DNA from: Sediminibacterium sp.
Lineage (GTDB): Bacteria > Bacteroidota > Bacteroidia > Chitinophagales > Chitinophagaceae
NCBI RefSeq assembly: GCF_019264485.1
Contig: NZ_JAHVAA010000006.1
Coordinates: 1 to 64,000, forward strand
Direction: 5' to 3'
Length of the DNA stretch: 64,000 bases
The notes under the pieces were generated by a model that worked only from the letters and a program-made list of their open reading frames with translations, had not been told where the DNA came from and did no database searches. A program made the position numbers and the translations under genes. Of the stretch, positions 1-64,000 are shown in pieces; the stretch's first letter is position 1, and the number at the start of each line of letters is the position of its first letter.

Positions 1-101
1 AAGTGACCTTTTTCAACTTCATCAACCACCTGAAGTTTGAAGGAAAGACTGTAATCCTTTTGAGTCCGCTTCAAATAGTCCTTTTTGCCTGTGTTTTCCA
101 T
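1..101 (-). CDS. IS3-family transposase OrfA, N-terminal 33 residues only
   Basis: A minus-strand frame starting with ATG at 101 runs off the window edge. It reads MENTGKKDYLKRTQKDYSLS followed by FKLQVVDEVEKGH, the typical basic start of OrfA in IS3-type elements, where a helix-turn-helix domain follows (sequence seen; family from memory). OrfA binds the terminal repeats and is normally fused to the OrfB DDE catalytic domain by ribosomal frameshifting. The start lies 3 bp inside the putative terminal repeat, as expected. It is too short to tell an intact element from a relic. Confidence 0.75.
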   Translation of the reverse strand, partial: MENTGKKDYLKRTQKDYSLSFKLQVVDEVEKGH

Positions 102-122
102 ATAAGTCGATTTTTGTGTCAA
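1..122 (-). mobile_element. End of an IS3-family insertion sequence, cut by the window edge
   Basis: The left edge of the window lies inside an insertion sequence read on the minus strand. The outer end is marked by TGACACAAAAATCGACTT (minus strand, 121-104), which has the look of an IS3-type terminal inverted repeat and directly precedes an orfA-like reading frame. The other end and orfB are outside the window, so target duplication cannot be checked. It ends about 60 bp from the 3' end of the rhodopsin operon. The exact element is not identified; family assignment rests on the orfA N-terminus. Confidence 0.75.
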
Positions 123-161
123 CCTATATTCGGACGGGGCAATAATATAAAGTAATAAAGG

Positions 162-184
162 AAAGCCTGAATAAGGCTTTTTTT
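162..184. terminator. Hairpin terminator beyond the rhodopsin operon
   Basis: AAAGCCT (162-168) pairs with AGGCTTT (174-180) across a 5-nt loop. The plus strand then has a T run, and the minus strand continues CCTTTATTAC, so it may work in both directions. It begins 2 bp past the stop codon of the flavin-reductase-like gene and would end the minus-strand operon and insulate it from the IS element. Confidence 0.65.
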
Positions 185-185
185 A

Positions 186-797
186 TTAAGGTTTTGCATA
201 AGGTAGATTAATAATGTGTTTCGTTTCGTAATAGCTGCTTAAACCAAGAGACGTAACAGTCCCATATTTTTCTAGCGGAAGAATGCCGTCTTTTTCTCTT
301 AGGTCTTTTGCGAGATACACAGATTCAATATAGCCAATAACCAACCAGGTCTCGTTGGCTGGTATAGGAATAATATTAGCTAGTTTTACGCTATACTGGA
401 TGCGGCTTTCAGTCACAAAAGGGGCATTACAATCGTTGCGCCAAAGCATAGTTAGCCCAACAGCATCAAATTCGTTCACAGAACTGTCATACCTGGCACT
501 CGTTTGATGAGCTTGCTGAATCATTTCCGAGTGAATATGATTAATGGTATAAACAGCAGTATCCTCAATATTGCGTATGGTGTCTGGTGCTGCAGCTTTG
601 GGTCTATTGATAAAACCTACCAATGCTGGATCGGCCCCCAAGTGTACGATATTGCTGAACACAGCAAGATTGGGAACCCCTTCTTTGCTTTTCGTACCAA
701 TCAGACTAACGCTTTTAAAACCACTTAAGCAATTTATAAAATTGGCACGGTAAAATCTTTCCCACGAATGAATTTCTTCCAAAGAAATAGTAATCAT
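186..797 (-). CDS. Flavin reductase-like (split-barrel FMN-binding) protein
   Basis: A 203-residue protein resembling the flavin-reductase-like split-barrel family that binds FMN, judged from overall pattern: a conserved N-terminal strand region (residues 25-50, SVSLIGTKSKEGVPNLAVFS), then FINRPKAAAPDT near residue 62 where the family usually has a substrate/flavin loop, and a SARYDSS segment. Its ATG overlaps the blh stop by 4 bp, so it is the last gene of the rhodopsin > crtY > blh operon and probably translationally coupled. Its substrate is unknown; a redox role linked to carotenoid or retinal metabolism is only inferred from position. No signal peptide or membrane segment; cytoplasmic. 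Confidence 0.8.
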   Translation of the reverse strand: MITISLEEIHSWERFYRANFINCLSGFKSVSLIGTKSKEGVPNLAVFSNIVHLGADPALVGFINRPKAAAPDTIRNIEDTAVYTINHIHSEMIQQAHQTSARYDSSVNEFDAVGLTMLWRNDCNAPFVTESRIQYSVKLANIIPIPANETWLVIGYIESVYLAKDLREKDGILPLEKYGTVTSLGLSSYYETKHIINLPYAKP

Positions 798-1774
798 CTA
801 TGATGGTCTTTTTTACGGACTTGTGTGTACATGGTACTCATTACTTCTAAATGCGGAGCAGTGAGTATGGCAATTCCTACAAAAAAAATAAATAATAGTA
901 AGTACTTGTTACCAGTATAGTTGGCCACTAATGCCAAAAGAGTAATACCTGTAAAGGCAATCACCGAATAAGGAATACATTTTTTTAAAACATCAGTTAT
1001 AAGCAGGGTATTGTTACCTGATCCGCTAAGATGCCGACGTATATTCTCCAGTGAATGGAGTGAATGCCAGCAGCCAAAATAAAAAGCAAATGCCATAGGA
1101 AAAGGTAAAAAAATCATAGCCACTATAAGCGAACCGATTTGTGCGAATTGGGAAAAATACCATTTCAACGATTGAGGCTGTTTTATTTGAAGCCAAGCCA
1201 AACTCAAAAGCATGAAAACCACAGTAACTGACAGTAATATCAGGATACTGGTTTGTTGAAAAAGCGTAAACAGTATTGAATCAGTTGATGGTTCAAGAAA
1301 AAGGAGAATGGGCAATACTTCTTCACGGTGAGAAAAAACAAGGACAAATACAATCATTAATCCGTAAGCTATCTGAAAAATACGTTCAGACATATTAGAA
1401 GAAGATAAAGGAATATTAATATCTGTTTCTCCGAAATGAAATGCAGACATAACAATGAATAGAATCATAGCGATAGAAGGAAAAAGATACCAGCAAGCGC
1501 CATAGATCACCATCCTTGAAAGATATGTGAGATAAAATCGTAGACTTGAAAAATATTTATTTTGAGCAATACTATTTTGTTGGGCCACCAAATGATCAAG
1601 TGCCCCATGCGGAATACCAGCTACCAATATTGTAATTACAAAAAATATCCATTGAGCATTTTGGGGTATGGAGAATATAAAATGATGTAAAAAAAGTAAT
1701 AAAAATCCCGCACTTAGTATTATCCGGCTTAAGTATGCATTGCTGGTATAGTTATGGATGCTGGCTGTTTCCAT
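794..1774 (-). CDS. blh: Brp/Blh-family beta-carotene 15,15'-dioxygenase
   Basis: Integral membrane enzyme of 326 residues that cleaves beta-carotene to two retinal molecules, the chromophore of the rhodopsin encoded upstream. Seen in the sequence: about eight hydrophobic segments and family-typical histidine motifs GIPHGALDHL (about residue 54), SAFHFGETD (about 111) and CWHSLHSLENIRRH (about 235), whose histidines are expected iron ligands. The ATG lies 46 bp inside the 3' end of crtY, so the two genes overlap; the frame is open from METASIHN onward and no better internal start exists. It also overlaps the next gene by 4 bp. Product order matches the pathway lycopene > beta-carotene > retinal. 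Confidence 0.93.
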   Translation of the reverse strand: METASIHNYTSNAYLSRIILSAGFLLLFLHHFIFSIPQNAQWIFFVITILVAGIPHGALDHLVAQQNSIAQNKYFSSLRFYLTYLSRMVIYGACWYLFPSIAMILFIVMSAFHFGETDINIPLSSSNMSERIFQIAYGLMIVFVLVFSHREEVLPILLFLEPSTDSILFTLFQQTSILILLSVTVVFMLLSLAWLQIKQPQSLKWYFSQFAQIGSLIVAMIFLPFPMAFAFYFGCWHSLHSLENIRRHLSGSGNNTLLITDVLKKCIPYSVIAFTGITLLALVANYTGNKYLLLFIFFVGIAILTAPHLEVMSTMYTQVRKKDHHR

Positions 1775-2907
1775 AGTTCTGGTATGGTTTGTATGAATGA
1801 TTTTTTAGGAAGTTTTGAAAACAGCATAACTTCCTCCCCTAGATGGGTATCTTCATCTAGAAACTGAAGTATTCTTTGATAAGATATACTGTTAAATAAA
1901 GTCTGAAGAATATTACGGGCTTCCTTAGGTTTTTTTTCAAGTAGCTTAAGCAAGAGCCTATCGTAGAAATGAAAACGTGTTTTTTGAAATCCTTTGATTT
2001 TATTTTCTGAAAGCACCTGTTTAGCAAGGTATACACTATCGAGCAATATTCTGTTGAAAGCATAACCGGTGGTGGGTTTTATCATACCTGCAGCAGTACC
2101 AATTGCTACGCCACCTTCTTCTGTAAACCTGCTGAAACAAAAGTCAGTCATCGGAATCACGGCACTTTCATTTTTTAAGATAGAGTAAGATGTTTTGAAA
2201 CGGATATTAATATAATCAGCAAGCGACACCTCAAAATGTTGGTTGTCGTAGTGCTTATCTGTGAAACTTGTAAATTCTACCAGTGCTGTATCGGTTGAAA
2301 AGGGTAACAGATAAATAAAACTCATCCCTTGCTGCTGATTTACACAAAAATCCATGAGCGTAGCAGAGTTTTCATTGAAAACAGGTTGTGCCGTTTTAAT
2401 TACCCATCCATAAAATTGTTGCTGTAGGTAAATCGAAGCCTGTTTGGAAACGGCTTTTTGATTCCACGAACTGGAAAAAAAATGATTTGTTTGATAAATA
2501 GCTTTATCTGTAGTAATACAGAAGCCATTCTCTGTTTTCAAAGCACCTATCGTTAATTCGTTTCTGTAATGCACATGTGGATGTTGGTTGATAAGCCTAA
2601 AATGGAAGTCAAAAAAATCGGAACTGTTTATGTATCCATATTTATAAGGATTGATGAAATTAGTTTGTTGATGAGAGTCTGTACCGATAGTTAAATAATC
2701 CCATTGCTTTCTGATCAGGTGCTGATATGGATGTTCACCTTCTGTGAACCAGAAGCACCATGATTTTAATTGTTGAGCCGATTTTCCATCGTCCAGTAAA
2801 AGAATACGCTGATTTTTGTACAAGGGATCTTGAATAAATGCCCTCATCAACTGCATACCGGCACATCCGGCACCAGTAATAATAATATCATAATCGTTTA
2901 CTCGCAT
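1729..2907 (-). CDS. crtY: Lycopene beta-cyclase (CrtY type)
   Basis: Flavoprotein that cyclises both ends of lycopene to give beta-carotene, the substrate of the Blh enzyme encoded next. The N-terminus DYDIIITGAGCAGMQLM is a dinucleotide-binding GxGxAG fold; GGVAIGTAAGMIKPTTGYAF (about residue 270) is the second conserved FAD region of the family. I prefer the ATG at 2907 (MRVNDYD) over a TTG at 2925 because the TTG lies inside a strong hairpin. 392 residues, normal for CrtY. The gene follows proteorhodopsin by 59 bp and overlaps blh. Phytoene synthase and desaturase genes are not in the window, so lycopene must come from elsewhere. Confidence 0.9.
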   Translation of the reverse strand: MRVNDYDIIITGAGCAGMQLMRAFIQDPLYKNQRILLLDDGKSAQQLKSWCFWFTEGEHPYQHLIRKQWDYLTIGTDSHQQTNFINPYKYGYINSSDFFDFHFRLINQHPHVHYRNELTIGALKTENGFCITTDKAIYQTNHFFSSSWNQKAVSKQASIYLQQQFYGWVIKTAQPVFNENSATLMDFCVNQQQGMSFIYLLPFSTDTALVEFTSFTDKHYDNQHFEVSLADYINIRFKTSYSILKNESAVIPMTDFCFSRFTEEGGVAIGTAAGMIKPTTGYAFNRILLDSVYLAKQVLSENKIKGFQKTRFHFYDRLLLKLLEKKPKEARNILQTLFNSISYQRILQFLDEDTHLGEEVMLFSKLPKKSFIQTIPELWKQPASITIPAMHT

Positions 2908-2912
2908 AGTAT

Positions 2913-2946
2913 AAACGGGCTGCAACCGTTTGGAAGCAACCCGTTT
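2913..2946 (-). promoter_or_regulatory. Intercistronic hairpin between proteorhodopsin and crtY
   Basis: GCAACCCGTTT-side arm (2936-2946) and AAACGGGCTGC arm (2913-2923, plus-strand reading) form an 11-bp stem with one G-T pair and a 12-nt loop. On the coding (minus) strand the stem ends 5 nt before the crtY ATG. The T tract lies on the other strand, so it is not a classical terminator for this operon. It could protect the abundant rhodopsin transcript or mask crtY translation, giving high pump and low enzyme output; this role is inferred. Confidence 0.55.
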
Positions 2947-2966
2947 TTAATTTTTATCGGATATGC

Positions 2967-3704
2967 TTATTCTTCAGTTCTGCTGAGTGCATAAATCACC
3001 AGACCAAAACCAATTTTATTGATAGCATCACCGATGTTATAAATAATATCCATAGAGGCTTGTGCTGCTTTTGGATCAGCCACTAATTGCATACCAAATA
3101 AACCACCGTTTGTTCCAAGTATATAACCCAAAGGGTAAATTGCCCAACCTACAAGAACAAACCAGGCAAGGGTTTTATTGGCTTTTGCAACAGCTTTACC
3201 TGCATTTCCGGCTAGTTTGGCTACATCGCCAACCCAAACGAGATAAACAATATAAAAATAAGCAGCACCACTGATAGCACCCCATACCCAACTTTGTGTT
3301 TCAGTACCATATATGGCCTCTCCGATATAACCTGTAACCAGCATGATGATAGATGCGAAAATGAGTTTCCAGAGTAAGCCCTGGGTGGCTCCCACCTTTT
3401 TTGTAATGAGATAAAACTCAACACACATCAACGGAACCGTTAGTATCCAGTCTACATACCGGAAGAAAGTAGGCGACTGTCCAGTTTCGAGATTGTAGCC
3501 GCGCATATAGTAATAATGCACAGCAGCAATAAAAGTAATTAAACCCGATACCAACAGAGAGGTTCTCCATTTTTTGTCGGTATTGTTCAATTCAAAAAAG
3601 AAAAAAACAGATGCCGCCATCATGGCCATTGTGCCAATAAAAAACGTGAATGCAACATAGTTATCATTGGCGATAACTGATGCATTGAGCAAGTTTTGTA
3701 GCAT
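2967..3704 (-). CDS. Proteorhodopsin, light-driven proton pump
   Basis: Seven-helix retinal protein of 245 residues. Helix C reads RYVDWILTVPLMCVEF: Asp85 is the proton acceptor, Thr89 the middle residue and Glu96 the proton donor (the DTE set of outward proton pumps); Met93 is at the spectral-tuning position, where Leu/Met give green absorption and Gln gives blue (established for proteorhodopsins). His63 in helix B (AVHYYYMRG) matches the conserved acceptor-coupled His. Lys230 in helix G (GDAINKIGFG) binds retinal. It heads an operon with the genes for beta-carotene and retinal formation. Likely function is proton export supporting energy metabolism. No NQ- or NTQ-type sodium or chloride motif is present. 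Confidence 0.96.
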   Translation of the reverse strand: MLQNLLNASVIANDNYVAFTFFIGTMAMMAASVFFFFELNNTDKKWRTSLLVSGLITFIAAVHYYYMRGYNLETGQSPTFFRYVDWILTVPLMCVEFYLITKKVGATQGLLWKLIFASIIMLVTGYIGEAIYGTETQSWVWGAISGAAYFYIVYLVWVGDVAKLAGNAGKAVAKANKTLAWFVLVGWAIYPLGYILGTNGGLFGMQLVADPKAAQASMDIIYNIGDAINKIGFGLVIYALSRTEE

Positions 3705-3733
3705 AGTAATTGGTTTGGTTAAAAAAAGTTATT

Positions 3734-3750
3734 TAGCCGTTATACGGCTA
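3734..3750 (-). promoter_or_regulatory. Small inverted repeat in the proteorhodopsin leader
   Basis: TAGCCGT-TAT-ACGGCTA is a perfect 7-bp inverted repeat centred about 38 bp upstream of the rhodopsin ATG. It may be a leader hairpin or an operator. No full TAnnTTTG box could be placed in 3751-4006; the nearest (AACGTTTG, minus strand just upstream of the repeat) has one mismatch. Nothing else stands out in that stretch. Confidence 0.4.
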
Positions 3751-4006
3751 AGATTAAACAAACGTTTTTTCAAAATGGTTTGAATCCTTTGTTCACAAGG
3801 GTTTGCTGAGAACTGTAAAAAAACTAATCTTGTGGACACATTCGTCGAATTTTTACATATTTACTTCAACAAACAGACGTAAGGCTCTTTTGCATATTTT
3901 TTTGCCGCCGATAAAAATTTTTTTTGCTTGTAGTTTTTATAAATCGTTCCGGATCTCTAAACTGCACTGAAAGAACAGTGTTTTATAATAACAGATAAAG
4001 ACGTAA

Positions 4007-4228
4007 CAGCTGAAAACTTTATATTATTACTCGTTCTGCTGCTTATCAGCTGTGCTTTTTTCCGTTGCCTATGCTGCTTTGAGTAAGGATGATCAGAAAA
4101 TATACGTGGTGCCCTCTCAAGGACTTGTTATGATAAGACTAGGAGAATCTGTCGGACAAACACAACTGGCTTTGTCTAGTTTTGATAATGAGTTATGGGG
4201 TAAGTTGGAAACAGAAGCTATATTTTAA
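4007..4228 (+). pseudogene. Remnant of a serine hydrolase (beta-lactamase family)
   Basis: In one frame, 4088-4228 encodes DDQKIYVVPSQGLVMIRLGE and then SVGQTQLALSSFDNELWGKL up to a stop. The pattern 'QxIYVVPSxxLVxxRLG...FDxxLW' is the C-terminal end of class-C-type serine hydrolases/6-aminohexanoate-dimer hydrolases (from memory). The active-site SxxK and YxN regions are absent. Upstream, the same frame is open to a stop at 4004 and reads like a signal peptide (hydrophobic stretch ending VAYA) after a CTG, so the gene may have lost its middle and its ATG. The tail overlaps the convergent gene at 4225 by 4 bp. A broken gene bordering the rhodopsin cluster hints at past rearrangement. Confidence 0.65.
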
Positions 4229-4689
4229 TGTGCAAGGCGCCGCGTAAAATCGGGCTGTAAAATGGGTTTTTTAGGTGAAGAGGCTGTTTTTATTTTACGT
4301 GTAGTATATTTTGATGCTTCTATTGAAAAAAAAGCTGGCCCGGTAGATTTATTCTGAAATGTTTCATGTGAAACCAAACGTTTATCATCAACAAAAATAT
4401 CCATTCGTACCATATAGGGGATATTTGCGGGAGGCGTATCAATTACCACTTCAAAATCGGGCAACAACTGCCTATGTATATATAAGTACTCAATCTTACA
4501 ATGCGTACCTTGTAATATCATAAGGTTGCTGTAAGTAATCGTATCATGAAAAATTCTTGCTTTGAAATATACCGGAATAGAGAAATGTACTTCATACCTT
4601 ATTTCATGCGATATCTCTGATGCGTTTTCATAGTAGTTAGATTTAAAAAGTTTTGTATACAAAGAGTGCAGCAAAAGTTTGTTTAGCAT
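4225..4689 (-). CDS. Hypothetical protein of 154 residues
   Basis: No family recognised. Soluble-looking, with alternating hydrophobic residues suggesting beta strands (YEVHFSIPVYFKARIFHDT near residue 32; MVRMDIFVDDKRLV near 93) and a basic tail ending FTRRLAH. No signal peptide. It has a faint resemblance to the 124-residue protein at 12157-12531: both have YEV followed by an aromatic strand, a later 'RM.I.V' strand and an 'FSI' near the end. Both genes flank the two-component block, on the same strand. Faces away from the regulator at 5162 across a 472-bp intergenic region. Confidence 0.7.
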   Translation of the reverse strand: MLNKLLLHSLYTKLFKSNYYENASEISHEIRYEVHFSIPVYFKARIFHDTITYSNLMILQGTHCKIEYLYIHRQLLPDFEVVIDTPPANIPYMVRMDIFVDDKRLVSHETFQNKSTGPAFFSIEASKYTTRKIKTASSPKKPILQPDFTRRLAH

Positions 4690-5161
4690 TTATTTCGATT
4701 TTATAAAAACGATGATTTTATAATACCAGAAAAGAATTAAGCATATTTCTCTATACCTATTTATAGGTAAAAATTCATCACCAAGAATTCATCTGTGTAA
4801 AACTCCTCAGATACGTGGCAACGTGATTAGATTATAAAAGCATTCATTGTAAATATTTCGGCAATATTTTTTTATTCCTATGCCAGTGATTACACTTTTT
4901 CATCAGCAAACTGAAAAAAGTCATTAAAAAATGCTTAATTGTATAGCGCCTTTTGCAGTGATATTTCTATTCTTATGTCATAAGAATATCATTATTTCCT
5001 ATAATCCGGCTTTGCAAACGTTTGTTAGAGAAGAGTAATGTTACTCCCTATTTTAAGGGGTTTTTATATAGGTAATTCAACGCATCTTTGTAAAGATTGT
5101 GATTTAATCAGCTTGCTTAATTTTTAAAACTCAGCATTTCACTAAGAAATGTAATCTTTAC
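4690..5161. other. Divergent intergenic region with a 21-bp palindrome
   Basis: Control region between the minus-strand 154-residue gene and the plus-strand regulator operon. The AT-rich sequence holds a near-perfect palindrome at 4968-4988 (TATTCTTATG-T-CATAAGAATA), the size of a dimer operator, about 175 bp upstream of the regulator ATG. A weak promoter-like CATCTTTG (one mismatch to TAnnTTTG) lies at 5087-5094, about 68 bp before the ATG. I see no small gene here. Confidence 0.5.
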
Positions 5162-5794
5162 ATGATCAGAATCGGAATAATAGAAGACGACCATAATCTT
5201 AGGAATAGCATCGAAGCTTTTATTAGTATTGATGATGACCTGATTCTTGCCTTTTCATGTAACAGTTTTGAAAAATGGAATGAAGAAGAAGCTCTTCATA
5301 TAAGTGAGCCTGATATTCTTTTAGTTGATCTTGGTTTGCCTGGTTTATCGGGCATAGATGTAATAACTCTCTTTAAAAAGAAATATACGGAAGCAAGGTT
5401 GATTGTGATCACGGGCGACGGATCACCGGATACTATCTGGACAGCTATAGCGAATGGCGCAGATGGTTATATTTCAAAACCTTTTTCCCTAAAGGAATTG
5501 AAAGACCAAATCAATACTGTTCGGTCAGGTGGAGCTGCTCTTTCACCACAGGTTGCGAATACCGTGTTAAAGCAAATCAGAAACCGAACAGAAATTTCGA
5601 ATGAACAGTTGAAGATGCTTACAAAAAGGGAAAAAGAAGTAGTAGAAGAGCTGGTAAAAGGATTTAGCTACAAAGAAATATCACATAGCCTCAATATATC
5701 ACCCTCTACTGTAAATGATCATCTGAAAAATATTTATCACAAAATGGGTGTAAAATCCAAATCAGAACTGATTGCGAAAATTTTAACCAACTAA
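5162..5794 (+). CDS. Response regulator, NarL/FixJ type (REC + LuxR HTH)
   Basis: 210 residues. The N-terminal receiver has acidic pocket EDD (8-10), phospho-acceptor Asp56 (DILLVDLGLPG), Thr85 (ITGDG) and a conserved Lys (ISKPFS). The C-terminal LuxR/GerE helix-turn-helix (about 146-205) reads LTKREKEVVEELVKGFSYKE then SPSTVNDHLKNIYHKMGV. It is a DNA-binding output protein. First gene of a five-gene plus-strand run, 17 bp before the next start, so likely controlled by the kinase at 6192 or the hybrid at 8090. The upstream palindrome is a possible autoregulatory site (inference). Confidence 0.93.
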   Translation: MIRIGIIEDDHNLRNSIEAFISIDDDLILAFSCNSFEKWNEEEALHISEPDILLVDLGLPGLSGIDVITLFKKKYTEARLIVITGDGSPDTIWTAIANGADGYISKPFSLKELKDQINTVRSGGAALSPQVANTVLKQIRNRTEISNEQLKMLTKREKEVVEELVKGFSYKEISHSLNISPSTVNDHLKNIYHKMGVKSKSELIAKILTN

Positions 5795-5811
5795 TACACA
5801 TCCCCCTTTAC

Positions 5812-6204
5812 ATGGAACCCCTACAACTTGCCGATTGTCTGTTACTCATAACAGACGATGATATGATTAATCGTGTAGTACTAAAGCATATGCTTAAGGA
5901 CTGCGGAATGCAAATGGAAGAAGCTACAGATGGTTCGGAGTGTCTTGAACTTATTCAAAAATCAAAAGCGAAACGTATTGTATTGCTGCTCGACCTTAAT
6001 ATGCCAATTATGGATGGATATGAGGTAATAGAGCATATGAAAAATGACCCGGCGAAATTCGATCATGTAAGGACACTGGTTATCAGTGCGAGCCTCCAGA
6101 GCCAGTTTGCTAAATCGGGTTTGAGTGAATACATAATGGATTATATAGAGAAACCGGTCGATAAAGAACGCTTACTTAGTAAAGTAATCGAATGCACTAT
6201 CTGA
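5812..6204 (+). CDS. Single-domain response regulator (REC only)
   Basis: 130 residues covering only a receiver domain: acidic pocket DDD (15-17), phospho-acceptor Asp61 (VLLLDLNMPIMDGYE), Ser near position 94 (VISAS) and Lys in the EKPVDKE segment. With no output domain it probably passes phosphate between kinases or docks to one of them. Its last 13 bp overlap the start of the PAS kinase gene, so the two are co-expressed and probably functional partners. Confidence 0.9.
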   Translation: MEPLQLADCLLLITDDDMINRVVLKHMLKDCGMQMEEATDGSECLELIQKSKAKRIVLLLDLNMPIMDGYEVIEHMKNDPAKFDHVRTLVISASLQSQFAKSGLSEYIMDYIEKPVDKERLLSKVIECTI

Positions 6205-8093
6205 CCAGCGATATCAGTTCAGATTTAAAACTTATTCTCGAGAATATTTCAAACGCTATTTTATTTGAATCGGGAAACAGGGAAATTATCTATGTTAATA
6301 AAAGGTTCTGTGAACTTTTTAAGATTCCTGTTGATCCTGAACACCTCATTGGCGTAAGTTGTGCCAATGCTGCGAATGATGCAAAAGAGTTTTTTAAAAA
6401 TCCAGATGCCTTTCTGCGTCTCATTTATCAGATTCTTGATAATGGCACCGCTGTAAGTAACCAAGAGTTAATTATGAGCGATGGTGCTTCTGTTTTTCTG
6501 GATTATATACCGCTGGAAAGAAGGAATAATGAAAAACCGGCTCATCTGTGGATATATAAAAACATCAAAGAAATCAATCATTTTATTCAGACTGTAAATC
6601 AACAGCGCTTTTTTTATGAAAGCCTGCTGAATAATATTCCTGCTGATATTGCCATTTTTGACAATAATCATAACTATCTCTTTGTAAATAAGACGGCAAT
6701 TAATAACGATGAAAAAAGATCGTGGATCATAGGTAAGAATGATTTTGAATATTGTGAAAAATTTGATAAGCCTACAGAGGGAGCCCAGATAAGAAAAAAA
6801 GCTTTCGAAGAAGCGGTAAAAACAAGACAAACGGTAGAGTTCGAAGAAGTAAACTATGATATAAATAATGATCCTGTTTATAACCTCAGACGTTTTTTTC
6901 CGGTTATACAACATGATGGTGCATTTAAATACATAATCGGATATGGTATTAACATTACCTCTATTAAGGTACATGAACAATACACTCTTGCGAGGGAAAG
7001 AGAGTTTAAAAACCTCATCGACTCCATGGATCAGATGGTGGTTACGGTAGATGACGGACAGTTAATTCAATACTGTAATCCCAAATGGACGAAGATTACC
7101 GGAAAAAAGCAAACAGAATGTGAAGGAAAAAAATTAGATATTTTTATTAAATCCGGAAAAGCGACTTTCAAAAAAATACTAACCTCTTTTATTGCCGAGG
7201 GTACCTATACCAAAAAAAAAGATCAGGCTATTATTATTGACCAGAAAGGTGAAAAAAGAGTTGTCAAATATTATATATCACATTTTGTGGATCACACTAC
7301 CCGTGCAAACAGGTATGCTGTTTTTATGACAGATATAACCGATCAGGTAAACGCAGAAGCGGAATTCAAAAAAATAGCCAAACAGGAAAGAAGATTAAAT
7401 GAATTGAAGTCGAACTTCATGAATATGGTTTCTCATGAATTAAGAACGCCCTTATCCGTCATCTTATCTTCAACTGAGTTAATTGAATTAAACCTGGATA
7501 AGTTGAACAGTCAACAGTCGAATTCCTTGTCGGTTTATACAGACAGGATTATTGGTCAGGTTGATAGGATGACACAACTTATGAACGATTTTCTTTTCAT
7601 CAGTAAGGTAGAAGCAGGTAAGATTGGTGTTAAACCGGAACCTATACAACTCGTGAAATTTCTTGAGCAGATTACTGATGAACTGTATAATCCATGGAAA
7701 GATAACAGATCTCTTATCCTAACTGTTAAAGGTGAGCCTTATGATATAATGGCCGATGAAATGATGCTAAGGCATATTGTTGTGAACATTATAAATAATG
7801 GCTTTAAATATTCAATGGGAAAACCGGCGCCACAGGTAAGGTTAATTTTCGGGACCGAATTTTTTCAGTTACTCGTAATTGACGAGGGAATCGGAATTCA
7901 CGATGAAGACAAGAAGAGTCTCTTCTCGCCTTTTGTGCGCGGATCAAATGTTGGTGAAGTAGAAGGAACAGGTCTGGGCCTACTGGTAGTAAAATATTTT
8001 GTAGAACTGCATAAAGGATTAGTAACGCTCAAAAGCCTTCCTCAAAAGGGAACAGCTGTTTTGGTAACTCTTCCTGCAAAACGATACGTATGA
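6192..8093 (+). CDS. PAS-domain sensor histidine kinase, soluble
   Basis: 633 residues without membrane segments. Three PAS-like regions (about 10-130, 140-265, 275-395; e.g. NAILFESGNREIIYVNKRFC and ADIAIFDNNHNYLFVNKTA) precede a HisKA domain with phospho-acceptor His415 (NMVSHELRTPLSVI) and an HATPase domain with N box IINNGFKYS, G1 DEGIGI and G2 GTGLGLLVVKYF. It senses an intracellular cue through PAS pockets and phosphorylates receivers encoded beside it. The start ATG at 6192 overlaps the REC gene by 13 bp; the stop overlaps the next gene by 4 bp (ATGA). Confidence 0.92.
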   Translation: MHYLTSDISSDLKLILENISNAILFESGNREIIYVNKRFCELFKIPVDPEHLIGVSCANAANDAKEFFKNPDAFLRLIYQILDNGTAVSNQELIMSDGASVFLDYIPLERRNNEKPAHLWIYKNIKEINHFIQTVNQQRFFYESLLNNIPADIAIFDNNHNYLFVNKTAINNDEKRSWIIGKNDFEYCEKFDKPTEGAQIRKKAFEEAVKTRQTVEFEEVNYDINNDPVYNLRRFFPVIQHDGAFKYIIGYGINITSIKVHEQYTLAREREFKNLIDSMDQMVVTVDDGQLIQYCNPKWTKITGKKQTECEGKKLDIFIKSGKATFKKILTSFIAEGTYTKKKDQAIIIDQKGEKRVVKYYISHFVDHTTRANRYAVFMTDITDQVNAEAEFKKIAKQERRLNELKSNFMNMVSHELRTPLSVILSSTELIELNLDKLNSQQSNSLSVYTDRIIGQVDRMTQLMNDFLFISKVEAGKIGVKPEPIQLVKFLEQITDELYNPWKDNRSLILTVKGEPYDIMADEMMLRHIVVNIINNGFKYSMGKPAPQVRLIFGTEFFQLLVIDEGIGIHDEDKKSLFSPFVRGSNVGEVEGTGLGLLVVKYFVELHKGLVTLKSLPQKGTAVLVTLPAKRYV

Positions 8094-9172
8094 ATAAAAT
8101 ATTAGTTGTCGAGGATGAAAAAAATATCAGGTTTTCAATACAGGAAATCCTGCTGATCAGCGGCTATGAGGTAGAACTCGCTGAAAATGGCCAGGTTGCA
8201 TTGCAAAAACTCCATGAAAAAAAGTTTGACCTGATTCTTTGTGACGTAATGATGCCGGAGATGGATGGATTCGAATTGCTTACAATCATGAAGAGAAAAG
8301 AATCATTCAATACCCCGTTTATTTTTCTTACAGCCAAGGCACAGTATGAAGATCTGAGAGCGGGCATGAATCTGGGTGCCGACGATTACATTTTTAAACC
8401 ATTTAAAAGCAAGGATCTAATAGTTGCTATCGAAAGTCGAATCTCTAAAAAAGACAGGCTCATAGGAGCTCTTGTAAATAAGTCGCAGGAATTGGAAAAA
8501 ACCATTCAACTGATGGTCGGGCATGAATTTAATACACCGATGAATGGTATTCTATCCTTCTCTAAAATGATTAGAGAGAATGCGGAAAAATGGAACGATG
8601 CCGAATTAATTAATTTTTGTGACTATCTCGATAAAAGCTCTAAAAGACTGCAGGGCACTTTTCAAAAAGTAAAAATGCTGCTTGAACTGCAAAATGGAAA
8701 TCCTTCCCTAAAACAGGCGGAGCCAAAATACTTTGAAACACGAGATGTCATAACCTTACTTTCCAAAAAAATAGCAGATGAAGCCCAACGCACTACAGAT
8801 CTGCAATTAGAAAACATTCAGAATGTATCTGCAACAATAGACGAGGAATTGTTTACGGTACTGGTAAAAGAAATTGTTGAAAATGCGTTCAAGTTTACAG
8901 ATCCAGGCGAGCAGGTGATAATAAATAGCTTCTGTAAAGAAAACATTTATTCACTCATCGTTGCTGATACGGGTAAGAAGATATCTGCTGAGGACCTGCG
9001 CAAATATGAATCCTTTAATCAGTTCAATAGAAACAAATATGAACAGCAGGGATTAGGTGTAGGATTGGCCATTGTAAAGGCGATAGTTGATCTCTATCTC
9101 TATAAAGGTGAATTGATTTTTACAGATAAAGAACCCACTGGAATTAGTGTAACAATAAAACTTACATTATAA
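8090..9172 (+). CDS. REC-histidine kinase hybrid with N-terminal receiver
   Basis: 360 residues: receiver (1-120; phospho-acceptor Asp52, LCDVMMPEMDG; Lys in FKPFKSKD), then a short HisKA with His145 (MVGHEFNTPMNGIL) and an HATPase domain (EIVENAFKFTDPG; QGLGVGLAIVKA). The kinase may be switched by phosphorylation of its own receiver, placing it mid-relay. The first ATP-lid glycine motif is atypical: ADTGKKIS instead of DxGxGI, so catalysis may be weak or the domain may act as a phosphatase (inference). Overlaps the genes on both sides by 4 bp and 1 bp, so translationally coupled. Confidence 0.9.
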   Translation: MNKILVVEDEKNIRFSIQEILLISGYEVELAENGQVALQKLHEKKFDLILCDVMMPEMDGFELLTIMKRKESFNTPFIFLTAKAQYEDLRAGMNLGADDYIFKPFKSKDLIVAIESRISKKDRLIGALVNKSQELEKTIQLMVGHEFNTPMNGILSFSKMIRENAEKWNDAELINFCDYLDKSSKRLQGTFQKVKMLLELQNGNPSLKQAEPKYFETRDVITLLSKKIADEAQRTTDLQLENIQNVSATIDEELFTVLVKEIVENAFKFTDPGEQVIINSFCKENIYSLIVADTGKKISAEDLRKYESFNQFNRNKYEQQGLGVGLAIVKAIVDLYLYKGELIFTDKEPTGISVTIKLTL

Positions 9173-9984
9173 TGGAAGCAACAAAAAAAATAGTTTCTCA
9201 GATTTTAATAGTAGAGGATAATAGCGCATTAAGAAATACACTTTTTGAAGCTTTATCAATTAACCATCAGGTAAAAGCTGTAGAGAACGGTATTCTGGCT
9301 CTTGACTTTTTAAAGAATACGATTCCTGATCTGATCTTATTGGATATTATGCTTCCTTTTCCAATAGATGGTTTCTCTATTCTACGTATTCTTAAGAATG
9401 ACACCCGTTTATCAACGATACCAGTAATACTTATGTCGGCACTCAGCTCAGATGAAAAAATTACTATGGGATTGGAGATGGGAGCCAATGATTACATTGT
9501 TAAGCCCTTCCGGATACAGGAAATTTCATTGAAAATCCGCAACCTGGTGAGTATTAAAAATTCCATTGTAAACAAAATGGAAAAAGAAATGGTTTTGAAA
9601 ATGCCATTACTGCACCAGGAGGGATTTGAAAATATATTCAAGCAACGCTTTGAGTCGATTGTTGAAAAAATAAGTGAAGAGTCTTCTATAACGATACACG
9701 ACATTGCAAACGAGATGTCGATGAGTATATCAACACTAGAAAGATGGGTGAAAAAAATGTATAATGTAACACCCAAAAAATACATTCTTAATCATAAACT
9801 GTTTAAAGCTGAAATTATGTTACGACAGCAGATGGGCACAGTAAAAGATATTGCTTACCTCTTGGGTTTTAACTCCGTACCTTATTTTTGTCTGTGTTTC
9901 AGGAATTTTTATGGTAAGAGCCCCAAAGCCTATACCCAGAATAAGATGAATAATACAGATATAGCTTTAACACATGCTAGCTAA
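9172..9984 (+). CDS. Response regulator with AraC-type DNA-binding domain
   Basis: 270 residues. The receiver (10-130) has EDN (15-17), Asp58 (LILLDIMLPFPIDGF, with two extra residues compared with the usual MPxMDG), SAL and KPF. The C-terminal AraC/XylS double helix-turn-helix (about 170-262) contains ITIHDIANEMSMSISTLERW, the KDIAYLLGFNS helix and YFCLCFRNFYGKSPKAY. REC-AraC fusions are common outputs of Bacteroidota hybrid two-component systems. Last gene of the plus-strand run; its ATG overlaps the previous stop by 1 bp and a strong hairpin follows 140 bp later. Confidence 0.92.
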   Translation: MEATKKIVSQILIVEDNSALRNTLFEALSINHQVKAVENGILALDFLKNTIPDLILLDIMLPFPIDGFSILRILKNDTRLSTIPVILMSALSSDEKITMGLEMGANDYIVKPFRIQEISLKIRNLVSIKNSIVNKMEKEMVLKMPLLHQEGFENIFKQRFESIVEKISEESSITIHDIANEMSMSISTLERWVKKMYNVTPKKYILNHKLFKAEIMLRQQMGTVKDIAYLLGFNSVPYFCLCFRNFYGKSPKAYTQNKMNNTDIALTHAS

Positions 9985-10125
9985 TGAATTTATTATAGAA
10001 ATCGCATAAATACTATAACAATTGCTATTTACAGCTCGTTATTTTTGTATCGTTACAGTTTTGTAAATATCCTAAGGAAAACTTTAAGTTTGGTGACAAG
10101 CGAATTTATTTTTGCTTACCCCCTG

Positions 10126-10158
10126 AAAGGAATGACTCAATGAGTTGTTCCTTTTTTT
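10126..10158. terminator. Bidirectional terminator between converging regulatory operons
   Basis: AAAGGAATGACTCA (10126-10139) pairs with TGAGTTGTTCCTTT (10141-10154): a 14-bp stem with two G-T pairs, folding at the tip, followed by seven or more T on the plus strand. It ends the regulator operon (stop at 9984) and overlaps the stop of the converging kinase gene at 10157. Confidence 0.8.
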
Positions 10159-12046
10159 ATTTTTCTGATGGGAAAGAGAGCACAAAGAGGGTACCTATAT
10201 TTTCAAGACTTTCAAAAGAAATTTTTCCATTGTGTATGGATACAAATTTTTCAACAAGTGCAAGACCCACGCCACTTCCTACTATATCTCTTGTATTTCT
10301 GGCACGAAAGAAGATATTGAAAACCTTGTCCTTATCCCCTGCTGGTATTCCAATTCCGTGGTCTTTAATATGAATCTGTAATTCCTTTTCATTAAAAATG
10401 AGGGTGAGGCTTGGCTCCTTTTTTCCTTCTGAATATTTAAAGGCATTGGATATGAGATTGTCAAGAATATGCCTCATTTGAGTATCGTCAGCCAAAACAG
10501 GCTCTGGTTTGCCAACGATCTCTATTTTCATTTCTCTTCCATCCTTTTGTTTAGCATTCTGCCGCTCAATACAATCGGTGGTAAAAGTTACCATATCAAG
10601 CCACTCTTTGTTGGAAAAATAATCCCTGCTTTCAATTTTATCAAGGTTAAGAATATCATCGATCAGTTCAGACATCCTGTCGACTTCCTGATCGATGGTC
10701 CGGATAAAACCAATGATTTTTTCTTTATCAGGGAGATGAACTCTTTCTAAAAGCATTCCTGCAATTTCTGCACTTGATTTAATGGAAGTCATGGGTGTGC
10801 GAAATTCGTGTGAAGCCATACTCACGAACTTAGACTTCAGCTCATTTAGCTCTTTTTCTTTTTGATAAGACTGCAGGAGTTTCTGTTCTGCTTCCATTCT
10901 TTCGTCTACTATTCTGGAAGAAGCAATGATGATCGTTTTATGATAGAACTCATCAAACAATAGCTTAGTGTGGGTTTCAAGCCATCTATAGTTTCCATTA
11001 ATATGCTGAAAACGAAATAAAAGATAATTATTATGAGGCGTTTCATCAAGAAGATGAAACCTTGAAACAACAAGACCCCGCTCATCGGGATGAATAAAAT
11101 CGAAAGGCTTTCGCCCAATGAGCTCTTCATGTGTATAACCTAAATGTTGTTGAAGTGCGGCACCGGCATAGATAATAGTACCATCTGTTTCAAGCAGTAA
11201 AAGGATATCTTCTATATTGGTGGAAACCAATTCATATAAATGCTGGTTTCTTTTTATTTCGGTGAGGTCTGTAATAATACCAGATGTACCTATGATCTCT
11301 CTGTCTTCATTGTTTAAAACAGTTACGGAAACCTTTATCCATTTTATATCTCCATTTTTAGCAACAATACGAACTTCATGGGCACTCGATTCTAACTCAC
11401 TTTTCATAAAGGCAGTAAACAATATATGTGCTTCAGCTATATATATATCCTGTATAAATGTAACAAAACTTTTGCCGATAGATTCAGCAACCGTATATCC
11501 TGTTATTTTTTCCCAGGCCTTATTAAGGTAAATCAAATGCCCTTCAGTATCGGTGCGGAAAACGATATCACTTACGTTATCAATAATTCTCTTGAATTCT
11601 TGGTGTGAGTCTTTCAGCTTTTTTCTTGACTCAATGGTTTCTGTGGTATCAATGGAATACACGGAGATACCACCAATTTTGCCAGCATCAGAATACAAAG
11701 GCGTTGCCTGAACCAATATTTGCCTGTTATTAATTGAAACAAGTCTTTCAGCCTTCATACCCTTAAAAGCAAGCTCATAGGCTTCTGTTAATGTGTTTGA
11801 AGTTCCGGGTGTGTTTTCATTGTACTCGGGTTTTTCACCAATTACAGGAGCTTTGCCCAGCGTTTTTAGATATTCTTCATAAAAAGAATGATTAAAACCA
11901 ATAAAACAACCATTAGTATCAAGGGCGAAGATGCGATCCTCATTAGAGTCTATAATGCCTTCCAGCAATTTATTATGGAGCAATGCCTGAGATAAGGCGG
12001 CTTCCGGACTGGGCGTATCCGATATATGTGTTCTTAGCTTTGACAA
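10157..12046 (-). CDS. Multi-PAS sensor histidine kinase, soluble
   Basis: 629 residues, no membrane helices. At least three PAS domains: about 25-140 (IIDSNEDRIFALDTNGCFIG), 148-270 (IIDNVSDIVFRTDTEGHLIY) and 275-390 (NIEDILLLLETDGTIIYAGA). The HisKA domain has phospho-acceptor His413 (SMASHEFRTPMTSI); the HATPase domain has LISNAFKYSEG, KDHGIGIPAGDKD and GSGVGLALVEKF. No receiver is fused, so it should signal to a separate regulator. Transcribed toward the plus-strand operon and separated from the 124-residue gene by 110 bp, so possibly its own unit. Confidence 0.92.
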   Translation of the reverse strand: MSKLRTHISDTPSPEAALSQALLHNKLLEGIIDSNEDRIFALDTNGCFIGFNHSFYEEYLKTLGKAPVIGEKPEYNENTPGTSNTLTEAYELAFKGMKAERLVSINNRQILVQATPLYSDAGKIGGISVYSIDTTETIESRKKLKDSHQEFKRIIDNVSDIVFRTDTEGHLIYLNKAWEKITGYTVAESIGKSFVTFIQDIYIAEAHILFTAFMKSELESSAHEVRIVAKNGDIKWIKVSVTVLNNEDREIIGTSGIITDLTEIKRNQHLYELVSTNIEDILLLLETDGTIIYAGAALQQHLGYTHEELIGRKPFDFIHPDERGLVVSRFHLLDETPHNNYLLFRFQHINGNYRWLETHTKLLFDEFYHKTIIIASSRIVDERMEAEQKLLQSYQKEKELNELKSKFVSMASHEFRTPMTSIKSSAEIAGMLLERVHLPDKEKIIGFIRTIDQEVDRMSELIDDILNLDKIESRDYFSNKEWLDMVTFTTDCIERQNAKQKDGREMKIEIVGKPEPVLADDTQMRHILDNLISNAFKYSEGKKEPSLTLIFNEKELQIHIKDHGIGIPAGDKDKVFNIFFRARNTRDIVGSGVGLALVEKFVSIHNGKISFESLENIGTLFVLSFPSEK

Positions 12047-12156
12047 AATGGTTTTCCTGACAAATTTGGATCTGAAATCTGCAATAGCAGTTCAGACACT
12101 AAAAGTAGCGTATAAAAGGAAAAACGGATATAAGAAATTAGTTAATGATCAAAAAG

Positions 12157-12531
12157 CTACAAATCAATGGAAAAAGTATACCATGCATTTTTAAAGGCCA
12201 CATCGGTATTGATATCAAAAATTTTTTCTACAGGTGCGTTCTCCAGTACCTGAATACTCATTCTCAGCTGTTCATTGCTTTTTTTTAGTGGATTATTTAT
12301 GTAGGCTTTTAGCACTATGTTTTTTGCAGAAGGAAATAAGGTAGTCTCCAGCAAAAAATGATCTCCGTAAAACTCTCTTATAATCGATCGCTGGTCTCCA
12401 TCATAATACCATACCTGAAAAAAAGTGGCAAAGCTGATATTGACTTCATAATAAACAGGTTTTTTTTTCGGTAAGTTGAGAATATTGGTTTTTGTTCTCT
12501 TTCTAACCATTTTTTTTACTTCTTTAAACAT
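12157..12531 (-). CDS. Hypothetical protein of 124 residues between two kinases
   Basis: No family recognised. The N-terminus is basic (KKMVRKRTKTN); the rest has strand-like patches (YYEVNISFATFFQVWYYD, IVLKAYIN, AWYTFSIDL). A start at MVRKRTK (seven codons in) is also possible. It begins 11 bp after the GAF-PAS kinase stop, so it is probably co-transcribed with that kinase and may be its accessory. It resembles the 154-residue product of 4225-4689 faintly in strand order; a profile comparison is needed. Confidence 0.65.
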   Translation of the reverse strand: MFKEVKKMVRKRTKTNILNLPKKKPVYYEVNISFATFFQVWYYDGDQRSIIREFYGDHFLLETTLFPSAKNIVLKAYINNPLKKSNEQLRMSIQVLENAPVEKIFDINTDVAFKNAWYTFSIDL

Positions 12532-12542
12532 TGGGTATTGGT

Positions 12543-14534
12543 TTATTTGGCATAGGGCAGCGTGAGGCTAACTTTTGTTCCTCTTCCTAATTTGCTATAC
12601 AGGTTGATGGTACCGTTGTGTAATTCAAGAAACTGTTTTGCTACAACAAGTCCAAGACCGGAACCCTGATAAGTAAGTGTATTGGTTGCCCTGTAAAAGG
12701 AGTTAAATACTTTTTCAATTTCGTTTGGCGGTATACCAATACCACTATCGGATATAATAATTTCTACTTCCTCTTCATGATATTGTAAATCTAGTTCAGG
12801 GTCGGCGCAACCCTCAGAATATTTAAACGCGTTTGAAATAATATTGGTTAAAACATGGGTAATAAGCATTTCATCAATCATTAGATCAGCAGCTTTACCA
12901 GACACTTTAACATGTATTCTGCGGTTGTCCGGCTGATTAGAAAAATAAGTATCTACTACCTGAAATACAAAAGGAGTTAGATCTGTTTTCTTAAGATTAA
13001 AATGAAGCTGTTTTGCATCATAACGACCCATTAAGAGAATATTATTCATTAGCTCTGTCATTCTGTCGATCTCACTCCTGATAATTTCAGCTGAAGAATT
13101 GATCCTTGTTGAAAATACCGGATCAGATTTTTGCGCAAACAGTTCTATTAACTCAATATTGGAGAAGATTACAGTGAGGGGTGTTCTGAACTGATGTGAT
13201 GTAAGCGATACAAAATGCTCTTTCATATCTGCCAGTTCTTTTTCTTTTTGGGCACTTATTTTTTTCTCATGTATGTCAATAATGCTTCCTGCAATAAAAT
13301 TACTTTTATCTTCCGGAGTACCATATTTTCTGAGTATTACCTGTACCCATCTTACTTTAATATCTTTTCTTACCAACCTAACATCCAGAGAAATATTCTC
13401 TTCTTTATCGGCTTTTATTTTCTCCAGTGCCTCTATAATTTGCTGTCTTTCTTCATGTAAAAAGTATCCATCAAAGTTTTTCAACATAGCGTCTTCAATA
13501 CTATATTGCGAAAGTGTTGCCCAATACTCATTGAGAAAAGTGATACTGTTATCCATATTTAAACGGAATACGGTTTCACCCAGACCATTGATCAGGTAGT
13601 TAAATTCATTTCTTTGCTTCCGCAATTGCTCCTGTTGCTCTTTAATAGCAGACATATCAAGATGTGATCCTACCATATACACAGGTATTCCATCTTCATT
13701 TCTCTTAACAATACCGGAACTTTGTATCCATACATAGTGACCGGCTTTGTGTTGCAGTCTGAACTGAACAGCATAATGGCTCCGGTAACCTTTTAAATAC
13801 ATATCAAGTTCATTAAGAACACGATCTATATCATCAGGATGAAGTAGTTTTTTCCAGCTTTCAAAACTATGTTCAAAATCATTTAGCTGGTAGCCAAGAA
13901 TTTTCATGTATATCTCAGAAAACCTAAGTTTGTTTTTATCTATTTCCCATTCCCAAAGGCCCTGCTGTGAAGCCTGAACAGACATATTATAACGCTCAAT
14001 GGTATGCAGGTGATTCTTCTCCACGCTGTCTCGGCTTAGTCTTAGACCAATATTACGGGCAACAGAGAATAATACATCTACCTCTTCTTTAGACCATTCG
14101 GTAAGCGTGCTGCAATTATCATATCCCATCCATCCCCAAAACTCATTCTGACTAAAAATGGGAACGAATAAATAAGAAATAATACCCTGCGATTCCATGA
14201 TCTCCCGGAAGAATTCATTGCTGGCATCTTTTACCATACCGTACAATGGTTGGTTCTGCATTAACTGATCATATAAACCAGGAAATACATCATAACTATG
14301 TCCGTTTAGATCAGGATTTCCTAACTGTACTTCAATCCCTTCCTTACACCATTCATGTATATAGTAAAGACGCAGTATACCGTCATTATCAAGTTCATTT
14401 CTGAAGATATAACACCTATCTACTTTTGTAGCCAATCCCAACGCTTCCACAACCTGGTTAAGGGCTGTAGTAAGATCACCGGTTTCCAATAAATAACTGT
14501 TAGCATTAGAGATGCCTTTTAATAGATTTTTCAT
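12543..14534 (-). CDS. GAF-PAS-PAS sensor histidine kinase, soluble
   Basis: 663 residues: GAF domain (about 15-170, including DRCYIFRNELDNDG and SYLFVPIFSQNEFWGWMGYD), two PAS domains (about 180-300, QGLWEWEIDKNKLRFSEIYM; about 310-425), HisKA with His447 (SLTSHQFRTPLTVIF) and HATPase (IISNAFKYSEG, SDSGIGIPPNEIE, GSGLGLVVAKQF). The GAF resembles ligand-binding GAFs of multi-sensor kinases, with no visible phytochrome Cys; a light role is not supported. Its stop is 11 bp from the small gene downstream. Confidence 0.92.
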   Translation of the reverse strand: MKNLLKGISNANSYLLETGDLTTALNQVVEALGLATKVDRCYIFRNELDNDGILRLYYIHEWCKEGIEVQLGNPDLNGHSYDVFPGLYDQLMQNQPLYGMVKDASNEFFREIMESQGIISYLFVPIFSQNEFWGWMGYDNCSTLTEWSKEEVDVLFSVARNIGLRLSRDSVEKNHLHTIERYNMSVQASQQGLWEWEIDKNKLRFSEIYMKILGYQLNDFEHSFESWKKLLHPDDIDRVLNELDMYLKGYRSHYAVQFRLQHKAGHYVWIQSSGIVKRNEDGIPVYMVGSHLDMSAIKEQQEQLRKQRNEFNYLINGLGETVFRLNMDNSITFLNEYWATLSQYSIEDAMLKNFDGYFLHEERQQIIEALEKIKADKEENISLDVRLVRKDIKVRWVQVILRKYGTPEDKSNFIAGSIIDIHEKKISAQKEKELADMKEHFVSLTSHQFRTPLTVIFSNIELIELFAQKSDPVFSTRINSSAEIIRSEIDRMTELMNNILLMGRYDAKQLHFNLKKTDLTPFVFQVVDTYFSNQPDNRRIHVKVSGKAADLMIDEMLITHVLTNIISNAFKYSEGCADPELDLQYHEEEVEIIISDSGIGIPPNEIEKVFNSFYRATNTLTYQGSGLGLVVAKQFLELHNGTINLYSKLGRGTKVSLTLPYAK

Positions 14535-14686
14535 GTATGATGCTTGTAAAGCGAAAGTATCATTTGCATATAAAGACTCATATATAAAAATCGGCGCATT
14601 GCGAGTTCTGGATATAAATGAGTTAAAAAAGGATAAATTTTTTTGATGAGAAGCTATATCTTTTTTTATGTAAGCCTACGGTGGTC

Positions 14687-15679
14687 TTATGATCTGTGTT
14701 TTACCCAAACCAGGTCGCCCTTCTGCATACCGGCGATGGCTGTATGAATAACCAATGATTGTTCTCCATTACTTACTGTTACCGACCAGTAAGCACCACA
14801 AAACAATACCTGGGTTACCACGCAGTCTACTGCTTTTTCATGTGAGTCAGTGAGTAATAATTGTTCGGGTCTGATAAATAAAACAGGCTGCTGATCATTC
14901 AATCCCCATTTTATTTTGAAAGGATGATAGATGCCTTTTAAAAGACTGTATGAACCAAATAAACCCGCTACATATTCATCGGCGGGCTGCTGGTAAATAT
15001 GTTGAGGGTTAGCATGTTGAATGATAAGCCCATTTCTCAATACCATAATTTCATCGGCCCAGCTCAATGTATCAACCGGATCATGCGATACCATGATGCA
15101 GGTAATCTTAAGCTGATTACTGATGGCATGTAATACGGCATTGATATTTTTTTTCTGGGGAAGATCAAGATTCGAGAAAGGTTCATCGAGTAATAAAAGT
15201 TCAGGTACACCTACCAGCAATTTGGCCAATGCAATTCTTTGTCGTTCACCTCCTGAGAGCTCATCATTTTTTCTGTTCATCAGGTGTTCAACCTTACAAA
15301 CATGGTATAACTGTGCAGCCGATTCGGGCGACAGCAGGTTTTTATAATTTAAGAGCTCATGAACTTTGTAATTATTACGCAGTTCAAAATCCTGCGAGAG
15401 ATAAGCAATTCCTGGGTGACCCGGTAATAAAGTAACGGGCGGACTCCACACCCTTTTGTTGTTAAAAAAGATACTGCCCGAATCGGGTGCAATATGTCCG
15501 GCAATCATGCGAAGCAATGTACTCTTACCCGATCCTGTCTCACCCACAATCGCCAGTTTTTTCCGCGACGATAATTGAAAACTGGTGGGATGTACAATAA
15601 GGTTGCCGGCTGCTGATTTACTCACCGCATCTACCTTCAATAAATTTTCTGTATGTTTATTCATGCTCGCTTGCTCCAT
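14687..15679 (-). CDS. ABC transporter ATP-binding protein, orphan
   Basis: 330 residues with a full nucleotide-binding domain: Walker A GETGSGKST, Q-loop AYLSQDFE, signature LSGGERQRIALAKL, Walker B LLLLDEPFSNLDL and switch His in IMVSHDPVD. The C-terminal 80 residues (SLLKGIYHPF..., IRPEQLLL...) look like a TOBE-type regulatory domain, as in the spermidine/iron/molybdate importer ATPases. No permease or binding protein gene is adjacent, so the substrate is unknown and partners must lie elsewhere. The start could also be the internal MNKHTENL (codon 6). Confidence 0.88.
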   Translation of the reverse strand: MEQASMNKHTENLLKVDAVSKSAAGNLIVHPTSFQLSSRKKLAIVGETGSGKSTLLRMIAGHIAPDSGSIFFNNKRVWSPPVTLLPGHPGIAYLSQDFELRNNYKVHELLNYKNLLSPESAAQLYHVCKVEHLMNRKNDELSGGERQRIALAKLLVGVPELLLLDEPFSNLDLPQKKNINAVLHAISNQLKITCIMVSHDPVDTLSWADEIMVLRNGLIIQHANPQHIYQQPADEYVAGLFGSYSLLKGIYHPFKIKWGLNDQQPVLFIRPEQLLLTDSHEKAVDCVVTQVLFCGAYWSVTVSNGEQSLVIHTAIAGMQKGDLVWVKHRS

Positions 15680-15725
15680 GACCGCCGTGAAAGTAAATAA
15701 AAATCAGTGATGCGGACCCCTGTGT

Positions 15726-15753
15726 CTTGTTTCTTGTCTCTTGCTTCTTATTT
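15726..15753. repeat. Short CTTGnnn heptad array at the 3' end of the sua5-like gene
   Basis: Four contiguous 7-nt words, CTTGTTT CTTGTCT CTTGCTT CTTATTT, end at the stop codon of the minus-strand gene. They share 15 nt (CTTGTTTCTTGTCTC) with a stretch inside the S41 peptidase gene, read on its minus strand (53643-53657). No second arm is seen here. Confidence 0.7.
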
Positions 15754-16712
15754 TAAGCATGTGTTGCCCGCTGTAAACGATCGTTGATGGATCTTCCCAA
15801 ACCCTTATCCGGAAAACGTTCTGTAATAATGATATCGAGTTGTTGCTGATCGAGCCGGTGCATGGCTGCGTATAAATTGGATGCTGCTTCCTCAAGTGAA
15901 CCGGATGCTGATAAAATTTCCTGGGTAACAATATGATCTGCTTTGCTGGAATGACTGAACAACATCAGGCCAATTTTTTTGCCCACATGTTCGCTTACCG
16001 TTTTATCAATATCGTTACTCAGTATGGTGCTGGTGGAAGGTGCATAATGTCTTAACAGCATACCCGGCGCATCCGGTGTTTCTTCGTCGCGTATGTATTC
16101 CTGAACGGGACCGGTAATTTCTTCAATGTCTTCGATGGCCAGAGAACCATAGCGATATACAATAGCACCATCTTCATTAAAACCAATGATGGTAGATTCA
16201 ATACCACTGCTGCAGGGGCCGCCATCGAGTATATAAGGAAATGCATCTTTAAAATAATTGGCCACATGTTCAGCGGTGGTTGGACTGATACTACCAAATG
16301 GATTGGCACTTGGTGCTGCCAAAGGAAAAGAAAGCTGCTCTAACAAAGACAAAGTAAGCGCGTGATTGGGTACACGAACCGCAACCGTTGGCTTACCCGC
16401 AGTGATGAGATCAGGAACCGTATCTTTTTTGGGTAACAATAATGTAAGAGGTCCCGGCCAGAACTTGTCGGCCAGTGCTTTTGCCATTGCCGGTATTTCT
16501 TTTGCCACATCACGCAGCGCATCTGCATTCGGCAGGTGCACGATCAGCGGATTGAACAAGGGTCTTTGTTTGATCCTGAAAATACTCCGAATAGCTTTCT
16601 CACTATAAATATTACCCGCCAGTCCATACACGGTTTCGGTAGGAATAGCGGCCACTTCTTCCTTAGAAAGACTATCGGCTACCAGCTTAATATCAGTGGT
16701 AATAAGGGACAT
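15753..16712 (-). CDS. sua5: L-threonylcarbamoyladenylate synthase (Sua5/YwlC)
   Basis: 319 residues. Makes threonylcarbamoyl-AMP from threonine, bicarbonate and ATP, the first step of the tRNA t6A37 modification. The catalytic YrdC domain (1-200) shows IPTETVYGLAGNIYS, the substrate-binding FRIKQRPLFNPLIVHL, WPGPLTLLLP, VAVRVPNH and AAPSANPFGSISPT. The C-terminal 110 residues, linked through a PDAPGMLLRHYAPS motif, form the Sua5-specific domain. This long Sua5 form is common in Bacteroidota. It is flanked on both sides by heptad repeat arrays and is probably monocistronic. Confidence 0.93.
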   Translation of the reverse strand: MSLITTDIKLVADSLSKEEVAAIPTETVYGLAGNIYSEKAIRSIFRIKQRPLFNPLIVHLPNADALRDVAKEIPAMAKALADKFWPGPLTLLLPKKDTVPDLITAGKPTVAVRVPNHALTLSLLEQLSFPLAAPSANPFGSISPTTAEHVANYFKDAFPYILDGGPCSSGIESTIIGFNEDGAIVYRYGSLAIEDIEEITGPVQEYIRDEETPDAPGMLLRHYAPSTSTILSNDIDKTVSEHVGKKIGLMLFSHSSKADHIVTQEILSASGSLEEAASNLYAAMHRLDQQQLDIIITERFPDKGLGRSINDRLQRATHA

Positions 16713-16716
16713 TTTT

Positions 16717-16864
16717 AGCTACAAGCTTCAAGCCGCAAGCTACAAGTAATTTTATTAAGGTTCAAGGAATAAGCTGCAAGCTGCAAGCGTCAAGCTTCAA
16801 GAGATTCTGATATAATTATCTTACACCCAAACAACTTGTAGCTTGTAGCTTGCGGCTTGAAGCC
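16717..16864. repeat. Heptad inverted repeat, CAAGnnn/CTTGnnn family
   Basis: Left arm 16717-16746 is built of CTACAAG CTTCAAG CCGCAAG CTACAAG. A middle block (16773-16801) has CTGCAAG CTGCAAG CGTCAAG CTTCAAG. The right arm (16834-16864) is CTTGTAG CTTGTAG CTTGCGG CTTGAAG. About 22 nt of the right arm are the exact reverse complement of the left arm, including the order of the variable triplets. It fills the gap between the sua5-like gene and the CBM48 gene. Confidence 0.85.
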
Positions 16865-16878
16865 TAACTCACATGGTA

Positions 16879-17169
16879 CTATAAACTAAGAACACTATTA
16901 CTGCTTCCAAAACTATTCTCCACTTCACCATCTGCTTCGGGTTCGTTGAGCCATTCAGACTGGTTGAGGAGATAACGGAATTCGTGTTGTGATGATTTGG
17001 GTAATTGTAATTCAGCGGTAAAGCTGCCGTCTTTTTTCTTTTTCATCGGAACAGGGTTATGCCAATCACCATTTAGTCCCAGGATGGAAGCGCTTTCAGT
17101 ATCCTGTATATCCAGGTTAAATTTTACTTTACAGTAGTCTTTGGTTTTGTAGATGGTTTTCTGAATCAT
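16879..17169 (-). CDS. Small carbohydrate-binding-module-like protein (isoamylase N-terminal/CBM48 fold)
   Basis: 96 residues from MIQKTIYKTKDYCKVKF, an ATG I prefer to one 51 bp upstream because the domain begins here. The pattern 'KFNL...ASILGLNGDWH...MKKKKDGSFTAELQLP...FRYLLNQSEW' is that of an isoamylase early-set (CBM48/AMPK-beta) glycogen-binding module, with an aromatic at NGDWH. It consists of that module alone. Stand-alone copies are common in Bacteroidota; they may bind glycogen or fold into unrelated regulators. Lies just beside a heptad repeat. Confidence 0.78.
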   Translation of the reverse strand: MIQKTIYKTKDYCKVKFNLDIQDTESASILGLNGDWHNPVPMKKKKDGSFTAELQLPKSSQHEFRYLLNQSEWLNEPEADGEVENSFGSSNSVLSL

Positions 17170-17314
17170 GGTTGGTTGTTTGCTTGCCCTTAATACCAGA
17201 TGCTGGCAATGGTAACCCAACAGACCCTATTATATTATTAACAGTTGGAAATAGCTGGCGAGGACACTTGGGAAAAAATCAAGTATAAATAGCATAAATG
17301 CCAATAGCAAAACA

Positions 17315-17584
17315 TCACCATGCTTTATAGGCAATAACCAGTGCCAGCGAGACCAGTGTGATAATTACGTGTACCACCAGCCATATTTTCTGATATAATG
17401 GCCTTTTCCCAAAAGGTATTTTTGCATCAAAAGGATCAAAAATGGGGGCAAGACCAAAAAATAAAAGCGCATTTCCGTAGTCTTTTCTGATGAGAAAGTA
17501 GATGCCAGCTAACAGAAAAACACCATAAGCGACTCTTTGAAACCTGATGTTTTGTGCATTTGTTTTTGCAGAAGTTTCCATCAT
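17315..17584 (-). CDS. Small membrane protein, 89 residues
   Basis: Unknown family. Two or three hydrophobic helices: YGVFLLAGIYFLI (about 19-31), NALLFFGLAPIFD (about 38-50) and a long C-terminal one (KIWLVVHVIITLVSLALVIAY, about 66-86). The loop FDPFDAKIPFGKRP between helices is polar and proline-rich. It lies 44 bp after the 203-residue membrane protein and may belong to the sigma-factor transcription unit. Confidence 0.72.
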   Translation of the reverse strand: MMETSAKTNAQNIRFQRVAYGVFLLAGIYFLIRKDYGNALLFFGLAPIFDPFDAKIPFGKRPLYQKIWLVVHVIITLVSLALVIAYKAW

Positions 17585-17628
17585 TTCTTTTTTTAGTTAG
17601 TGGCCCTTCCTTGAAAAAAATTACGAGC

Positions 17629-18240
17629 TTATATTTTTTCTTTAAGGTCGTCGATATTTCTTTTTAATGTCTCCAGGTGTCTGCCAAAAGCCCGATGGCT
17701 CATGTATTTGGCAAGATAATAAGCGCATGGAACAAGAACGGCGGTCACGATAAATAGTGCTACCCACATTACCGGCTTTGCCATAATCTCATCTACAGAT
17801 TTACCTGCACCAATTGCACCACCTAACATAAAGCCTCCCGCAGCACTGACGGGATAGATAAGGATACCTGTTTTTTGCTGCATTTTTATCCAATTGCTGA
17901 TATTGGTATAATGTCTTTCCATTTCTTCCAGCAAAGGACTCCCGGGAGAGCTGGTTTGAATGTTTCTGTATTCTTTTAATGTTACGTAAGCAGCCCAACC
18001 GGTAAACAGGAACAGAAAACCAATAATGAGCCTTGTTTGCCAGAAAGGAAAATAAATAATAATCAATAGGTAACCGATGGCAATGAGCATGGCCCAGATA
18101 CTATTGATCAGCATATTTTTTTTGATGCTAGCCAGAGGATTTTTTGATTGCAGACGCTCAATCACCAATGGTTTAAGCAATGCAGCCAGCGCTTCATCAG
18201 ACTGCTCATCTATATCTTTCCAGGTTTTTTCTATGCTCAT
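17629..18240 (-). CDS. Membrane protein paired with an ECF sigma factor
   Basis: 203 residues. A polar N-terminal 45 residues (MSIEKTWKDIDEQSDEALAA) precedes four hydrophobic segments: about 46-65, 69-88, 127-146 and 155-180. It starts 3 bp after the sigma factor stop, so the two are co-translated. Small membrane proteins in this position often act as anti-sigma factors or accessory proteins, but no zinc (HxxxCxxC) anti-sigma motif is present. Anti-sigma function is therefore only a positional guess. Confidence 0.78.
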   Translation of the reverse strand: MSIEKTWKDIDEQSDEALAALLKPLVIERLQSKNPLASIKKNMLINSIWAMLIAIGYLLIIIYFPFWQTRLIIGFLFLFTGWAAYVTLKEYRNIQTSSPGSPLLEEMERHYTNISNWIKMQQKTGILIYPVSAAGGFMLGGAIGAGKSVDEIMAKPVMWVALFIVTAVLVPCAYYLAKYMSHRAFGRHLETLKRNIDDLKEKI

Positions 18241-18243
18241 CTG

Positions 18244-18723
18244 TTATTGCTTTAAAAGATTCGCTAATTGTTGTTTGCAGCGATGCAGTTTTACTGCCAC
18301 ATGATTAATAGTAATACCCAGCACATCTGCCATCTCGGCGTTCTCATATCCGTCGAGGTGCATGGAAACAATGGCACGATCGGTTTCAGAAAGAGAGCGG
18401 ATAGCGCGCCGCAACCTTTCTATTTCCTCTTTTTTATGGTTGGTCGTATCAGTCACCAGGTGCTCAACCGGTTCAAGCGATTCGATATAATCAATACGGT
18501 TTACTTTTCTTTTCTGGGTAAGAATGGTGTTCAGACATATCCGGTATAGCCAGGTGCTGAACTTGGCTTCTCCCCGGAATGAGGGCCAGGCTTTCCACGA
18601 CTGTAATAGTACTTCCTGGTAAAGGTCTTTACGCTCTTCTGCATCATTGGCATAGAGTCCAACGAGCTTATAAATAATGCCTTGGCTGTTTTTAACCGCT
18701 TCCAGAAATGCTGCTTCGCTCAA
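18244..18723 (-). CDS. ECF-type RNA polymerase sigma factor
   Basis: 159 residues. Region 2 contains the core and -10 contacts (AEERKDLYQEVLLQSWKAWP, then FSTWLYRICLNTIL); region 4 (about 105-155) has LSETDRAIVSMHLDGYENAE and a helix-turn-helix MADVLGITINHVAVKLHR. It directs RNA polymerase to alternative promoters. The linker is short, as in extracytoplasmic-function sigma factors. Co-transcribed with the membrane protein downstream, which may hold it at the membrane. The signal cannot be read from sequence. Confidence 0.92.
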   Translation of the reverse strand: MSEAAFLEAVKNSQGIIYKLVGLYANDAEERKDLYQEVLLQSWKAWPSFRGEAKFSTWLYRICLNTILTQKRKVNRIDYIESLEPVEHLVTDTTNHKKEEIERLRRAIRSLSETDRAIVSMHLDGYENAEMADVLGITINHVAVKLHRCKQQLANLLKQ

Positions 18724-18788
18724 ATGATGATGGTTTCCTGAAGGTTAGTTGCAATAGTAGGGAGGAAATTACAGAAAGGGGAGAAAAG

Positions 18789-18908
18789 CTACAAGTTGCA
18801 AGCCACAAGCTACAAGTGGGTAAAACAGAAGGCCGGATATTCCCCCTAACATCGAATACGTAATATTTATAACCATTGCCTTGCAGCTTGTGGCTTGAAG
18901 CTTGCCGC
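18789..18908. repeat. Heptad inverted repeat, CAAGnnn/CTTGnnn family, second site
   Basis: Left arm 18789-18816: CTACAAG TTGCAAG CCACAAG CTACAAG. Right arm 18880-18908: CTTGCAG CTTGTGG CTTGAAG CTTGCCG. The arms share AGCTTGTGGCTTG when one is reversed. The right arm ends 5 bp from the stop of the minus-strand regulator gene. The words are closely related to those at 16717-16864, but the order of variable triplets differs. Confidence 0.82.
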
Positions 18909-18912
18909 TATC

Positions 18913-19584
18913 CTACTCCCCCTTATACAACCCTTTCTCACAGGCATAAGCCACCAGGCCGGCGATGCTTTTTACGCGCATTTTTTGCATGATACGGGTA
19001 CGATGACCCTCAACCGTGCGCTGGCTGATGTATAAACTTCGGGCCACATCTTTACTGGTGCCGCCTTCACAGATGAGTTGTATGATGTCTTTCTCTCTTT
19101 CTGTAAATACCACAAGGTGGTTGCGGTAACCGGTATGGTATTTTTCAATCAGATCGGTTACCTGTCTGCTGCTTTCCTGGCAGAAGTAGGGCCGGTTTTC
19201 ATACACCGCTTCAATGGCTTCGAGGATTTCTTTTTTTCCAACACCTTTGGTGAGATAGCCGATGGCACCAGCTTCGAGCATCTCCATGATATGGGTTTCG
19301 TGACTGAAAACCGAAAGGGCAATGATGCGTCTGGTTAACTGGCGCTTGCAAAGTTCTTTAACAGCCATCACCCCATCCATCACCGGCATGGATACATCTA
19401 CCAGTATTACATCGGGTCTTAACTGATGTGCCAGGGTAAGTAGCTCAACCCCGTTGGAGGCTTCTCCGATAATCTGAAGGAAACGTACATCTTCCAGAAT
19501 TTTTTTTAAACCCTTCCGGAAAATCACATGATCATCGGCAATCATGAGTTTAATTTTTTTGTATTCCATACAGGCTTTATTCAT
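18913..19584 (-). CDS. Response regulator, NarL/FixJ type
   Basis: 223 residues. Receiver with DDH (17-19), Asp63 (VILVDVSMPVMDG) and Lys in LTKGVGKKE; LuxR-type helix-turn-helix at the end (FTEREKDIIQLICEGGTSKD, then YISQRTVEGHRTRIMQKM). No kinase gene is next to it. The true start may be codon 6 (MEYKKIK). Upstream, two copies of GG(A/T)AAATACTCT lie exactly 21 bp apart and could be its operator. Confidence 0.92.
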   Translation of the reverse strand: MNKACMEYKKIKLMIADDHVIFRKGLKKILEDVRFLQIIGEASNGVELLTLAHQLRPDVILVDVSMPVMDGVMAVKELCKRQLTRRIIALSVFSHETHIMEMLEAGAIGYLTKGVGKKEILEAIEAVYENRPYFCQESSRQVTDLIEKYHTGYRNHLVVFTEREKDIIQLICEGGTSKDVARSLYISQRTVEGHRTRIMQKMRVKSIAGLVAYACEKGLYKGE

Positions 19585-19625
19585 ACCTGTGTGAAATAAG
19601 TAAAGCGCATCGTTTCTGCTAATGT

Positions 19626-19658
19626 GGAAAATACTCTATTTGAGGTGGTAAATACTCT
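19626..19658. promoter_or_regulatory. Twin direct repeats 21 bp apart upstream of a LuxR-type regulator gene
   Basis: GGAAAATACTCT (19626-19637) and GGTAAATACTCT (19647-19658) differ at one position and repeat at 21 bp, two helical turns, so a protein would touch both on one face of the helix. They lie 42-74 bp before the regulator start (19584, minus strand) and just beyond the Xre gene stop. A binding site for this regulator or the Xre protein is plausible but not shown. Confidence 0.5.
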
Positions 19659-19687
19659 TTTTTAGCAGGCGCATCAGATTTTCCAGC

Positions 19688-19918
19688 TTATTTAAGCGAC
19701 CGGAAAAGTGCAGCCTGTTCTTCGGCAGACAGTTCAAGCCCCTTGAAAATGGCTACCATGGTAGTAAGGGCAATATCTACTTTTCCCTTCTCAATACGTT
19801 GTAAATGACTGTATTCCATATCGCAGTCAATCGCAAGCTGATGAATACTCAGCCCCCTTTCTTTCCTGACTTTCGTCAGATACCTGCCAAAACTTGCTTT
19901 TACGGAATCCTTGTCCAT
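19688..19918 (-). CDS. Xre-family helix-turn-helix protein
   Basis: 76 residues, essentially one Xre/Cro HTH domain: VRKERGLSIHQLAIDCDMEY, then SHLQRIEKGKVDIALTTMVA. Acts as a DNA-binding repressor or activator. The length is typical of minimal Xre proteins. It is not paired with a toxin gene. It is transcribed toward the LuxR-type regulator, with the twin repeats between them. Confidence 0.88.
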   Translation of the reverse strand: MDKDSVKASFGRYLTKVRKERGLSIHQLAIDCDMEYSHLQRIEKGKVDIALTTMVAIFKGLELSAEEQAALFRSLK

Positions 19919-20010
19919 GCGGGAACAAGGTCATGTGAAACAGGAAAACGATTGGCGTATGATCATATGCCAGTTGATTTTCTTCCTAATTTTAGTCTTG
20001 AATCATTTAT

Positions 20011-20190
20011 ATGTATAAACCCTTATCATCTTCCGGTATTGAACTGATCACCGTATCGCAGAAAGTACGGCACAAAATTCTGTATGCCCTGGCCCGGTCA
20101 GTAGCAATGGAACAACTGGCAAAGCGTAAAACCCGGCAAGACGCAGAACAGAAAAAGAAAGCCGTTAAAAAAACAGTCATCGGGTCATAA
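20011..20190 (+). CDS. Small basic protein, 59 residues
   Basis: An ATG frame with no recognised family: MYKPLSSSGIELITVSQKVR opens it, the middle is amphipathic (ILYALARSVAMEQLA) and the tail is Lys/Arg-rich (KRKTRQDAEQKKKAVKKTV). It ends 60 bp before the helicase gene on the same strand and faces away from the Xre gene. Acceptance rests on codon use similar to neighbours and on its position; it could be non-coding. Confidence 0.45.
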   Translation: MYKPLSSSGIELITVSQKVRHKILYALARSVAMEQLAKRKTRQDAEQKKKAVKKTVIGS

Positions 20191-20250
20191 ATCGGCCCCA
20201 ACTTATTCACGACCGCATCTCATACACGCTCAACTGATTAACTTGCGCCC

Positions 20251-22608
20251 ATGCAAGAGTACCTGAATGGATTGAATGAACCCCAGCGCGAAGCAGTAAC
20301 GCATATCAAGGGACCATTGATGATAGTGGCCGGCGCTGGCAGTGGCAAAACAAAAGTATTAACCACCCGCATTGCACACCTGATGAATAATGGGGTGGAT
20401 GCTTTTAATATACTTGCCCTCACTTTTACCAATAAGGCCGCCGCTGAAATGAAAGAACGTATTGAGCGGATACTCGGTAACGCAGAAGCACGTAATTTAT
20501 ACATCGGCACATTCCACAGTGTATTTGCCCGCATACTCAGGGCCGAAGCACACCGTATTGGTTATCCCAACAGCTTTACCATTTATGATACCGACGACAG
20601 CCGTTCGGTTATTAAAACCGTGGTGAACGAACTGAACCTCGACGATAAACACTATAAACCCAATGTAGTAGGCAACCGTATTTCATCAGCCAAAAATGCA
20701 TTGGTGGGTCCGGCAGAATATGCTACTGACTATTATATACAGCAGGAAGATATGCGGGCCAATCGTCCGGCCATTGCACAGATCTATGCAGCTTATGCCA
20801 ACCGTTGTTTTAAAAACGGTGCCATGGATTTTGATGACCTGCTGCTGAAAATGTATGAGCTGCTCAAAAATTTTCCTGAAGTATTACACAAGTACCAGCA
20901 TAAGTTTAAATACATTCTGATTGATGAGTACCAGGATACCAACCCTGTTCAGTACCAGATTACCAAACTGCTGGCAGCAGTACATGAAAATATTTGTGTG
21001 GTGGGCGATGATGCACAGAGTATTTACAGCTTCCGTGGTGCCACCATTGAAAACATTTTACAGTTCCAGAAAGATTATGATGATGTAAAAGTGGTGAAAC
21101 TGGAACAAAATTACCGCAGCAGCCAGAACATTATTCATGTGGCCAATGAAGTGATTAAAAACAACAAAGGACAAATTCCTAAAAACCTTTGGACCGAAAA
21201 CAAGGAAGGTGATAAGATTGTACTGGTTCGTACCATGACCGATAATGATGAAGGACGTTTTGTGGCCGACTGTATACAGGAACAAAAACTACGCTACCAT
21301 TTTTACAATAAAAATTTTGCCATTCTCTACCGCACCAATGCGCAGAGCCGTTCATTTGAAGAAAGCCTGCGCAGAATGGGGATTGCTTACCGCATTTATG
21401 GTGGTGTGAGTTTCTACCAGCGTAAAGAAGTAAAAGATTTTCTGGCTTACCTGCGTGTGATTGCCAATACCAGGGATGAAGAAGCACTAAAGCGAATCAT
21501 TAATTACCCTGTTCGCGGTATTGGTAAAACCACCATTGAAAAATGTGTGATTGCTGCCAATGAACAGAATATTTCGATGTATGAAGTAGTGTCGCGGGCT
21601 GCAGAATTTGGTTTCAAAGCGGGTACACTGGAAGCCCTGCAGAACTTTCATACCATGATCCGCTATTTCCAGAGTATGCTCACCAGCACCAATGCATACG
21701 ATGTGGCGGTACAGGTAGGAAAACATACCAACCTGGTAAAAGAACTCTTTAACGATAAAACAACAGAAGGCCTCGCCCGTTACGAAAACATACAGGAATT
21801 GCTGAACTCCATCAAAGAGTGGACCGAAAGCCCCAGCAATGAAGATGGGGAACTGGGCGATAAATCGCTGGGCTCTTACCTGCAACAGATTACTTTATTG
21901 ACCGATGCAGATGACGACAAAGGCGAACAGGATGCAGTGAAAATGATGACGATACACGCTGCCAAAGGACTTGAGTTTGAATGTGTGTTTGTGGGCGGAG
22001 TGGAAGAAACATTGTTCCCGAGTGGAATGTCGATCAACACCCGCGAAGAACTGGAAGAAGAGCGTCGTTTGTTTTATGTAGCAGTAACCAGGGCCAAACA
22101 GAAATTATGGCTCACTTATGCCAATGCACGTTACCGTTTTGGTCAACTCGTACAAAATGAACCCAGTCGGTTTATAGAAGAAATGCCCGAACAGTATATC
22201 GATAAAACCTATGCCGGTGGTGGTGCCCGCAACAATGCAGGCAGCGATATGGGCAGTGCGTTTGAGCGTATGCAGCGAGGTGTTGGATATGGTGGAGGCA
22301 GTGCTGCTGCTGCTGAAAGAAAATATGGCCCGCCACCCAGCCGCAAACCATCAGCCAAACCCGAATACCTGCCGGTACAACCAGTGGCACCCAAAGTGGT
22401 AGCACATGTACCATCGGCCGATTTTGTAGCGAGTGATACTTCGCAGTTACAGGCCGGACAAAAAGTAGAACACCAGAAATTTGGTTTCGGAACCGTATCG
22501 GGTGTTGAAGGTTCAGCCCATAATCCGGTGGCCACCATTCAGTTTGAAAAGAATGGCGAGAAAAAAATTATGCTCAACTACGCGAAACTGCGGATTGTAG
22601 AGGAGTGA
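20251..22608 (+). CDS. uvrD: UvrD/PcrA-type 3'-5' DNA helicase
   Basis: 785 residues, superfamily 1A. Motif I AGAGSGKTKVLTTRIAHL, Ia LTFTNKAAAEM, II ILIDEYQDTNPVQY, III GDDAQSIYSFRGA, IV YRTNAQSRSFEE, V MTIHAAKGLEFECVF and VI FYVAVTRAKQKLW are all present. The C-terminus (about 725-785; KVEHQKFGFGTVSGVEG..., MLNYAKLRIVEE) is the Tudor-like domain that in PcrA contacts RNA polymerase. Role: nucleotide excision and mismatch repair, clearing protein-DNA roadblocks. Full length, preceded by a small basic ORF. Confidence 0.96.
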   Translation: MQEYLNGLNEPQREAVTHIKGPLMIVAGAGSGKTKVLTTRIAHLMNNGVDAFNILALTFTNKAAAEMKERIERILGNAEARNLYIGTFHSVFARILRAEAHRIGYPNSFTIYDTDDSRSVIKTVVNELNLDDKHYKPNVVGNRISSAKNALVGPAEYATDYYIQQEDMRANRPAIAQIYAAYANRCFKNGAMDFDDLLLKMYELLKNFPEVLHKYQHKFKYILIDEYQDTNPVQYQITKLLAAVHENICVVGDDAQSIYSFRGATIENILQFQKDYDDVKVVKLEQNYRSSQNIIHVANEVIKNNKGQIPKNLWTENKEGDKIVLVRTMTDNDEGRFVADCIQEQKLRYHFYNKNFAILYRTNAQSRSFEESLRRMGIAYRIYGGVSFYQRKEVKDFLAYLRVIANTRDEEALKRIINYPVRGIGKTTIEKCVIAANEQNISMYEVVSRAAEFGFKAGTLEALQNFHTMIRYFQSMLTSTNAYDVAVQVGKHTNLVKELFNDKTTEGLARYENIQELLNSIKEWTESPSNEDGELGDKSLGSYLQQITLLTDADDDKGEQDAVKMMTIHAAKGLEFECVFVGGVEETLFPSGMSINTREELEEERRLFYVAVTRAKQKLWLTYANARYRFGQLVQNEPSRFIEEMPEQYIDKTYAGGGARNNAGSDMGSAFERMQRGVGYGGGSAAAAERKYGPPPSRKPSAKPEYLPVQPVAPKVVAHVPSADFVASDTSQLQAGQKVEHQKFGFGTVSGVEGSAHNPVATIQFEKNGEKKIMLNYAKLRIVEE

Positions 22609-22711
22609 ACAGAGAAATAAGGAATATGAAATAAGGAACATGAAAATGTTTTATACATTGTACTATTTACTTTCTTATTTCATATTCCTTATTCCTTATT
22701 TCTCTGTTTCT
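22609..22711. repeat. Heptad inverted repeat after uvrD, GAAATAA/TTATTTC family
   Basis: Left arm (22609-22647) ACAGAGAAATAAGGAATATG..., words about 7 nt long (GAAATAA GGAATAT GAAATAA GGAACAT). Right arm (22671-22711) is TTTCTTA TTTCATA TTCCTTA TTCCTTA TTTCTCT GTTTC. The reverse complement of the left arm matches most of the right arm with one extra word on the right, so the arms differ by a repeat-unit gain or loss. Starts right after the stop codon. Confidence 0.85.
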
Positions 22712-22770
22712 AAACATTTGTTATCGTTTTCGCATATATGCCCTAATAGCTTTGTCTGAAACAAAGCAAT

Positions 22771-23310
22771 ATGAAATACTGTATAGCGTGGCTGATTTTT
22801 TTTTATCATATGGTGCCGGTACAGGCGCAATCAGATACGATCAAATGGCCGGAGAAATACCATCCATCCAAAAGCCGGTTTTATGTACACAATCAGATAG
22901 AGATCAATGCAAAACCGGAGATCGTCTGGAAAATACTGATCGATGCCCTTCAGTGGGAAAGTTGGTATAAAGGCGCAAAAAATATACGCTTTGCCGATAC
23001 CACACAGAAGCAACTGGAATCTACTACCATCATGAGCTGGCAAACCATGGGGTTAAAATTTCGTTCCACTATAAAAGAATATGAACCCAACCGGCTCCTG
23101 GCCTGGGAATCGGTTAAGAAAAGCATACAAGGCTATCATGTATGGTTAATTATTCCTACTGAAAACGGATGCAGGGTTATTACCGATGAATCGCAGAATG
23201 GCTGGCTCACGTTTATGGAAAAAACATTTCAAAGAAACAAACTAAAAAAACTGCACGATGTTTGGCTCAATGAACTGAAACAAAAAGCAGAACAAAAACC
23301 TGTTTTATGA
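22771..23310 (+). CDS. SRPBCC-fold (polyketide cyclase/START-like) secreted or anchored protein
   Basis: 179 residues: a hydrophobic start (YCIAWLIFFYHMVPVQA, likely signal peptide or anchor) followed by an SRPBCC-type ligand-binding domain: VHNQIEINAKPEIVWKILID, WYKGAKNIRF, KFRSTIKEYEPNRLLAWE and a C-terminal helix. Proteins of this fold bind hydrophobic ligands. It overlaps the next gene by 4 bp (ATGA), so the two form a unit. A TAGCTTTG box lies at 22747-22754. An overlapping frame from 22752 is a shadow. Confidence 0.82.
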   Translation: MKYCIAWLIFFYHMVPVQAQSDTIKWPEKYHPSKSRFYVHNQIEINAKPEIVWKILIDALQWESWYKGAKNIRFADTTQKQLESTTIMSWQTMGLKFRSTIKEYEPNRLLAWESVKKSIQGYHVWLIIPTENGCRVITDESQNGWLTFMEKTFQRNKLKKLHDVWLNELKQKAEQKPVL

Positions 23311-24092
23311 TGGCATTTATACAGGAACTGAAAATTCGCAATGAGGCCCTCTACTATTTTGGTCTGCTGAATTTTGTTGCAGCCATCCTCATGATACTGC
23401 TCGCACAATTCACATCAGTAAAAGTATATAATGTAAATGCATGGTACAAACCCATCAAATTCGCGCTCTCAATAGGTATGTATGCATGGACGATGGCCTG
23501 GTACATCTATTATCTTCCTTCCTTTAATACAGGATTGTTCAACATAGCTATTATTGTATTATTAGGCTTTGAATTGGTATACATTGTTTTACAAGCCGCA
23601 CGCGGACAGCTTTCACATTACAATATATCAACACCATTCTATGCTTCTTTATATGTATTGATGGCATTGGCCGCATCATTGGTTACTATATACACATTAT
23701 ATGTAGGTATTCTTTTCTTCAAAACGCCTTTTCCCGAATTACCTGTTTATTATCTCTGGTTAATCCGCTTGGGGATCATCATATTTGTGGTGTTCTCATT
23801 CGAAGGGTTTGTAATGGGCTCGCGTATGACACATACCATTGGCGGCCCCGACGGAGAAGCAGGCCTGCCCTTTCTTAACTGGAGCTATCGCTACGGCGAC
23901 CCAAGAGTGGCCCATTTTATTGGAATGCATGCCCTGCAGGTTTTGCCGCTGCTGTCTTTCTACCTGCTCAGAAATACCAGAGCCGTATTCATAGTCTCCA
24001 TAGTATATGCACTATTGGCAACTTTTACACTCATACAAGCCCTGAACGGAGAGCCGGTGAAAAAGGAGGAGAAAAGGGGGAATGTTGAATAA
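23307..24092 (+). CDS. Multi-pass membrane protein of unknown family
   Basis: 261 residues with about seven hydrophobic helices (near 15-37, 52-72, 78-98, 107-132, 147-172, 200-222, 226-245) and a polar loop at about 178-196 (MTHTIGGPDGEAGLPFLNW). The motif WYKPIKFALSIGMYAW near residue 46 is distinctive. Translationally coupled to the SRPBCC gene, which suggests the pair handles a lipid-like substrate together (inference). The last codons run into the heptad repeat that follows. Confidence 0.78.
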   Translation: MMAFIQELKIRNEALYYFGLLNFVAAILMILLAQFTSVKVYNVNAWYKPIKFALSIGMYAWTMAWYIYYLPSFNTGLFNIAIIVLLGFELVYIVLQAARGQLSHYNISTPFYASLYVLMALAASLVTIYTLYVGILFFKTPFPELPVYYLWLIRLGIIIFVVFSFEGFVMGSRMTHTIGGPDGEAGLPFLNWSYRYGDPRVAHFIGMHALQVLPLLSFYLLRNTRAVFIVSIVYALLATFTLIQALNGEPVKKEEKRGNVE

Positions 24093-24160
24093 TGAATATC
24101 GAATGTCGAAATGGTATTCTGCTTTACTTCAATATTGGATATTCAGTATTCAATATTCTG
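24080..24160. repeat. Heptad inverted repeat, GAATnnn family
   Basis: Left: GAATAAT GAATATC GAATGTC GAAATGG (24088-24115); right: TCAATAT TGGATAT TCAGTAT TCAATAT TCT (24129-24159). It overlaps the last codons of the membrane protein gene and ends about 20 bp before corA, so it sits between two tandem plus-strand genes and not at a converging pair. Confidence 0.78.
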
Positions 24161-24181
24161 CGGTTTCTCTAACTTCACGCC

Positions 24182-25279
24182 ATGACCGGTGCCAAATACC
24201 TCAAATACCTGAACCCGCTAACGCTTTTCGATACCAAACGTACACGCGATATCTTTCATGTGAATCCTACGGTGATTCCGGAAAGGGTGGAAGCCAGTGA
24301 GATAAAATTGAAAGTGTATGACTATTCTGCCACTGAATTTTCAGAAACACAACTGAGTGATATAAAAGACTGTTTTACCTATCGCGATAACAACCATATT
24401 TCCTGGATCAATGTAGACGGTATACGCAAAGCCGATGTGGAAGCGATATGTAACCATTTTGGTATTCACGCCCTTATCGTGGAAGATATTATGAGTGTGA
24501 GTCAGCGACCCAAGATGGATGAGATGGACAATGTATTGTTCTGTTTACTCAACATGCTTTATTTCAATGAACAAACAGGCGCGGTTGAAACAGAACAGAT
24601 CAGCATTATACTGGGTAAAGGATTTGTATTGTCATTCCAGGAAGATGCCGGCCGCGATGTATTTAACCCTATTCGCGATAAACTTAAACTCAACGGTAGT
24701 AAACTAAGAGCCAGTGCTGCCGATTATCTCTGTTATGCCATGCTCGATATGATAGTTGACAACTATTATATTGTTATGGAAAAACTGGGCGACCGGATTG
24801 AACAACTCGAAGAAAGAATCATCCGCGGCAGTAATACCCGCACACTGGCTGTCATCAACAGCCTTCGCAAAGAGTTGATTGTATTAAAGAGAAATGTGAA
24901 CCCGGTACGGGAACTCATCAATGGTTTTATACGCAGCGAAAGTGAACTGCTCGAAGAAAGAACCACCAAATATTTTAAAGACGTATACGATCATATTCTT
25001 CAGGCCAACGACCATGTAGAGAACTATCGTGATATGATGATGAACTTACAGGATCTCTACCTGAGTAATGTAAACCTCAAGACCAATGAGGTAATGAAGG
25101 TAATGGCCATTGTAACCTGCTTACTCGCACCGGCCACCGTAATCGGCGGTATCTTCGGCATGAACTTCGACCGCATTCCCTACCTCCACCACCAATATGG
25201 TTTCTTCATCGCCGTAGGCCTTATGCTGGTAGTACCGGTATGGATGCTGGTGATGTTTAAAAGAAGAGGGTGGTTTTAG
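24182..25279 (+). CDS. corA: CorA-family magnesium/cobalt transporter
   Basis: 365 residues. A large cytosolic N-terminal domain, then two C-terminal helices: the first ends with the signature GMNFDRIPYLHHQYGFF (pore GMN, about residues 326-328), the second is VGLMLVVPVWMLVMFKRRGW with the basic tail facing the cytosol. The long helix near 180-290 (EKLGDRIEQLEERII..., YRDMMMNLQDLYLSNVNLKT) is the stalk helix of the pentamer. Imports Mg2+ (also Co2+/Ni2+). Stand-alone gene. Confidence 0.95.
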   Translation: MTGAKYLKYLNPLTLFDTKRTRDIFHVNPTVIPERVEASEIKLKVYDYSATEFSETQLSDIKDCFTYRDNNHISWINVDGIRKADVEAICNHFGIHALIVEDIMSVSQRPKMDEMDNVLFCLLNMLYFNEQTGAVETEQISIILGKGFVLSFQEDAGRDVFNPIRDKLKLNGSKLRASAADYLCYAMLDMIVDNYYIVMEKLGDRIEQLEERIIRGSNTRTLAVINSLRKELIVLKRNVNPVRELINGFIRSESELLEERTTKYFKDVYDHILQANDHVENYRDMMMNLQDLYLSNVNLKTNEVMKVMAIVTCLLAPATVIGGIFGMNFDRIPYLHHQYGFFIAVGLMLVVPVWMLVMFKRRGWF

Positions 25280-25329
25280 AAAACAGAGAAATAAGAAATA
25301 CTTTGCAGTTATCTGAATCATTAAGCTGA

Positions 25330-27747
25330 ATGAAAGTTAAAATAATTCTCCTTTTTTGTATCGTCATTTTTCAGGCATATAGTGTTTCTGCACAGTCGGT
25401 AACTGTTACGGTTTCGGGTCTTATTAAATCGGGGGATAACAAAAAACCACTTGCCTTTGTAAATATTATCGTAAAGCGTGAGCGCGATAGTGTTTTTGTA
25501 ACCGGTACGGTAAGTAACGAAGAAGGCCGCTTTTCAATGGCCAATATAAAACCGGGCAACTACCTCATAGAATATGCTTATAGTGGTTTTGAACAGCAAA
25601 AAAAAACCGTACTCATCGGCAGCCTCAGTCCTTTTCTCGACCTCGGCACCATTGAATTACAACCTGGCATAAACCAATTAAAGGAAGTAGTGGTAAACAG
25701 CACAAAGCCGGATGAAATGGCTGCCACCATGGATAAAAAAACCTATTCGGTAGCTGCAAATATTGCACAGTCGGGCGGTTCGGTTTTACAGGTATTGAAG
25801 AACCTGCCGGGTATAACCACGAGTCAGGATGGAAAAGTAGAATTAAGGGGCAGCGATAAAGTGGCCATATTGATAGATGGAAAACAAACAGCACTCACAG
25901 GTTTTGGTAACCAGAACGGCCTCGATAATTTACCGGCTTCCGCCATCGAAAGAATAGAAATTATCAATAACCCCTCAGCCAAATACGACGCTAATGGCAA
26001 TGCAGGTATTATTAATATCATTTACAAGAAAAATAAACAGGAGGGCTTTAATGGAAAATTCGGTCTTACAACAGGTTTGGGCGCACTCTGGATTAAAAAG
26101 GAAAATCTTCCCGCTATTCGCCCGCAGTATCAGTCAACCCCCAAAATAAATCCATCACTCTCTTTGAATTACCGAAAAAATAAAGTGAATGCATTTCTGC
26201 AATCGGACTGGCTTTATACCGAAACACTGAATAAAAATGAATTTGTAAGCAGGACTTATTCAGATGGAACGGTAATAGAACAACAAACAAAGCGAAACAG
26301 GAATACACATTTTTTGACGACAAAAGCAGGGTTCGACTGGAACCTGAACAATAGAGATGTACTAACGGTATCTGGTCTTTATGGCATTGAGAAAATCATT
26401 GACCGGGGCGATGAACCATTTTATAATAAAGAACTCACCAACCGTAAAAGACTCTGGCGTTTTCTGGAAGACGAATTAAAAACAACCGTAGTAGCATCGG
26501 CTCTCTATCAGCATAAGTTTGAACAGCCCGGACACCTACTGAATATGGGCTTTAATTATACGTTTCACAGGGAAGATGAGAAATATAATTTTGAAAATAT
26601 ACTACCATCTTTTACAGGACTCGATTCATTTAAACTACTCTCAGATGAACATGTGGCCGATTTTAATATAGACTATACGCGGCCACTGAAAAACGGAAGA
26701 ATAGAAGGAGGCATAAAATTTCGCTATAGAAATATTCCTACCAACATGCAGTTTAAACCCGGACAAAATTCACCGCTGGATGTAAATGCCGGTGGTGAAG
26801 CAACGTATACAGAAATTATACCGGCCATATATGGTAATTATGTTTTTGAAAGCAATAAAGTAGAAGCAGAATTGGGCTTACGGATGGAGTATGTTGACCT
26901 TGATTATAAAGTAAACCCCAATCATAATACTTATAAAAGCGACGGCTATCAATATACACAACCCTTTCCCAACCTGCGGCTGGCGTATAAGATAGATGAA
27001 TACAATAAAATTTCGCTCTTCTATAATAAGCGTGTAGACCGCCCCAATGAAGTAGATATACGCATCTTCCCCAAATACGATGATGCAGAAATTATAAAAG
27101 TAGGTAACCCCGGTCTTCGACCGCAGTTTACCAATAGTTATGAGCTGGGATATAAAACCAATTTCAGCAAGGGTTATTTTTATTCAGCGCTGTATCACCG
27201 CAATACCAACAGTTATATAACGCGTATTGCCATACAGGTACCGCCCAGCACACTCATCTATAATGTATTTCAAAATGCGGGCAGGAGCAGCCATACAGGT
27301 CTGGAACTGGTTTTTCAACAAACGGTATCACCCGTTTTTTCTTTTAATGCCAATGCCAATATGTACAGAACAGTGGTAGATGCATTTACCGTACTGAGCA
27401 AATATCCTGTTCCAACCCCTTTTTCGGCCAATCAGCAAACGCAGACATCGGGTAATATTAAGTGGAATGCTATCTTTAAACTGCGTAATCAAACCGAACT
27501 GCAGCTTACTACTATATACCTGGCACCAGATATTATTCCACAGGGGAAAATAGGGGCCCGGTTTTCGGTAGATATGGGTGTAAAAAAACAGTTGAAGGAT
27601 GGGAAAGGCGAATTATTTTTCAATGCCACCGATCTTTTCAATACACTTCGCATTGAAAGAACCATCAACGGAAACGGCTTCACCCTTAACAGTACCGACT
27701 ACTATGAAACACAGGTTTTCAGACTGGGGTATAGCAGGAAGCTGTAA
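25330..27747 (+). CDS. TonB-dependent-receptor-like outer-membrane barrel (OMP_b-brl_3 type)
   Basis: 805 residues. Signal peptide (LLFCIVIFQAYSVSAQ), a CarboxypepD_reg-like beta-sandwich (about 28-115, SGLIKSGDNKKPLAFVNIIV), a plug-like domain (about 130-230; VLQVLKNLPGITTSQDGKVE, AIERIEIINNPSAKYDANGN) and a C-terminal beta barrel ending in an aromatic strand (YYETQVFRLGYSRKL). It lacks a clear TonB box, as usual in this subgroup. Likely imports an unidentified substrate. A partial heptad (AACAGAGAAATAAG) precedes it and a full hairpin follows. Confidence 0.9.
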   Translation: MKVKIILLFCIVIFQAYSVSAQSVTVTVSGLIKSGDNKKPLAFVNIIVKRERDSVFVTGTVSNEEGRFSMANIKPGNYLIEYAYSGFEQQKKTVLIGSLSPFLDLGTIELQPGINQLKEVVVNSTKPDEMAATMDKKTYSVAANIAQSGGSVLQVLKNLPGITTSQDGKVELRGSDKVAILIDGKQTALTGFGNQNGLDNLPASAIERIEIINNPSAKYDANGNAGIINIIYKKNKQEGFNGKFGLTTGLGALWIKKENLPAIRPQYQSTPKINPSLSLNYRKNKVNAFLQSDWLYTETLNKNEFVSRTYSDGTVIEQQTKRNRNTHFLTTKAGFDWNLNNRDVLTVSGLYGIEKIIDRGDEPFYNKELTNRKRLWRFLEDELKTTVVASALYQHKFEQPGHLLNMGFNYTFHREDEKYNFENILPSFTGLDSFKLLSDEHVADFNIDYTRPLKNGRIEGGIKFRYRNIPTNMQFKPGQNSPLDVNAGGEATYTEIIPAIYGNYVFESNKVEAELGLRMEYVDLDYKVNPNHNTYKSDGYQYTQPFPNLRLAYKIDEYNKISLFYNKRVDRPNEVDIRIFPKYDDAEIIKVGNPGLRPQFTNSYELGYKTNFSKGYFYSALYHRNTNSYITRIAIQVPPSTLIYNVFQNAGRSSHTGLELVFQQTVSPVFSFNANANMYRTVVDAFTVLSKYPVPTPFSANQQTQTSGNIKWNAIFKLRNQTELQLTTIYLAPDIIPQGKIGARFSVDMGVKKQLKDGKGELFFNATDLFNTLRIERTINGNGFTLNSTDYYETQVFRLGYSRKL

Positions 27748-27797
27748 AACAGAGAAATAAGAAAGTAAAGCACCATTCACTTTCTTATTTCTCTGTT
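27748..27797. repeat. Perfect 19-bp hairpin, AACAGAGAAATAAG family
   Basis: AACAGAGAAATAAGAAAGT (27748-27766) and its exact reverse complement (27779-27797) flank a 12-nt loop, just after the barrel gene stop. The same arm words occur at 22609, 25279, 28887 and 51709. It may terminate transcription but has no strong T tract. Confidence 0.88.
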
Positions 27798-27824
27798 CCC
27801 AATGGTTTCTTATAAAAATAGAAC

Positions 27825-28886
27825 ATGAAAAAACATTGCCTGCTGCTGGGCTTAGCAGTAATAAACATAGTACAGTTAAGTGCGCAATCGAATGATTCGG
27901 AAGACCGGGTTAGGGTTAGCGGATACCTGGAAACATATTATGCCACTGATTTTGCTAAATCGAAAACACATAACGGGCCTTCTTTTATGTACTCCTATAA
28001 CCGGCTCAATGAGTTTACGCCCAACCTGGCCCTGCTGAAAATAGCGTACGGGGAAAAAAGCATCAGGGCCAATATGGCAATTGCGGCGGGTACGTATATG
28101 AACAGTAACCTGTCTGCAGAACCCGGTGTATTAAAAAATATATTTGAAGCCAATGCAGGTGTTAAATTATCGGCGGGAAAAAATATCTGGTTAGACGCGG
28201 GTATTTTCTCTTCACATATTGGTTTTGAAAGCGCCATCGGTAAAGATTGCTGGAACCTCACCAGGAGCATGCTGGCAGATAATTCGCCCTATTACGAATC
28301 GGGTATAAAATTATCCTACACCACTGCCAATGAGCAATGGTTCATGAGTGTTTTATTACTGAATGGCTGGCAAAGAATACAAAGGGTTGCAGGCAATAAT
28401 ACCATTGGCATCGGTCATCAACTAACCTATAAACCCGATAGCACCATTACCCTTAACAGCAGCTCTTTTATTGGTAACGATAAACCTGATAGTATAAAAC
28501 AGATGCGCTACTTCCATAATTTTTATGGGATATTCAAACTGAGCAATCGCTTTGCCATTACTACCGGTTTTGATGTGGGCGCCGAACAAAAAACAAAAGG
28601 CAGTCGGACATATAATTACTGGTATTCACCGGTACTCATTGGTCAATGGAAACTGAACAGCAAAGCAAGTGTTGCCGGCAGGCTTGAATATTACAGTGAT
28701 GCAAACGGCGTTATTATTCCATCAACAACACTAACTGGTTTTAAAACCTGGGGCTATTCCATGAACTACGATCTGGCCCTGCACCCGAAAGCCCTGTGGC
28801 GAATAGAAGCCAGATATTTTTCATCAAAAGACAGGGCTGTAAACAAGAGCCTGCTGATTACAACATCCCTCGCGGTGAGCTTTTAA
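27825..28886 (+). CDS. Outer-membrane beta-barrel porin (BBP2-like)
   Basis: 353 residues: signal peptide (KKHCLLLGLAVINIVQLSAQ), then 'VRVSGYLETYYATDF' as the first strand, typical of the bbp2/OmpL-type barrel family, and many alternating strands ending in LLITTSLAVSF. A small-molecule porin is the likely role; no substrate can be inferred. Flanked by heptad hairpins on both sides and converging with the MATE gene. Confidence 0.8.
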   Translation: MKKHCLLLGLAVINIVQLSAQSNDSEDRVRVSGYLETYYATDFAKSKTHNGPSFMYSYNRLNEFTPNLALLKIAYGEKSIRANMAIAAGTYMNSNLSAEPGVLKNIFEANAGVKLSAGKNIWLDAGIFSSHIGFESAIGKDCWNLTRSMLADNSPYYESGIKLSYTTANEQWFMSVLLLNGWQRIQRVAGNNTIGIGHQLTYKPDSTITLNSSSFIGNDKPDSIKQMRYFHNFYGIFKLSNRFAITTGFDVGAEQKTKGSRTYNYWYSPVLIGQWKLNSKASVAGRLEYYSDANGVIIPSTTLTGFKTWGYSMNYDLALHPKALWRIEARYFSSKDRAVNKSLLITTSLAVSF

Positions 28887-28951
28887 AATAAGAAATAAGA
28901 AAGTGAATGGTGCTTCACTTTCTTATTCCTTAATTCTTATTTCTCTGTTTC
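28887..28951. repeat. Heptad inverted repeat between converging porin and MATE genes
   Basis: Left AAATAAGAAATAAGAAAGTGAA; right TTCACTTTCTTATTCCTTAA and on to TTCTCTGTTTCC. The arms share ACTTTCTTATT-type words; the right arm carries an extra word. Same family as 27748-27797, 140 bp away across the gene stop. It ends next to the MATE stop codon, so it could serve both genes as a terminator. Confidence 0.82.
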
Positions 28952-30349
28952 CTACACTTTCACCAGTTTCCACTTTCCTCTTTTAAACAGTATTACACTG
29001 GTAATACTTACACAGGTTTCGGTGATGACGATGGCGATGAAAACGCCGGTGGTACCGAAATCGAGTACCTGCGAGAGGAGCAGTGCGAATGGTATCTGGA
29101 AAATCCAGAACCAGAACAGGTGGATCCAGGTGGGGGTTCTGCTGTCGCCGGCACCATTAAAAGCGTTGATCATTACCATGCCTACACCGTAGAAAATATA
29201 ACCCAAACTCACAATACGCAGTGCCGAAACGGCTGTTTCGCTGATATTGGGGTCTTGTGTAATAAGCCCTACAAAAAATTCGGCACCTGTTACAAAAAGC
29301 ACGGAAACAAAAGCCATAAAAATGGCATTGTACCGGGCTGTTTTCCAGACCGACTGCTCCGCCCGTTCCGGTTGCTGTGCACCCAGGTTTTGTCCAACCA
29401 AAGTGGCCGCAGCATTACTCAAACCCCAGGCGGGCATGAGGAAGAAAATGAGTAAACGTATGGCGATGGTATAACCTGCAACGGCATCGCTGCCAAAACC
29501 GGTCATGATACGGGCCATCACGATCCAGCTGGCCGATGCAATGATAAACTGCAATGTTCCGGTAGATGCAATATTGGCAATGGATTTAAGTATGGCCGCA
29601 TCGGGTACAAAATGTTTTTTGAGGATGCGTATAATACTTTTTCCCCTGAACAGGTGGTAGAGCTGGTACAATACACCAATACCACGACCGGTGGTGGTGG
29701 CAATGGCCGCACCTGTTAACCCAAACTGGTTAATGAGAATGGGACAGAGAATGATATTGCAGATATTGGCCAGCCATAAACTTTTCATGGCCATGGCTGC
29801 ATCGCCCGCACCGCGAAAGATACCGTTGATGAGAAAAAGCAACATGATTACGAGGTTACCGATAAGCATAATGCGGGTATAGTTGGTACCCATGGCTATT
29901 ACGCCCTCGCCTGCACCCATGAGCTGGAGCACATCGCCGGCAAAGAAAATACCGATGATGCTGATGAGTATGGAAACACCAAAACCGAGTAAGAGGGCCT
30001 GAGCGCCGGCATGTGCGGCTCCGTCGTGGTTTTTTTCACCCACCCTTCTGGCCACCATGGCAGTAGCCGCCATGCTGATACCGATGGCGATGGAATAGAT
30101 AAGGGTAAGAAAAGATTCGGTCAGCCCAACTGTGGCGGCCGCATCGGCGCCAAGTTTGCTCACAAAGAAAATATCTACCACGGCAAAAACCGATTCCATA
30201 CACATTTCGAGTATCATGGGAATGGCCAGCATGAAAACGGCTTTGCGTATACTGCCCTGTGTAAAGTCCTGGTGTTCGCTGTTGAGTGCTTCGCGGAAAT
30301 AACTGAAAAAGCCCTTTTTGGGCGTATGGGTTGGTTGAATATTCGTCAT
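28952..30349 (-). CDS. MATE-family multidrug/sodium antiporter
   Basis: 465 residues with about twelve helices in two homologous halves. Family signatures: the MLAIPMILEMCMESVFAVVD start, LGADAAATVGLTESFL, FRGAGDAAMAMKSLW in the first half, and LSNAAATLVGQNLGAQQPER and FNGAGDSRTPTWIHLF in the second. Exports cationic drugs or dyes against a Na+ or H+ gradient. A proton-driven version would profit from the proteorhodopsin, but the coupling ion is not visible. Stand-alone, opposed to the porin. Confidence 0.93.
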   Translation of the reverse strand: MTNIQPTHTPKKGFFSYFREALNSEHQDFTQGSIRKAVFMLAIPMILEMCMESVFAVVDIFFVSKLGADAAATVGLTESFLTLIYSIAIGISMAATAMVARRVGEKNHDGAAHAGAQALLLGFGVSILISIIGIFFAGDVLQLMGAGEGVIAMGTNYTRIMLIGNLVIMLLFLINGIFRGAGDAAMAMKSLWLANICNIILCPILINQFGLTGAAIATTTGRGIGVLYQLYHLFRGKSIIRILKKHFVPDAAILKSIANIASTGTLQFIIASASWIVMARIMTGFGSDAVAGYTIAIRLLIFFLMPAWGLSNAAATLVGQNLGAQQPERAEQSVWKTARYNAIFMAFVSVLFVTGAEFFVGLITQDPNISETAVSALRIVSLGYIFYGVGMVMINAFNGAGDSRTPTWIHLFWFWIFQIPFALLLSQVLDFGTTGVFIAIVITETCVSITSVILFKRGKWKLVKV

Positions 30350-30760
30350 TGTTGAACTTAATTAAATAGAAATATAGGCGCCGGGGCGCAGTTAATAAGG
30401 GTTGCGGAGAAAATTGGGTAGCAGAACGATGTTTGCGTACCCTGCTTAGAAGTTCATAAAACCGGTATTGGTGTATATATCCTGCAGCAGTTATTGACAG
30501 CAGGCAGGTAAAAATAAATATTTTACCCGCATACCAGCCGGAAAAAAATGGATGAGTGGCGAAAACATACACCTGTCATTGGCGGTACTGCCACTTGCTG
30601 ATTGAACCGATTGTATCCCGAAAACCATTTCAGCAGCCTGCATGCGCTGGGTTTATACAATGGTTATCAACTAATTATAATATTGGGATACAGGGCTTTC
30701 CGGTAGGTGGTTCTGGTTTTAGCTCATAATCAACCCAAGGCAGGAGCGATGTTTATGTAT

Positions 30761-30834
30761 AGCTGTCGCATTCTTAATAAAATATGCGACAGCAATGCGA
30801 CAGTAATGCCACAACTATGCGACAGCTATGCGAT
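30761..30834. repeat. Iteron-like array of 11-bp units TATGCGACAGC
   Basis: Units at 30783 (TATGCGACAGC), 30794 (AATGCGACAGT), 30805 (AATGCCACAAC), 30816 (TATGCGACAGC) and a partial at 30827 (TATGCGAT) are spaced exactly 11 bp, one helical turn. An inverted copy (AGCTGTCGCATT) lies at 30761-30772. Such phasing suggests a protein binding several copies on one side of the helix. Position is 340-400 bp before the adhesin gene. The spacing does not follow codons of any plausible frame. Confidence 0.75.
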
Positions 30835-31010
30835 AAACTACTCGCCAGCCATGAAAAATAAGCCCATTACAGGCCTAACTGGTACTAACCAAAACAGTGT
30901 AATACCCGGGCGGCTAAGAATTTTTTATCGCAAGCGGGTTAATGAGTATATTGAACCTGCTTAATAATTGACCCGATATTTGGTTCACCTAAACCAAACC
31001 CTGAACAAAT

Positions 31011-31037
31011 GCCCTGACGAATATTGTCGGGGCTTTG
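31011..31037 (+). terminator. Rho-independent-like terminator in the gene-poor interval
   Basis: GCCCTGAC (31011-31018) pairs with GTCGGGGC (31026-31033; one T-G pair) over a 7-nt loop, followed by TTTGTGTTTTC on the plus strand. It lies 47 bp past the 85-codon frame at 30707-30964. Confidence 0.6.
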
Positions 31038-31171
31038 TGTTTTCAAAAAAATGCAGCACCGGTATACCAAAAGCGGTCTTTTAACGTATATATAATCTGT
31101 AAGGGTTCAACAGGTAAATAGTTGAATATCATAATTATATATCTTTAAACCAAAGTTCAATATCCCCCCAG

Positions 31172-34100
31172 ATGAGCTGCTTGTGGAAGACCATATCCAA
31201 TATTAGCATGCCTGTGCGTTATGTGCGGGGGGGAAATTCATTTTATAAACGACTTTCTCTTTTTTTATTGCTGCTGGTTTTTATTCCGGTGGTTTCGTTT
31301 GCTCAGTTTACAACCGGAGGCACCATCACAGGAACAAAATGTCAAGTTTGGGACGCAGCACATGTATTTACGGAGACTGTTCCAGTTTCTGTTGAAAATG
31401 GATTTGAGGAATATCAATGGCAAAGATCTCAAGACCCTACATTTTCAAGTGGCATAGTAAATCTCTCGACATCAAAGCCTTTATTAGATAATTCTGATAT
31501 CACTGGTACGTGGTACTATAGGCGACAAGTTACAAGAGCAGATAACCCAGGTGTTACTTTATATAGTAATACTATAATGGTTGTAATGATGCCCAGTGTA
31601 AGTATTGCTGGCACATTAACTGTTTGTCAAAATGCAACCAACCCTACATTAACGATTACGGCGGTGGGAGGTATTGCACCTTATACCATTACTTATAACC
31701 TGAATGGTGTGGCGCAAACAGCAATTGCTACTACAACGGGTGCTGGTACTATGACGGGTACGGTAACTATTTCAGCGCCCACAAATGTGGCGGGCACATT
31801 TACTTATAGCCTCACTTCAGTTGTAGATGCAAATTCGTTATCGGAAACCTGTACTAACTCAAGTGTTAGCAGCAGTGCTACAATCACTGTAACAGCTTTG
31901 CCTACCGCAACTATTACAGCAAATACATTAACGGCTTGTGTAAACAGCACAGCTCCAGTTGTTACATTAACAGGTTTGGGAGGCACGGCCCCCTTTACAT
32001 TTACTTATCGGGAAATTACTAATGGAACACCCGGTTCTAATCAAACTATCGTATCAAATTTAGCGGGAGTTGCTAGTTTTTCTGCAACAGTGTCATCAGC
32101 CGCGACACGTAATTATGAATTAGTATCTGTGCAGGAAAGTAGTGCTACAGCTTGTATAAATGCGCAGAATTCATCAGTCACAATTGTTACAAATTCAAAT
32201 CCAGATGCAACCGGTGTTAACCCGTTTCTGCCTGCAGTCTGTTTGGGGACACCTAATTTTAGTGTTACATTTTCCGGTGTCAGTGGGGGTCCGGACCAGT
32301 ACCGGATTATATGGGATGGTACTGCAACAGCGGCCGGTTTTACCAACGATGGCTTCCAGACATATAATACAGGAACGAATACAATAACCGTAACTGTACC
32401 TGGAACCGCATTAGCAAACACCACTTACAATGGAACACTTAGACTCCAAAATTCATCTACAGGGTGTTTTTTGGAAAATTCGAGTTCCGTAACAATAAAC
32501 CCATTGCCAACAGCAACGATTACGAGATCGGCCGCAGCTGTATGTGTTAATGGAACAATTCCCACTGTTACGATAACCGCAGCAGGAGCCACAGCACCTT
32601 ATTCTGTTACGTACCGATTATTAACGAATGGAGTAGCGGGATCGAATCAGGTGATTGCAACAAATGGAGCAGGCGTAGCTACCATCAATGTACCGGTAAC
32701 TACAGCAGCCGAACTGACATATGAGTTGGTATCGGTGCAGGAAAGTAGTGCAACTGCATGTGTAAATGCGCAGACATCATCAACGACAGTAACAGTCAAT
32801 CCATTACCGACAGCAACGATTGGAAGTTCAGCTGCAGCAGTATGTGTAAATGGTACAGCCCCCACAGTAACGTTAACGGGCATAGGAGGCACAGCACCAT
32901 ACACATTTATTTACACATTGAATAGTGGATCGAATCAAACGATTACTTCGACGGGCAATACAGCAATCATAACTGTACCTGTAACAACAGCAGGAACCTT
33001 TACATATCAGTTGGTATCGGTACAGGAGAGTAGTGCAACCGCATGTGTAAATGCACAAACATCATCAACGACAGTAACAGTTAATCAATTGCCAACCGCA
33101 ACTACCACAGCAACCGGTCCTACTACATTCTGCGCTGGCAGTTCTGTAACACTAAATGCGAATACGGGAACAGGATTAAGTTATCTGTGGAGTAATGGAT
33201 CAATAAATCCGTCTGTTACAAATATTGTTTCATCGGGAACCTATACAGTAACTGTAACGAATACAAATAACTGTTCAGTTACATCGGCTCCAACTATTGT
33301 TACAGTGAATGCGTTACCTACGGCAGCGATCACAGCAAGTGGACCCACTACATTCTGCGCTGGCAGTTCTGTAACACTGAATGCGAATACTGGAACAGGA
33401 TTAAGTTATCTGTGGAGCAATGGATCAACAAATCTGTCTATTACCAATATTGCTTCATCGGGAACCTATACAGTAACTGTAACGAATACAAATAACTGTT
33501 CAGTTACATCGGCTCCAACTATTGTTACAGTGAATGCGTTACCTACGTCAGCGATCACAGCAAGTGGACTCACTACATTCTGCGCTGGCAGTTCTGTAAC
33601 ACTAAATGCGAATACGGGAACAGGATTAAGTTATTTATGGAGTAATGGATCAACAAGTCCGTCTGTTACTAATATTGCTTCATCGGGAACCTATACAGTA
33701 ACTGTAACGAATACAAATAATTGTTCAGTTACATCGACTCCAACGATTATAACAGTAAACGCCTTGCCCACCGCCACAATCACCCCAAGCGGACCAACAA
33801 CATTCTGCGTAGGTGGCAGCGTAAATCTTACATCGAGTACAGGTACCAGCTATTTATGGAGCAATGCATCAACCAATGCTTCCATTACCAATATCACCAC
33901 ATCAGGTACTTACTCAGTAACGGTAAGAGATGCCAATGGATGCCAAAATACATCAGCCCCTGTAACCATTACGGTAAATGCAAATCCAACCCTCAACATT
34001 ACCAATCCCGCCGCCATCTGTTCGCCCGGTACGGTCGATCTTACGGCAGCAGCCATCACCACAGGCAGTACAGGCGGATTAAATTATACCTACTGGTCCA

Positions 34101-35722
34101 ATGCCGCTGCTACCACGGCCCTCACCACGCCATTTGCCATCGGTACAGCAGGCACCTATTATATACGGGGTACCAATACAATTACCAATTGTGCTGTTAT
34201 ACAACCGGTAGTAGTGAGCATCAATCCACCTGCTGTACTGCAGATCAATACACCGGCTGCTGTATGTGCCCCACAAACAGTAGACCTTACTGCTGCAGCC
34301 ATTACCAGCGGCAGTGCCGCCGGACTCAGCTATACTTATTTTACCAATGCCGCAGCTACTACCCAACTCAATAATGCCAATGCAGTAAACACATCGGGTG
34401 TTTATTATATTAAGGGTACACCGGTATCTGGCTGCAGTGCGGTGTTGCCGGTTACGGTAACCATCAATCCTTTGCCAACACTGGTGGTAAATAATCCGGC
34501 TGCGGTATGTTCACCACAGGTTATTAATTTAACCAGTGCCAATATAACAGCAGGCAGCAGTGCGGGTTTGAGTTTTGCCTATTTCTCCAATGCATCATTA
34601 ACCACACCTGTTGCCAATGCGCAATCGGTAAACAGTTCCGGTACTTTTTATATCAGGGCCACCGATGCCACCACAGGCTGTGTAAGGGCGTTACCGGTAA
34701 CCGTACAAATAAATGCGGCACCACAGGGCGTATTGGCCACACCGGCAGGTAATATTATCTGCGAAAACAGTGCGCTTACACTCAACGCATCGGGTGGTAA
34801 CAGTTACCAGTGGTTATTAAATCAGCAGCCCATAAACGGAGCCACTGCGGCTACTTATAATGCAACCGTGGCGGGTAATTATGCTGTTCGTTTTATTTCG
34901 GCCCAGGGTTGCGAAACCGTATCGGCCAATACCATCAGTCTTGAATTATTAAGCACCCCAACGGTACAGTTTACACTTAGCAATGCCTGTGCGGGGGTAT
35001 CTACTAATTTCAACAATACATCAGTAACCAGTGCCAGCGGTGGCATCAACTGGTTATGGGATTTTGGTGATGGCAGCAGCTCTAACCAGTTTTCTCCCTC
35101 ACATATTTATAGCAGTGCAGGTACTTACTCGGTTCGTTTAACCGCTACCAGTCCGGTATGCAGCAGCTTTAATGAAACATCGGAAGTAACCTATCGTGTG
35201 CAATCGGCATTACCGGCAGTTCGTTATAAAGAGGTGGATGTATTAAAAGATATTCCTGCCACCGTAACGGCCCGTGCCATTGGTACCAGTTTTCTATGGC
35301 AGCCGGCAGCGGGGGTAAGTAATATCCAGATTGCTTCGCCCAGTATTCGGGTGAGTACCACCACAGAATATACCGTGGCCATTACCAATGATATTGGTTG
35401 CACCACTACCGATACGGTATTGGTGAAAGTAATTCCGGGTGTAGACATTTATGTGCCACAAGGTTTTACACCCAATAACGACGGACAAAACGATCGGCTT
35501 TATCCGATACTGGTGGGTATGCGTCAACTGAATTATTTCCGTGTATTCAACCGCTGGGGTCATATGATTTTTACTACCAAAGAAAGCAGCGTACAATCGG
35601 GCTGGAATGGTCAGTATCTTGGTGTGGTGCAACCCATCGGCACTTATACCTGGATAGCAGAAGCCATAGACCTGCAGGGAAATGTGGTGAGGAAAACGGG
35701 AACGGTGTTGTTGTTGCAGTAG
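31172..35722 (+). CDS. Large T9SS-exported adhesin with Ig-like repeats and type B sorting domain
   Basis: 1516 residues. A signal peptide (SLFLLLLVFIPVVSFAQ; start may be codon 13, MPVRYVRG) is followed by a long series of Ig-like/SprB-type repeats rich in Thr/Ser, many ending VTVNPLPTATI. Residues about 650-880 hold four 75-residue repeats (period 225 bp, first three almost identical; TTFCAGSSVTLNANTGTGLS). A PKD domain lies near 1285-1345 (WLWDFGDGSSS). The C-terminus (about 1420-1516; YVPQGFTPNNDGQNDRLYPI, FNRWGHMIF) is the gliding-motility/type B T9SS sorting domain. Expected to be exported by the T9SS and held at the cell surface, probably for adhesion. Followed by its typical partner PorP/SprF. 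Confidence 0.92.
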   Translation: MSCLWKTISNISMPVRYVRGGNSFYKRLSLFLLLLVFIPVVSFAQFTTGGTITGTKCQVWDAAHVFTETVPVSVENGFEEYQWQRSQDPTFSSGIVNLSTSKPLLDNSDITGTWYYRRQVTRADNPGVTLYSNTIMVVMMPSVSIAGTLTVCQNATNPTLTITAVGGIAPYTITYNLNGVAQTAIATTTGAGTMTGTVTISAPTNVAGTFTYSLTSVVDANSLSETCTNSSVSSSATITVTALPTATITANTLTACVNSTAPVVTLTGLGGTAPFTFTYREITNGTPGSNQTIVSNLAGVASFSATVSSAATRNYELVSVQESSATACINAQNSSVTIVTNSNPDATGVNPFLPAVCLGTPNFSVTFSGVSGGPDQYRIIWDGTATAAGFTNDGFQTYNTGTNTITVTVPGTALANTTYNGTLRLQNSSTGCFLENSSSVTINPLPTATITRSAAAVCVNGTIPTVTITAAGATAPYSVTYRLLTNGVAGSNQVIATNGAGVATINVPVTTAAELTYELVSVQESSATACVNAQTSSTTVTVNPLPTATIGSSAAAVCVNGTAPTVTLTGIGGTAPYTFIYTLNSGSNQTITSTGNTAIITVPVTTAGTFTYQLVSVQESSATACVNAQTSSTTVTVNQLPTATTTATGPTTFCAGSSVTLNANTGTGLSYLWSNGSINPSVTNIVSSGTYTVTVTNTNNCSVTSAPTIVTVNALPTAAITASGPTTFCAGSSVTLNANTGTGLSYLWSNGSTNLSITNIASSGTYTVTVTNTNNCSVTSAPTIVTVNALPTSAITASGLTTFCAGSSVTLNANTGTGLSYLWSNGSTSPSVTNIASSGTYTVTVTNTNNCSVTSTPTIITVNALPTATITPSGPTTFCVGGSVNLTSSTGTSYLWSNASTNASITNITTSGTYSVTVRDANGCQNTSAPVTITVNANPTLNITNPAAICSPGTVDLTAAAITTGSTGGLNYTYWSNAAATTALTTPFAIGTAGTYYIRGTNTITNCAVIQPVVVSINPPAVLQINTPAAVCAPQTVDLTAAAITSGSAAGLSYTYFTNAAATTQLNNANAVNTSGVYYIKGTPVSGCSAVLPVTVTINPLPTLVVNNPAAVCSPQVINLTSANITAGSSAGLSFAYFSNASLTTPVANAQSVNSSGTFYIRATDATTGCVRALPVTVQINAAPQGVLATPAGNIICENSALTLNASGGNSYQWLLNQQPINGATAATYNATVAGNYAVRFISAQGCETVSANTISLELLSTPTVQFTLSNACAGVSTNFNNTSVTSASGGINWLWDFGDGSSSNQFSPSHIYSSAGTYSVRLTATSPVCSSFNETSEVTYRVQSALPAVRYKEVDVLKDIPATVTARAIGTSFLWQPAAGVSNIQIASPSIRVSTTTEYTVAITNDIGCTTTDTVLVKVIPGVDIYVPQGFTPNNDGQNDRLYPILVGMRQLNYFRVFNRWGHMIFTTKESSVQSGWNGQYLGVVQPIGTYTWIAEAIDLQGNVVRKTGTVLLLQ
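33125..34024 (+). repeat. Four 225-bp tandem repeats inside the adhesin gene
   Basis: The word ACATTCTGCG begins units at 33125, 33350, 33575 and 33800, an exact 225-bp (75-codon) period. The first three units are nearly identical at DNA level and the fourth has diverged. In-frame length means unequal crossing-over would lengthen or shorten the adhesin without breaking it; unit number could vary between strains (inference). Confidence 0.88.
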
Positions 35723-35730
35723 GAGAGAGA

Positions 35731-35795
35731 GACCATAGCCCATGATAAAGCAGAAATGCTTCTTTCTATGGACTATAGACCATCGACCATGGACT
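35731..35795. repeat. Heptad repeat, ATGGACT/GACCATn family
   Basis: Between the adhesin and porP genes. The right part (35767-35794) reads ATGGACT ATAGACC ATCGACC ATGGACT; the left part (AGACCATAGCCCATGATAAAG) is an imperfect complement. Same words as 44839, 54427, 55873 and 56352. Confidence 0.72.
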
Positions 35796-35802
35796 AAAAC
35801 AA

Positions 35803-36804
35803 ATGAAGCTAAAATCAATCATATTATTCACACTCATCTGCTGCAGTGGTGTACTGCATGCACAGGATCCTTATTTTTCTCAGTATTATAGTTCTCCGCT
35901 TACATTCAATCCTGCACTCACGGGTTATTTTAATGGGGCGCACAGATTAGCCATTAATTATCGCAACCAGTGGGCCAATATCAGTTCGCCATACCAGACA
36001 GGGGCTATTTCTTTTGATACCCGTATCATGAAAAATAAAATAGGCACCAATAATAAATGGGGGCTGGGTATACAGGCTATGTACGACCAGGCAGGAGCAG
36101 GCGTTTACAAGAACAGTTATATAGCGGTATCAACCGGATTCAATAAAGGACTGGATGCTGATGGTAACCAATCGATCGGTATTGGTATACAGGCGGCATA
36201 TGCACGCCATGTGGTTGACTTCAGTAAAATAAGTTTTGCCAACCAGTTTACCAGCAGTGGTTTCGATTTGTCGGTGCCCAGTGGCGAAACCATCAACAAC
36301 CGATCTGTGGGTTATACCGATCTGAATATCGGGCTATTGTACAATTATGGTGATGAAGCGGGTAATAATTTTAATGTAGGTGCATCGGTGTATCATCTGC
36401 TCCGGCCATCACTGAGTTTTTTCAGTGCACAGAACAGCAGGATTGCGAGGCGTTATGCGGTTCATGCAAGTGGACTTTTACAGGTGAATGATCGAGATCA
36501 GTTTTTTTTCAGCAGTAATTTTATGCAGCAGGCCAGTAATAACCAGACAGTTGTAGGCATGGCTTATGGCTGGGGTATTGGCGATATGGATGCACATGTG
36601 TATACAGGTGCCTGGTTAAGGGTGAAAGATGCAGTGTATCCGTATATCGGACTGAGAACAAGTAATTACCAGATAGGCATCAGTTACGATATCACCCATT
36701 CCGATCTCAAAAAAGCCAATGGCTTTACCGGTAGCAGTGAATTGTCTTTTATTTATTTCTTCAACCAGAAAGACAGGCGGAATAGTATTCCTTGTTTTTT
36801 TTAG
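35803..36804 (+). CDS. PorP/SprF-family outer-membrane protein of the type IX secretion system
   Basis: 333 residues: signal peptide (SIILFTLICCSGVLHAQ), then the family opening DPYFSQYYSSPLTFNPALTG and a beta barrel. Members associate with type B-sorted T9SS cargo and help anchor it to the surface (SprF with SprB in Flavobacterium). The gene follows the large adhesin by 80 bp with a heptad repeat between, a standard cargo-anchor pairing. Ends with SFIYFFNQKDRRNSIPCFF. Confidence 0.93.
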   Translation: MKLKSIILFTLICCSGVLHAQDPYFSQYYSSPLTFNPALTGYFNGAHRLAINYRNQWANISSPYQTGAISFDTRIMKNKIGTNNKWGLGIQAMYDQAGAGVYKNSYIAVSTGFNKGLDADGNQSIGIGIQAAYARHVVDFSKISFANQFTSSGFDLSVPSGETINNRSVGYTDLNIGLLYNYGDEAGNNFNVGASVYHLLRPSLSFFSAQNSRIARRYAVHASGLLQVNDRDQFFFSSNFMQQASNNQTVVGMAYGWGIGDMDAHVYTGAWLRVKDAVYPYIGLRTSNYQIGISYDITHSDLKKANGFTGSSELSFIYFFNQKDRRNSIPCFF

Positions 36805-36810
36805 GGAATA

Positions 36811-36897
36811 GGGAATCGTCAATGGTGAATGGTCAATCGGGAGTAAGGAGACATAAACATTCACGATTTACCATTGACCATTCACTACTCCCTCCGC
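36811..36897. repeat. Heptad inverted repeat, CAATGGT/ACCATTG family
   Basis: Left (36811-36849) GGGAATCGTCAATGGTGAAT and on; right (36858-36896) TTCACGATTTACCATTGACC and on to CACTACTCCCTCC. Words of 7 nt (GTCAATG GTGAATG GTCAATC; TTACCAT TGACCAT TCACTAC). The arms are near complements over about 35 nt. The frame from 36874 would read into this repeat, which argues for the later start. Confidence 0.8.
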
Positions 36898-36972
36898 AAA
36901 CAGTTTCCTGTATCACATCAAATTCTACCAACCGCTAACAATAGTTGTATTTTTAAAGTACAAAGGCTGTTT

Positions 36973-37590
36973 ATGCAAAAGGTTAAAACTTGTTATGCTA
37001 TAGTTCTATTGTTATGTGGGTTTAATGATGTGGTATCTGCGCATACTTCTATGGGTGGCGATACAATTATTAAAAGCCTTGTTACCCTAAAAGAGTATCC
37101 GATCACCAATCTTGCAAGTGTTCCGGCTATAAAAAGAGACGACCCGAAAGTCTATTATGGCAAGTGGCAGTGGGTAAATGATAACAGAGATACGTTTACC
37201 ATTACAATGATGCCCGGAAAAGCAGCAACAACAAAGGATGTTACTGTAATTCAGTCTGATATTGTTTGTTATTATACCATTATCAGACAGGGGCAGTTGG
37301 TAGAAAGCACTGTACCGGCTTCTCTGAATAGTGAACGTGCAGTGCGAACAGAATTGTATGGATATGCAATGGAAAACAGGCTGCTTATATCTTTTCCAAC
37401 AAATATTACCAGCTTAGATGGATCTATATATTGTGAGCTGCAATTAGCAGCAAATAATAAAGAGAGGGGCATCTTAAAAAACGGAGCTTATCTGCCATGC
37501 TTAATAAAGGCTTTTAACAGTAAACCAACTGCATCGGGTAATAATACTCCTGCTGATTTACTCTTGCATAAAATTTCCAATACCTACTAA
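36973..37590 (+). CDS. Secreted hypothetical protein
   Basis: 205 residues from ATG 36973, chosen because an earlier ATG lies in the heptad repeat while this one gives a signal peptide (KTCYAIVLLLCGFNDVVSA). The mature part has strand-like text (YYGKWQWVNDNRDTFTITMM, YCELQLAANNKERGILKNG), resembling small extracellular beta proteins with a 'GKW.W...DTF.I' opening; no family named with confidence. Ends in a hairpin terminator. Confidence 0.75.
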   Translation: MQKVKTCYAIVLLLCGFNDVVSAHTSMGGDTIIKSLVTLKEYPITNLASVPAIKRDDPKVYYGKWQWVNDNRDTFTITMMPGKAATTKDVTVIQSDIVCYYTIIRQGQLVESTVPASLNSERAVRTELYGYAMENRLLISFPTNITSLDGSIYCELQLAANNKERGILKNGAYLPCLIKAFNSKPTASGNNTPADLLLHKISNTY

Positions 37591-37597
37591 AAATGAG

Positions 37598-37628
37598 AAC
37601 AGGTTACACACTTGTTGTGTAACCTGTT
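37598..37628 (+). terminator. Strong hairpin after the secreted hypothetical gene
   Basis: AACAGGTTACACA (37598-37610) pairs perfectly with TGTGTAACCTGTT (37616-37628) over a 5-nt loop. It lies 8 bp past the stop. No T tract follows, so it may stabilise the 3' end more than end transcription. Confidence 0.6.
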
Positions 37629-37767
37629 GCTCTGCTTCTAACATACTGCTTATAAAAACCCAAACTTGCCAATGTTGATGTTGTTGGTCGGCGACCAACA
37701 ACGGATGTAGCCCTTTTCAGGGGCCCTGCTTACGGGCAGGGCCGGTATATTGCTATAGATTCCTGGA

Positions 37768-37842
37768 TTAGAGGGCTGTTGCTTTTTTACCACCTGATAT
37801 CACTGCGATAATCAGTGCTGTGGTAATGAATTTTCCTTTCAT
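37768..37842 (-). CDS. Possible 24-residue peptide with signal-like core
   Basis: ATG at 37842 opens MKGKFITTALIIAVISGGKK then ATAL and a stop: Lys-rich start, hydrophobic core, Gly-Gly. Two GC-rich hairpins follow the stop (37722-37742, 37681-37701), so it looks like a small transcribed unit. It may be a short secreted peptide or the start of a decayed gene. Weakly supported. Confidence 0.25.
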   Translation of the reverse strand: MKGKFITTALIIAVISGGKKATAL

Positions 37843-38096
37843 GTGCTTTGTTTATTTGTTTGTTTGTTTGATGATGCAAAAATGCATCGGAAAAACAGCC
37901 TGTTCAACCGCATATGAATGTGAAAGATGGGGCCTGCATGTTTGTGCAGGAATGCATTTTTAACACAGCATACATTTCATCCTCATTTACCGCCGCTTGT
38001 CAGTGAAACCCGTTTGCCATGTTAAAAAAAGCATCACATAAGTATGTGGTTTTACCGGCAGAAATTTTGAGATGGTGGTGGGGAATGGTAATTTTA

Positions 38097-38171
38097 AGAG
38101 TAGTGAGTAGTGAGTAGTCAGTAGTGAGTGTTTGAAACTACTTACTCACTACTCATTACTCACTACTCCCT
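38097..38171. repeat. Heptad inverted repeat, AGTAGTG/CACTACT family
   Basis: Left arm AGTAGTG AGTAGTG AGTAGTC AGTAGTG AGTG; right arm CTACTTACTCACTACTCATT and on to CACTACTCCC. Words are 7 nt. Lies 65 bp before the regulator start at 38236 and spills over an upstream ATG that I reject as start. Confidence 0.83.
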
Positions 38172-38209
38172 AACATTATTATGCGATAGGCAACAAAGCC
38201 TGCATCTGT

Positions 38210-38217
38210 TAGCTTTG
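38210..38217 (+). promoter_or_regulatory. TAnnTTTG-type promoter box
   Basis: TAGCTTTG matches the Bacteroidota -7 consensus TAnnTTTG and lies 18 bp before the regulator ATG at 38236. No clear TTG is seen near -33. Confidence 0.5.
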
Positions 38218-38235
38218 TACACGCAAAAAGACCTT

Positions 38236-38868
38236 ATGACCAAATTATTGATTTACGAAGACAACCCCCAGTTACGTGAAGGACTTACCATGCTCATTAA
38301 CGGGTCTGACGGATTTGAAGTATTATCTGCCTTTAAGAACTGTAATAATGTAGAAGATGAAGTGCAGGCTTTTAAACCCGATGTGATACTGATGGATATT
38401 GATATGCCCGGCACCAATGGTATTGAGGGTCTTAAAAAAATACGTGAAATAGATACCGATGTAAAAATTCTGATGCTCACTGTATTCGACGACAATAAAA
38501 ATGTATTCGATGCCATCAGCAACGGCGCCAATGGTTATGTATTGAAAAAAACACCCCCGGCCCGACTGCTCGAATACATTCAGGAAGCGCAAACAGGCGG
38601 CGCTCCCATGACTTCCTCCATCGCCACACAGGTATTAAAAATGTTTTCTTCGCTCAATAATGAAAAGGGTGAAGACTATGACCTCTCCGAAAGAGAAAAA
38701 CAGGTATTGCAATTACTCGTGAACGGGTATAGCTATAAAATGATTGCTTCAGAAATGTTTATTGCCATTGATACCGTTCGTTCCCATATCAAAAAAATCT
38801 ACGAGAAACTCCACGTAAACAGTAAGAGCGAAGCAGTGGCCAAGGCTTTCAGGAATAAGATTGTTTAG
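38236..38868 (+). CDS. Response regulator, NarL/FixJ type
   Basis: 210 residues from ATG 38236 (MTKLLIYEDNPQLREGLTML). Receiver: Glu8-Asp9, Asp54 (DVILMDIDMPGTNG), Thr82 (MLTVFDD), Lys near 104 (LKKTPP). LuxR-type DNA-binding end: LSEREKQVLQLLVNGYSYKM, then IDTVRSHIKKIYEKLHVNSK. The earlier ATG at 38128 lies in the heptad array. No kinase gene adjoins it. Followed directly by a composite repeat. Confidence 0.92.
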   Translation: MTKLLIYEDNPQLREGLTMLINGSDGFEVLSAFKNCNNVEDEVQAFKPDVILMDIDMPGTNGIEGLKKIREIDTDVKILMLTVFDDNKNVFDAISNGANGYVLKKTPPARLLEYIQEAQTGGAPMTSSIATQVLKMFSSLNNEKGEDYDLSEREKQVLQLLVNGYSYKMIASEMFIAIDTVRSHIKKIYEKLHVNSKSEAVAKAFRNKIV

Positions 38869-38877
38869 GGAGAGGAA

Positions 38878-39110
38878 AAGACCGAAAGACCGAAAGTCCG
38901 AAAGTCCGGAAGAAACTTGAATGTATAGAAAACCTCCGTGTAACTCCGTGGTTAACCACAGAGTTGCACGGAGGTTTCTTTAGTAAATCAATCATCTTTC
39001 CGACTTTCGGACTTCCGGACTTCCGGACTTCCGGTCTTCCGGTCTCTCAGACTCCCGGACTTCACCACTCACCACTCACCATTCACCTCCCACCCCTCCC
39101 ACCTTCCCTT
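38878..39110. repeat. Composite repeat: GACCGAAA arms around a 48-bp palindrome (copy 1)
   Basis: Left arm of 8-nt words (GACCGAAA GACCGAAA GTCCGAAA GTCCGGAAG, 38880-38911); an inner 48-bp near-perfect palindrome (AAACCTCCGTGTAACTCCG..., 38930-38977); the linker TTTAGTAAATCAATCATCTT (38980-38999); right arm GACTTTCG GACTTCCG GACTTCCG GACTTCCG GTCTTCCG (39002-39041 and on); then 7-nt ACCACTC words to about 39110. The linker and both arms recur at 61856-62026 in opposite orientation. It fills the gap before the cytochrome gene. Confidence 0.88.
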
Positions 39111-39217
39111 CATCCCAACCACATTTTTGTGTGATAGTTTGCAGGCTTTTGCGGGTTTATGTTTGTTCCCGGATCAAATCAGCGATCCGATTTTACGAAT
39201 ACCATAATACGAACAAC

Positions 39218-39850
39218 ATGACACTAAAAAACAAAACCCTGCAACTGACCATCATTGTATTGTCGATTGTAGCCACTGTTGCAGCCTGCAGCGAAGCCGG
39301 AAGCAACCAGAGCGAAACCAAAAAAGAAGACATCACTGAATTCCGTCAGAAAGAAAAAGACGAACTGATTGCCCGCGGAAAATACTTAGTAACCGTTTCC
39401 GGATGCAACGATTGTCATTCTCCGAAAATCATGACACCCATGGGCCCTGTTCCTGATACCACCAGACTGATGTCGGGTTATCCTTCAGAAAAAGGAATCC
39501 CTTCACTGAGCGAAGCACTGGCCAAAGACCAGAGCTGGGTAAAAATGTCGCACGATATTACCGCTTTTGCAGGTCCATGGGGTATGACATTTGGCGCCAA
39601 CCTCACACCTGATGAAGCAACGGGTATTGGTAACTGGACAGAAGAAGTGTTTGTAAAAACCATCCGTACAGGTAAGCACCTGGGTCAGGAAGGAGGTCGT
39701 CCGGTAATGCCACCCATGCCCTGGTATATGGTGGCTAAAATGACGGATGAGGATTTGAGTTCGGTATACAATTACCTGATGTCATTACCTGCTATCAGCA
39801 ATCGTGTACCCGCACCCATACCGCCCAATGAAATAAAGGTTGTTAAATAG
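39218..39850 (+). CDS. Lipoprotein-type mono-heme cytochrome c
   Basis: 210 residues from ATG 39218. A lipobox-like start (LSIVATVAACSEAG, Cys about 23) suggests an outer- or periplasm-facing lipoprotein. Heme attachment CNDCH (about residue 70) lies in YLVTVSGCNDCHSP; Met ligands are probably in the MPPMPWYMVAKMTDEDL region, typical of cytochrome c class I / 'cytochrome c family' proteins. Periplasmic electron carrier. Next gene follows after 11 bp, likely the same unit. The longer frame from 39131 has no support. Confidence 0.87.
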   Translation: MTLKNKTLQLTIIVLSIVATVAACSEAGSNQSETKKEDITEFRQKEKDELIARGKYLVTVSGCNDCHSPKIMTPMGPVPDTTRLMSGYPSEKGIPSLSEALAKDQSWVKMSHDITAFAGPWGMTFGANLTPDEATGIGNWTEEVFVKTIRTGKHLGQEGGRPVMPPMPWYMVAKMTDEDLSSVYNYLMSLPAISNRVPAPIPPNEIKVVK

Positions 39851-39861
39851 ATAAAAGTTAA

Positions 39862-40689
39862 ATGAAGATGAAAGCAAATTTGCAAAAGATGATGAAAGCA
39901 ATGGCTGGTTTATTGGCAGTTGTATTACTGGCAGTGGGCTGTACCAAAGAATTTGATCCGGATATACCCGTTGATCCGGGTACGCCGAATAACCAGAAAA
40001 AGCTGAGTAAGATCAGTTATGATGATGGAAGTTACCTCGCTGTTTTATACAACGCCGCAGGAAAACCGTCTAAAATAACCACTGTAGAGAAAACCAGCAG
40101 TGGCGATGATACCAATGTTTACCTGCTTGCCTATAATGGCGATAAACTGGTAGACATGTCTTTAACCGACGGCACAAAATTCAAGTACACGTATACGGGT
40201 GCAGATATTACCAAAGTAGAAGTGGTTACACCCAACAATGTGGTGATTGCTTATTATGAATATACCTATAAAGAAGGTCGTTTATGGCGTACCGATGTGT
40301 TCAGCAGTTTTGCAGGCCCCATCAGCACCACGCCGGGTATGCGTTTTGAGGTTGATTATTATACCAATGGAAATATTAAAACCATGAGTACCTGGTACAG
40401 AGATTATACCAGTGGGGTACTGGAAAAAACAGATGTGTATGAAATGAGTTCTTACGACGATAAGCGCAATACCAGCTTATTGTTTGAAAACAATCCATAC
40501 CTGCCTTCACTGATCAGCATACCCAATAACCCGCTTACAGAAAAGCATTACGATAAAACGGGTCAGCAATATGCAACGGTAACACATACTTATACCTATG
40601 ATGCAGATGGAAATCCGATTAAAAGAAAAACAGTTACCAAAGAAACCGGCCTGCCGGATGAACTGTCTGAAACCACATTTGAGTATTAA
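39862..40689 (+). CDS. Lipoprotein of unknown function, YD-repeat-like
   Basis: 275 residues. Lipobox with Cys near 27 (AVVLLAVGCTKEF) then a Pro/Asp-rich linker and repeated beta strands resembling YD/RHS-like motifs (YNAAGKPSKITTVE, YNGDKLVDMSLTDGTKFKYT, YDADGNPIKRKTVTKE). Such small repeat lipoproteins are common in Bacteroidota and usually surface-exposed. Starts 11 bp after the cytochrome gene; followed by a good terminator. Confidence 0.82.
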   Translation: MKMKANLQKMMKAMAGLLAVVLLAVGCTKEFDPDIPVDPGTPNNQKKLSKISYDDGSYLAVLYNAAGKPSKITTVEKTSSGDDTNVYLLAYNGDKLVDMSLTDGTKFKYTYTGADITKVEVVTPNNVVIAYYEYTYKEGRLWRTDVFSSFAGPISTTPGMRFEVDYYTNGNIKTMSTWYRDYTSGVLEKTDVYEMSSYDDKRNTSLLFENNPYLPSLISIPNNPLTEKHYDKTGQQYATVTHTYTYDADGNPIKRKTVTKETGLPDELSETTFEY

Positions 40690-40735
40690 GCAATTGTTTT
40701 TCAGTACATTATAAACAATATTCCTGTGTAAACTA

Positions 40736-40761
40736 ACCCCGACTCCTGAGTCGGGGTTTTT
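40736..40761 (+). terminator. Rho-independent terminator after the lipoprotein gene
   Basis: ACCCCGACT (40736-40744) pairs with AGTCGGGGT (40749-40757) over a CCTG loop, followed by TTTT. Nine perfect base pairs. Lies 47 bp past the stop codon. Confidence 0.88.
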
Positions 40762-40810
40762 CATGTGGTTCTTAAACCTGCAAAAACGTGCATTTCACAT
40801 ATTTGTGTGG

Positions 40811-40841
40811 TTGCAAACCCGCATAAACAGGAATACTTTTG
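40811..40841 (+). promoter_or_regulatory. Consensus Bacteroidota promoter for the small ORF at 40861
   Basis: TTG (40811-40813), a 20-bp spacer and TACTTTTG (40834-40841) fit the TTG-N19/20-TAnnTTTG consensus for Bacteroidota. It lies 19 bp before ATG 40861, supporting that frame as a transcribed gene. Confidence 0.7.
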
Positions 40842-40860
40842 CTGAGTAATTAAAATAAAC

Positions 40861-41088
40861 ATGAAAGCAGCATTCCAAAATTTAGTACGCTACTTGCTCT
40901 GTATGGCAAGTGTTGTATTGGCTGCCCCCAACCAATCAACCCTGTACCCACAGCCCCGGAATAAAGGCGGTGTAAGTACATTTTCCATTCCCCGTTCGGT
41001 GGATCGTCCCGTATTTACCCAGGCAAAACAAGGGGTAAAAAGAGATGCATCTATTCTGGAAGGGTCTACCAGGTTCGAACTCTGGTAA
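40861..41088 (+). CDS. Small exported protein, 75 residues
   Basis: Short frame with a plausible signal peptide (AAFQNLVRYLLCMASVVLAA) and a Ser/Arg-rich tail (RSVDRPVFTQAKQGVKRDAS). No family. Evidence for it: an isolated consensus promoter, a terminator upstream that separates it from the previous gene, and a usable ATG 19 bp from the -7 box. The mature part may be a peptide. Non-coding transcription is an alternative. Confidence 0.45.
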   Translation: MKAAFQNLVRYLLCMASVVLAAPNQSTLYPQPRNKGGVSTFSIPRSVDRPVFTQAKQGVKRDASILEGSTRFELW

Positions 41089-41164
41089 ATGTTCGAGGTT
41101 TTCGATATCCGAAAAAAGCCCCCCGCCCATATCGTGAAAATCCTGCTATGCACTCGCTTTTGAC

Positions 41165-41172
41165 TATTTTTG
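41165..41172 (+). promoter_or_regulatory. TAnnTTTG promoter box for the NifU-like gene
   Basis: TATTTTTG fits TAnnTTTG and lies 43 bp before ATG 41216. No clear TTG at -33. Confidence 0.5.
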
Positions 41173-41215
41173 TAGGGCGATAAGCAGATGCTTACCGTTG
41201 TTAAAAGCAAAGTGT

Positions 41216-41815
41216 ATGATTAAAACAGGCAATCCCGTTATCAGTATTTATACGGAAATGACCCCGAACCCGGAAACTATGAAGTTTGTAGCAAACAAAC
41301 TGCTGTACCCGGGCAAGAGCATCGATTTTGCTGAAGAAGCACTGGCAGGCCCATCTCCACTGGCGAAGGAATTATTCAGTTTTCCTTTTATCAGGAGTGT
41401 GTTTATCGCCAGCAATTTTGTGACCCTTACCAAAACAGCAGATACAGAAGACTGGCAGGATGTAATTCCTACCATTAAAGAATTCCTGAAAGAATATTTA
41501 GAGAATGGTGGTGTAGTGGTGAATGAAGAAGAAGTGGCTAAAATAAAACAGGAAGCCAGTAACACTGTAAGCGCTGATGATGATGATATTGTAAAAAGAG
41601 TAAAAGAACTGCTGGAAAACTATGTGAAACCCGCCGTTGAAATGGATGGCGGCGCCATTCAGTTCAAAAGTTATAATGAAGGTGTGGTTAACCTGATGTT
41701 ACAGGGAAGCTGCAGCGGATGTCCCTCTTCCATGATTACCCTGAAAGCAGGTATTGAAGGCATGATGAAACGCATGATACCCGAAGTAAAAGAAGTAGTG
41801 GCCGAGGCCGAATAA
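41216..41815 (+). CDS. NifU-domain iron-sulfur scaffold/carrier (Nfu type)
   Basis: 199 residues from MIKTGNPVISIYTEM. The N-terminal Nfu_N domain (TPNPETMKFVANKLL, SPLAKELFSFPFIRSVFI) and C-terminal NifU domain (LLENYVKPAVEMDGGAIQFK, then LQGSCSGCPSSMITL) are complete; CxxC (CSGC) binds the 4Fe-4S cluster. It hands clusters to target enzymes. The start was set at codon 7 of the longer frame, which has the typical MIKTGNP opening. Terminator follows. Confidence 0.93.
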   Translation: MIKTGNPVISIYTEMTPNPETMKFVANKLLYPGKSIDFAEEALAGPSPLAKELFSFPFIRSVFIASNFVTLTKTADTEDWQDVIPTIKEFLKEYLENGGVVVNEEEVAKIKQEASNTVSADDDDIVKRVKELLENYVKPAVEMDGGAIQFKSYNEGVVNLMLQGSCSGCPSSMITLKAGIEGMMKRMIPEVKEVVAEAE

Positions 41816-41836
41816 AATATTGTGTTTGGTTTTTTT

Positions 41837-41870
41837 AAGCGTTGTATCCAATCAGGTACAACGCTTTTTT
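41837..41870 (+). terminator. Rho-independent terminator after the NifU-like gene
   Basis: AAGCGTTGTA (41837-41846) pairs with TACAACGCTT (41857-41866) across a 10-nt loop, followed by a T run. Strong, plus-strand orientation. Confidence 0.88.
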
Positions 41871-41989
41871 ATGATCAGTATCCTGCACAAACAGGCAAAG
41901 AATGAATGTGTTGGGCTAAAACCAACTGTTTGCGCTACAAAAGCCAACATCTGCTATATTTGTTCACAGAACCCTGCAAAAAATATCAC

Positions 41990-42523
41990 ATGGAGAAAGA
42001 GGCAATGGTACAGTTGCTGCGTCAGCATTATGCGCAACTGATAGAACTGGTTTCTCAACTTGATGATCGTGCATTGTTACACGCCCCCGCCGGAAAATGG
42101 AACGCACTTCAACAGGTAGATCATTTGATTAAAAGCGTTGCACCGGTAAACAGTGCTTTTGCCATACCTTCTTTTATACTGAGCTGGCGATTTGGTGTGG
42201 CCAACCGCCCTTCCAGAACCTATGATGCACTGGTTGACCGTTACCATATTAAACTTCAGGCTGGCGGAAGAGCTTCAGCACCCTTTGTTCCACCTCCCGA
42301 TATTCCGGTTTCAGATAAGGAGAAATTACTCCAGCAGCTCAATACCTTAACCACAAAGCTTACCCGGAGAACACTTAGTTACAATGAATCTGCATTGGAT
42401 AAATACGTATTACCCCACCCCTTACTGGGTATGATTACCCTTCGGGAAATGATTTATTTTACGGCCTACCATGCTTCTCACCACAAAAAAAGTATTCAGC
42501 ACGGACTCGTTTTACTGGTTTGA
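41990..42523 (+). CDS. DinB-superfamily protein
   Basis: 177 residues from ATG 41990 (MEKEAMVQLLRQHYAQLIEL). Four-helix DinB/YfiT-like fold with the metal-binding histidines expected at VDHLIKSV and at FTAYHASHHKKSI; functions of this superfamily include thiol transfer and are often unknown. TATATTTG at 41955-41962 is a plausible promoter box. Longer upstream frames have no support. Confidence 0.82.
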   Translation: MEKEAMVQLLRQHYAQLIELVSQLDDRALLHAPAGKWNALQQVDHLIKSVAPVNSAFAIPSFILSWRFGVANRPSRTYDALVDRYHIKLQAGGRASAPFVPPPDIPVSDKEKLLQQLNTLTTKLTRRTLSYNESALDKYVLPHPLLGMITLREMIYFTAYHASHHKKSIQHGLVLLV

Positions 42524-42769
42524 GCAGGTGAATAGTATCTTGTCTATGCCGATATATGTATATTAGTACAGTGATCGGCAGACTTTCAGGTGAATGATGA
42601 TTACCGGCTTGGAAAAATAACTGTCTGCCCACGGATGAATAATTTTCATCCGAACTACCTGCTCCCTTATTCAATAAAACAACCTGTTCCTGCGTTCTAA
42701 CTCAGGGAATCTGTTAAAAGAATGGACAATCTTCGCTTATGGTATGCTGTTTGCTAATATTTGGTTGTA

Positions 42770-43441
42770 ATGAAAGTTAAGCTCACGATATTATTGCTGT
42801 TATTTGTTTCGTCACTGGCTGCACAGCGTACTATTTTTTATGTGGCAGATACCAAGGCAGACTGCTATGGCGTGAGCAACAGACCCTGTTTACAGGTGAA
42901 GGAAAAACCGGACGAACCTTATGCTTTGTTTTATTCGGGTATCGACGGGTTTACTTATGAGGAAGGCTATAACTATAAACTCGAAATCATGCGGGTGAAA
43001 AGAGAAAGACCCCCCGCCGATGGTTCTGCCTATACTTATTACCTGATAAAAGTGCTCAGCAAAGAAAGATCGAAGACTTATGTGCAGAAAAGCATTCCCA
43101 TTCCCGATCAGGTATTATTACCACTTGCCAGAATCAGCAAAAACGGAAAGATGGAACAGGTAAGTGGTAACAGCATTCCCGATATTGTCTTCGACAAAAG
43201 AACAGGCAGAATATCTGGCAGAGCCGGTTGTAACCGGTATTTCGGAAGGGTAATATTTGACAATGGTAAATTATCCATATCGGGCGTAGGCTCTACACAA
43301 ATGGCCTGTATGGATATGCAGATAGAATCGCTTTACCTGAAACATCTTTCTGCTGTAAACCGCTACCAGTTTAACAGCGGTCTCCTGCAATTGTATAAAG
43401 ACCAGGAACTTCTTTTGCAGTTTAATATCCCCGAAAACTAA
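42770..43441 (+). CDS. DUF4377/META-domain exported protein
   Basis: 223 residues from ATG 42770, which gives a clean signal peptide (KLTILLLLFVSSLAAQR). The first domain (30-110, YVADTKADCYGVSNRPCLQV) is DUF4377-like; the second (about 130-220; ISGRAGCNRYFGRVIF, MACMDMQIESLYLKHLS) is a META/HslJ-like domain. HslJ-type proteins are linked to heat or drug resistance in other bacteria; role here unknown. Confidence 0.85.
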   Translation: MKVKLTILLLLFVSSLAAQRTIFYVADTKADCYGVSNRPCLQVKEKPDEPYALFYSGIDGFTYEEGYNYKLEIMRVKRERPPADGSAYTYYLIKVLSKERSKTYVQKSIPIPDQVLLPLARISKNGKMEQVSGNSIPDIVFDKRTGRISGRAGCNRYFGRVIFDNGKLSISGVGSTQMACMDMQIESLYLKHLSAVNRYQFNSGLLQLYKDQELLLQFNIPEN

Positions 43442-43499
43442 AGCACCATAGCAGCTTCATTCATGACGGTTTAGGATTGAATCTGTATTTTGCTGTATC

Positions 43500-44141
43500 A
43501 TGATGAGCGTACAGGAAATAATCAACCAGTTTATCAGCGGTATACAACAAACCGGCCCACTAGAATTTATTGCAGTATTAGCAGGCATTGCGAGTGTATG
43601 GTTCAGCAGAAAAGAACATATACTGGTGTATCCTGTTGGACTCATCAACACCATTATTTATATCTATCTCAGTATAAAAGGACAATTATTCGGCGAAGCC
43701 AGTGTGAATTTTTATTATTCGGTGATGAGTGTATATGGATGGGTGCTCTGGACAAAAAAAGACGCGCATACAAAAACACTGCTACTCCATATCACCAACA
43801 GCTCAAAAAAAGAATGGATACAACAGCTGGCTTTTTTTGGTGCTTTCTATCTCTTGCTTTTTGTATTACTTACCTGGTTACAAAAAGGGTTTGCACCCGA
43901 AGCCATTCCCTGGGCCGATGCATTTGCGAGTGCCTCAGCTTATACAGGTATGTGGCTGATGGCCAGAAAAAAAACAGAAAGCTGGATCTGGTGGATCGCA
44001 ACAAATATGGCTTCTATTCCGTTGTATTTTGTAAAAGGATATGTTTTTACCAGCGTGCAGTTTTTCATCTTATTAATCCTCGCAATTGCGGGTTTAATTG
44101 AATGGAAAAAACGGGCAGAAAAACAGCAGAATATTGAATAA
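43500..44141 (+). CDS. pnuC: Nicotinamide riboside transporter PnuC
   Basis: 213 residues with seven predicted helices. Family features: EFIAVLAGIASVWFSRKEHI (N-terminal), NTIIYIYLSIKGQLFGEASV, NFYYSVMSVYGWVLWTKKD, and WWIATNMASIPLYFVKGY. Imports nicotinamide riboside by facilitated diffusion, driven by trapping as NMN by a NadR-type kinase, which is encoded 500 bp downstream. The gene between them, a four-helix-bundle protein, looks inserted. The start MM could be either Met. Confidence 0.93.
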   Translation: MMSVQEIINQFISGIQQTGPLEFIAVLAGIASVWFSRKEHILVYPVGLINTIIYIYLSIKGQLFGEASVNFYYSVMSVYGWVLWTKKDAHTKTLLLHITNSSKKEWIQQLAFFGAFYLLLFVLLTWLQKGFAPEAIPWADAFASASAYTGMWLMARKKTESWIWWIATNMASIPLYFVKGYVFTSVQFFILLILAIAGLIEWKKRAEKQQNIE

Positions 44142-44162
44142 TGAATAATGAATGATGAAGGG
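44132..44162. repeat. GAATnnn heptads, left side of the four-helix-bundle gene
   Basis: GAATATT GAATAAT GAATAAT GAATGAT GAAGG. The right-side counterpart (44623-44646: TTATTCAATATTCATGATTC...) contains complements of these words, so the two lie as an imperfect inverted repeat around 44243-44611. It overlaps the pnuC stop region. Confidence 0.72.
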
Positions 44163-44242
44163 GATAGCATAAAATAGGGTATTTCTACGCTATCAATACC
44201 TGACAGGTCTTTGGTATTTTGCTTTTCATCAATTTATAAAAG

Positions 44243-44611
44243 ATGGAAAGGAAATTTGATCTTGAACAGCGACTGATAAAATTTAGTGTATCCGCCATCA
44301 GGCTGGCTGAGAAGTTGCCAACCTCTTTTGCAGGTAAACATTTATCTGGTCAGTTAATCAGGAGTGCAACGGCTCCGGCTTTAAATTATGGAGAAGCGCA
44401 ATCTGCCGAATCAAGAAATGATTTTATTCATAAACTTAAAATCGCGCTGAGGGAACTTAGAGAAACTAAAAATAATTTGTTGATTATTCACCAAATGGAA
44501 TGGTATAAAGACAATGAGTTGAATGCTATAGTCGCTGAAACAATTGAATTGATTTCAATTTTTTCTAAAAGTATTACGACAACTCAAAAAAATAAAACAG
44601 CCAAAACTTAA
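44243..44611 (+). CDS. Four-helix-bundle protein (S23/IVP family)
   Basis: 122 residues. The S23 ribosomal-intervening-sequence family: FDLEQRLIKFSVSAIRLAEK, LPTSFAGKHLSGQLIRSATA, PALNYGEAQSAESRNDFIHK, IALRELRETKNNL. Proteins of this family are encoded in 23S rRNA intervening sequences or stand alone in many Bacteroidota; they resemble Avd accessory proteins of diversity-generating retroelements. Here it splits pnuC from nadR and is bracketed by GAATnnn heptad arms, suggesting it arrived as a cassette. Function unknown. Confidence 0.88.
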   Translation: MERKFDLEQRLIKFSVSAIRLAEKLPTSFAGKHLSGQLIRSATAPALNYGEAQSAESRNDFIHKLKIALRELRETKNNLLIIHQMEWYKDNELNAIVAETIELISIFSKSITTTQKNKTAKT

Positions 44612-44622
44612 TCGTTCGAAAT

Positions 44623-44646
44623 TGTTTATTCAATATTCATGATTCA
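44623..44646. repeat. GAATnnn heptads, right side of the four-helix-bundle gene
   Basis: TTATTCAATATTCATGATTC spans the end of the intergenic space and the first codons of the nadR-like gene (ATG 44639). It complements the left array at 44132-44162 imperfectly. Confidence 0.6.
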
Positions 44647-45232
44647 TAAGATCGTAATACTAGGACCAGAGTCGACCGGCAAAAGCACACTGTGTGAATT
44701 GCTGGCGCAGCATTACCATACACAGTGGTGCCCCGAATTTGCGCGTGAATATTTAATGACAAATGGTATGGACTATACTTACGACGACCTGCTCACCATT
44801 GCAAAAGGGCAACTGGCACTTGAGGCGGAATATGAAGCCATGGTCCATGGTCCATGGTCCATGGTCGAAAAACGGTGGGTGAATACAAAAACACTTCGCT
44901 CACAAAAACATGCACCTCTTTTATTTATTGATACCGATATGTATGTGATGAAAGTATGGTGCGAATATGTGTTTCAGAAATGTCATCACTTTATACTGGA
45001 TGAAATTGTACACCGTAAATACGATCTCTATTTACTTTGTAAACCTGATCTTCCGTGGACAGATGATGTATTAAGAGAGTATCCGGATGAAAAACCAAGA
45101 CAGGAGCTCTATCAAATTTATCGCGATATCATGATCAACCAGCAAATACCCTGGGTAGAAATTTCAGGCGATTATGAAGAGCGTTTACAACAAGCTATTA
45201 CAGCAGTTGACAAGCTGATTAGTACTGTATAA
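44639..45232 (+). CDS. nadR: NadR-type nicotinamide riboside kinase
   Basis: 197 residues, P-loop kinase: Walker A GPESTGKSTL (residues 8-17), PEFAREYL (lid/substrate), LLFIDTDMYVMKVWCEY (Walker B-like), and DDVLREYPDEKPRQELY. It phosphorylates nicotinamide riboside brought in by PnuC. Residues about 67-90 (MVHGPWSMVEKRWVNTKTLR) interrupt the family between the GQLALEAEYE helix and LLFIDTDMY; the DNA there is four perfect copies of CATGGTC (44839-44866). The extra segment therefore derives from a heptad repeat. Whether the enzyme still works is unknown. Confidence 0.86.
   Translation: MIHKIVILGPESTGKSTLCELLAQHYHTQWCPEFAREYLMTNGMDYTYDDLLTIAKGQLALEAEYEAMVHGPWSMVEKRWVNTKTLRSQKHAPLLFIDTDMYVMKVWCEYVFQKCHHFILDEIVHRKYDLYLLCKPDLPWTDDVLREYPDEKPRQELYQIYRDIMINQQIPWVEISGDYEERLQQAITAVDKLISTV
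44839..44866. repeat. Four perfect CATGGTC heptads inside the nadR-like gene
   Basis: CATGGTC repeated four times without change (28 bp), within an otherwise coding stretch. The same word occurs in intergenic arrays near 35731, 54427, 55873 and 56352. The reading frame continues through, so the insertion was in-frame or frame-restored. Confidence 0.92.
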
Positions 45233-45233
45233 A

Positions 45234-45959
45234 CTATTTCGATTTTAATAACTGTTGCAGGTCTTCATCATCTTCAATATTCTGCATTTGTTTTAATATC
45301 TGCGGATAACGCCATGCTACACGACGGCTCATGGGTTTGGGTAAAAACTTTTTTGGATTGGGTAAGCTGGCAATGATCATTGCAGCTTCGGCGCGCGATA
45401 ATTTTGCTGCCGGTTTCCCAAAATATTTTCTGGCTGCCGCTTCCACACCAAATACGCCCGGCCCCATTTCAATTACATTGAGGTATACTTCAAGGATACG
45501 TTTTTTGCCCCAGATCCATTCAATCATTTTGGTAAAATAGAGTTCGGGTACTTTTCTGATATATCGGGTAAAACCTCCTGCCTGCCAGAGAAAAACATTC
45601 TTGGCAGTCTGTTGTGTAATGGTACTTGCTCCGCCACCCAATGGAATTTTTGTTTTCTTTCCTTTCTTCCTGGGTTTCATACTTCTTTCAATGGCATCCC
45701 AGTCGAAACCACCATGATCGGGGAAGGTCTGGTCTTCACTGGCAATGGCCGCCAGTTTTATATTATACGGAAGCTGGTTCCAGGAAATATAATCGCGTTG
45801 TAAACCATGCGAAAAACTATCCGATAACTGTGTGATGGTAATAGGTGGCATCACCCAGCGGCAGATAATAATATAAGCCAGCGATGTAAGAAACAAACAA
45901 AGAGTGGTGCGCCAGATAAAACGCCAGGTTCTTTTTGCGAGGGATCTTTTTTGTGTCAT
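45234..45959 (-). CDS. mtgA: Monofunctional peptidoglycan transglycosylase (MtgA)
   Basis: 241 residues. N-terminal membrane anchor (WRTTLCLFLTSLAYIIICRW), then the GT51 domain: catalytic motif EDQTFPDHGGFDWDAI (first Glu), GGGASTITQQTAKNVFLW, KRILEVYLNVIEMGPGVFG (second Glu). Polymerises lipid II into glycan strands without a transpeptidase domain. Converges with the nadR-like gene, only 2 bp apart. Confidence 0.94.
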   Translation of the reverse strand: MTQKRSLAKRTWRFIWRTTLCLFLTSLAYIIICRWVMPPITITQLSDSFSHGLQRDYISWNQLPYNIKLAAIASEDQTFPDHGGFDWDAIERSMKPRKKGKKTKIPLGGGASTITQQTAKNVFLWQAGGFTRYIRKVPELYFTKMIEWIWGKKRILEVYLNVIEMGPGVFGVEAAARKYFGKPAAKLSRAEAAMIIASLPNPKKFLPKPMSRRVAWRYPQILKQMQNIEDDEDLQQLLKSK

Positions 45960-45977
45960 GAAAGAACAAGATACTAT

Positions 45978-46538
45978 TTAACCCTTTTGACCGGAAATGA
46001 TCTGCATGGAATATTTCTTTCCCATACGTATATAGGATTTGTATTTAAGCGACTGCAAATGTCCGATTAAAAAAACACCCGCCGCAATACCAATATTCCG
46101 GAGGTTATGCGAGGCGAAAACAGCTTCCCCGTTTTCGAGACTGTTGAACAGGTTCAGGAAAATATAACCGGCACTACCAATTTTTAATAAAGATCCATTG
46201 GTAAACAGGCCACTTTTATAACGGTTACCGGGCATGCCAATGATTTCCGATACATGAATACCCATTATACCAAACCAGGAAGTATCGGTTATGGCAAAAC
46301 CAAACTGGTTGGCTACCTGACGGGTTATATAACAGTTTACAAAAACAGAATCACGCTCAATGCGTTTTATTCTTCCCTCCAGCCATTGTGTGGTTACATA
46401 CTGAAAACGGATATAGTCTTCTTTTACCCAGCTCTGTATATTCTGGTTTTTTTTCTTGAATACCAGTACGCCAGATTGTGCCCATGTGTTGCAATGGAAA
46501 CAGTAACCAAAAATAAGCAGCAGCAAAACGGGTCTCAT
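45978..46538 (-). CDS. Exported hypothetical protein
   Basis: 186 residues. A hydrophobic signal (LLLLIFGYCFHCNTWAQS), then a soluble region (QSWVKEDYIRFQYVTTQWLE, RIKRIERDSVFVNCYITRQV). A later hydrophobic stretch (GIAAGVFLIGHL, about 150-165) may be a second helix. No family recognised. Sits between mtgA and the LysE-type gene, 18 bp from mtgA, and could be co-transcribed. Confidence 0.75.
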   Translation of the reverse strand: MRPVLLLLIFGYCFHCNTWAQSGVLVFKKKNQNIQSWVKEDYIRFQYVTTQWLEGRIKRIERDSVFVNCYITRQVANQFGFAITDTSWFGIMGIHVSEIIGMPGNRYKSGLFTNGSLLKIGSAGYIFLNLFNSLENGEAVFASHNLRNIGIAAGVFLIGHLQSLKYKSYIRMGKKYSMQIISGQKG

Positions 46539-46594
46539 GTACCGGAAAGATAAACAGGAAAGGAATGATTTTCTATAAGCCTTTGTTAAACCTA

Positions 46595-47239
46595 TCAGAG
46601 CAGTGCCAATACCCCCCAGCAGAGGGCCACGCCAAAACCAATAAGGATGAGCCCGGAAAGTTTGTTGATGAAATGCAGATTCTTTGCCGTGAGACGGGAA
46701 CGTAATTTTCCTGCCAGTACCACTTTTAAAATATCAGACAGTAATACAAATACCAGACAGGTGGTAAACACAATAAAACGGTATTCTCCCGGATGAGCGG
46801 CTGTTTGAGAATCGGCCATGATGAGGGTGGTCCAGGCAAACCAGAAAAGAAATACACCCGGGTTGAGCATATTCATAAAATACCCGGAAAGAAAAATGGC
46901 TGCATAATCTCTTTTCCTGAAATTTTTGATGGCGAGTTTATTCTCCTCATCCACATGAACTTTTTTAAAGAAAAGGGTATAAATACCTACGGCCACTAAA
47001 AAAATACTACCGGCAACAGCAATCGGTGTTTTATAGGAAAGGGCAGTATTAAAAAGACCGGTAAAGAAATTGCAGACCAGCACCAGTGTAATATCGCTGG
47101 CAGATACACCTGCTACAAACAGGTAACCTGCTTTATGCCCGTTATTAATACTTTGCTTGATGATGGCAAAGATGACGGGGCCAACAGAGATACTGAGAAT
47201 AACACCCAGTATCAGTCCTTTAAGCAGCGGAGCTATCAT
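46595..47239 (-). CDS. LysE-family amino-acid exporter
   Basis: 214 residues, six predicted helices. LysE/RhtB signatures: PLLKGLILGVILSISVGPVI (GP motif in helix 1), HKAGYLFVAGVSASDITLVL, MNMLNPGVFLFWFAWTTLIM (NPGV) and the C-terminal SGLILIGFGVALCWG. Exports amino acids or analogues; substrate unknown. Own unit. Confidence 0.91.
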   Translation of the reverse strand: MIAPLLKGLILGVILSISVGPVIFAIIKQSINNGHKAGYLFVAGVSASDITLVLVCNFFTGLFNTALSYKTPIAVAGSIFLVAVGIYTLFFKKVHVDEENKLAIKNFRKRDYAAIFLSGYFMNMLNPGVFLFWFAWTTLIMADSQTAAHPGEYRFIVFTTCLVFVLLSDILKVVLAGKLRSRLTAKNLHFINKLSGLILIGFGVALCWGVLALL

Positions 47240-47316
47240 TCAGCGTTCATTGGGTTATGCACCTAAAATAAGCGGATAATTTTAAAAAACCTTTCTGTTT
47301 TGATTAACGGATGAAC

Positions 47317-47940
47317 TTACCGGATGATTCTTGCCGAGATAATGATATCAAGCTCCGGAAAATTTTCGGCTAAATAGGCATTGCCACGTACATAAATAGA
47401 ATCCTGAAGTGTGGCCGGCTTTCTACCATAATTACTGTAGAGCTGTGTGAATACATCCATGCCTTTAATTATTTTCCCAACAGGGGTATACCCTTTTACA
47501 CCTTCACGAACAATGGTGTCGAGTGCCGGATTATCTTTCATATTCACAAAGAGCTGTGTGGCTCTGCTATTGGCACGGTCGCGTACAAAAGCTACAATTC
47601 CTTTTTTGTGTAACTGTAAAACAGGTTCGTCTTTAAGTCTTTTCTGGTGCCAGAATAAATTGGCTTCAAAATCATCTGAAATACCAAACTGCACCACATA
47701 ATTGGGTTCTACCCTGAAAAAAGCATTGAGGTCATAATAACCGGTAAGTACCAGTTGGTATAAACGGTCGGCACCCGCGGGCGACCAGCGACGGTATGCT
47801 TCCAGTATAAAATTTCCTCTGCTGGTTTTAAATAATACCTGGAAACTTTCGGGTGCTTTTCTTTTTAAGATACCAATATTGGGTGCCTGTGCACCTGCAT
47901 TGAGTGTGGCAAATAATAAGAGGGAAAAGAAATATTTCAT
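47317..47940 (-). CDS. Exported cyclophilin-type peptidyl-prolyl isomerase
   Basis: 207 residues: signal peptide (KYFFSLLLFATLNAGAQA), then a cyclophilin domain: FKTSRGNFILEAYRRWSP, ADRLYQLVLTGYYDLNAFFR, FVRDRANSRATQLFVNMKDN, GVKGYTPVGKIIKGMDV. Catalyses proline isomerisation in periplasmic or outer-membrane proteins. The family's catalytic Arg appears as FRVEPNYVVQFG with some divergence. It ends 1 bp into the GH3 gene start region, so the two genes abut. Confidence 0.9.
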   Translation of the reverse strand: MKYFFSLLLFATLNAGAQAPNIGILKRKAPESFQVLFKTSRGNFILEAYRRWSPAGADRLYQLVLTGYYDLNAFFRVEPNYVVQFGISDDFEANLFWHQKRLKDEPVLQLHKKGIVAFVRDRANSRATQLFVNMKDNPALDTIVREGVKGYTPVGKIIKGMDVFTQLYSNYGRKPATLQDSIYVRGNAYLAENFPELDIIISARIIR

Positions 47941-49472
47941 CAGGATACCAGTTCTTTTTTTAAGAATGCCTGCCAGTCTTCAAGCATCTTTCCTTTTAAT
48001 ACGCGGGGAAACTTATGCTGACCACCTACTTTGCCTTTTGATCGCATAAATTCCATGAACTGTTCTTCTGTCAACACATCCAGCAGTACTTCTTTGAGTG
48101 CGCTTTTTCTTTCAACAGCATAATCGTCGTTCAGTTCTTTCAGTTTATCATCAATCAGGCGAACCAGTTGGGTTTTGTCTACCTGGTCGTTACAGGCCAC
48201 AAACCAGTGATGCGCAAAAAAGCTGTTATAAGGTACACCCGCCACGGTAAACTCGGGGATACAGATATTCATCTGCTCACTGGCCAATTGAATGGCTTTG
48301 TTCATATTGTCTACACTCAGGTGCTCACCTACCAGGCTCAGGAAATGTTTGGTGCGTCCGGTAATAACAATCTCACATTTTTCTTTGTCAACAAAACGAA
48401 GCGTATCGCCAATCATATACCGCCAGGCGCCTGCAGAAGTGCTGATGAGTAGTGCATAATCTTTTCCCTCCTCTACTTCATGAATCATAAGTGCTTCGGG
48501 ATCATCAATCATATCGCCATTTGCATCAAAATTCTTATCGTCGAAAGGCACGAACTCCATGAAAATATGTTCGCTGGTAACCAGTTTCATGCCATTTGCA
48601 AACTGGCGGTCCTGGTAAGCAATAAAACCTTCACTGGCTAAATAGGTTTCAATATAGGTGATGGGTTTGCCCAGTAATTTTTCGAATCCCTTTTTATAAG
48701 GTTCAAAACTTACGCCGCCGTGTACAAAAAAGGCAAGATTGGGCCACATTTCATGGATATTATTGAGCTTGTAACGCTCAATCACCATTTCCATACACAT
48801 CTGAATCCAGGCAGGAACACCTACGAGAAAACCAATATCCCATTCAGGGGCTTTATCTACAATTTCTTCGAGTTTTTTATTCCAGTCTTTCTGTTTGGCT
48901 ATTTTCTTCCCCGGTTTATAAAAAGGCTGGAACCAGAAGGGGGCTTTTTTCTGGGTAATACCACTCAGATCACCGGCATAATAACCGGGTCCTTCTTTCT
49001 GTAAATCGGTACTGCCACCCAGTGTGAGCCATCCTTTACCAATAGAACTGTAAGGAATATTCTCATAGTTACGCAGACTCAGCAGTTGTTTGATCATTAC
49101 AATCTTATTACCACTTAGCAGGTCGTTGGTAACGGGAATATATTTACTGGCCGCTTCACTGGTACCACTACTCAATGCATAGTACCGGATTTTACCGGGC
49201 CAGCAGATATCGGGAATGCCTTCCAGTGTTTTATGCCACCAGTCTTTGTGTATTTTATTATAGTTATAGGTAGGTACCAGTTCCTGGAATTTTTTCCCCG
49301 GATGTTTGGAGAGCAGGATCTCATCGAAACGGTATTGCTGACCAAAAGCGGTAAACCTTGCTTTCCGCAGTAATTTTTTTAATACCCTGATCTGTTGCCT
49401 GCGCGGATTGTTCTGCGGCAACCTCAATGCTTTAAGAATACGGTTAGGCAATTTTATATCAAGGATAGACAT
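47940..49472 (-). CDS. GH3-family acyl-acid amido synthetase-like protein
   Basis: 510 residues, GH3/ANL adenylate-forming fold. Landmarks: YYALSSGTSEAASKYIPVT (ATP loop), FFVHGGVSFEPYKKGFEKLL, ETYLASEGFIAYQDRQFANG and the C-terminal FLSLVGEHLSVDNMNKAIQ. Plant GH3s conjugate amino acids to acyl acids; bacterial GH3 substrates are not established. Co-oriented with the cyclophilin gene and overlapping it by 1 bp. Upstream of the glycosyltransferase by 61 bp. Confidence 0.92.
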   Translation of the reverse strand: MSILDIKLPNRILKALRLPQNNPRRQQIRVLKKLLRKARFTAFGQQYRFDEILLSKHPGKKFQELVPTYNYNKIHKDWWHKTLEGIPDICWPGKIRYYALSSGTSEAASKYIPVTNDLLSGNKIVMIKQLLSLRNYENIPYSSIGKGWLTLGGSTDLQKEGPGYYAGDLSGITQKKAPFWFQPFYKPGKKIAKQKDWNKKLEEIVDKAPEWDIGFLVGVPAWIQMCMEMVIERYKLNNIHEMWPNLAFFVHGGVSFEPYKKGFEKLLGKPITYIETYLASEGFIAYQDRQFANGMKLVTSEHIFMEFVPFDDKNFDANGDMIDDPEALMIHEVEEGKDYALLISTSAGAWRYMIGDTLRFVDKEKCEIVITGRTKHFLSLVGEHLSVDNMNKAIQLASEQMNICIPEFTVAGVPYNSFFAHHWFVACNDQVDKTQLVRLIDDKLKELNDDYAVERKSALKEVLLDVLTEEQFMEFMRSKGKVGGQHKFPRVLKGKMLEDWQAFLKKELVS

Positions 49473-49533
49473 CGTTAGAACTCAGGTTAAATGAATATAC
49501 GAAACTACAGCAAAAGCTGTAAAACTTATTGTA

Positions 49534-50700
49534 TCAGTTGTTAAATGGCAATGATTCTGACCCTACAAAGACAAACCTGAAAAACAAACCTTTTAACCGT
49601 TCCATTATTTGTGTGGCTTCCTGTACAGATAAATCGGGTATACAAATAATGATTTGTTTTACCTGTTGCTGCCTGCATAGTGTGGTGAGGTCTGTAAGAG
49701 AGCTGCTTTGCTGATCACCTGTTTCATGAACCGCAATGCTACCTGTAACAATCGCTGTTTGCGCTCTTTTCTCAAGTATGCTGATGGCCTGTCTGTATGC
49801 TTTCGTATCACCAACAATAAAAGCAGTGCCGGCCCTGTTTAATAGGGGCATAACAGAAAGAGGCGGAAAAAACAGTTTACGCAATGCGGCTATCCACTGC
49901 ACCAGAAAAATAAAGGGAACCAGTAAACTTCCTGCTGTATAATGTTTGTTTACAAACAAACGCATGGCTTTATAAAAAATGTGGTTCTGTTTTTGTGTTC
50001 TGTTACGCGAACTCTGTCCCTTATAATGAACAATGCAAACATCGCCGAGGTAATAGATGGTATGTCCAAGCTGGTGAATACGTACCGAAAGGTCAACATC
50101 TTCGCCGTACATAAAAAAATCAGGATCAAAACCCTGCAACTGATCCAGTACATTTTTTTTCACCATCATAAAAGCACCCGCCAGCACCTGAATGGGGTGT
50201 TGCTCATGAGTAGATAAATGTCCGAGCGCATACCTGTTAAACAAACCCGATTGTGGGAATAAAGCCGCTGCACCTGTTAATTTAAAAAAGGTATTGAGTA
50301 ATGTGGGTTTTGCTCTTTTACTTTCGGGTAAATAATGTCCGAACCCATTGATCATTCTTACACCAACGGCAGCACAGTTATCATGTTGTGCCAAGAAGTG
50401 TACACAATGTACCAGAGTGTTCTCCGGAACGAGGGTATCGGGATTGAGGAAAAGAACATAACGGCCTTTTGCATGACTTAACCCGAGGTTATTGGCCCTT
50501 GCAAAACCAATATTTTCAGCAGAACGAATAAAACGAATATCAGGAAACAGAGAGCTCAACTGTTCAATACTGTTATCTTCCGAAGCATTATCTACAATAA
50601 TAATCTCGGCCGACAGCTGCTCTATGGCTTTCTTCACGGTAATAATACACTGTTCAAGAAATACAGGTACCCGATAGTTTACTATGATAACGCTCAGCTC
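49534..50700 (-). CDS. Family 2 glycosyltransferase, start codon atypical
   Basis: About 389 residues if the beta-strand opening SVIIVNYRVPVFLEQC is included. GT-A landmarks: IIIVDNASEDNS, FARANNLGLSHAKGRYVLFL (N then DxD-like LNPDTL), MYGEDVDLSVRIHQLG. A TM segment near FIFLVQWIAA and a C-terminal region (about 250 on; DTKAYRQAISILEKR...) of a Rossmann type. Likely adds a sugar to a surface glycan. No ATG, GTG or TTG precedes the first strand after the in-frame TGA at about 50737; candidates are ATT or CTG near 50700-50720. The internal GTG at 50635 would lose the first strand. The exact start is not resolved. Confidence 0.83.
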   Translation of the reverse strand, partial: ELSVIIVNYRVPVFLEQCIITVKKAIEQLSAEIIIVDNASEDNSIEQLSSLFPDIRFIRSAENIGFARANNLGLSHAKGRYVLFLNPDTLVPENTLVHCVHFLAQHDNCAAVGVRMINGFGHYLPESKRAKPTLLNTFFKLTGAAALFPQSGLFNRYALGHLSTHEQHPIQVLAGAFMMVKKNVLDQLQGFDPDFFMYGEDVDLSVRIHQLGHTIYYLGDVCIVHYKGQSSRNRTQKQNHIFYKAMRLFVNKHYTAGSLLVPFIFLVQWIAALRKLFFPPLSVMPLLNRAGTAFIVGDTKAYRQAISILEKRAQTAIVTGSIAVHETGDQQSSSLTDLTTLCRQQQVKQIIICIPDLSVQEATQIMERLKGLFFRFVFVGSESLPFNN

Positions 50701-50738
50701 CAGATAATGATTTTCTTCTGCAATAATAAGCAGCTTTC

Positions 50739-50905
50739 CTCACCCTGCCTCTTGTTCCCCGTTCCCGACCCATGAACCCCTCTTCCCCATCTCTTGTATC
50801 TTGCGTCTTGTGCCTTGTATCTTCTCTCTTCTCCATCTCTTGTATCTTGCGTCTTGTGCCTTGCATCTTCTCTCTTCCCCTTGTTCCTTGTCTCTTCCCC
50901 TCAGG
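50739..50905. repeat. Long pyrimidine heptad array (CTTGnnn) with a 46-bp tandem duplication
   Basis: Words CTTGTAT CTTGCGT CTTGTGC CTTGTAT CTTCTCT run in register. A 46-bp block beginning CATCTCTTGTATCTTGCGTC (50788) is repeated at 50834 with only a few changes. No opposing arm nearby. It lies between the divergent glycosyltransferase and inositol monophosphatase genes and may carry both promoters. Confidence 0.88.
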
Positions 50906-50922
50906 TTCGTTACTTTTGCCCC

Positions 50923-51708
50923 ATGTTGAAACAAACACTTATTAAAGCAACCGAAGCCGGTGCTGCGGAATTACAGCGGTTTTTTAATGGTCAGTTCAAG
51001 ATCAGTAATAAAGAAGGGGTCAATAACCTGGTAACAGAAGCCGATCATGCGGCAGAAAAAGCCATTTTTGAAGTGATCAGGCAAGATTATCCCGATCATT
51101 ATATTTTGAGTGAAGAAACGGGTGAAATTGTGCAGGACTCTGCCTATAAATGGATCATTGATCCGATAGATGGTACGGTGAATTTTGCCAACGGTATTCC
51201 TATTTGCTGCGTAAGTATTGGCATTGAACAGGACGGACAAATGATACTGGGTGCCGTGTACAACCCCTTCATCAATGAGTTTTTCTTTGCACAGAAAGGG
51301 TTTGGTGCTACGCTGAACGATAAGAAAATTCAGGTGAGCGATAAAACAGAAGTCATCAAAAGCTGTCTGGTAACGGGTTTTCCTTATACCTATCTCGATA
51401 CAGCAAACGGACCGCTGCAGGTTTTTGAAAAACTCATCAGAAAAGGTGTTCCGGTAAGAAGATTAGGTAGTGCCGCTATTGATCTTTGCTGGGTTGCTGC
51501 CGGTCGTTTTGATGGTTTTTATGAGCATAAATTGCAGGCCTGGGACAGTGCAGCAGGATTTTTAATGGTGGAGGAAGCGGGTGGTAAGGTTACAGATTTT
51601 AAAGGCGACCATTATTCTCCCTACCAGCCGCATATTATTGCTACCAATGGAAAAATACACGATGAACTGGTGAGAATAGTGAATGGCGCAGCGGTGGAAG
51701 GGGTTTAG
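50923..51708 (+). CDS. Inositol monophosphatase-family phosphatase
   Basis: 261 residues from MLKQTLIKATEAGAAELQRF; an upstream in-frame ATG lies in the pyrimidine array and is rejected. Metal/phosphate motifs: E in LSEETGE, WIIDPIDGTVNFANGIP (DPxDxT), and WDSAAGFLMVEEAGG. Hydrolyses inositol-1-phosphate or related sugar/nucleotide phosphates. Likely cytosolic. Followed by a heptad array with two different word sets. Confidence 0.92.
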   Translation: MLKQTLIKATEAGAAELQRFFNGQFKISNKEGVNNLVTEADHAAEKAIFEVIRQDYPDHYILSEETGEIVQDSAYKWIIDPIDGTVNFANGIPICCVSIGIEQDGQMILGAVYNPFINEFFFAQKGFGATLNDKKIQVSDKTEVIKSCLVTGFPYTYLDTANGPLQVFEKLIRKGVPVRRLGSAAIDLCWVAAGRFDGFYEHKLQAWDSAAGFLMVEEAGGKVTDFKGDHYSPYQPHIIATNGKIHDELVRIVNGAAVEGV

Positions 51709-51876
51709 GGAACAGAGAAACAGAGGAACAGAGAAACAGAGAAACAGAGGAACAGAGAAATAAGGAATGTCCAAAGTATTGGAGAATGTGTATCGGCCTT
51801 AGAAAAAAAACGTATAGAAACAGAGAAATATCCAATATCCAATTTCGAAGTTCGACATTGGATATTCCCCGAAGGG
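51709..51876. repeat. Mixed heptad/octad array after the inositol monophosphatase gene
   Basis: First block: AACAGAG AAACAGAG GAACAGAG AAACAGAG (51712-51765, mostly 8 nt). Second block: CCAATAT CCAATTT CGAAGTT CGACATT GGATATT (51831-51866), an imperfect hairpin of 7-nt words. It joins words from the 27748 family and the 57612/62901 family in one place. Ends 30 bp before thiL. Confidence 0.8.
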
Positions 51877-51907
51877 AGTCCTTTGGACATTATTTGATAT
51901 TAATTAT

Positions 51908-52942
51908 ATGAGCGAAACAAGAACTGAAATAACAAGCCTGGGTGAGTTTGGTTTAATCGATCATCTTACACGCAATTTCGAAACGCATAATGCCTCTACC
52001 ATATTGGGTGTGGGTGATGATGCAGCGGTAATAGATCATTTTGGGAAACAAACGGTCATCAGTACCGATCTGTTGCTGGAAGGCATACATTTCGACCTCA
52101 TGTATACTCCGTTGAAACACCTGGGTTATAAAGCCGTGATGGTAAACCTGAGCGATATCTATGCCATGAATGCCACACCCACACAGATTACTGTGAGTAT
52201 TGGCATGAGCAACCGCTTCAGCCTCGAAGCCATGAACGAACTGTATGAAGGCATTCATATAGCCTGTGAAAAACACGGGGTTGACCTGATAGGTGGTGAT
52301 ACTTCTACTTCTCAGAAAGGACTGATTATTTCTGTTACAGCCATTGGTGAAGTAACACCCGATCGGTTTATAAAAAGAAGTACGGCATCGAAAGGTGATT
52401 TGATTTGTGTGAGTGGCGATCTGGGTGGCGCTTTTCTGGGTCTCACGCTGATGGAAAGAGAAAAGAAAATTTATTTAGAGAACCCACAGGTACAACCCGA
52501 TCTTGAAAACGAAAGTTATATAGTGGGCAGACTGTTAAAACCGGAAGCCAGAAAAGATATCATTGAGTTTTTTGAAAAAAACAATATCCTGCCCACTGCT
52601 ATGATGGATGTGAGCGATGGCATCAGCAGTGAAGTGTTACACCTCTGTAAACAGAGCAATCTCGGTTGTCGTATCTACGAAGAAAAATTACCCATAGCCG
52701 ACGACAGCAGAAAAGCAGCATTTAAGTTTGGTCTCGATCCTACAGTTTGTGCGCTGAATGGCGGAGAAGACTATGAACTGATCTTTACCCTGAAACAGGA
52801 GGACCATGATAAGATTACCCTCAATGAAGAAATCAGTGTAATTGGCTATATGACCGAACTGGAAGAAGGTTGTAAACTACTCACCAAGGGAGGTAACAGC
52901 TTTAATATTACTGCACAGGGCTGGAATGCTTTTCAGCAATAA
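51908..52942 (+). CDS. thiL: Thiamine-monophosphate kinase
   Basis: 344 residues. ThiL/AIR-synthase fold: EFGLIDHLTRNF (N-terminal), GVGDDAAVID (metal/phosphate loop), STDLLLEGIHFDL, LSDIYAMNATPTQITVSIGM, GGDTSTSQKGLIISVTAIG, MDVSDGISSEVLHL, LNGGEDYELIFTL. Adds the second phosphate to thiamine phosphate to give the cofactor. Five bp before the S41 peptidase gene, likely co-transcribed. Confidence 0.95.
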   Translation: MSETRTEITSLGEFGLIDHLTRNFETHNASTILGVGDDAAVIDHFGKQTVISTDLLLEGIHFDLMYTPLKHLGYKAVMVNLSDIYAMNATPTQITVSIGMSNRFSLEAMNELYEGIHIACEKHGVDLIGGDTSTSQKGLIISVTAIGEVTPDRFIKRSTASKGDLICVSGDLGGAFLGLTLMEREKKIYLENPQVQPDLENESYIVGRLLKPEARKDIIEFFEKNNILPTAMMDVSDGISSEVLHLCKQSNLGCRIYEEKLPIADDSRKAAFKFGLDPTVCALNGGEDYELIFTLKQEDHDKITLNEEISVIGYMTELEEGCKLLTKGGNSFNITAQGWNAFQQ

Positions 52943-52947
52943 TACCT

Positions 52948-54426
52948 ATGAAGACAGCCCGCCTCATTGTAACAACCATTGTGCTGATGATGGGTCTGTC
53001 TGTGCAAACCCATGCACAACGCATTATACCGCCCTTACCCAAAATGGCACCGGCCCCATTGGTGGAAGATATTGTGCTGTTGAAGAAAATACTGGAAGCC
53101 AATCACCCGAGTTTGTACTGGTACACATCCAAAGACAGTATTGATTATTATTTCCAGGAAACAATAGCCGGTATTACCGATTCACTGAATGAACCCGATT
53201 ACAAGAATCGTTTATCGAAACTGGTGGCACGCATCAGGTGTGGACATACAACAGTGCGTTTCTCAAAAGCCTATGGTAAAGTAGCCTCTATATACCGGTA
53301 TCCGCAATTTCCATTGGCATTGAAAGTGTGGGATGACAGTTTGGTGGTATTGGGCAGTGCTTACCGTAACGATAGTATTTTTAAAAGAGGAACCATTGTA
53401 ACAGCCATCAACCAGCAAACACCGGTGCAGTTGCTTGATACCATCTATCAGTATATCAGTACAGATGGTTATGGGGTAAATCATAAGAGCCAGGTCATTA
53501 GCGGTAATTTCCCGGGCTGGTATAAAACCATTTTGGGTGATGCAGATTCCATCTATACCATCCGGTACATTGATTCAACCGGTATAGAAAAAGAAACCAG
53601 GGTGAAAGCATACAGACCTGTTGTTGACACAAGCAGACAAGGGAGACAAGAAACAAGAGGATCAATGTTAACAAGGAGGGAAATACGACAACTCAACCTG
53701 CTGAATAAAAGAAGTATGGTAATTGATACGGCGGCGAGTACGGCATTTATCAGGCTCACTACTTTTACGGGTGGGCGGTTAAAAAGTTTTTTCAGGAGGT
53801 CATTTAAAACACTTTCCAGATTAGCCATACAAAATCTGGTGATTGATCTGCGGGAGAATGGTGGTGGTAATGTAAGTAACAGCATCAGGCTCACGCAATA
53901 CCTGACCGATAAACCTTTTAAGGTTGGTGATACGGTAGCGGCCATCAGCCGGAAATTTGAATATGGTCGTTATATAAAACCCACATTCATTTACTGGATG
54001 GCGATGAATTTTGGTGCAAGAAAAGAAAAAGATGGGAAAATTCATTACAGGAGATATGAGCGCCATTATTACTCTCCTTCAACAACCAATCACTTCAACG
54101 GTAAAGTATATTTAATACAGGGTGGGTATACATTTTCTGCATCTACTATGTTTATTTCACAGCTACAGGGGCAAGAGAATGTAAAAGTAGTGGGGGAAGA
54201 AACAGGCGGTGGTTATTATGGTAATTCTGCCATGCATATTCCTAAAATTACGCTGCCCAATTCGGGTATAGTGGTGAGTCTGCCCATGTATCGTTTGGTA
54301 ATGAATAAAGACCGTGTTAAAGGTAGAGGCATTATGCCCGATGTAATAATCAAACCCTCATCGCAGGCTATTCGTGAAGGCTATGATATTAAGATAAAGG
54401 AAGTGAGGAAGATGATTGGGCAGTAG
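52948..54426 (+). CDS. S41-family (tail-specific) peptidase, exported
   Basis: 492 residues. Signal peptide (LIVTTIVLMMGLSVQTHAQ), helical N-domain, PDZ-like region (IYRYPQFPLALKVWDDSLVV...), then the S41 core: LVIDLRENGGGNVSNSIRL, VYLIQGGYTFSASTMFISQL (catalytic Ser of the GxS motif), GEETGGGYYGNSAMHIP. At about residues 227-245 the segment DTSRQGRQETRGSMLTRREI looks like an extra loop; its DNA (53628-53660) holds CAAGnnn words matching the heptad array at 15726. Predicted periplasmic processing protease. Confidence 0.89.
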   Translation: MKTARLIVTTIVLMMGLSVQTHAQRIIPPLPKMAPAPLVEDIVLLKKILEANHPSLYWYTSKDSIDYYFQETIAGITDSLNEPDYKNRLSKLVARIRCGHTTVRFSKAYGKVASIYRYPQFPLALKVWDDSLVVLGSAYRNDSIFKRGTIVTAINQQTPVQLLDTIYQYISTDGYGVNHKSQVISGNFPGWYKTILGDADSIYTIRYIDSTGIEKETRVKAYRPVVDTSRQGRQETRGSMLTRREIRQLNLLNKRSMVIDTAASTAFIRLTTFTGGRLKSFFRRSFKTLSRLAIQNLVIDLRENGGGNVSNSIRLTQYLTDKPFKVGDTVAAISRKFEYGRYIKPTFIYWMAMNFGARKEKDGKIHYRRYERHYYSPSTTNHFNGKVYLIQGGYTFSASTMFISQLQGQENVKVVGEETGGGYYGNSAMHIPKITLPNSGIVVSLPMYRLVMNKDRVKGRGIMPDVIIKPSSQAIREGYDIKIKEVRKMIGQ

Positions 54427-54492
54427 TGTATAGTCTATAGTCCATGGTCGATAGACCATAGGAGGAAGGTTTTTATCATTGACTATGGACAA
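54427..54492. repeat. Heptad inverted repeat, GTCCATG/GACTATG family
   Basis: Left arm GTCTATA GTCCATG GTCGATA GACCATA GG (about 54433-54462); right TTGACTATGGACAAT (about 54479-54492). Directly follows the S41 stop codon. Confidence 0.78.
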
Positions 54493-54647
54493 TTAATCTT
54501 ATTACCCATATTGTCTCCCACTGTCACCGCTTATTTTTATATTTCCTATGTGTAAGCCGGTGCAGTATCCCCTCGTTTCTCGGAGAAACTATATAGAAGA
54601 GTAGCGGTCAGAACAGTCTACCGGCTCCTATTTATAGCTGTTTTTTG

Positions 54648-54655
54648 TATCTTTG
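54648..54655 (+). promoter_or_regulatory. TAnnTTTG box directly before a GTG start
   Basis: TATCTTTG ends 4 bp before the GTG (54660) of the next gene. If transcription starts at the usual distance, the mRNA would be nearly leaderless. Confidence 0.5.
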
Positions 54656-54659
54656 AGAA

Positions 54660-55187
54660 GTGGCAAAACAAACGAAATATCACTTAGAAATTGAGATTGA
54701 CAAGTTAACAAACAGCATAGTCAATACTATATCTGGTGATAGTTTTCCCACTGATGTTCATCCTGTATCAAAAACCGATTTGAAAAATACTATCAAGAAA
54801 AATGGATGGCTTTTTAATTGGGCAAGTGAATTTAAACTAACAGACAGACAAATTTTCAAGCTTACAATTAGAAACAATCCTGATATTATTCAAGGGCTTT
54901 TAAGTATCAGCGATTACAATGATCATTTCTATTTACACCTTATTGAGAGTTCGCCGTTTAACTTAGGTAAGAATAAACTTTATGAAGGTGTTCCAGGTAA
55001 TTTGTTTGCCTTTGCTTGTAAATCTTCGTGGGATAAAGGTTATCAAGGCTTCGTTTCTTTTACTTCTAAGACAAAATTGATTGAGCATTATGAAAAAACT
55101 TTAGGTGCAACACATGTTGGTGGACATAGAATGATGATATTTCCACAGGAAGCATTTAAACTGATTAAAAAATATTTTCCAATTTAA
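54660..55187 (+). CDS. GNAT-like protein of unknown function
   Basis: 175 residues with a GTG start (54660), the only start before the conserved body. The pattern MIQGLLS-like 'DIIQGLLSISDYNDHFYLHL', 'FNLGKNKLYEGVPGNLFAFA', 'GYQGFVSFTSKTKLIEHYEK' and 'HVGGHRMMIFPQEAF' belongs to a recurring Bacteroidota family that looks like an acetyltransferase fold (from memory; the acyl-CoA loop is not obvious). Paired 11 bp later with a 62-residue protein, which I also recall next to this family elsewhere. Function unknown; a toxin-antitoxin-like pair is possible but unsupported. Confidence 0.72.
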   Translation: MAKQTKYHLEIEIDKLTNSIVNTISGDSFPTDVHPVSKTDLKNTIKKNGWLFNWASEFKLTDRQIFKLTIRNNPDIIQGLLSISDYNDHFYLHLIESSPFNLGKNKLYEGVPGNLFAFACKSSWDKGYQGFVSFTSKTKLIEHYEKTLGATHVGGHRMMIFPQEAFKLIKKYFPI

Positions 55188-55198
55188 ATCACAAAGAA

Positions 55199-55387
55199 AT
55201 GGGATATATAAAAGAACCGGCAGGCGTTGATTTTGTTGTAGAGTCAACACCGCTAACGGTGGCTGATAGAGAACGAATTAGTGAAATTATTGCTTACTAC
55301 AAAGCAACTGGAAAAAAAATGCCAGTACAAAAACCAACAACAAAAACCCTGACGAAAACTACAGGCAGGAAAAAGGTATTGGCGTAA
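55199..55387 (+). CDS. Small partner of the GNAT-like protein, 62 residues
   Basis: Acidic start (MGYIKEPAGVDFVVESTPLT), then a predicted helix (VADRERISEIIAYYKATGK) and a basic Lys/Thr tail (PTTKTLTKTTGRKKVLA). The shape, a short helix plus basic tail, suits a nucleic-acid- or partner-binding peptide. Twelve bp after the GNAT-like stop, same strand. No family named. Confidence 0.68.
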   Translation: MGYIKEPAGVDFVVESTPLTVADRERISEIIAYYKATGKKMPVQKPTTKTLTKTTGRKKVLA

Positions 55388-55412
55388 CCTAATTTGCAAA
55401 CGGCTAATCAGC

Positions 55413-55871
55413 ATGAAAAAATTACAATTCAAGGTAAGCATTAATGCACCTGTAAATAAAGTGTATGATTGTATGCTTGGCATGAGCAATAAGTCAACCT
55501 ATGAACAATGGACTGCTCTATTTAATCCCACATCTACTTATGAGGGTAGCTGGAATAAGGGCAACAAAATGCTTTTTGTTGGAACAGATGAGAAAGGAGA
55601 GAAGGGGGGTATGGTTGCTGAAATAGCAGAAAATATATCTGATAAATTTGTTTCCATTCGTCATTATGGTCTTTTAGCAGGTGGTAAAGAAATAACAGAA
55701 GGGCCGGAAGTTGAAAAATGGGCAGGTGCATTGGAAAATTATTCCTTTGATGAAAACAATGGCATTACTGTAGTTACTGTTGAACTGGATACAACAGAAG
55801 ATTTTGTAGACTATATGAACGAACACTATCCCAAGGCGTTGAATAAGTTAAAAGAAGTATGTGAGGGGTAG
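55413..55871 (+). CDS. SRPBCC/AHSA1-family protein
   Basis: 152 residues, START-like fold: MKKLQFKVSINAPVNKVYDC (opening), EQWTALFNPTSTYEGSWNKG, ENISDKFVSIRHYGLLAGG, and a C-terminal helix (HYPKALNKLKEVCEG). Binds hydrophobic ligands or acts as a chaperone-like cofactor; specifics unknown. Starts 25 bp after the previous gene, possibly the same unit. A heptad repeat follows. Confidence 0.86.
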   Translation: MKKLQFKVSINAPVNKVYDCMLGMSNKSTYEQWTALFNPTSTYEGSWNKGNKMLFVGTDEKGEKGGMVAEIAENISDKFVSIRHYGLLAGGKEITEGPEVEKWAGALENYSFDENNGITVVTVELDTTEDFVDYMNEHYPKALNKLKEVCEG

Positions 55872-55872
55872 T

Positions 55873-55930
55873 TTGTGGTCCATGGTCCATAGACCATAGC
55901 AGGAATGTTTTACTATGGACCATCAACCAC
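55873..55930. repeat. Heptad inverted repeat, GTCCATG family, left of the ParD region
   Basis: Left arm GTGGTCCATGGTCCATAGAC and on; right arm ACTATGGACCATCAACCAC (55912-55930). It directly abuts the nagA-like 3' fragment and has a partner array at 56352-56389 beyond the ParD gene. Confidence 0.8.
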
Positions 55931-55934
55931 AACT

Positions 55935-55996
55935 CACTCAACTCCACCATCGCTACATTATACTCTTTCTCAATCCCCCCGTTCTATTTGATTGAT
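55935..55996 (-). pseudogene. Copy of the nagA 3' end
   Basis: A 62-nt stretch aligns without gaps to the nagA 3' end at 56428-56489 with 52 identities (counted by eye). Read as protein it gives RTGGIEKEYNVAMVELSE against nagA RTGRIEKGYNVAMVGLSE. Many differences are at third codon positions, so it derives from a homologous gene and not from a recent copy. It lies on the same strand as nagA, making a direct repeat around the ParD gene. Confidence 0.78.
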
Positions 55997-56084
55997 TTTC
56001 CAGGGAATCTAAAAAAAATCGTTGACGAATTCGGGGTTTAAGAAATTCGGATTATTGGTATATTTAAATTCGAAAAATACTTTT

Positions 56085-56330
56085 ATGACAAAGAATATAT
56101 CCATCTTACTCGGCGATTACTTCGACAATTTTATTTCACACCAAATAGCGAGTGGACGATTTTCATCAGCCAGTGAAGTGGTAATAGCCGCACTGCGACT
56201 ATTTGAACAAAAGGGAAAGTATAAAACTTTATTAGCTCAAGAGCTTACGAAAGGCGAGGAATCAGGATTCATTGGTAAAACAGATCGTAAAAACTTTATC
56301 AATAGTCTTCATGACAAATACGTGAATTAG
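56085..56330 (+). CDS. ParD-type antitoxin without a toxin gene
   Basis: 81 residues from ATG 56085; the frame upstream has no support. ParD/CC2985-like: TKNISILLGDYFDNFISHQI, ASGRFSSASEVVIAALRLFE, a ribbon-helix-helix domain that represses its operon and neutralises ParE. No ParE/RelE frame follows; the next sequence is a heptad array and nagA. It is an orphan, either domesticated, or left after toxin loss. It lies between two copies of the nagA 3' end. Confidence 0.88.
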   Translation: MTKNISILLGDYFDNFISHQIASGRFSSASEVVIAALRLFEQKGKYKTLLAQELTKGEESGFIGKTDRKNFINSLHDKYVN

Positions 56331-56351
56331 TAAGGTATTGACGAAGCATAA

Positions 56352-56389
56352 CCTTCCTGCTATGGACCATAAACCATGGTCTATCCCTC
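56352..56389. repeat. Heptad array right of the ParD gene, GACCATn family
   Basis: CCTGCTATGGACCATAAACC and on to ATGGTCTATCCC. It contains the reverse complement of CCTGCTATGG-type words of the array at 55873, so ParD lies between two related, opposed arrays. Confidence 0.72.
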
Positions 56390-56392
56390 CCC

Positions 56393-57490
56393 TCACTCAT
56401 CCACCACCTTCAACACATCCAAGGTTTCACTTAACCCCACCATCGCCACATTATACCCTTTTTCAATTCTCCCCGTTCTGTGTGATAAACCCATTACCTG
56501 TGCCGGATATAAACTGCACATACGCAAGGCTTCATCTAAAGGAATATGTGCTTTTTGTACCAGGTTCTTTACACAGGCGGCCATAGTGAGAGCAGAGCCA
56601 CTCAGTGTTCCATTCGATTCATATTTATCGCCATTGAGCTGGTGCGGATAGGGCCCGCTTGTGGTGGTGGTAACAGCATCGGTAATGGCGAATAATCTTT
56701 CCTTCATTTGTTTCTTGGCAATACGGATCGCTGCAAAATCTACATGATAACCATCGGGTACTATACTGCACATCACCGTTTCATGATCGAAAATGGCACC
56801 TACCAATCCGGGTTCACGGTGCTGCAGGGCACTCATGGCATTAAACAAATGTGTAGCTGTTTCAATACCATGGTTAAAAGCTTCAATACCCTGCTGGTAG
56901 CTGGCGTTGCTATGTCCGGCAGAGATAACAATACCATATGACCTGATGAGGTTTAATACTTCTACCGGACAAATTTCAGGCGCCAGTGTAATCATGGTAA
57001 TAATACCTTTTCCGTAGTCCAGTAAAGCTTTTGTTTGTTCGAGATCGGGAATATGAATAAAGGTTTCGAGGTGGGCGCCTCTTTTCAGCGGGTTGATCCA
57101 GGGGCCTTCAATATGCAAACCTATACAACCTTTACCGCCACTTTTCTGGTAAGCAGCAACAGCATCGATGGCCTGTTTAAATACATCGTAACTATTGGTG
57201 GCCACCGTAGGCTGAAAATAGGCAGCACCGCCTTTCTTACAGTAATCATATAATAATTCCAGTGAAGCGGGTTCGGGATAGGCAGATAGCAAACGGTTGT
57301 GTGCACCATAAATCTGAATATCGAGAAATGCCGGAGCAATAATGGAGAACTGAGCCGTATAGGGTTCGTGCATTACAGTAGCGGGAATAATATCTACAAT
57401 GGCACTACGCTCGGTAATCACTACCTGCTGCTCCAGCCATTTGTTGCCGGTAAATAATCGGTTGGCAAAATAGGTATTGCGTTCGCGCAT
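56393..57490 (-). CDS. nagA: N-acetylglucosamine-6-phosphate deacetylase
   Basis: 365 residues. Amidohydrolase-type fold: QIYGAHNRLLSA (substrate loop), GLHIEGPWINPLKRGAH (Glu-His metal site), VISAGHSNASYQQGIEAF, THLFNAMSALQHREPGLVGA and ITDAVTTTTSGPY (catalytic Asp). Removes acetate from GlcNAc-6-P in cell-wall and chitin-sugar recycling. Its 3' end is repeated 400 bp downstream, with the ParD gene between. Confidence 0.93.
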   Translation of the reverse strand: MRERNTYFANRLFTGNKWLEQQVVITERSAIVDIIPATVMHEPYTAQFSIIAPAFLDIQIYGAHNRLLSAYPEPASLELLYDYCKKGGAAYFQPTVATNSYDVFKQAIDAVAAYQKSGGKGCIGLHIEGPWINPLKRGAHLETFIHIPDLEQTKALLDYGKGIITMITLAPEICPVEVLNLIRSYGIVISAGHSNASYQQGIEAFNHGIETATHLFNAMSALQHREPGLVGAIFDHETVMCSIVPDGYHVDFAAIRIAKKQMKERLFAITDAVTTTTSGPYPHQLNGDKYESNGTLSGSALTMAACVKNLVQKAHIPLDEALRMCSLYPAQVMGLSHRTGRIEKGYNVAMVGLSETLDVLKVVDE

Positions 57491-57612
57491 AAAGTTTTCT
57501 TATTATTTTGATCAATCCTGCTTCAATTCATTTTTCGCTCAAGGCACTGGTAAAGAGTAGCGATATAAACATCCTCAAACGCATAGACCTTTTTAGAAAG
57601 AAGGCAATAATG

Positions 57613-57666
57613 TCCAATATCAAATGTCCAACGTCCAACTTCGAAATTCAATATTGGATATTTCTC
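57613..57666. repeat. Heptad array CCAATAT/CAATATT family between nagA and nitrilase
   Basis: CCAATAT CAAATGT CCAACGT CCAACTT CGAAATT CAATATT GGATATT in strict 7-nt register, with mirror words making an imperfect hairpin. Closely related to arrays at 24080, 51831 and 62901. Confidence 0.85.
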
Positions 57667-57715
57667 CCTTCGGTAAACTCAGGGCAGGCTTGTTCTTCTG
57701 TTTTCTCCCGCTCTC

Positions 57716-58510
57716 CTAGTCTTGTGTTATATAAAACCTGTCCGCGTCTTTCCAGAAAGGAAATTTTGTTCTCACATCAGTCACTGTTTCTTTCTGAAGC
57801 GTAATGGTGAAAATATCTTCTTCCTGTTCTTTATGATACAATACTTCACCCAACGGATCAACAATCATACTATTGCCGCTGTGGTAAATATTATTTCCAT
57901 CATTACCCACCCTGTTCACACCCAAAACAAATGCCTGATTCTCGATGGCACGTGCAGTGAGTAAGGTTTTCCAGGCATGGCTCCTGCGTTCGGGCCAGTT
58001 GGCCACATAAATGATGGCATCGTATTCGGGTCCATCTGTACTGCTTTGCTGACGTGCCCATACCGGGAAACGCAGGTCGTAACAAATCTGCAGGTTTATC
58101 TTCCATCCCTTCACCTGTGCTACTAATCTTTTATTACCTGATGCATAATGCTGATCCTCTCCTGCAAAAGCAAAACGGTGACGCTTGTCGTAATACCCCA
58201 GTTCGCCATTGGGTAGTACCCATAATAAGCGGTTATAAAAATGTTCACCTTCTTTTATAATCAGACTACCGGTGAGTATGATCTTCTTTTTGGCGGCAAT
58301 ATTTTTCATCCAATGCACAGAAGCGCCATCCATGGTTTCTGCCAGTTCAGAAGGTCGCATACTGAAACCCGTGCTAAACATTTCGGGTAGTATAACAATT
58401 TCTGTTTTTTCAGTGATGTTGTTGATCTTGTCCTCAAACATATTGAGGTTAGCGGTTTTGTCTTCCCAGAAAAGTGCAGACTGAATAATAGAAAAGCTGA
58501 GTGACGACAT
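57716..58510 (-). CDS. Nitrilase-superfamily amidohydrolase (omega-amidase type)
   Basis: 264 residues with the Glu-Lys-Cys triad: VILPEMFSTGFSM (Glu), YYDKRHRF (Lys), NLQICYDLRFP (Cys). Late motifs FVLGVNRVGNDGNNIYHSGN and IVDPLGEV fit the Nit2/YafV omega-amidase branch, which hydrolyses alpha-ketoglutaramate and related amides; exact substrate is inferred. Stop is near the heptad array downstream of nagA's start region. Confidence 0.9.
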   Translation of the reverse strand: MSSLSFSIIQSALFWEDKTANLNMFEDKINNITEKTEIVILPEMFSTGFSMRPSELAETMDGASVHWMKNIAAKKKIILTGSLIIKEGEHFYNRLLWVLPNGELGYYDKRHRFAFAGEDQHYASGNKRLVAQVKGWKINLQICYDLRFPVWARQQSSTDGPEYDAIIYVANWPERRSHAWKTLLTARAIENQAFVLGVNRVGNDGNNIYHSGNSMIVDPLGEVLYHKEQEEDIFTITLQKETVTDVRTKFPFWKDADRFYITQD

Positions 58511-58530
58511 GTTCGCAAGTTAACCTAAAA

Positions 58531-59466
58531 CTAAAACATGCGAACACCCACCTGTAATGATCCATAGCTTTGTGTACGCAACTGGCTTGCGGTTTCGCGG
58601 GATTGATGGGTAAATTCGAGTCGGCTGCTAAAACGGTTTTTAGCAAAACAAATACCCCAGCGCTGTTCAATTACCCATTTTTCGGGTTGGGCGAGAACGG
58701 CGCCGTTTCCTTTACTGAATAAGCCACCCTGTAAACTGGCATTATAAACCTGCAGAAGAACGGAAGGATAAGCATAAGCAAACAGTTCCATTTTCCTTTT
58801 GGGTGCAGCATAACCCGAGCTAACCCTTGTGTTAAAAAGAACAGAGCTCTTATTGTTTTCGTAAGAACCAATACAAAGAATAGCGCCTGCCCTTGCATTG
58901 GTAAAATGTGTGCCCAGTGTTGCTTCTGCCAGTGGAACCAGTTTTACCATATCCTGTACATTGAACAGGGTTTGGGTAAAAGAAGCATTGAAGTCAATAC
59001 CAATGGCATTTCTTACCTGGTATTTCCATCCTTCAAAACGTTTAAAGCCAAGCAGTTTATGGTAACTGTTTTGCAGGGCTTCACCCAGGGAAGCATTACC
59101 TACCACACCGAGGCTGCTGCCCCATTGAAAAAGGGCATCATTTTTATAACTGTTCAATTGCGAATAGCGTACAAAGAGATAACCACAATAGGGGCGGTCT
59201 ATTTCATTTGCTGTTTCTGCTTTTTTGGAAACAGGGGTGAAAATTTTTTGTCCGACTTCAAAAGAACGGATTTTCTTACGCAAGCCGGAAGTATCGGCTA
59301 TGCGATAGTTCAGGAAAAAACCATTGGTATAATAAGCGTCTTTTATTTGTAAAAGAAAAGCATCATTTTCTGAAGTAAAGGAAAACTCCCGGCGCAGGTA
59401 TTGGGTTTGTTGTGCAAAACAACAATGCAGCAGCAGGCAGCAGACAGTCGTTAACAAAAACCTCAT
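58531..59466 (-). CDS. LpxR-like outer-membrane lipid A deacylase family protein
   Basis: 311 residues: signal peptide (RFLLTTVCCLLLHCCFAQQ), then the DUF2219/LpxR pattern: REFSFTSENDAFLLQIKDAY, YYTNGFFLNYRIADTSG, FTNARAGAILCIGSYENNKS and barrel strands to SYGSLQVGVRMF. LpxR removes the 3'-acyloxyacyl chain of lipid A in Salmonella; here catalytic residues N/H are suggested by TNGF and THFTN, but activity is not certain. Abuts the nitrilase gene by 20 bp. Confidence 0.82.
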   Translation of the reverse strand: MRFLLTTVCCLLLHCCFAQQTQYLRREFSFTSENDAFLLQIKDAYYTNGFFLNYRIADTSGLRKKIRSFEVGQKIFTPVSKKAETANEIDRPYCGYLFVRYSQLNSYKNDALFQWGSSLGVVGNASLGEALQNSYHKLLGFKRFEGWKYQVRNAIGIDFNASFTQTLFNVQDMVKLVPLAEATLGTHFTNARAGAILCIGSYENNKSSVLFNTRVSSGYAAPKRKMELFAYAYPSVLLQVYNASLQGGLFSKGNGAVLAQPEKWVIEQRWGICFAKNRFSSRLEFTHQSRETASQLRTQSYGSLQVGVRMF

Positions 59467-59521
59467 CAGGGGGTATCTTTCTGTGAACTAAGATAAAATT
59501 ATTCTTTCACCATAATGAAAA

Positions 59522-59617
59522 ACCTCTGCGTAAACTCCGCGTTCTCTCGTTCTCTGCGGTGAACTTACGCGAATATTCACCGCAGAGAACGAGAGGAAAC
59601 AGAGTTTACACGGAGGT
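59522..59617. repeat. Long hairpin entering the recX 3' end, CTCTGCGT/CTCCGTG family
   Basis: Left arm 59522-59562 (ACCTCTGCGTAAACTCCGCG and on to CTGCGGTGAA); right arm 59576-59617 (TTCACCGCAGAGAACGAGAG and on to ACACGGAGGT). Twenty bp pair perfectly next to the loop, and about 15 more outside. The right arm supplies the recX stop and the last codons (TSV). Its words recur at 38930 and 61911. Confidence 0.88.
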
Positions 59618-60082
59618 GCGGATTTGGGCGATGGCTTGCTGTATGAGCGGGGCTTCGTAGCCTTTTTGGAGGAGGTATTGTGTGGTTTTTGCCAGGCGGT
59701 TGAGGTGCTGTTCGTTTTTTAATGCCCGCCATTTTGTTTGGGCCAGTTTGAGCAAAACAAGCCTGTAATCATCCTCGTCAATTTCTTTTAAGGCAGATTT
59801 AATGTTGGCCGTACTGATTCTTTTTTGCTTTAATTCATAGCTGATTTTTATCCGCCCCCATTTTTTTAAACGGAAATGTCCACCCGCAAACTGCTTTGCA
59901 AAACGGGCTTCATTCAGGTAATCTTCCTCAATTAACCGGCTGACCAGTAGATCAACCTCGGTTTTGCGTAGACCAAAGCCAAATAGTTTTTCGCTGACCT
60001 CATAATGGTTTCGCTCCTGGTAGGCACAATAATGCCTTATTTTTTGCCAGGCCTGATCGGGGTTAAGCTTGTTGCGAAACAT
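59606..60082 (-). CDS. recX: RecX regulatory protein
   Basis: 158 residues of the RecX tandem three-helix family: IRHYCAYQERNHYEVSEKLF, LIEEDYLNEARFAKQFAGG, KLKKWGRIKISYELKQKR-like core (HFRLKKWGRIKISYELKQKR) and KGYEAPLIQQAI. Binds RecA filaments and limits their growth. The last few residues (RTSV) are encoded by the repeat that overlaps the gene end, so the original tail may have been replaced. No recA in the window. Confidence 0.9.
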   Translation of the reverse strand: MFRNKLNPDQAWQKIRHYCAYQERNHYEVSEKLFGFGLRKTEVDLLVSRLIEEDYLNEARFAKQFAGGHFRLKKWGRIKISYELKQKRISTANIKSALKEIDEDDYRLVLLKLAQTKWRALKNEQHLNRLAKTTQYLLQKGYEAPLIQQAIAQIRTSV

Positions 60083-60144
60083 ATGACAGACAATAAATTG
60101 TGTATTTATTAGTTATATTTGTTTGCATATCCGAATCCGTTTTC

Positions 60145-60561
60145 ATGAGCCCTGTACAACTCAGTATTTGTTTGATTGATGATGATAAAATTTATCAGTT
60201 CACAGCAAGAAAAATGCTGGAAGCAACTGGTATGACCAAACAAATCCAGTCTTTTTACGACGGCAGTGAGGCCCTGACTTTTTTCTCTGGCGAAAATAGT
60301 AATGATGTGGCGAACCTCCCCGATGTGATTTTCCTCGATATTAATATGCCCGTCATGAATGGTTGGGAGTTTCTGGAAGAGTATGAAAAACTGTGTAACC
60401 AGTTTCCCAAAAATATGCTGCTCTATGTGGTCAGTTCATCGGTTGATGATGCCGACATACGCCGCTCCAAGCAATACGGCTCAGTTACAGATTATATTGT
60501 AAAGCCTATTACCCGAATGCGTTACCAGGAATTACTGGAAAGCATTGGCTCGGTTTCCTGA
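60145..60561 (+). CDS. Single-domain response regulator
   Basis: 138 residues from ATG 60145 (MSPVQLSICLIDDDKIYQFT); the longer frame upstream has no support. Receiver with IDDD (11-14), Asp65 (VIFLDINMPVMNGWE), Ser in VVSSSV and Lys in VKPITR. No output domain. TATATTTG at 60114-60121 is a plausible promoter. Its kinase is not adjacent; the sensor at the right window edge is a candidate by proximity only. Confidence 0.9.
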   Translation: MSPVQLSICLIDDDKIYQFTARKMLEATGMTKQIQSFYDGSEALTFFSGENSNDVANLPDVIFLDINMPVMNGWEFLEEYEKLCNQFPKNMLLYVVSSSVDDADIRRSKQYGSVTDYIVKPITRMRYQELLESIGSVS

Positions 60562-60644
60562 CCCAATTCACAACTGATTCACATTGTTATTTTTTTCCGG
60601 GTCATGAGCGCCAATTTTGGTTACGGAATGTTAACATTTTGCCT

Positions 60645-60663
60645 TAGGTTTGTTGCAAACCTA
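60645..60663 (+). promoter_or_regulatory. Promoter box and hairpin in front of dnaN
   Basis: TAGGTTTG (60645-60652) fits TAnnTTTG and partly overlaps a perfect inverted repeat AGGTTTG-TTG-CAAACCT (60647-60663), 12 bp before the dnaN ATG. The overlap might couple initiation to a leader hairpin or an operator. Confidence 0.5.
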
Positions 60664-60674
60664 AATTCCGCAGA

Positions 60675-61790
60675 ATGAAATTTATTGTTTCTTCCTCTTC
60701 TCTCTTAAAACACCTGCAGCAGATCAGCGGTGTAATTAATGCGAACACGGTATTACCGATTCTGGAGGATTTTTTATTTGAAATACAGGACAAAAAACTC
60801 AATGTAGTAGCCACAGACCTCGAAACTGTAATGCGTGTACAGATGGATGTGGAAAGCAAGGCAAACGGAAAGGTTTGTATCCCGGCAAAAATCCTGATGG
60901 ATTCTTTAAAAAATATTGCAGATCAACCACTTACGTTTAATATCGACAAGAATTTTGCCATTGAAATTACCAGCGATAATGGTAAGTACAAGGTCATGGG
61001 CGAAAACCCCGATAATTTCCCCAAAGAACCCGCTGCCGATGATACCACTGGTTTTGAAATGACCAGCAGCGGCTTATTAACAGCCATTACCAAAACACTG
61101 TTTGCCGTAAGTAATGATGACCTCAGACCGGCTATGACAGGTGTGTTTTTTGAATTATCGAAAGACGGTGTTCAGTTTGTGGCCACCGACGCACATCGTC
61201 TGGTGAAATATAAACGCACCGATGCAAAAGCGTCGAAAACAGATTCGTTCATCGTTCCCAAAAAACCATTGAACCTGTTAAAGAATGCTTTGCCCGATAA
61301 TGATGATGCTATTACCGTAAGTTATAACAGCAATCACCTTTTTGTAAACCACGGATCAACACAAATGATCTGTAGACTGATAGATGCGCGTTTCCCTGAT
61401 TATAAAGTGGTGATACCTGCAGATAATCCATACAAACTGGTGGTGAACAAAGCCGATTTTCAGAATGCACTGCGTCGCGTAAACGTGTTCAGTAATAAAA
61501 GCACCAATCAGGTGGCTTTAAGTATTACGGGTAGCGAATTGCAAATGGCAGCACAGGATATTGATTTCAGTTTTGAAGGAAATGAAAGAATGAATTGCCA
61601 GTATGATGGTGAGGATCTCCAGATTGCCTTTAATGCCAAGTTCCTGATTGAAATGCTGAGTGCAGCCGATACAGAGGATATAAAAATGGAACTCTCCACT
61701 CCTACCAAAGCGGGATTGATTAAACCAACAGAACAGGCCGAAGGAGAAGACCTGTTGATGCTGGTAATGCCTTTGATGCTGAATAACTAA
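60675..61790 (+). CDS. dnaN: DNA polymerase III beta subunit (sliding clamp)
   Basis: 371 residues, three clamp domains: MKFIVSSSSLLKHLQQISGV (opening), INANTVLPILEDFLFEIQDK, ENPDNFPKEP, FVATDAHRLVKYKR, and the end EGEDLLMLVMPLMLNN (MPMRL-type C-terminus, here MPLMLNN). Confers processivity on polymerase III. Not adjacent to dnaA or recF in the window. Strong terminator follows. Confidence 0.96.
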   Translation: MKFIVSSSSLLKHLQQISGVINANTVLPILEDFLFEIQDKKLNVVATDLETVMRVQMDVESKANGKVCIPAKILMDSLKNIADQPLTFNIDKNFAIEITSDNGKYKVMGENPDNFPKEPAADDTTGFEMTSSGLLTAITKTLFAVSNDDLRPAMTGVFFELSKDGVQFVATDAHRLVKYKRTDAKASKTDSFIVPKKPLNLLKNALPDNDDAITVSYNSNHLFVNHGSTQMICRLIDARFPDYKVVIPADNPYKLVVNKADFQNALRRVNVFSNKSTNQVALSITGSELQMAAQDIDFSFEGNERMNCQYDGEDLQIAFNAKFLIEMLSAADTEDIKMELSTPTKAGLIKPTEQAEGEDLLMLVMPLMLNN

Positions 61791-61813
61791 ACTTCTATAC
61801 CTGCCTATAAAAA

Positions 61814-61848
61814 GCCCCGATCTGCCTAAGGCGGATTCGGGGTTTTTT
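61814..61848 (+). terminator. Rho-independent terminator after dnaN
   Basis: GCCCCGATCTGCC pairs with GGCGGATTCGGGG with one bulged T, around a TAA loop, followed by six T. Confidence 0.85.
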
Positions 61849-61855
61849 GTGGGGG

Positions 61856-62026
61856 TGGAGACCGGAAGTCCGGAAGTCCGGAAGATGATTGATTTACTAA
61901 ACCACCCTCCGTGTAACTCCGTGGTTAACCACAGAGGTAAAGGAGTACGGCACAGAGTTGCACGGAGGTCTTAGAAGTATTCAAATCTCCTCCGGACTTT
62001 CGGACTTCCGGTCTTTCCGACTCCTG
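61856..62026. repeat. Composite repeat, copy 2, opposite orientation to 38878-39066
   Basis: Left arm GACCGGAAGTCCGGAAGTCC (61859 on), linker AAGATGATTGATTTACTAAA (61883-61902), the inner palindrome (CCTCCGTGTAACTCCGTGG and mirror, 61917-61969) interrupted by about 23 extra bases (GTAAAGGAGTACGGCAC), and right arm GGACTTTCGGACTTCCGGTC. The linker is the exact reverse complement of the one in copy 1. Real copying between sites is therefore likely. Confidence 0.9.
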
Positions 62027-62073
62027 AACTACCCAATTAATTTGTACATTGAATCAATAATTGCCTGTCTGTT

Positions 62074-62895
62074 ATGATCGAAAACATCATTCAATATTTC
62101 AGTACCATCCCCAGTTTACACCGGGCTTTAATACTGGCCGGTGGCATTACTTTTTTCTGGATAATAGAAGGTGCCATTCCTTTGTTCGGTTTTAAGTATA
62201 ACAAATGGAAACATGCATCCATTAATATCTTTTTTACGATTACCACCATCGTCATCAACTTTGCTTTTGCCTTATTGATTGTACAATCGAGCGACTGGGC
62301 AGTAGCCAATGGTGTTGGTTTACTGCAATGGGTGAACGTGAGTCAATGGCTCTTCCTGATCCTTGGCCTCCTGTTACTTGATCTCATTGGTGCCTGGTTT
62401 ATTCATTTTATTGAACACAAGATTAAATGGATGTGGAAATTTCATATGGTGCACCATGCCGATACACATGTTGATACCACCACGGCCAATCGTCATCATC
62501 CGGGTGAAAGCGTATTTCGTGCGGTGTTTACGATGATCGGTGTAATCGTATGTGGTGCTCCCATGTGGCTGGTAATGTTGTACCAGAGTATGAGTGCGGT
62601 ATTGTCGCAATTCAATCATGCCAATATACGTTTGCCTTTGTGGCTTGATAAAGCGATCAGTTGGGTAATTGTTTCACCCGATATGCATAAAGTGCATCAT
62701 CATTATGTGCGTCCGCAAACCGATTCTAATTATGGGAATATTTTTTCTGTATGGGATCGGCTCTTTGGTACTTTCAATTATACACCAGTAGAACAGTTGC
62801 GTTATGGACTCGATGTACTCGATGACAGTACTGATGAAAACTTAGCCTACCAGTTAAAGATACCCTTCGATAGTAAGGTGAAAACAGACTACTGA
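62074..62895 (+). CDS. Sterol desaturase/fatty-acid hydroxylase-family membrane enzyme
   Basis: 273 residues, four or more helices, and the eight-His di-iron pattern: WFIHFIEHKIKWMWKFHMVHH (split: HFIEHKIKWMW, KFHMVHHADTHVDTT), NRHHPGE, and DMHKVHHHYVRPQTDSNYG. Hydroxylates or desaturates a lipid or carotenoid. A link with the carotenoid genes at the left is possible but unproven. Followed by a perfect 24-bp hairpin. Confidence 0.9.
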   Translation: MIENIIQYFSTIPSLHRALILAGGITFFWIIEGAIPLFGFKYNKWKHASINIFFTITTIVINFAFALLIVQSSDWAVANGVGLLQWVNVSQWLFLILGLLLLDLIGAWFIHFIEHKIKWMWKFHMVHHADTHVDTTTANRHHPGESVFRAVFTMIGVIVCGAPMWLVMLYQSMSAVLSQFNHANIRLPLWLDKAISWVIVSPDMHKVHHHYVRPQTDSNYGNIFSVWDRLFGTFNYTPVEQLRYGLDVLDDSTDENLAYQLKIPFDSKVKTDY

Positions 62896-62900
62896 AACAG

Positions 62901-62955
62901 ATGAACAGCAGAATGTCGAATATCCAACTTCGATATTCGACATTCTGCTGTTCAT
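62901..62955. repeat. Perfect 24-bp hairpin of GAATnnn words
   Basis: ATGAACAGCAGAATGTCGAA plus TATC (62901-62924) and its exact reverse complement (62932-62955) flank a 7-nt loop (CAACTTC). The longest perfect stem of the set. The stem includes GAATGTC GAATATC words in 7-nt register. Confidence 0.94.
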
Positions 62956-62995
62956 TATTGACAACATATAACGCATCTTTGCTGAAATTTGTTTC

Positions 62996-63724
62996 ATGAA
63001 AACTGCGGCTTTTATTCCTGCCCGTTATGCTGCCACCCGTTTTCCGGCAAAGCTCATGCAAACGCTTGGTTCGAAAACAGTGATCAGGCATACGTATGAT
63101 AATACACTGGCAACAGAACTGTTCGATGATGTGTATGTGGTAACCGACAGCGATATTATTTTTCAGGAAATTACCACGCATGGTGGTAAAGCTATCATGA
63201 GTAAAAAAACACATGAAAGTGGCAGCGACCGTATAGCTGAGGCTGTAGCCGGTATTGAAGTTGATATTGTGGTAAATGTACAGGGCGATGAACCTTTTGT
63301 AAAACGCCAGCCACTAGAACAGTTGTTGCAGGTATTTGAAGCTGAGGCCGGACAATCCGTTCAGGTGGCTTCACTGATGCAGGTGCTAAAGGAGAAACAG
63401 TTTATTGAAGACCCTAACTATGTGAAAGTGGCGGTTGACAGGAATTACAATGCATTGATGTTTTCGAGGAGTGTATTGCCATATCCGAGAGATAGGGCAT
63501 TACCCATTACTTACTATGAACATATTGGTGTATACGCTTTTCGTAAGCAGGCCCTGCTCAATTTTACCGACTGGCCCATGACGCCACTGGAAGCAGCCGA
63601 AAAAATTGAATGCCTTCGTTACCTCGAATATGGTGTTTCCATAAAAATGGTGGTTACAGACTATATGGGTGTGGAAATTGATACCCCCGAAGACCTTGAA
63701 AGGGCCAGCAGGATGCTAAGCTGA
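62996..63724 (+). CDS. kdsB: 3-deoxy-manno-octulosonate cytidylyltransferase
   Basis: 242 residues. KdsB signatures: [19 protein letters not shown] (CTP-binding), [65 protein letters not shown] and [16 protein letters not shown]-like end ([20 protein letters not shown]). Activates KDO as CMP-KDO for lipid A assembly, fitting the LpxR-like gene close by. Monocistronic. Confidence 0.96.
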
Positions 63725-63805
63725 AAAAGGCCTTAAATCGATGCAACAGTGAATGGCAAGACCTATCTTTACATACCCCGGTCTTTACCCATAACTGATT
63801 GAAGC

Positions 63806-64000
63806 ATGAGTACTCCCCTAAAGAGCAAAGCACCTAAAATGTATGGCAGGGTTCGCTGGTTGTTTTTCTTTTCCCTTCTTACCCTGGTATGTCTGGGAGG
63901 GGTTTTATATCAACAGCAAAAAGACCTTTCACAAGCAAGCTACTGGCTCAACCATACTTATTCTATCCTGAAAGAAGTAGCACAGTTGAAATCATCTGTG
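63806..64000 (+). CDS. Membrane sensor with CHASE3-like domain, N-terminal part
   Basis: 65 codons to the window edge. Positively charged start, one strong helix (WLFFFSLLTLVCLGGVLYQ) and then a predicted periplasmic part, YWLNHTYSILKEVAQLKSSV, with the 'W..HT..VL' pattern that opens CHASE3 domains. CHASE3 commonly precedes histidine kinases or cyclases. The next domain lies beyond the window. Confidence 0.6.
   Translation, partial: MSTPLKSKAPKMYGRVRWLFFFSLLTLVCLGGVLYQQQKDLSQASYWLNHTYSILKEVAQLKSSV

What the first reader, a model, noticed from the sequence alone, without database searches (positions are those of the whole stretch)
44839..44866. Heptads inserted inside the nadR-like coding sequence
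Four identical CATGGTC words (28 bp) lie in the kinase gene and code for MVHGPWSMVE, part of an apparent 20-odd-residue insertion before the Walker B-like strand. The same words occur in intergenic arrays. So the words can spread into, or expand in, coding DNA without breaking the frame.
Basis: partly seen in the sequence, partly recalled or inferred. Interest (0 to 1): 0.78.

Follow-up and report, generated by a model that had tools for sequence, protein, structure and literature searches.

The report
Old seven-base repeat inside NadR kinase
A short run of identical seven-letter DNA words inside a vitamin-recycling gene looks like an old, in-frame leftover of a hairpin element whose fuller copies carry a small gene of unknown function (S23) between matching inverted repeats; the same pairing turned up in more than one bacterial phylum and may explain other unexplained seven-base repeats.

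Summary
In detail: four exact CATGGTC words (44839-44866) lie in frame in a NadR-type ribosylnicotinamide kinase, in a length-variable segment before the Walker B strand. "Spread or expand" is only partly right: the four nearest relatives share the segment at constant length, so it is inherited, not freshly expanding. Of 82 kinase loops of 60 nt or more, 25 are 7/8-nt periodic and 13 also form inverted hairpins (controls 0 of 164). Units differ between lineages; the tree needs at least 8 changes.

The source class is larger. In this genome all 8 S23/23S-IVS-type genes (PF05635), one of them between pnuC and this kinase, lie between 7- or 8-nt arrays; flank complementarity passed in 7 of 8 per measurement. 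It passed in 99 of 121 S23 loci: 85 of 105 Bacteroidota, 14 of 16 plasmid loci (mostly cyanobacterial). Stretches from S23-free genomes held no such arrays. nuoF-nuoG shows empty, S23-bearing and one-armed states.

Best reading: the nadR array is a one-armed, domesticated relic of an S23-type (IVS-like) hairpin element. Association is shown; mobility and S23's role are inferred. My paper searches found no report of this link outside rRNA.

The parts
44639..45232 (+). NadR-type ribosylnicotinamide kinase (AAA_28), 197 aa; no NMN adenylyltransferase domain matched
44839..44866 (+). Four exact CATGGTC words, in frame; the unit is nearly palindromic (CCATGG), so the array can fold on itself
44833..44910 (+). 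Length-variable pre-Walker-B segment (approximate bounds), in some relatives a 7/8-nt inverted hairpin; predicted here as a beta-hairpin (E73-76, E79-82)
44125..44164 (+). Left heptad array (GAATAAT) of the neighbouring S23 element; overlaps the pnuC stop codon
44243..44611 (+). S23 / 23S rRNA-intervening-sequence-type four-helix-bundle gene (PF05635, TIGR02436), 122 aa
44620..44649 (+). Right, complementary heptad array (ATTCAAT ATTCATG ATTCAT); overlaps the nadR start codon
43500..44141 (+). pnuC, nicotinamide riboside transporter, upstream on the same strand; its last codons lie in the left array
38868..39061 (.). Octad hairpin without a gene between its arms (AAGTCCGG family), unit similar to that of the S23 element at L124
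36801..36897 (.). Heptad hairpin without a gene (AATGGTC/AATGGTG family, related to the nadR words), starts at a stop codon
55868..55903 (.). Intergenic array with CATGGTC-like words (TGGTCCATGGTCCATAGACC)

Best explanation
The four CATGGTC words are an old, in-frame, one-armed relic of a heptad-arm hairpin element. Fuller copies of that element class consist of a small S23/IVS four-helix-bundle gene between two inverted arrays of a 7- or 8-nt unit; most copies lack the gene and are intergenic hairpins or single arrays. One such hairpin entered a permissive loop of the kinase before the window's clade split, kept the frame, and now codes for a beta-hairpin flap. Shown: the shared segment, heptad/octad hairpins at the same loop in other lineages with different units, arrays around S23 genes, and empty, S23-bearing and one-armed states at one other site. 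Inferred: that the nadR hairpin arrived by the same process, and that S23 protein binds hairpins of its own unit family and promotes their maintenance or spread, perhaps as RNA or single-stranded hairpin DNA (no other ORF of 90 aa or more lies between the arrays of the own-genome copies).
For: nadR loop: 25 of 82 loops >=60 nt have period 7/8 at >=15/21 and 13 of 82 are also inverted hairpins, against 0 of 164 same-length windows elsewhere in nadR (3 of 164 by hairpin score alone); other periods 0-1. Units differ (AATGGTG, CGGGAAT, AGTCAGG, AAAATAG, octad TCCGGAAG, by eye). Tree: 17 changes, >=8 forced; window clade 100/95. Own genome: all 8 S23 genes have 7/8-nt arrays on both sides; complementarity >=14 in 7 of 8 (L131 13) and 7 of 8 (L127, a broken gene, 9). 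45 of 56 S23 loci against 1 of 112 controls; 15 of 16 plasmid loci >=18 against 2 of 32 controls; 99 of 121 overall. Where both arms are periodic, 57 of 59 share the period and 39 of 59 match within one base, against a reshuffled mean of 1.9 and maximum of 8. Arrays in 400 kb from 10 S23-rich genomes: 13 heptad, 6 octad; in 320 kb from 10 S23-free genomes: 0. nuoF-nuoG: of 30, 17 short gaps (7-16 bp), 4 S23-bearing, 4 one-armed, one of which shares the last ~65 bases of an S23-bearing copy. Only 7 of 161 arrays in the own-genome sample lie well inside ORFs although 78.5% is ORF.
Against: The window's own loop has no complementary second arm by sequence (hairpin score 6), so its hairpin origin rests on relatives. 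No S23 gene sits in any of the loops. The window clade's segment is constant in length and folds confidently, so selection on the protein could be the whole story there. 22 of 121 S23 loci score below 14, among them L145-L149. No insertion event, target duplication or transposition was seen. Different copies in one genome have different units. The S23-rich sample had arrays in only 7 of 20 stretches, and 11 of its 19 arrays are from the window's own genome; without it the figure is 7 heptad and 1 octad in 360 kb. S23 loci were the best-scoring hits, not a random sample, and some are related copies of one site; three pairs of kinase rows are identical.
Confidence: 0.65

Rival explanations
1. 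Ordinary heptameric microsatellite: replication slippage copied a seven-base word inside a tolerant loop, with no element involved.
For: Heptads are described as the over-represented long simple repeat in many bacteria, with polymerase slippage proposed (PMC4692102 and PMC4679880, passages). The nadR array itself is a single direct array.
Against: Slippage makes direct repeats; it does not explain matching inverted arms (39 of 59 with matched units), the tie to S23 genes, or the absence of such arrays from the S23-free stretches. The nearest relatives show no length change.
Confidence: 0.2
2. A conserved flap of this kinase branch whose codons happen to repeat; the DNA repeat has no meaning of its own.
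For: A loose WS.V....WVN pattern with a 117-120 nt loop recurs in L044-L058; AlphaFold predicts an ordered beta-hairpin, pLDDT about 90.
Against: Other lineages have unrelated residues but a 7/8-nt hairpin design at this spot; the exact double word recurs at 8 other genomic sites.
Confidence: 0.1
3. An RNA-level device: the hairpin is kept for mRNA processing or regulation of nadR (for example an RNase III site).
For: Of six loops folded, four beat shuffles: L113 z -4.4, L080 z -4.7, L094 z -3.6, window z -2.4. Coxiella's 23S IVS stem is cut by RNase III (PMC4990558, passages).
Against: L063 and L065 are not significant (z -1.2, -1.3); most kinase loops have no hairpin, so the gene does not need it.
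Confidence: 0.08

Closest known systems
23S rRNA intervening sequences (IVS) with S23 ORF (Leptospira, Coxiella and others)
   Same: S23-family ORF inside a stem made by terminal inverted repeats; in Coxiella tandem heptads (GACAGAT, two or three by strain) precede the ORF (PMC4990558, section 16 and passages).
   Different: Here the elements lie in intergenic sites and operons, not in rRNA; often both arms are 7/8-nt arrays; unit sequences differ between copies; gene-less copies abound; one likely relic is in coding DNA.
GGGAATC heptads of Xanthomonas and GGGGA(C/T)T heptads of Nostoc
   Same: Dispersed, mostly intergenic heptads, often as close inverted pairs (70 in Xcc, 75 in Xac) lying nearer the upstream ORF (PMC4692102, section 10).
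   Different: In the passages and section seen, no S23 link is made and one dominant unit per genome is studied; here about ten unit families, 7 and 8 nt, occur in one genome.
TAACTGA heptads of Beggiatoaceae
   Same: Mostly intergenic heptad repeats, also in five Bacteroidetes (PMC4679880, passages).
   Different: Nearly all direct (one inverted), upstream of starts, one word.
BrickBuilt MITE of Porphyromonas gingivalis
   Same: A Bacteroidota repeat element with tandem units and inverted-repeat ends, intergenic (PMC4596501, abstract).
   Different: 23-nt unit, one family, small inverted ends; no S23 gene in the abstract.
REP/RAYT palindromes
   Same: Many gene-less palindromes beside a few gene-bearing copies (recalled comparison).
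   Different: S23 is not a transposase; arms share no sequence between families here.
Avd of diversity-generating retroelements
   Same: Fold: the S23 model matches 2rld, 2gsc, Avd 4dwl and DGR complex 8ub7 (all E > 0.001; single-sequence model, pLDDT 71.6).
   Different: No reverse transcriptase is annotated beside the 14 of 16 plasmid S23 loci that carry annotation; other loci not checked.

Membership tests
Heptameric tandem repeat (SSR) | Head-to-tail copies of a 7-nt unit beyond chance | tested here: met
   4.1 exact copies; 0 expected
S23 / IVS-like hairpin element (the nadR array itself) | Two complementary arrays forming a stem | tested here: not met
   Window loop hairpin score 6; second arm present in relatives only
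S23 / IVS-like hairpin element (the nadR array itself) | S23 ORF between the arms | tested here: not met
   No S23 in the nadR loops; it would be a gene-less derivative
S23 / IVS-like hairpin element (44125-44649) | PF05635 ORF between complementary arrays | tested here: met
   L129 flank score 18
23S rRNA intervening sequence proper | Lies within 23S rRNA | tested here: not met
   It lies between pnuC and nadR
23S rRNA intervening sequence proper | Excised by RNase III | not testable with these tools
   needs RNA work
NadR ribosylnicotinamide kinase | AAA_28 kinase domain with P-loop | tested here: met
   PF13521 109 bits; invariant G9 P10 E11 T13 G14 K15
NadR ribosylnicotinamide kinase | Bifunctional NadR with NMN adenylyltransferase (TIGR01526 cut-off) | tested here: not met
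   97.9 bits against 341.15; kinase part only
Transposon with terminal inverted repeats | Shared terminal sequence recognised by its own transposase | tested here: not met
   The 8 own copies have differing units, and no second ORF of 90 aa or more lies between the arrays
Diversity-generating retroelement (Avd) | Reverse transcriptase and TR/VR pair | not tested
   Only the fold was compared

The most novel reading that the evidence does not exclude
S23/IVP genes mark a cross-phylum family of IVS-like selfish elements whose arms are arrays of a 7- or 8-nt unit, each S23 subfamily having its own unit. Their gene-less copies are the source of many unexplained heptad repeats of bacteria (cyanobacterial STRRs, Xanthomonas GGGAATC, Bacteroidota arrays), and they sometimes enter coding loops and are turned into new protein structure. 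Support for unit matching: unit agreement rises from about 2% of pairs below 45% S23 identity to 20 of 57 pairs at 60-80% and 5 of 6 above 80% (includes some copies of one site). Restricted to within-genome pairs the permutation test gives 10 of 300 (5 matching pairs), across phyla 2 of 300 (23 matching pairs), but none of the 7 pairs above 65% identity in those two sets agreed.
Probability: 0.48. Interest if true: 0.87.

Novelty: new variant of a known kind. Interest (0 to 1): 0.72.

Why it matters
S23-family proteins have had solved structures since 2006-2007 (2gsc, 2rld) but, by PMC4990558, no known function, and heptad repeats in bacteria have been noted without an agreed cause. Tying the two together gives each a testable partner: the protein should bind the hairpin of its own unit family. 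It also suggests a route by which non-coding repeat DNA becomes an ordered part of an enzyme.

Tried and rejected
Copy-number expansion in nadR: rejected for the near clade (equal loop lengths). A single origin of all periodic loops: not favoured (>=8 forced changes). Conventional transposon: rejected as a membership claim (units differ between copies, no second ORF). S23 genes filling all ~530-bp pnuC-nadR gaps: wrong; an HMM found S23 at 7 of 109 kinase loci plus the window. Xanthomonas link through viral contigs: three contigs with GGGAATC triplets (host not known) held no S23 hit, so that part of the novel case rests on the published heptads alone. A second coding case, an Ala_racemase_N (YggS-like) gene at L263:15054-15713, has heptads at 17/21, while the 18 relatives with a readable loop reach 11 at most (20 of 30 fetched loci looked at); suggestive only. 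The ORF at L254:8975-10009 with three arrays matches DUF6787 plus formyltransferase and looks like a read-through of two genes, so it is not a clean coding insertion. Two further arrays inside ORFs look like chance.

Dropped before counts: 10 of 66 S23 loci (short; they are); nadR loops L019, L021, L100; stretch L333 left out because its coordinates were not those of a hit. The 16 plasmid loci were chosen from 47 records by coverage (one duplicate skipped).

Full report
Observation. The four exact CATGGTC words are at 44839-44866, inside a 197-aa NadR-type kinase (PF13521) that follows pnuC and an S23-family gene. The 14-mer of two words occurs at 9 sites of the 3.64-Mb genome and its backward control at none.

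Relatives. Kinases were collected from relatives' genomes (45 of 60 genomes matched) and from GTDB contigs (the best 80 of 375). The stretch between the conserved KGQLALE helix and LLFIDTD varies in length and residues. Its DNA is periodic at 7 or 8 nt in 25 of 82 loops of 60 nt or more, and both periodic and inverted in 13, against 0 of 164 control windows. The unit differs by lineage, and one lineage uses an octad (L113). The window, UBA7692 (L044), Sediminibacterium goheungense (L045), L046 and L047 form one clade with equal-length segments. So the words are inherited, and they are not expanding in the sequences at hand. On the tree of 107 kinases (104 different) without the loop, the periodic state needs 17 changes, at least 8 forced by well-supported branches (the bootstrap had not fully settled).

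Protein. AlphaFold (34-row alignment) gives mean pLDDT 91.6 and puts the segment into an ordered beta-hairpin, strands 73-76 and 79-82, block pLDDT 89-90. This speaks for domestication in this clade. The alignment is shallow, so it is a prediction only.

What the heptads are. In the window, 29 of 30 period-7/8 clusters are intergenic or overlap an ORF end, and many have a complementary partner nearby. In 504 kb of this genome 161 arrays fall into about ten unit families by eye; 7 lie well inside ORFs although 78.5% of the sequence is ORF. Of 402 gene gaps, 89 hold arrays; the array edge lies a median of 4 nt from the stop-codon side and 50 nt from the start-codon side.

S23 link. The genome has 8 PF05635 genes. 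All 8 have 7/8-nt arrays on both sides (the weakest is L131); complementarity of the flanks reaches 14 in 7 of 8 (L131 has 13) and in 7 of 8 (L127, a broken gene, has 9 there because only a piece of it was matched). The eight units resemble families seen as gene-less hairpins (by eye). Over wider sets the score is >=14 in 45 of 56 loci against 1 of 112 controls; on 16 chosen plasmid loci it is >=18 in 15 against 2 of 32 controls: 14 cyanobacterial loci, one Azospirillum, one Gemmatirosa. With HMM-set gene ends, 99 of 121 pass: 85 of 105 Bacteroidota and 14 of 16 plasmid loci. Where both arms are periodic, 57 of 59 share the period and 39 of 59 the unit within one base (reshuffled mean 1.9, maximum 8). 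The 5' arm unit is purine-rich in 77 of 97 loci and purine-poor in 13. S23 loci were the best-scoring hits, not a random sample, and some are related copies of one site.

Co-occurrence. Twenty 20-kb stretches from 10 S23-rich genomes hold 13 heptad and 6 octad arrays; 16 stretches from 10 S23-free genomes hold none; two stretches from genomes with one array-less S23 hold none. Arrays are patchy: 7 of the 20 rich stretches had any, and 11 of the 19 arrays are from the window's own genome; without it, 7 heptad and 1 octad arrays remain in 360 kb.

Site history. At nuoF-nuoG, of 30 loci, 17 have short gaps (7-16 bp), 4 carry an S23-bearing insert (458-481 bp; the gene has an internal stop in the window's genome, and matches only in part in G070), 4 keep a one-armed remnant, 3 carry an unrelated hairpin, 1 another ORF and 1 a 45-bp gap. 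The G035 remnant shares its last ~65 bases with the S23-bearing copy in G062. At pnuC-nadR an S23 gene is found upstream of the kinase in the window and 7 of 109 other loci, while the closest relatives L044-L046 lack it and carry other hairpins.

Mechanism. Shown: architecture, association, unit matching of the two arms, presence/absence. Inferred: S23 acts on hairpins of its own unit family. Unit agreement rises with S23 identity, also within genomes (permutation 10 of 300) and across phyla (2 of 300), though none of the 7 pairs above 65% identity in those two sets agreed. The window element folds as an RNA stem enclosing the S23 ORF (z -2.6), as 23S IVSs do. How copies move is unknown; no recombinase was seen. 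Co-varying arms would fit hairpin-templated copying, which is a guess.

Literature. PMC4990558 (passages and section 16) describes tandem heptads before the S23 ORF in Coxiella's 23S IVS and RNase III excision. PMC4692102 (passages and section 10) describes inverted GGGAATC heptads in Xanthomonas. PMC4679880 (passages) describes TAACTGA repeats. PMC4596501 (abstract and outline) describes a 23-nt-unit MITE in Porphyromonas. Nine searches listed no paper whose title or start of abstract links S23 genes to flanking heptad arrays outside rRNA; only open-licence papers were searched, some searches listed only the top of many, and all other listed papers were seen as listing only. The cyanobacterial STRR name, the REP/RAYT comparison and the Avd role are recalled or taken from entry titles.

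Noticed in passing
44125-44649: S23/IVS-type gene between inverted heptad arrays that overlap the pnuC stop and the nadR start; also upstream of nadR in 7 of 109 kinase loci, absent in the closest relatives.
   Followed up: yes
window and own-genome sample: Heptad/octad arrays begin close to the stop codon of the neighbouring gene (median 4 nt), less so to starts (median 50 nt).
   Followed up: partly
L230, L232, L236 (cyanobacterial plasmids): S23 elements sit inside CRISPR-cas operons (cas6-S23-cas4; cas10-S23-cmr3).
   Followed up: no
L275, L276, L285 (nuoF-nuoG); L045, L046 (pnuC-nadR): Other hairpin families at the same sites (CACGCAAAGGCGC...; CTCCGTG...CACGGAG-like), suggesting these junctions take in several hairpin kinds.
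   Followed up: no
L144-L149: S23 genes in genus members with little or no flanking array (scores 9-14); possibly a domesticated form.
   Followed up: no
L263:15580-15613: Heptads (ATCAGCC) in frame inside an Ala_racemase_N (YggS-like) gene, not repetitive in the 18 relatives looked at.
   Followed up: partly
33106-33809: About three 225-nt tandem copies (90% alike) inside a large ORF (31172-35722).
   Followed up: no
L226, L227: 34 period-9 arrays in 40 kb of two genomes that each have one S23 gene; cause not looked into.
   Followed up: no
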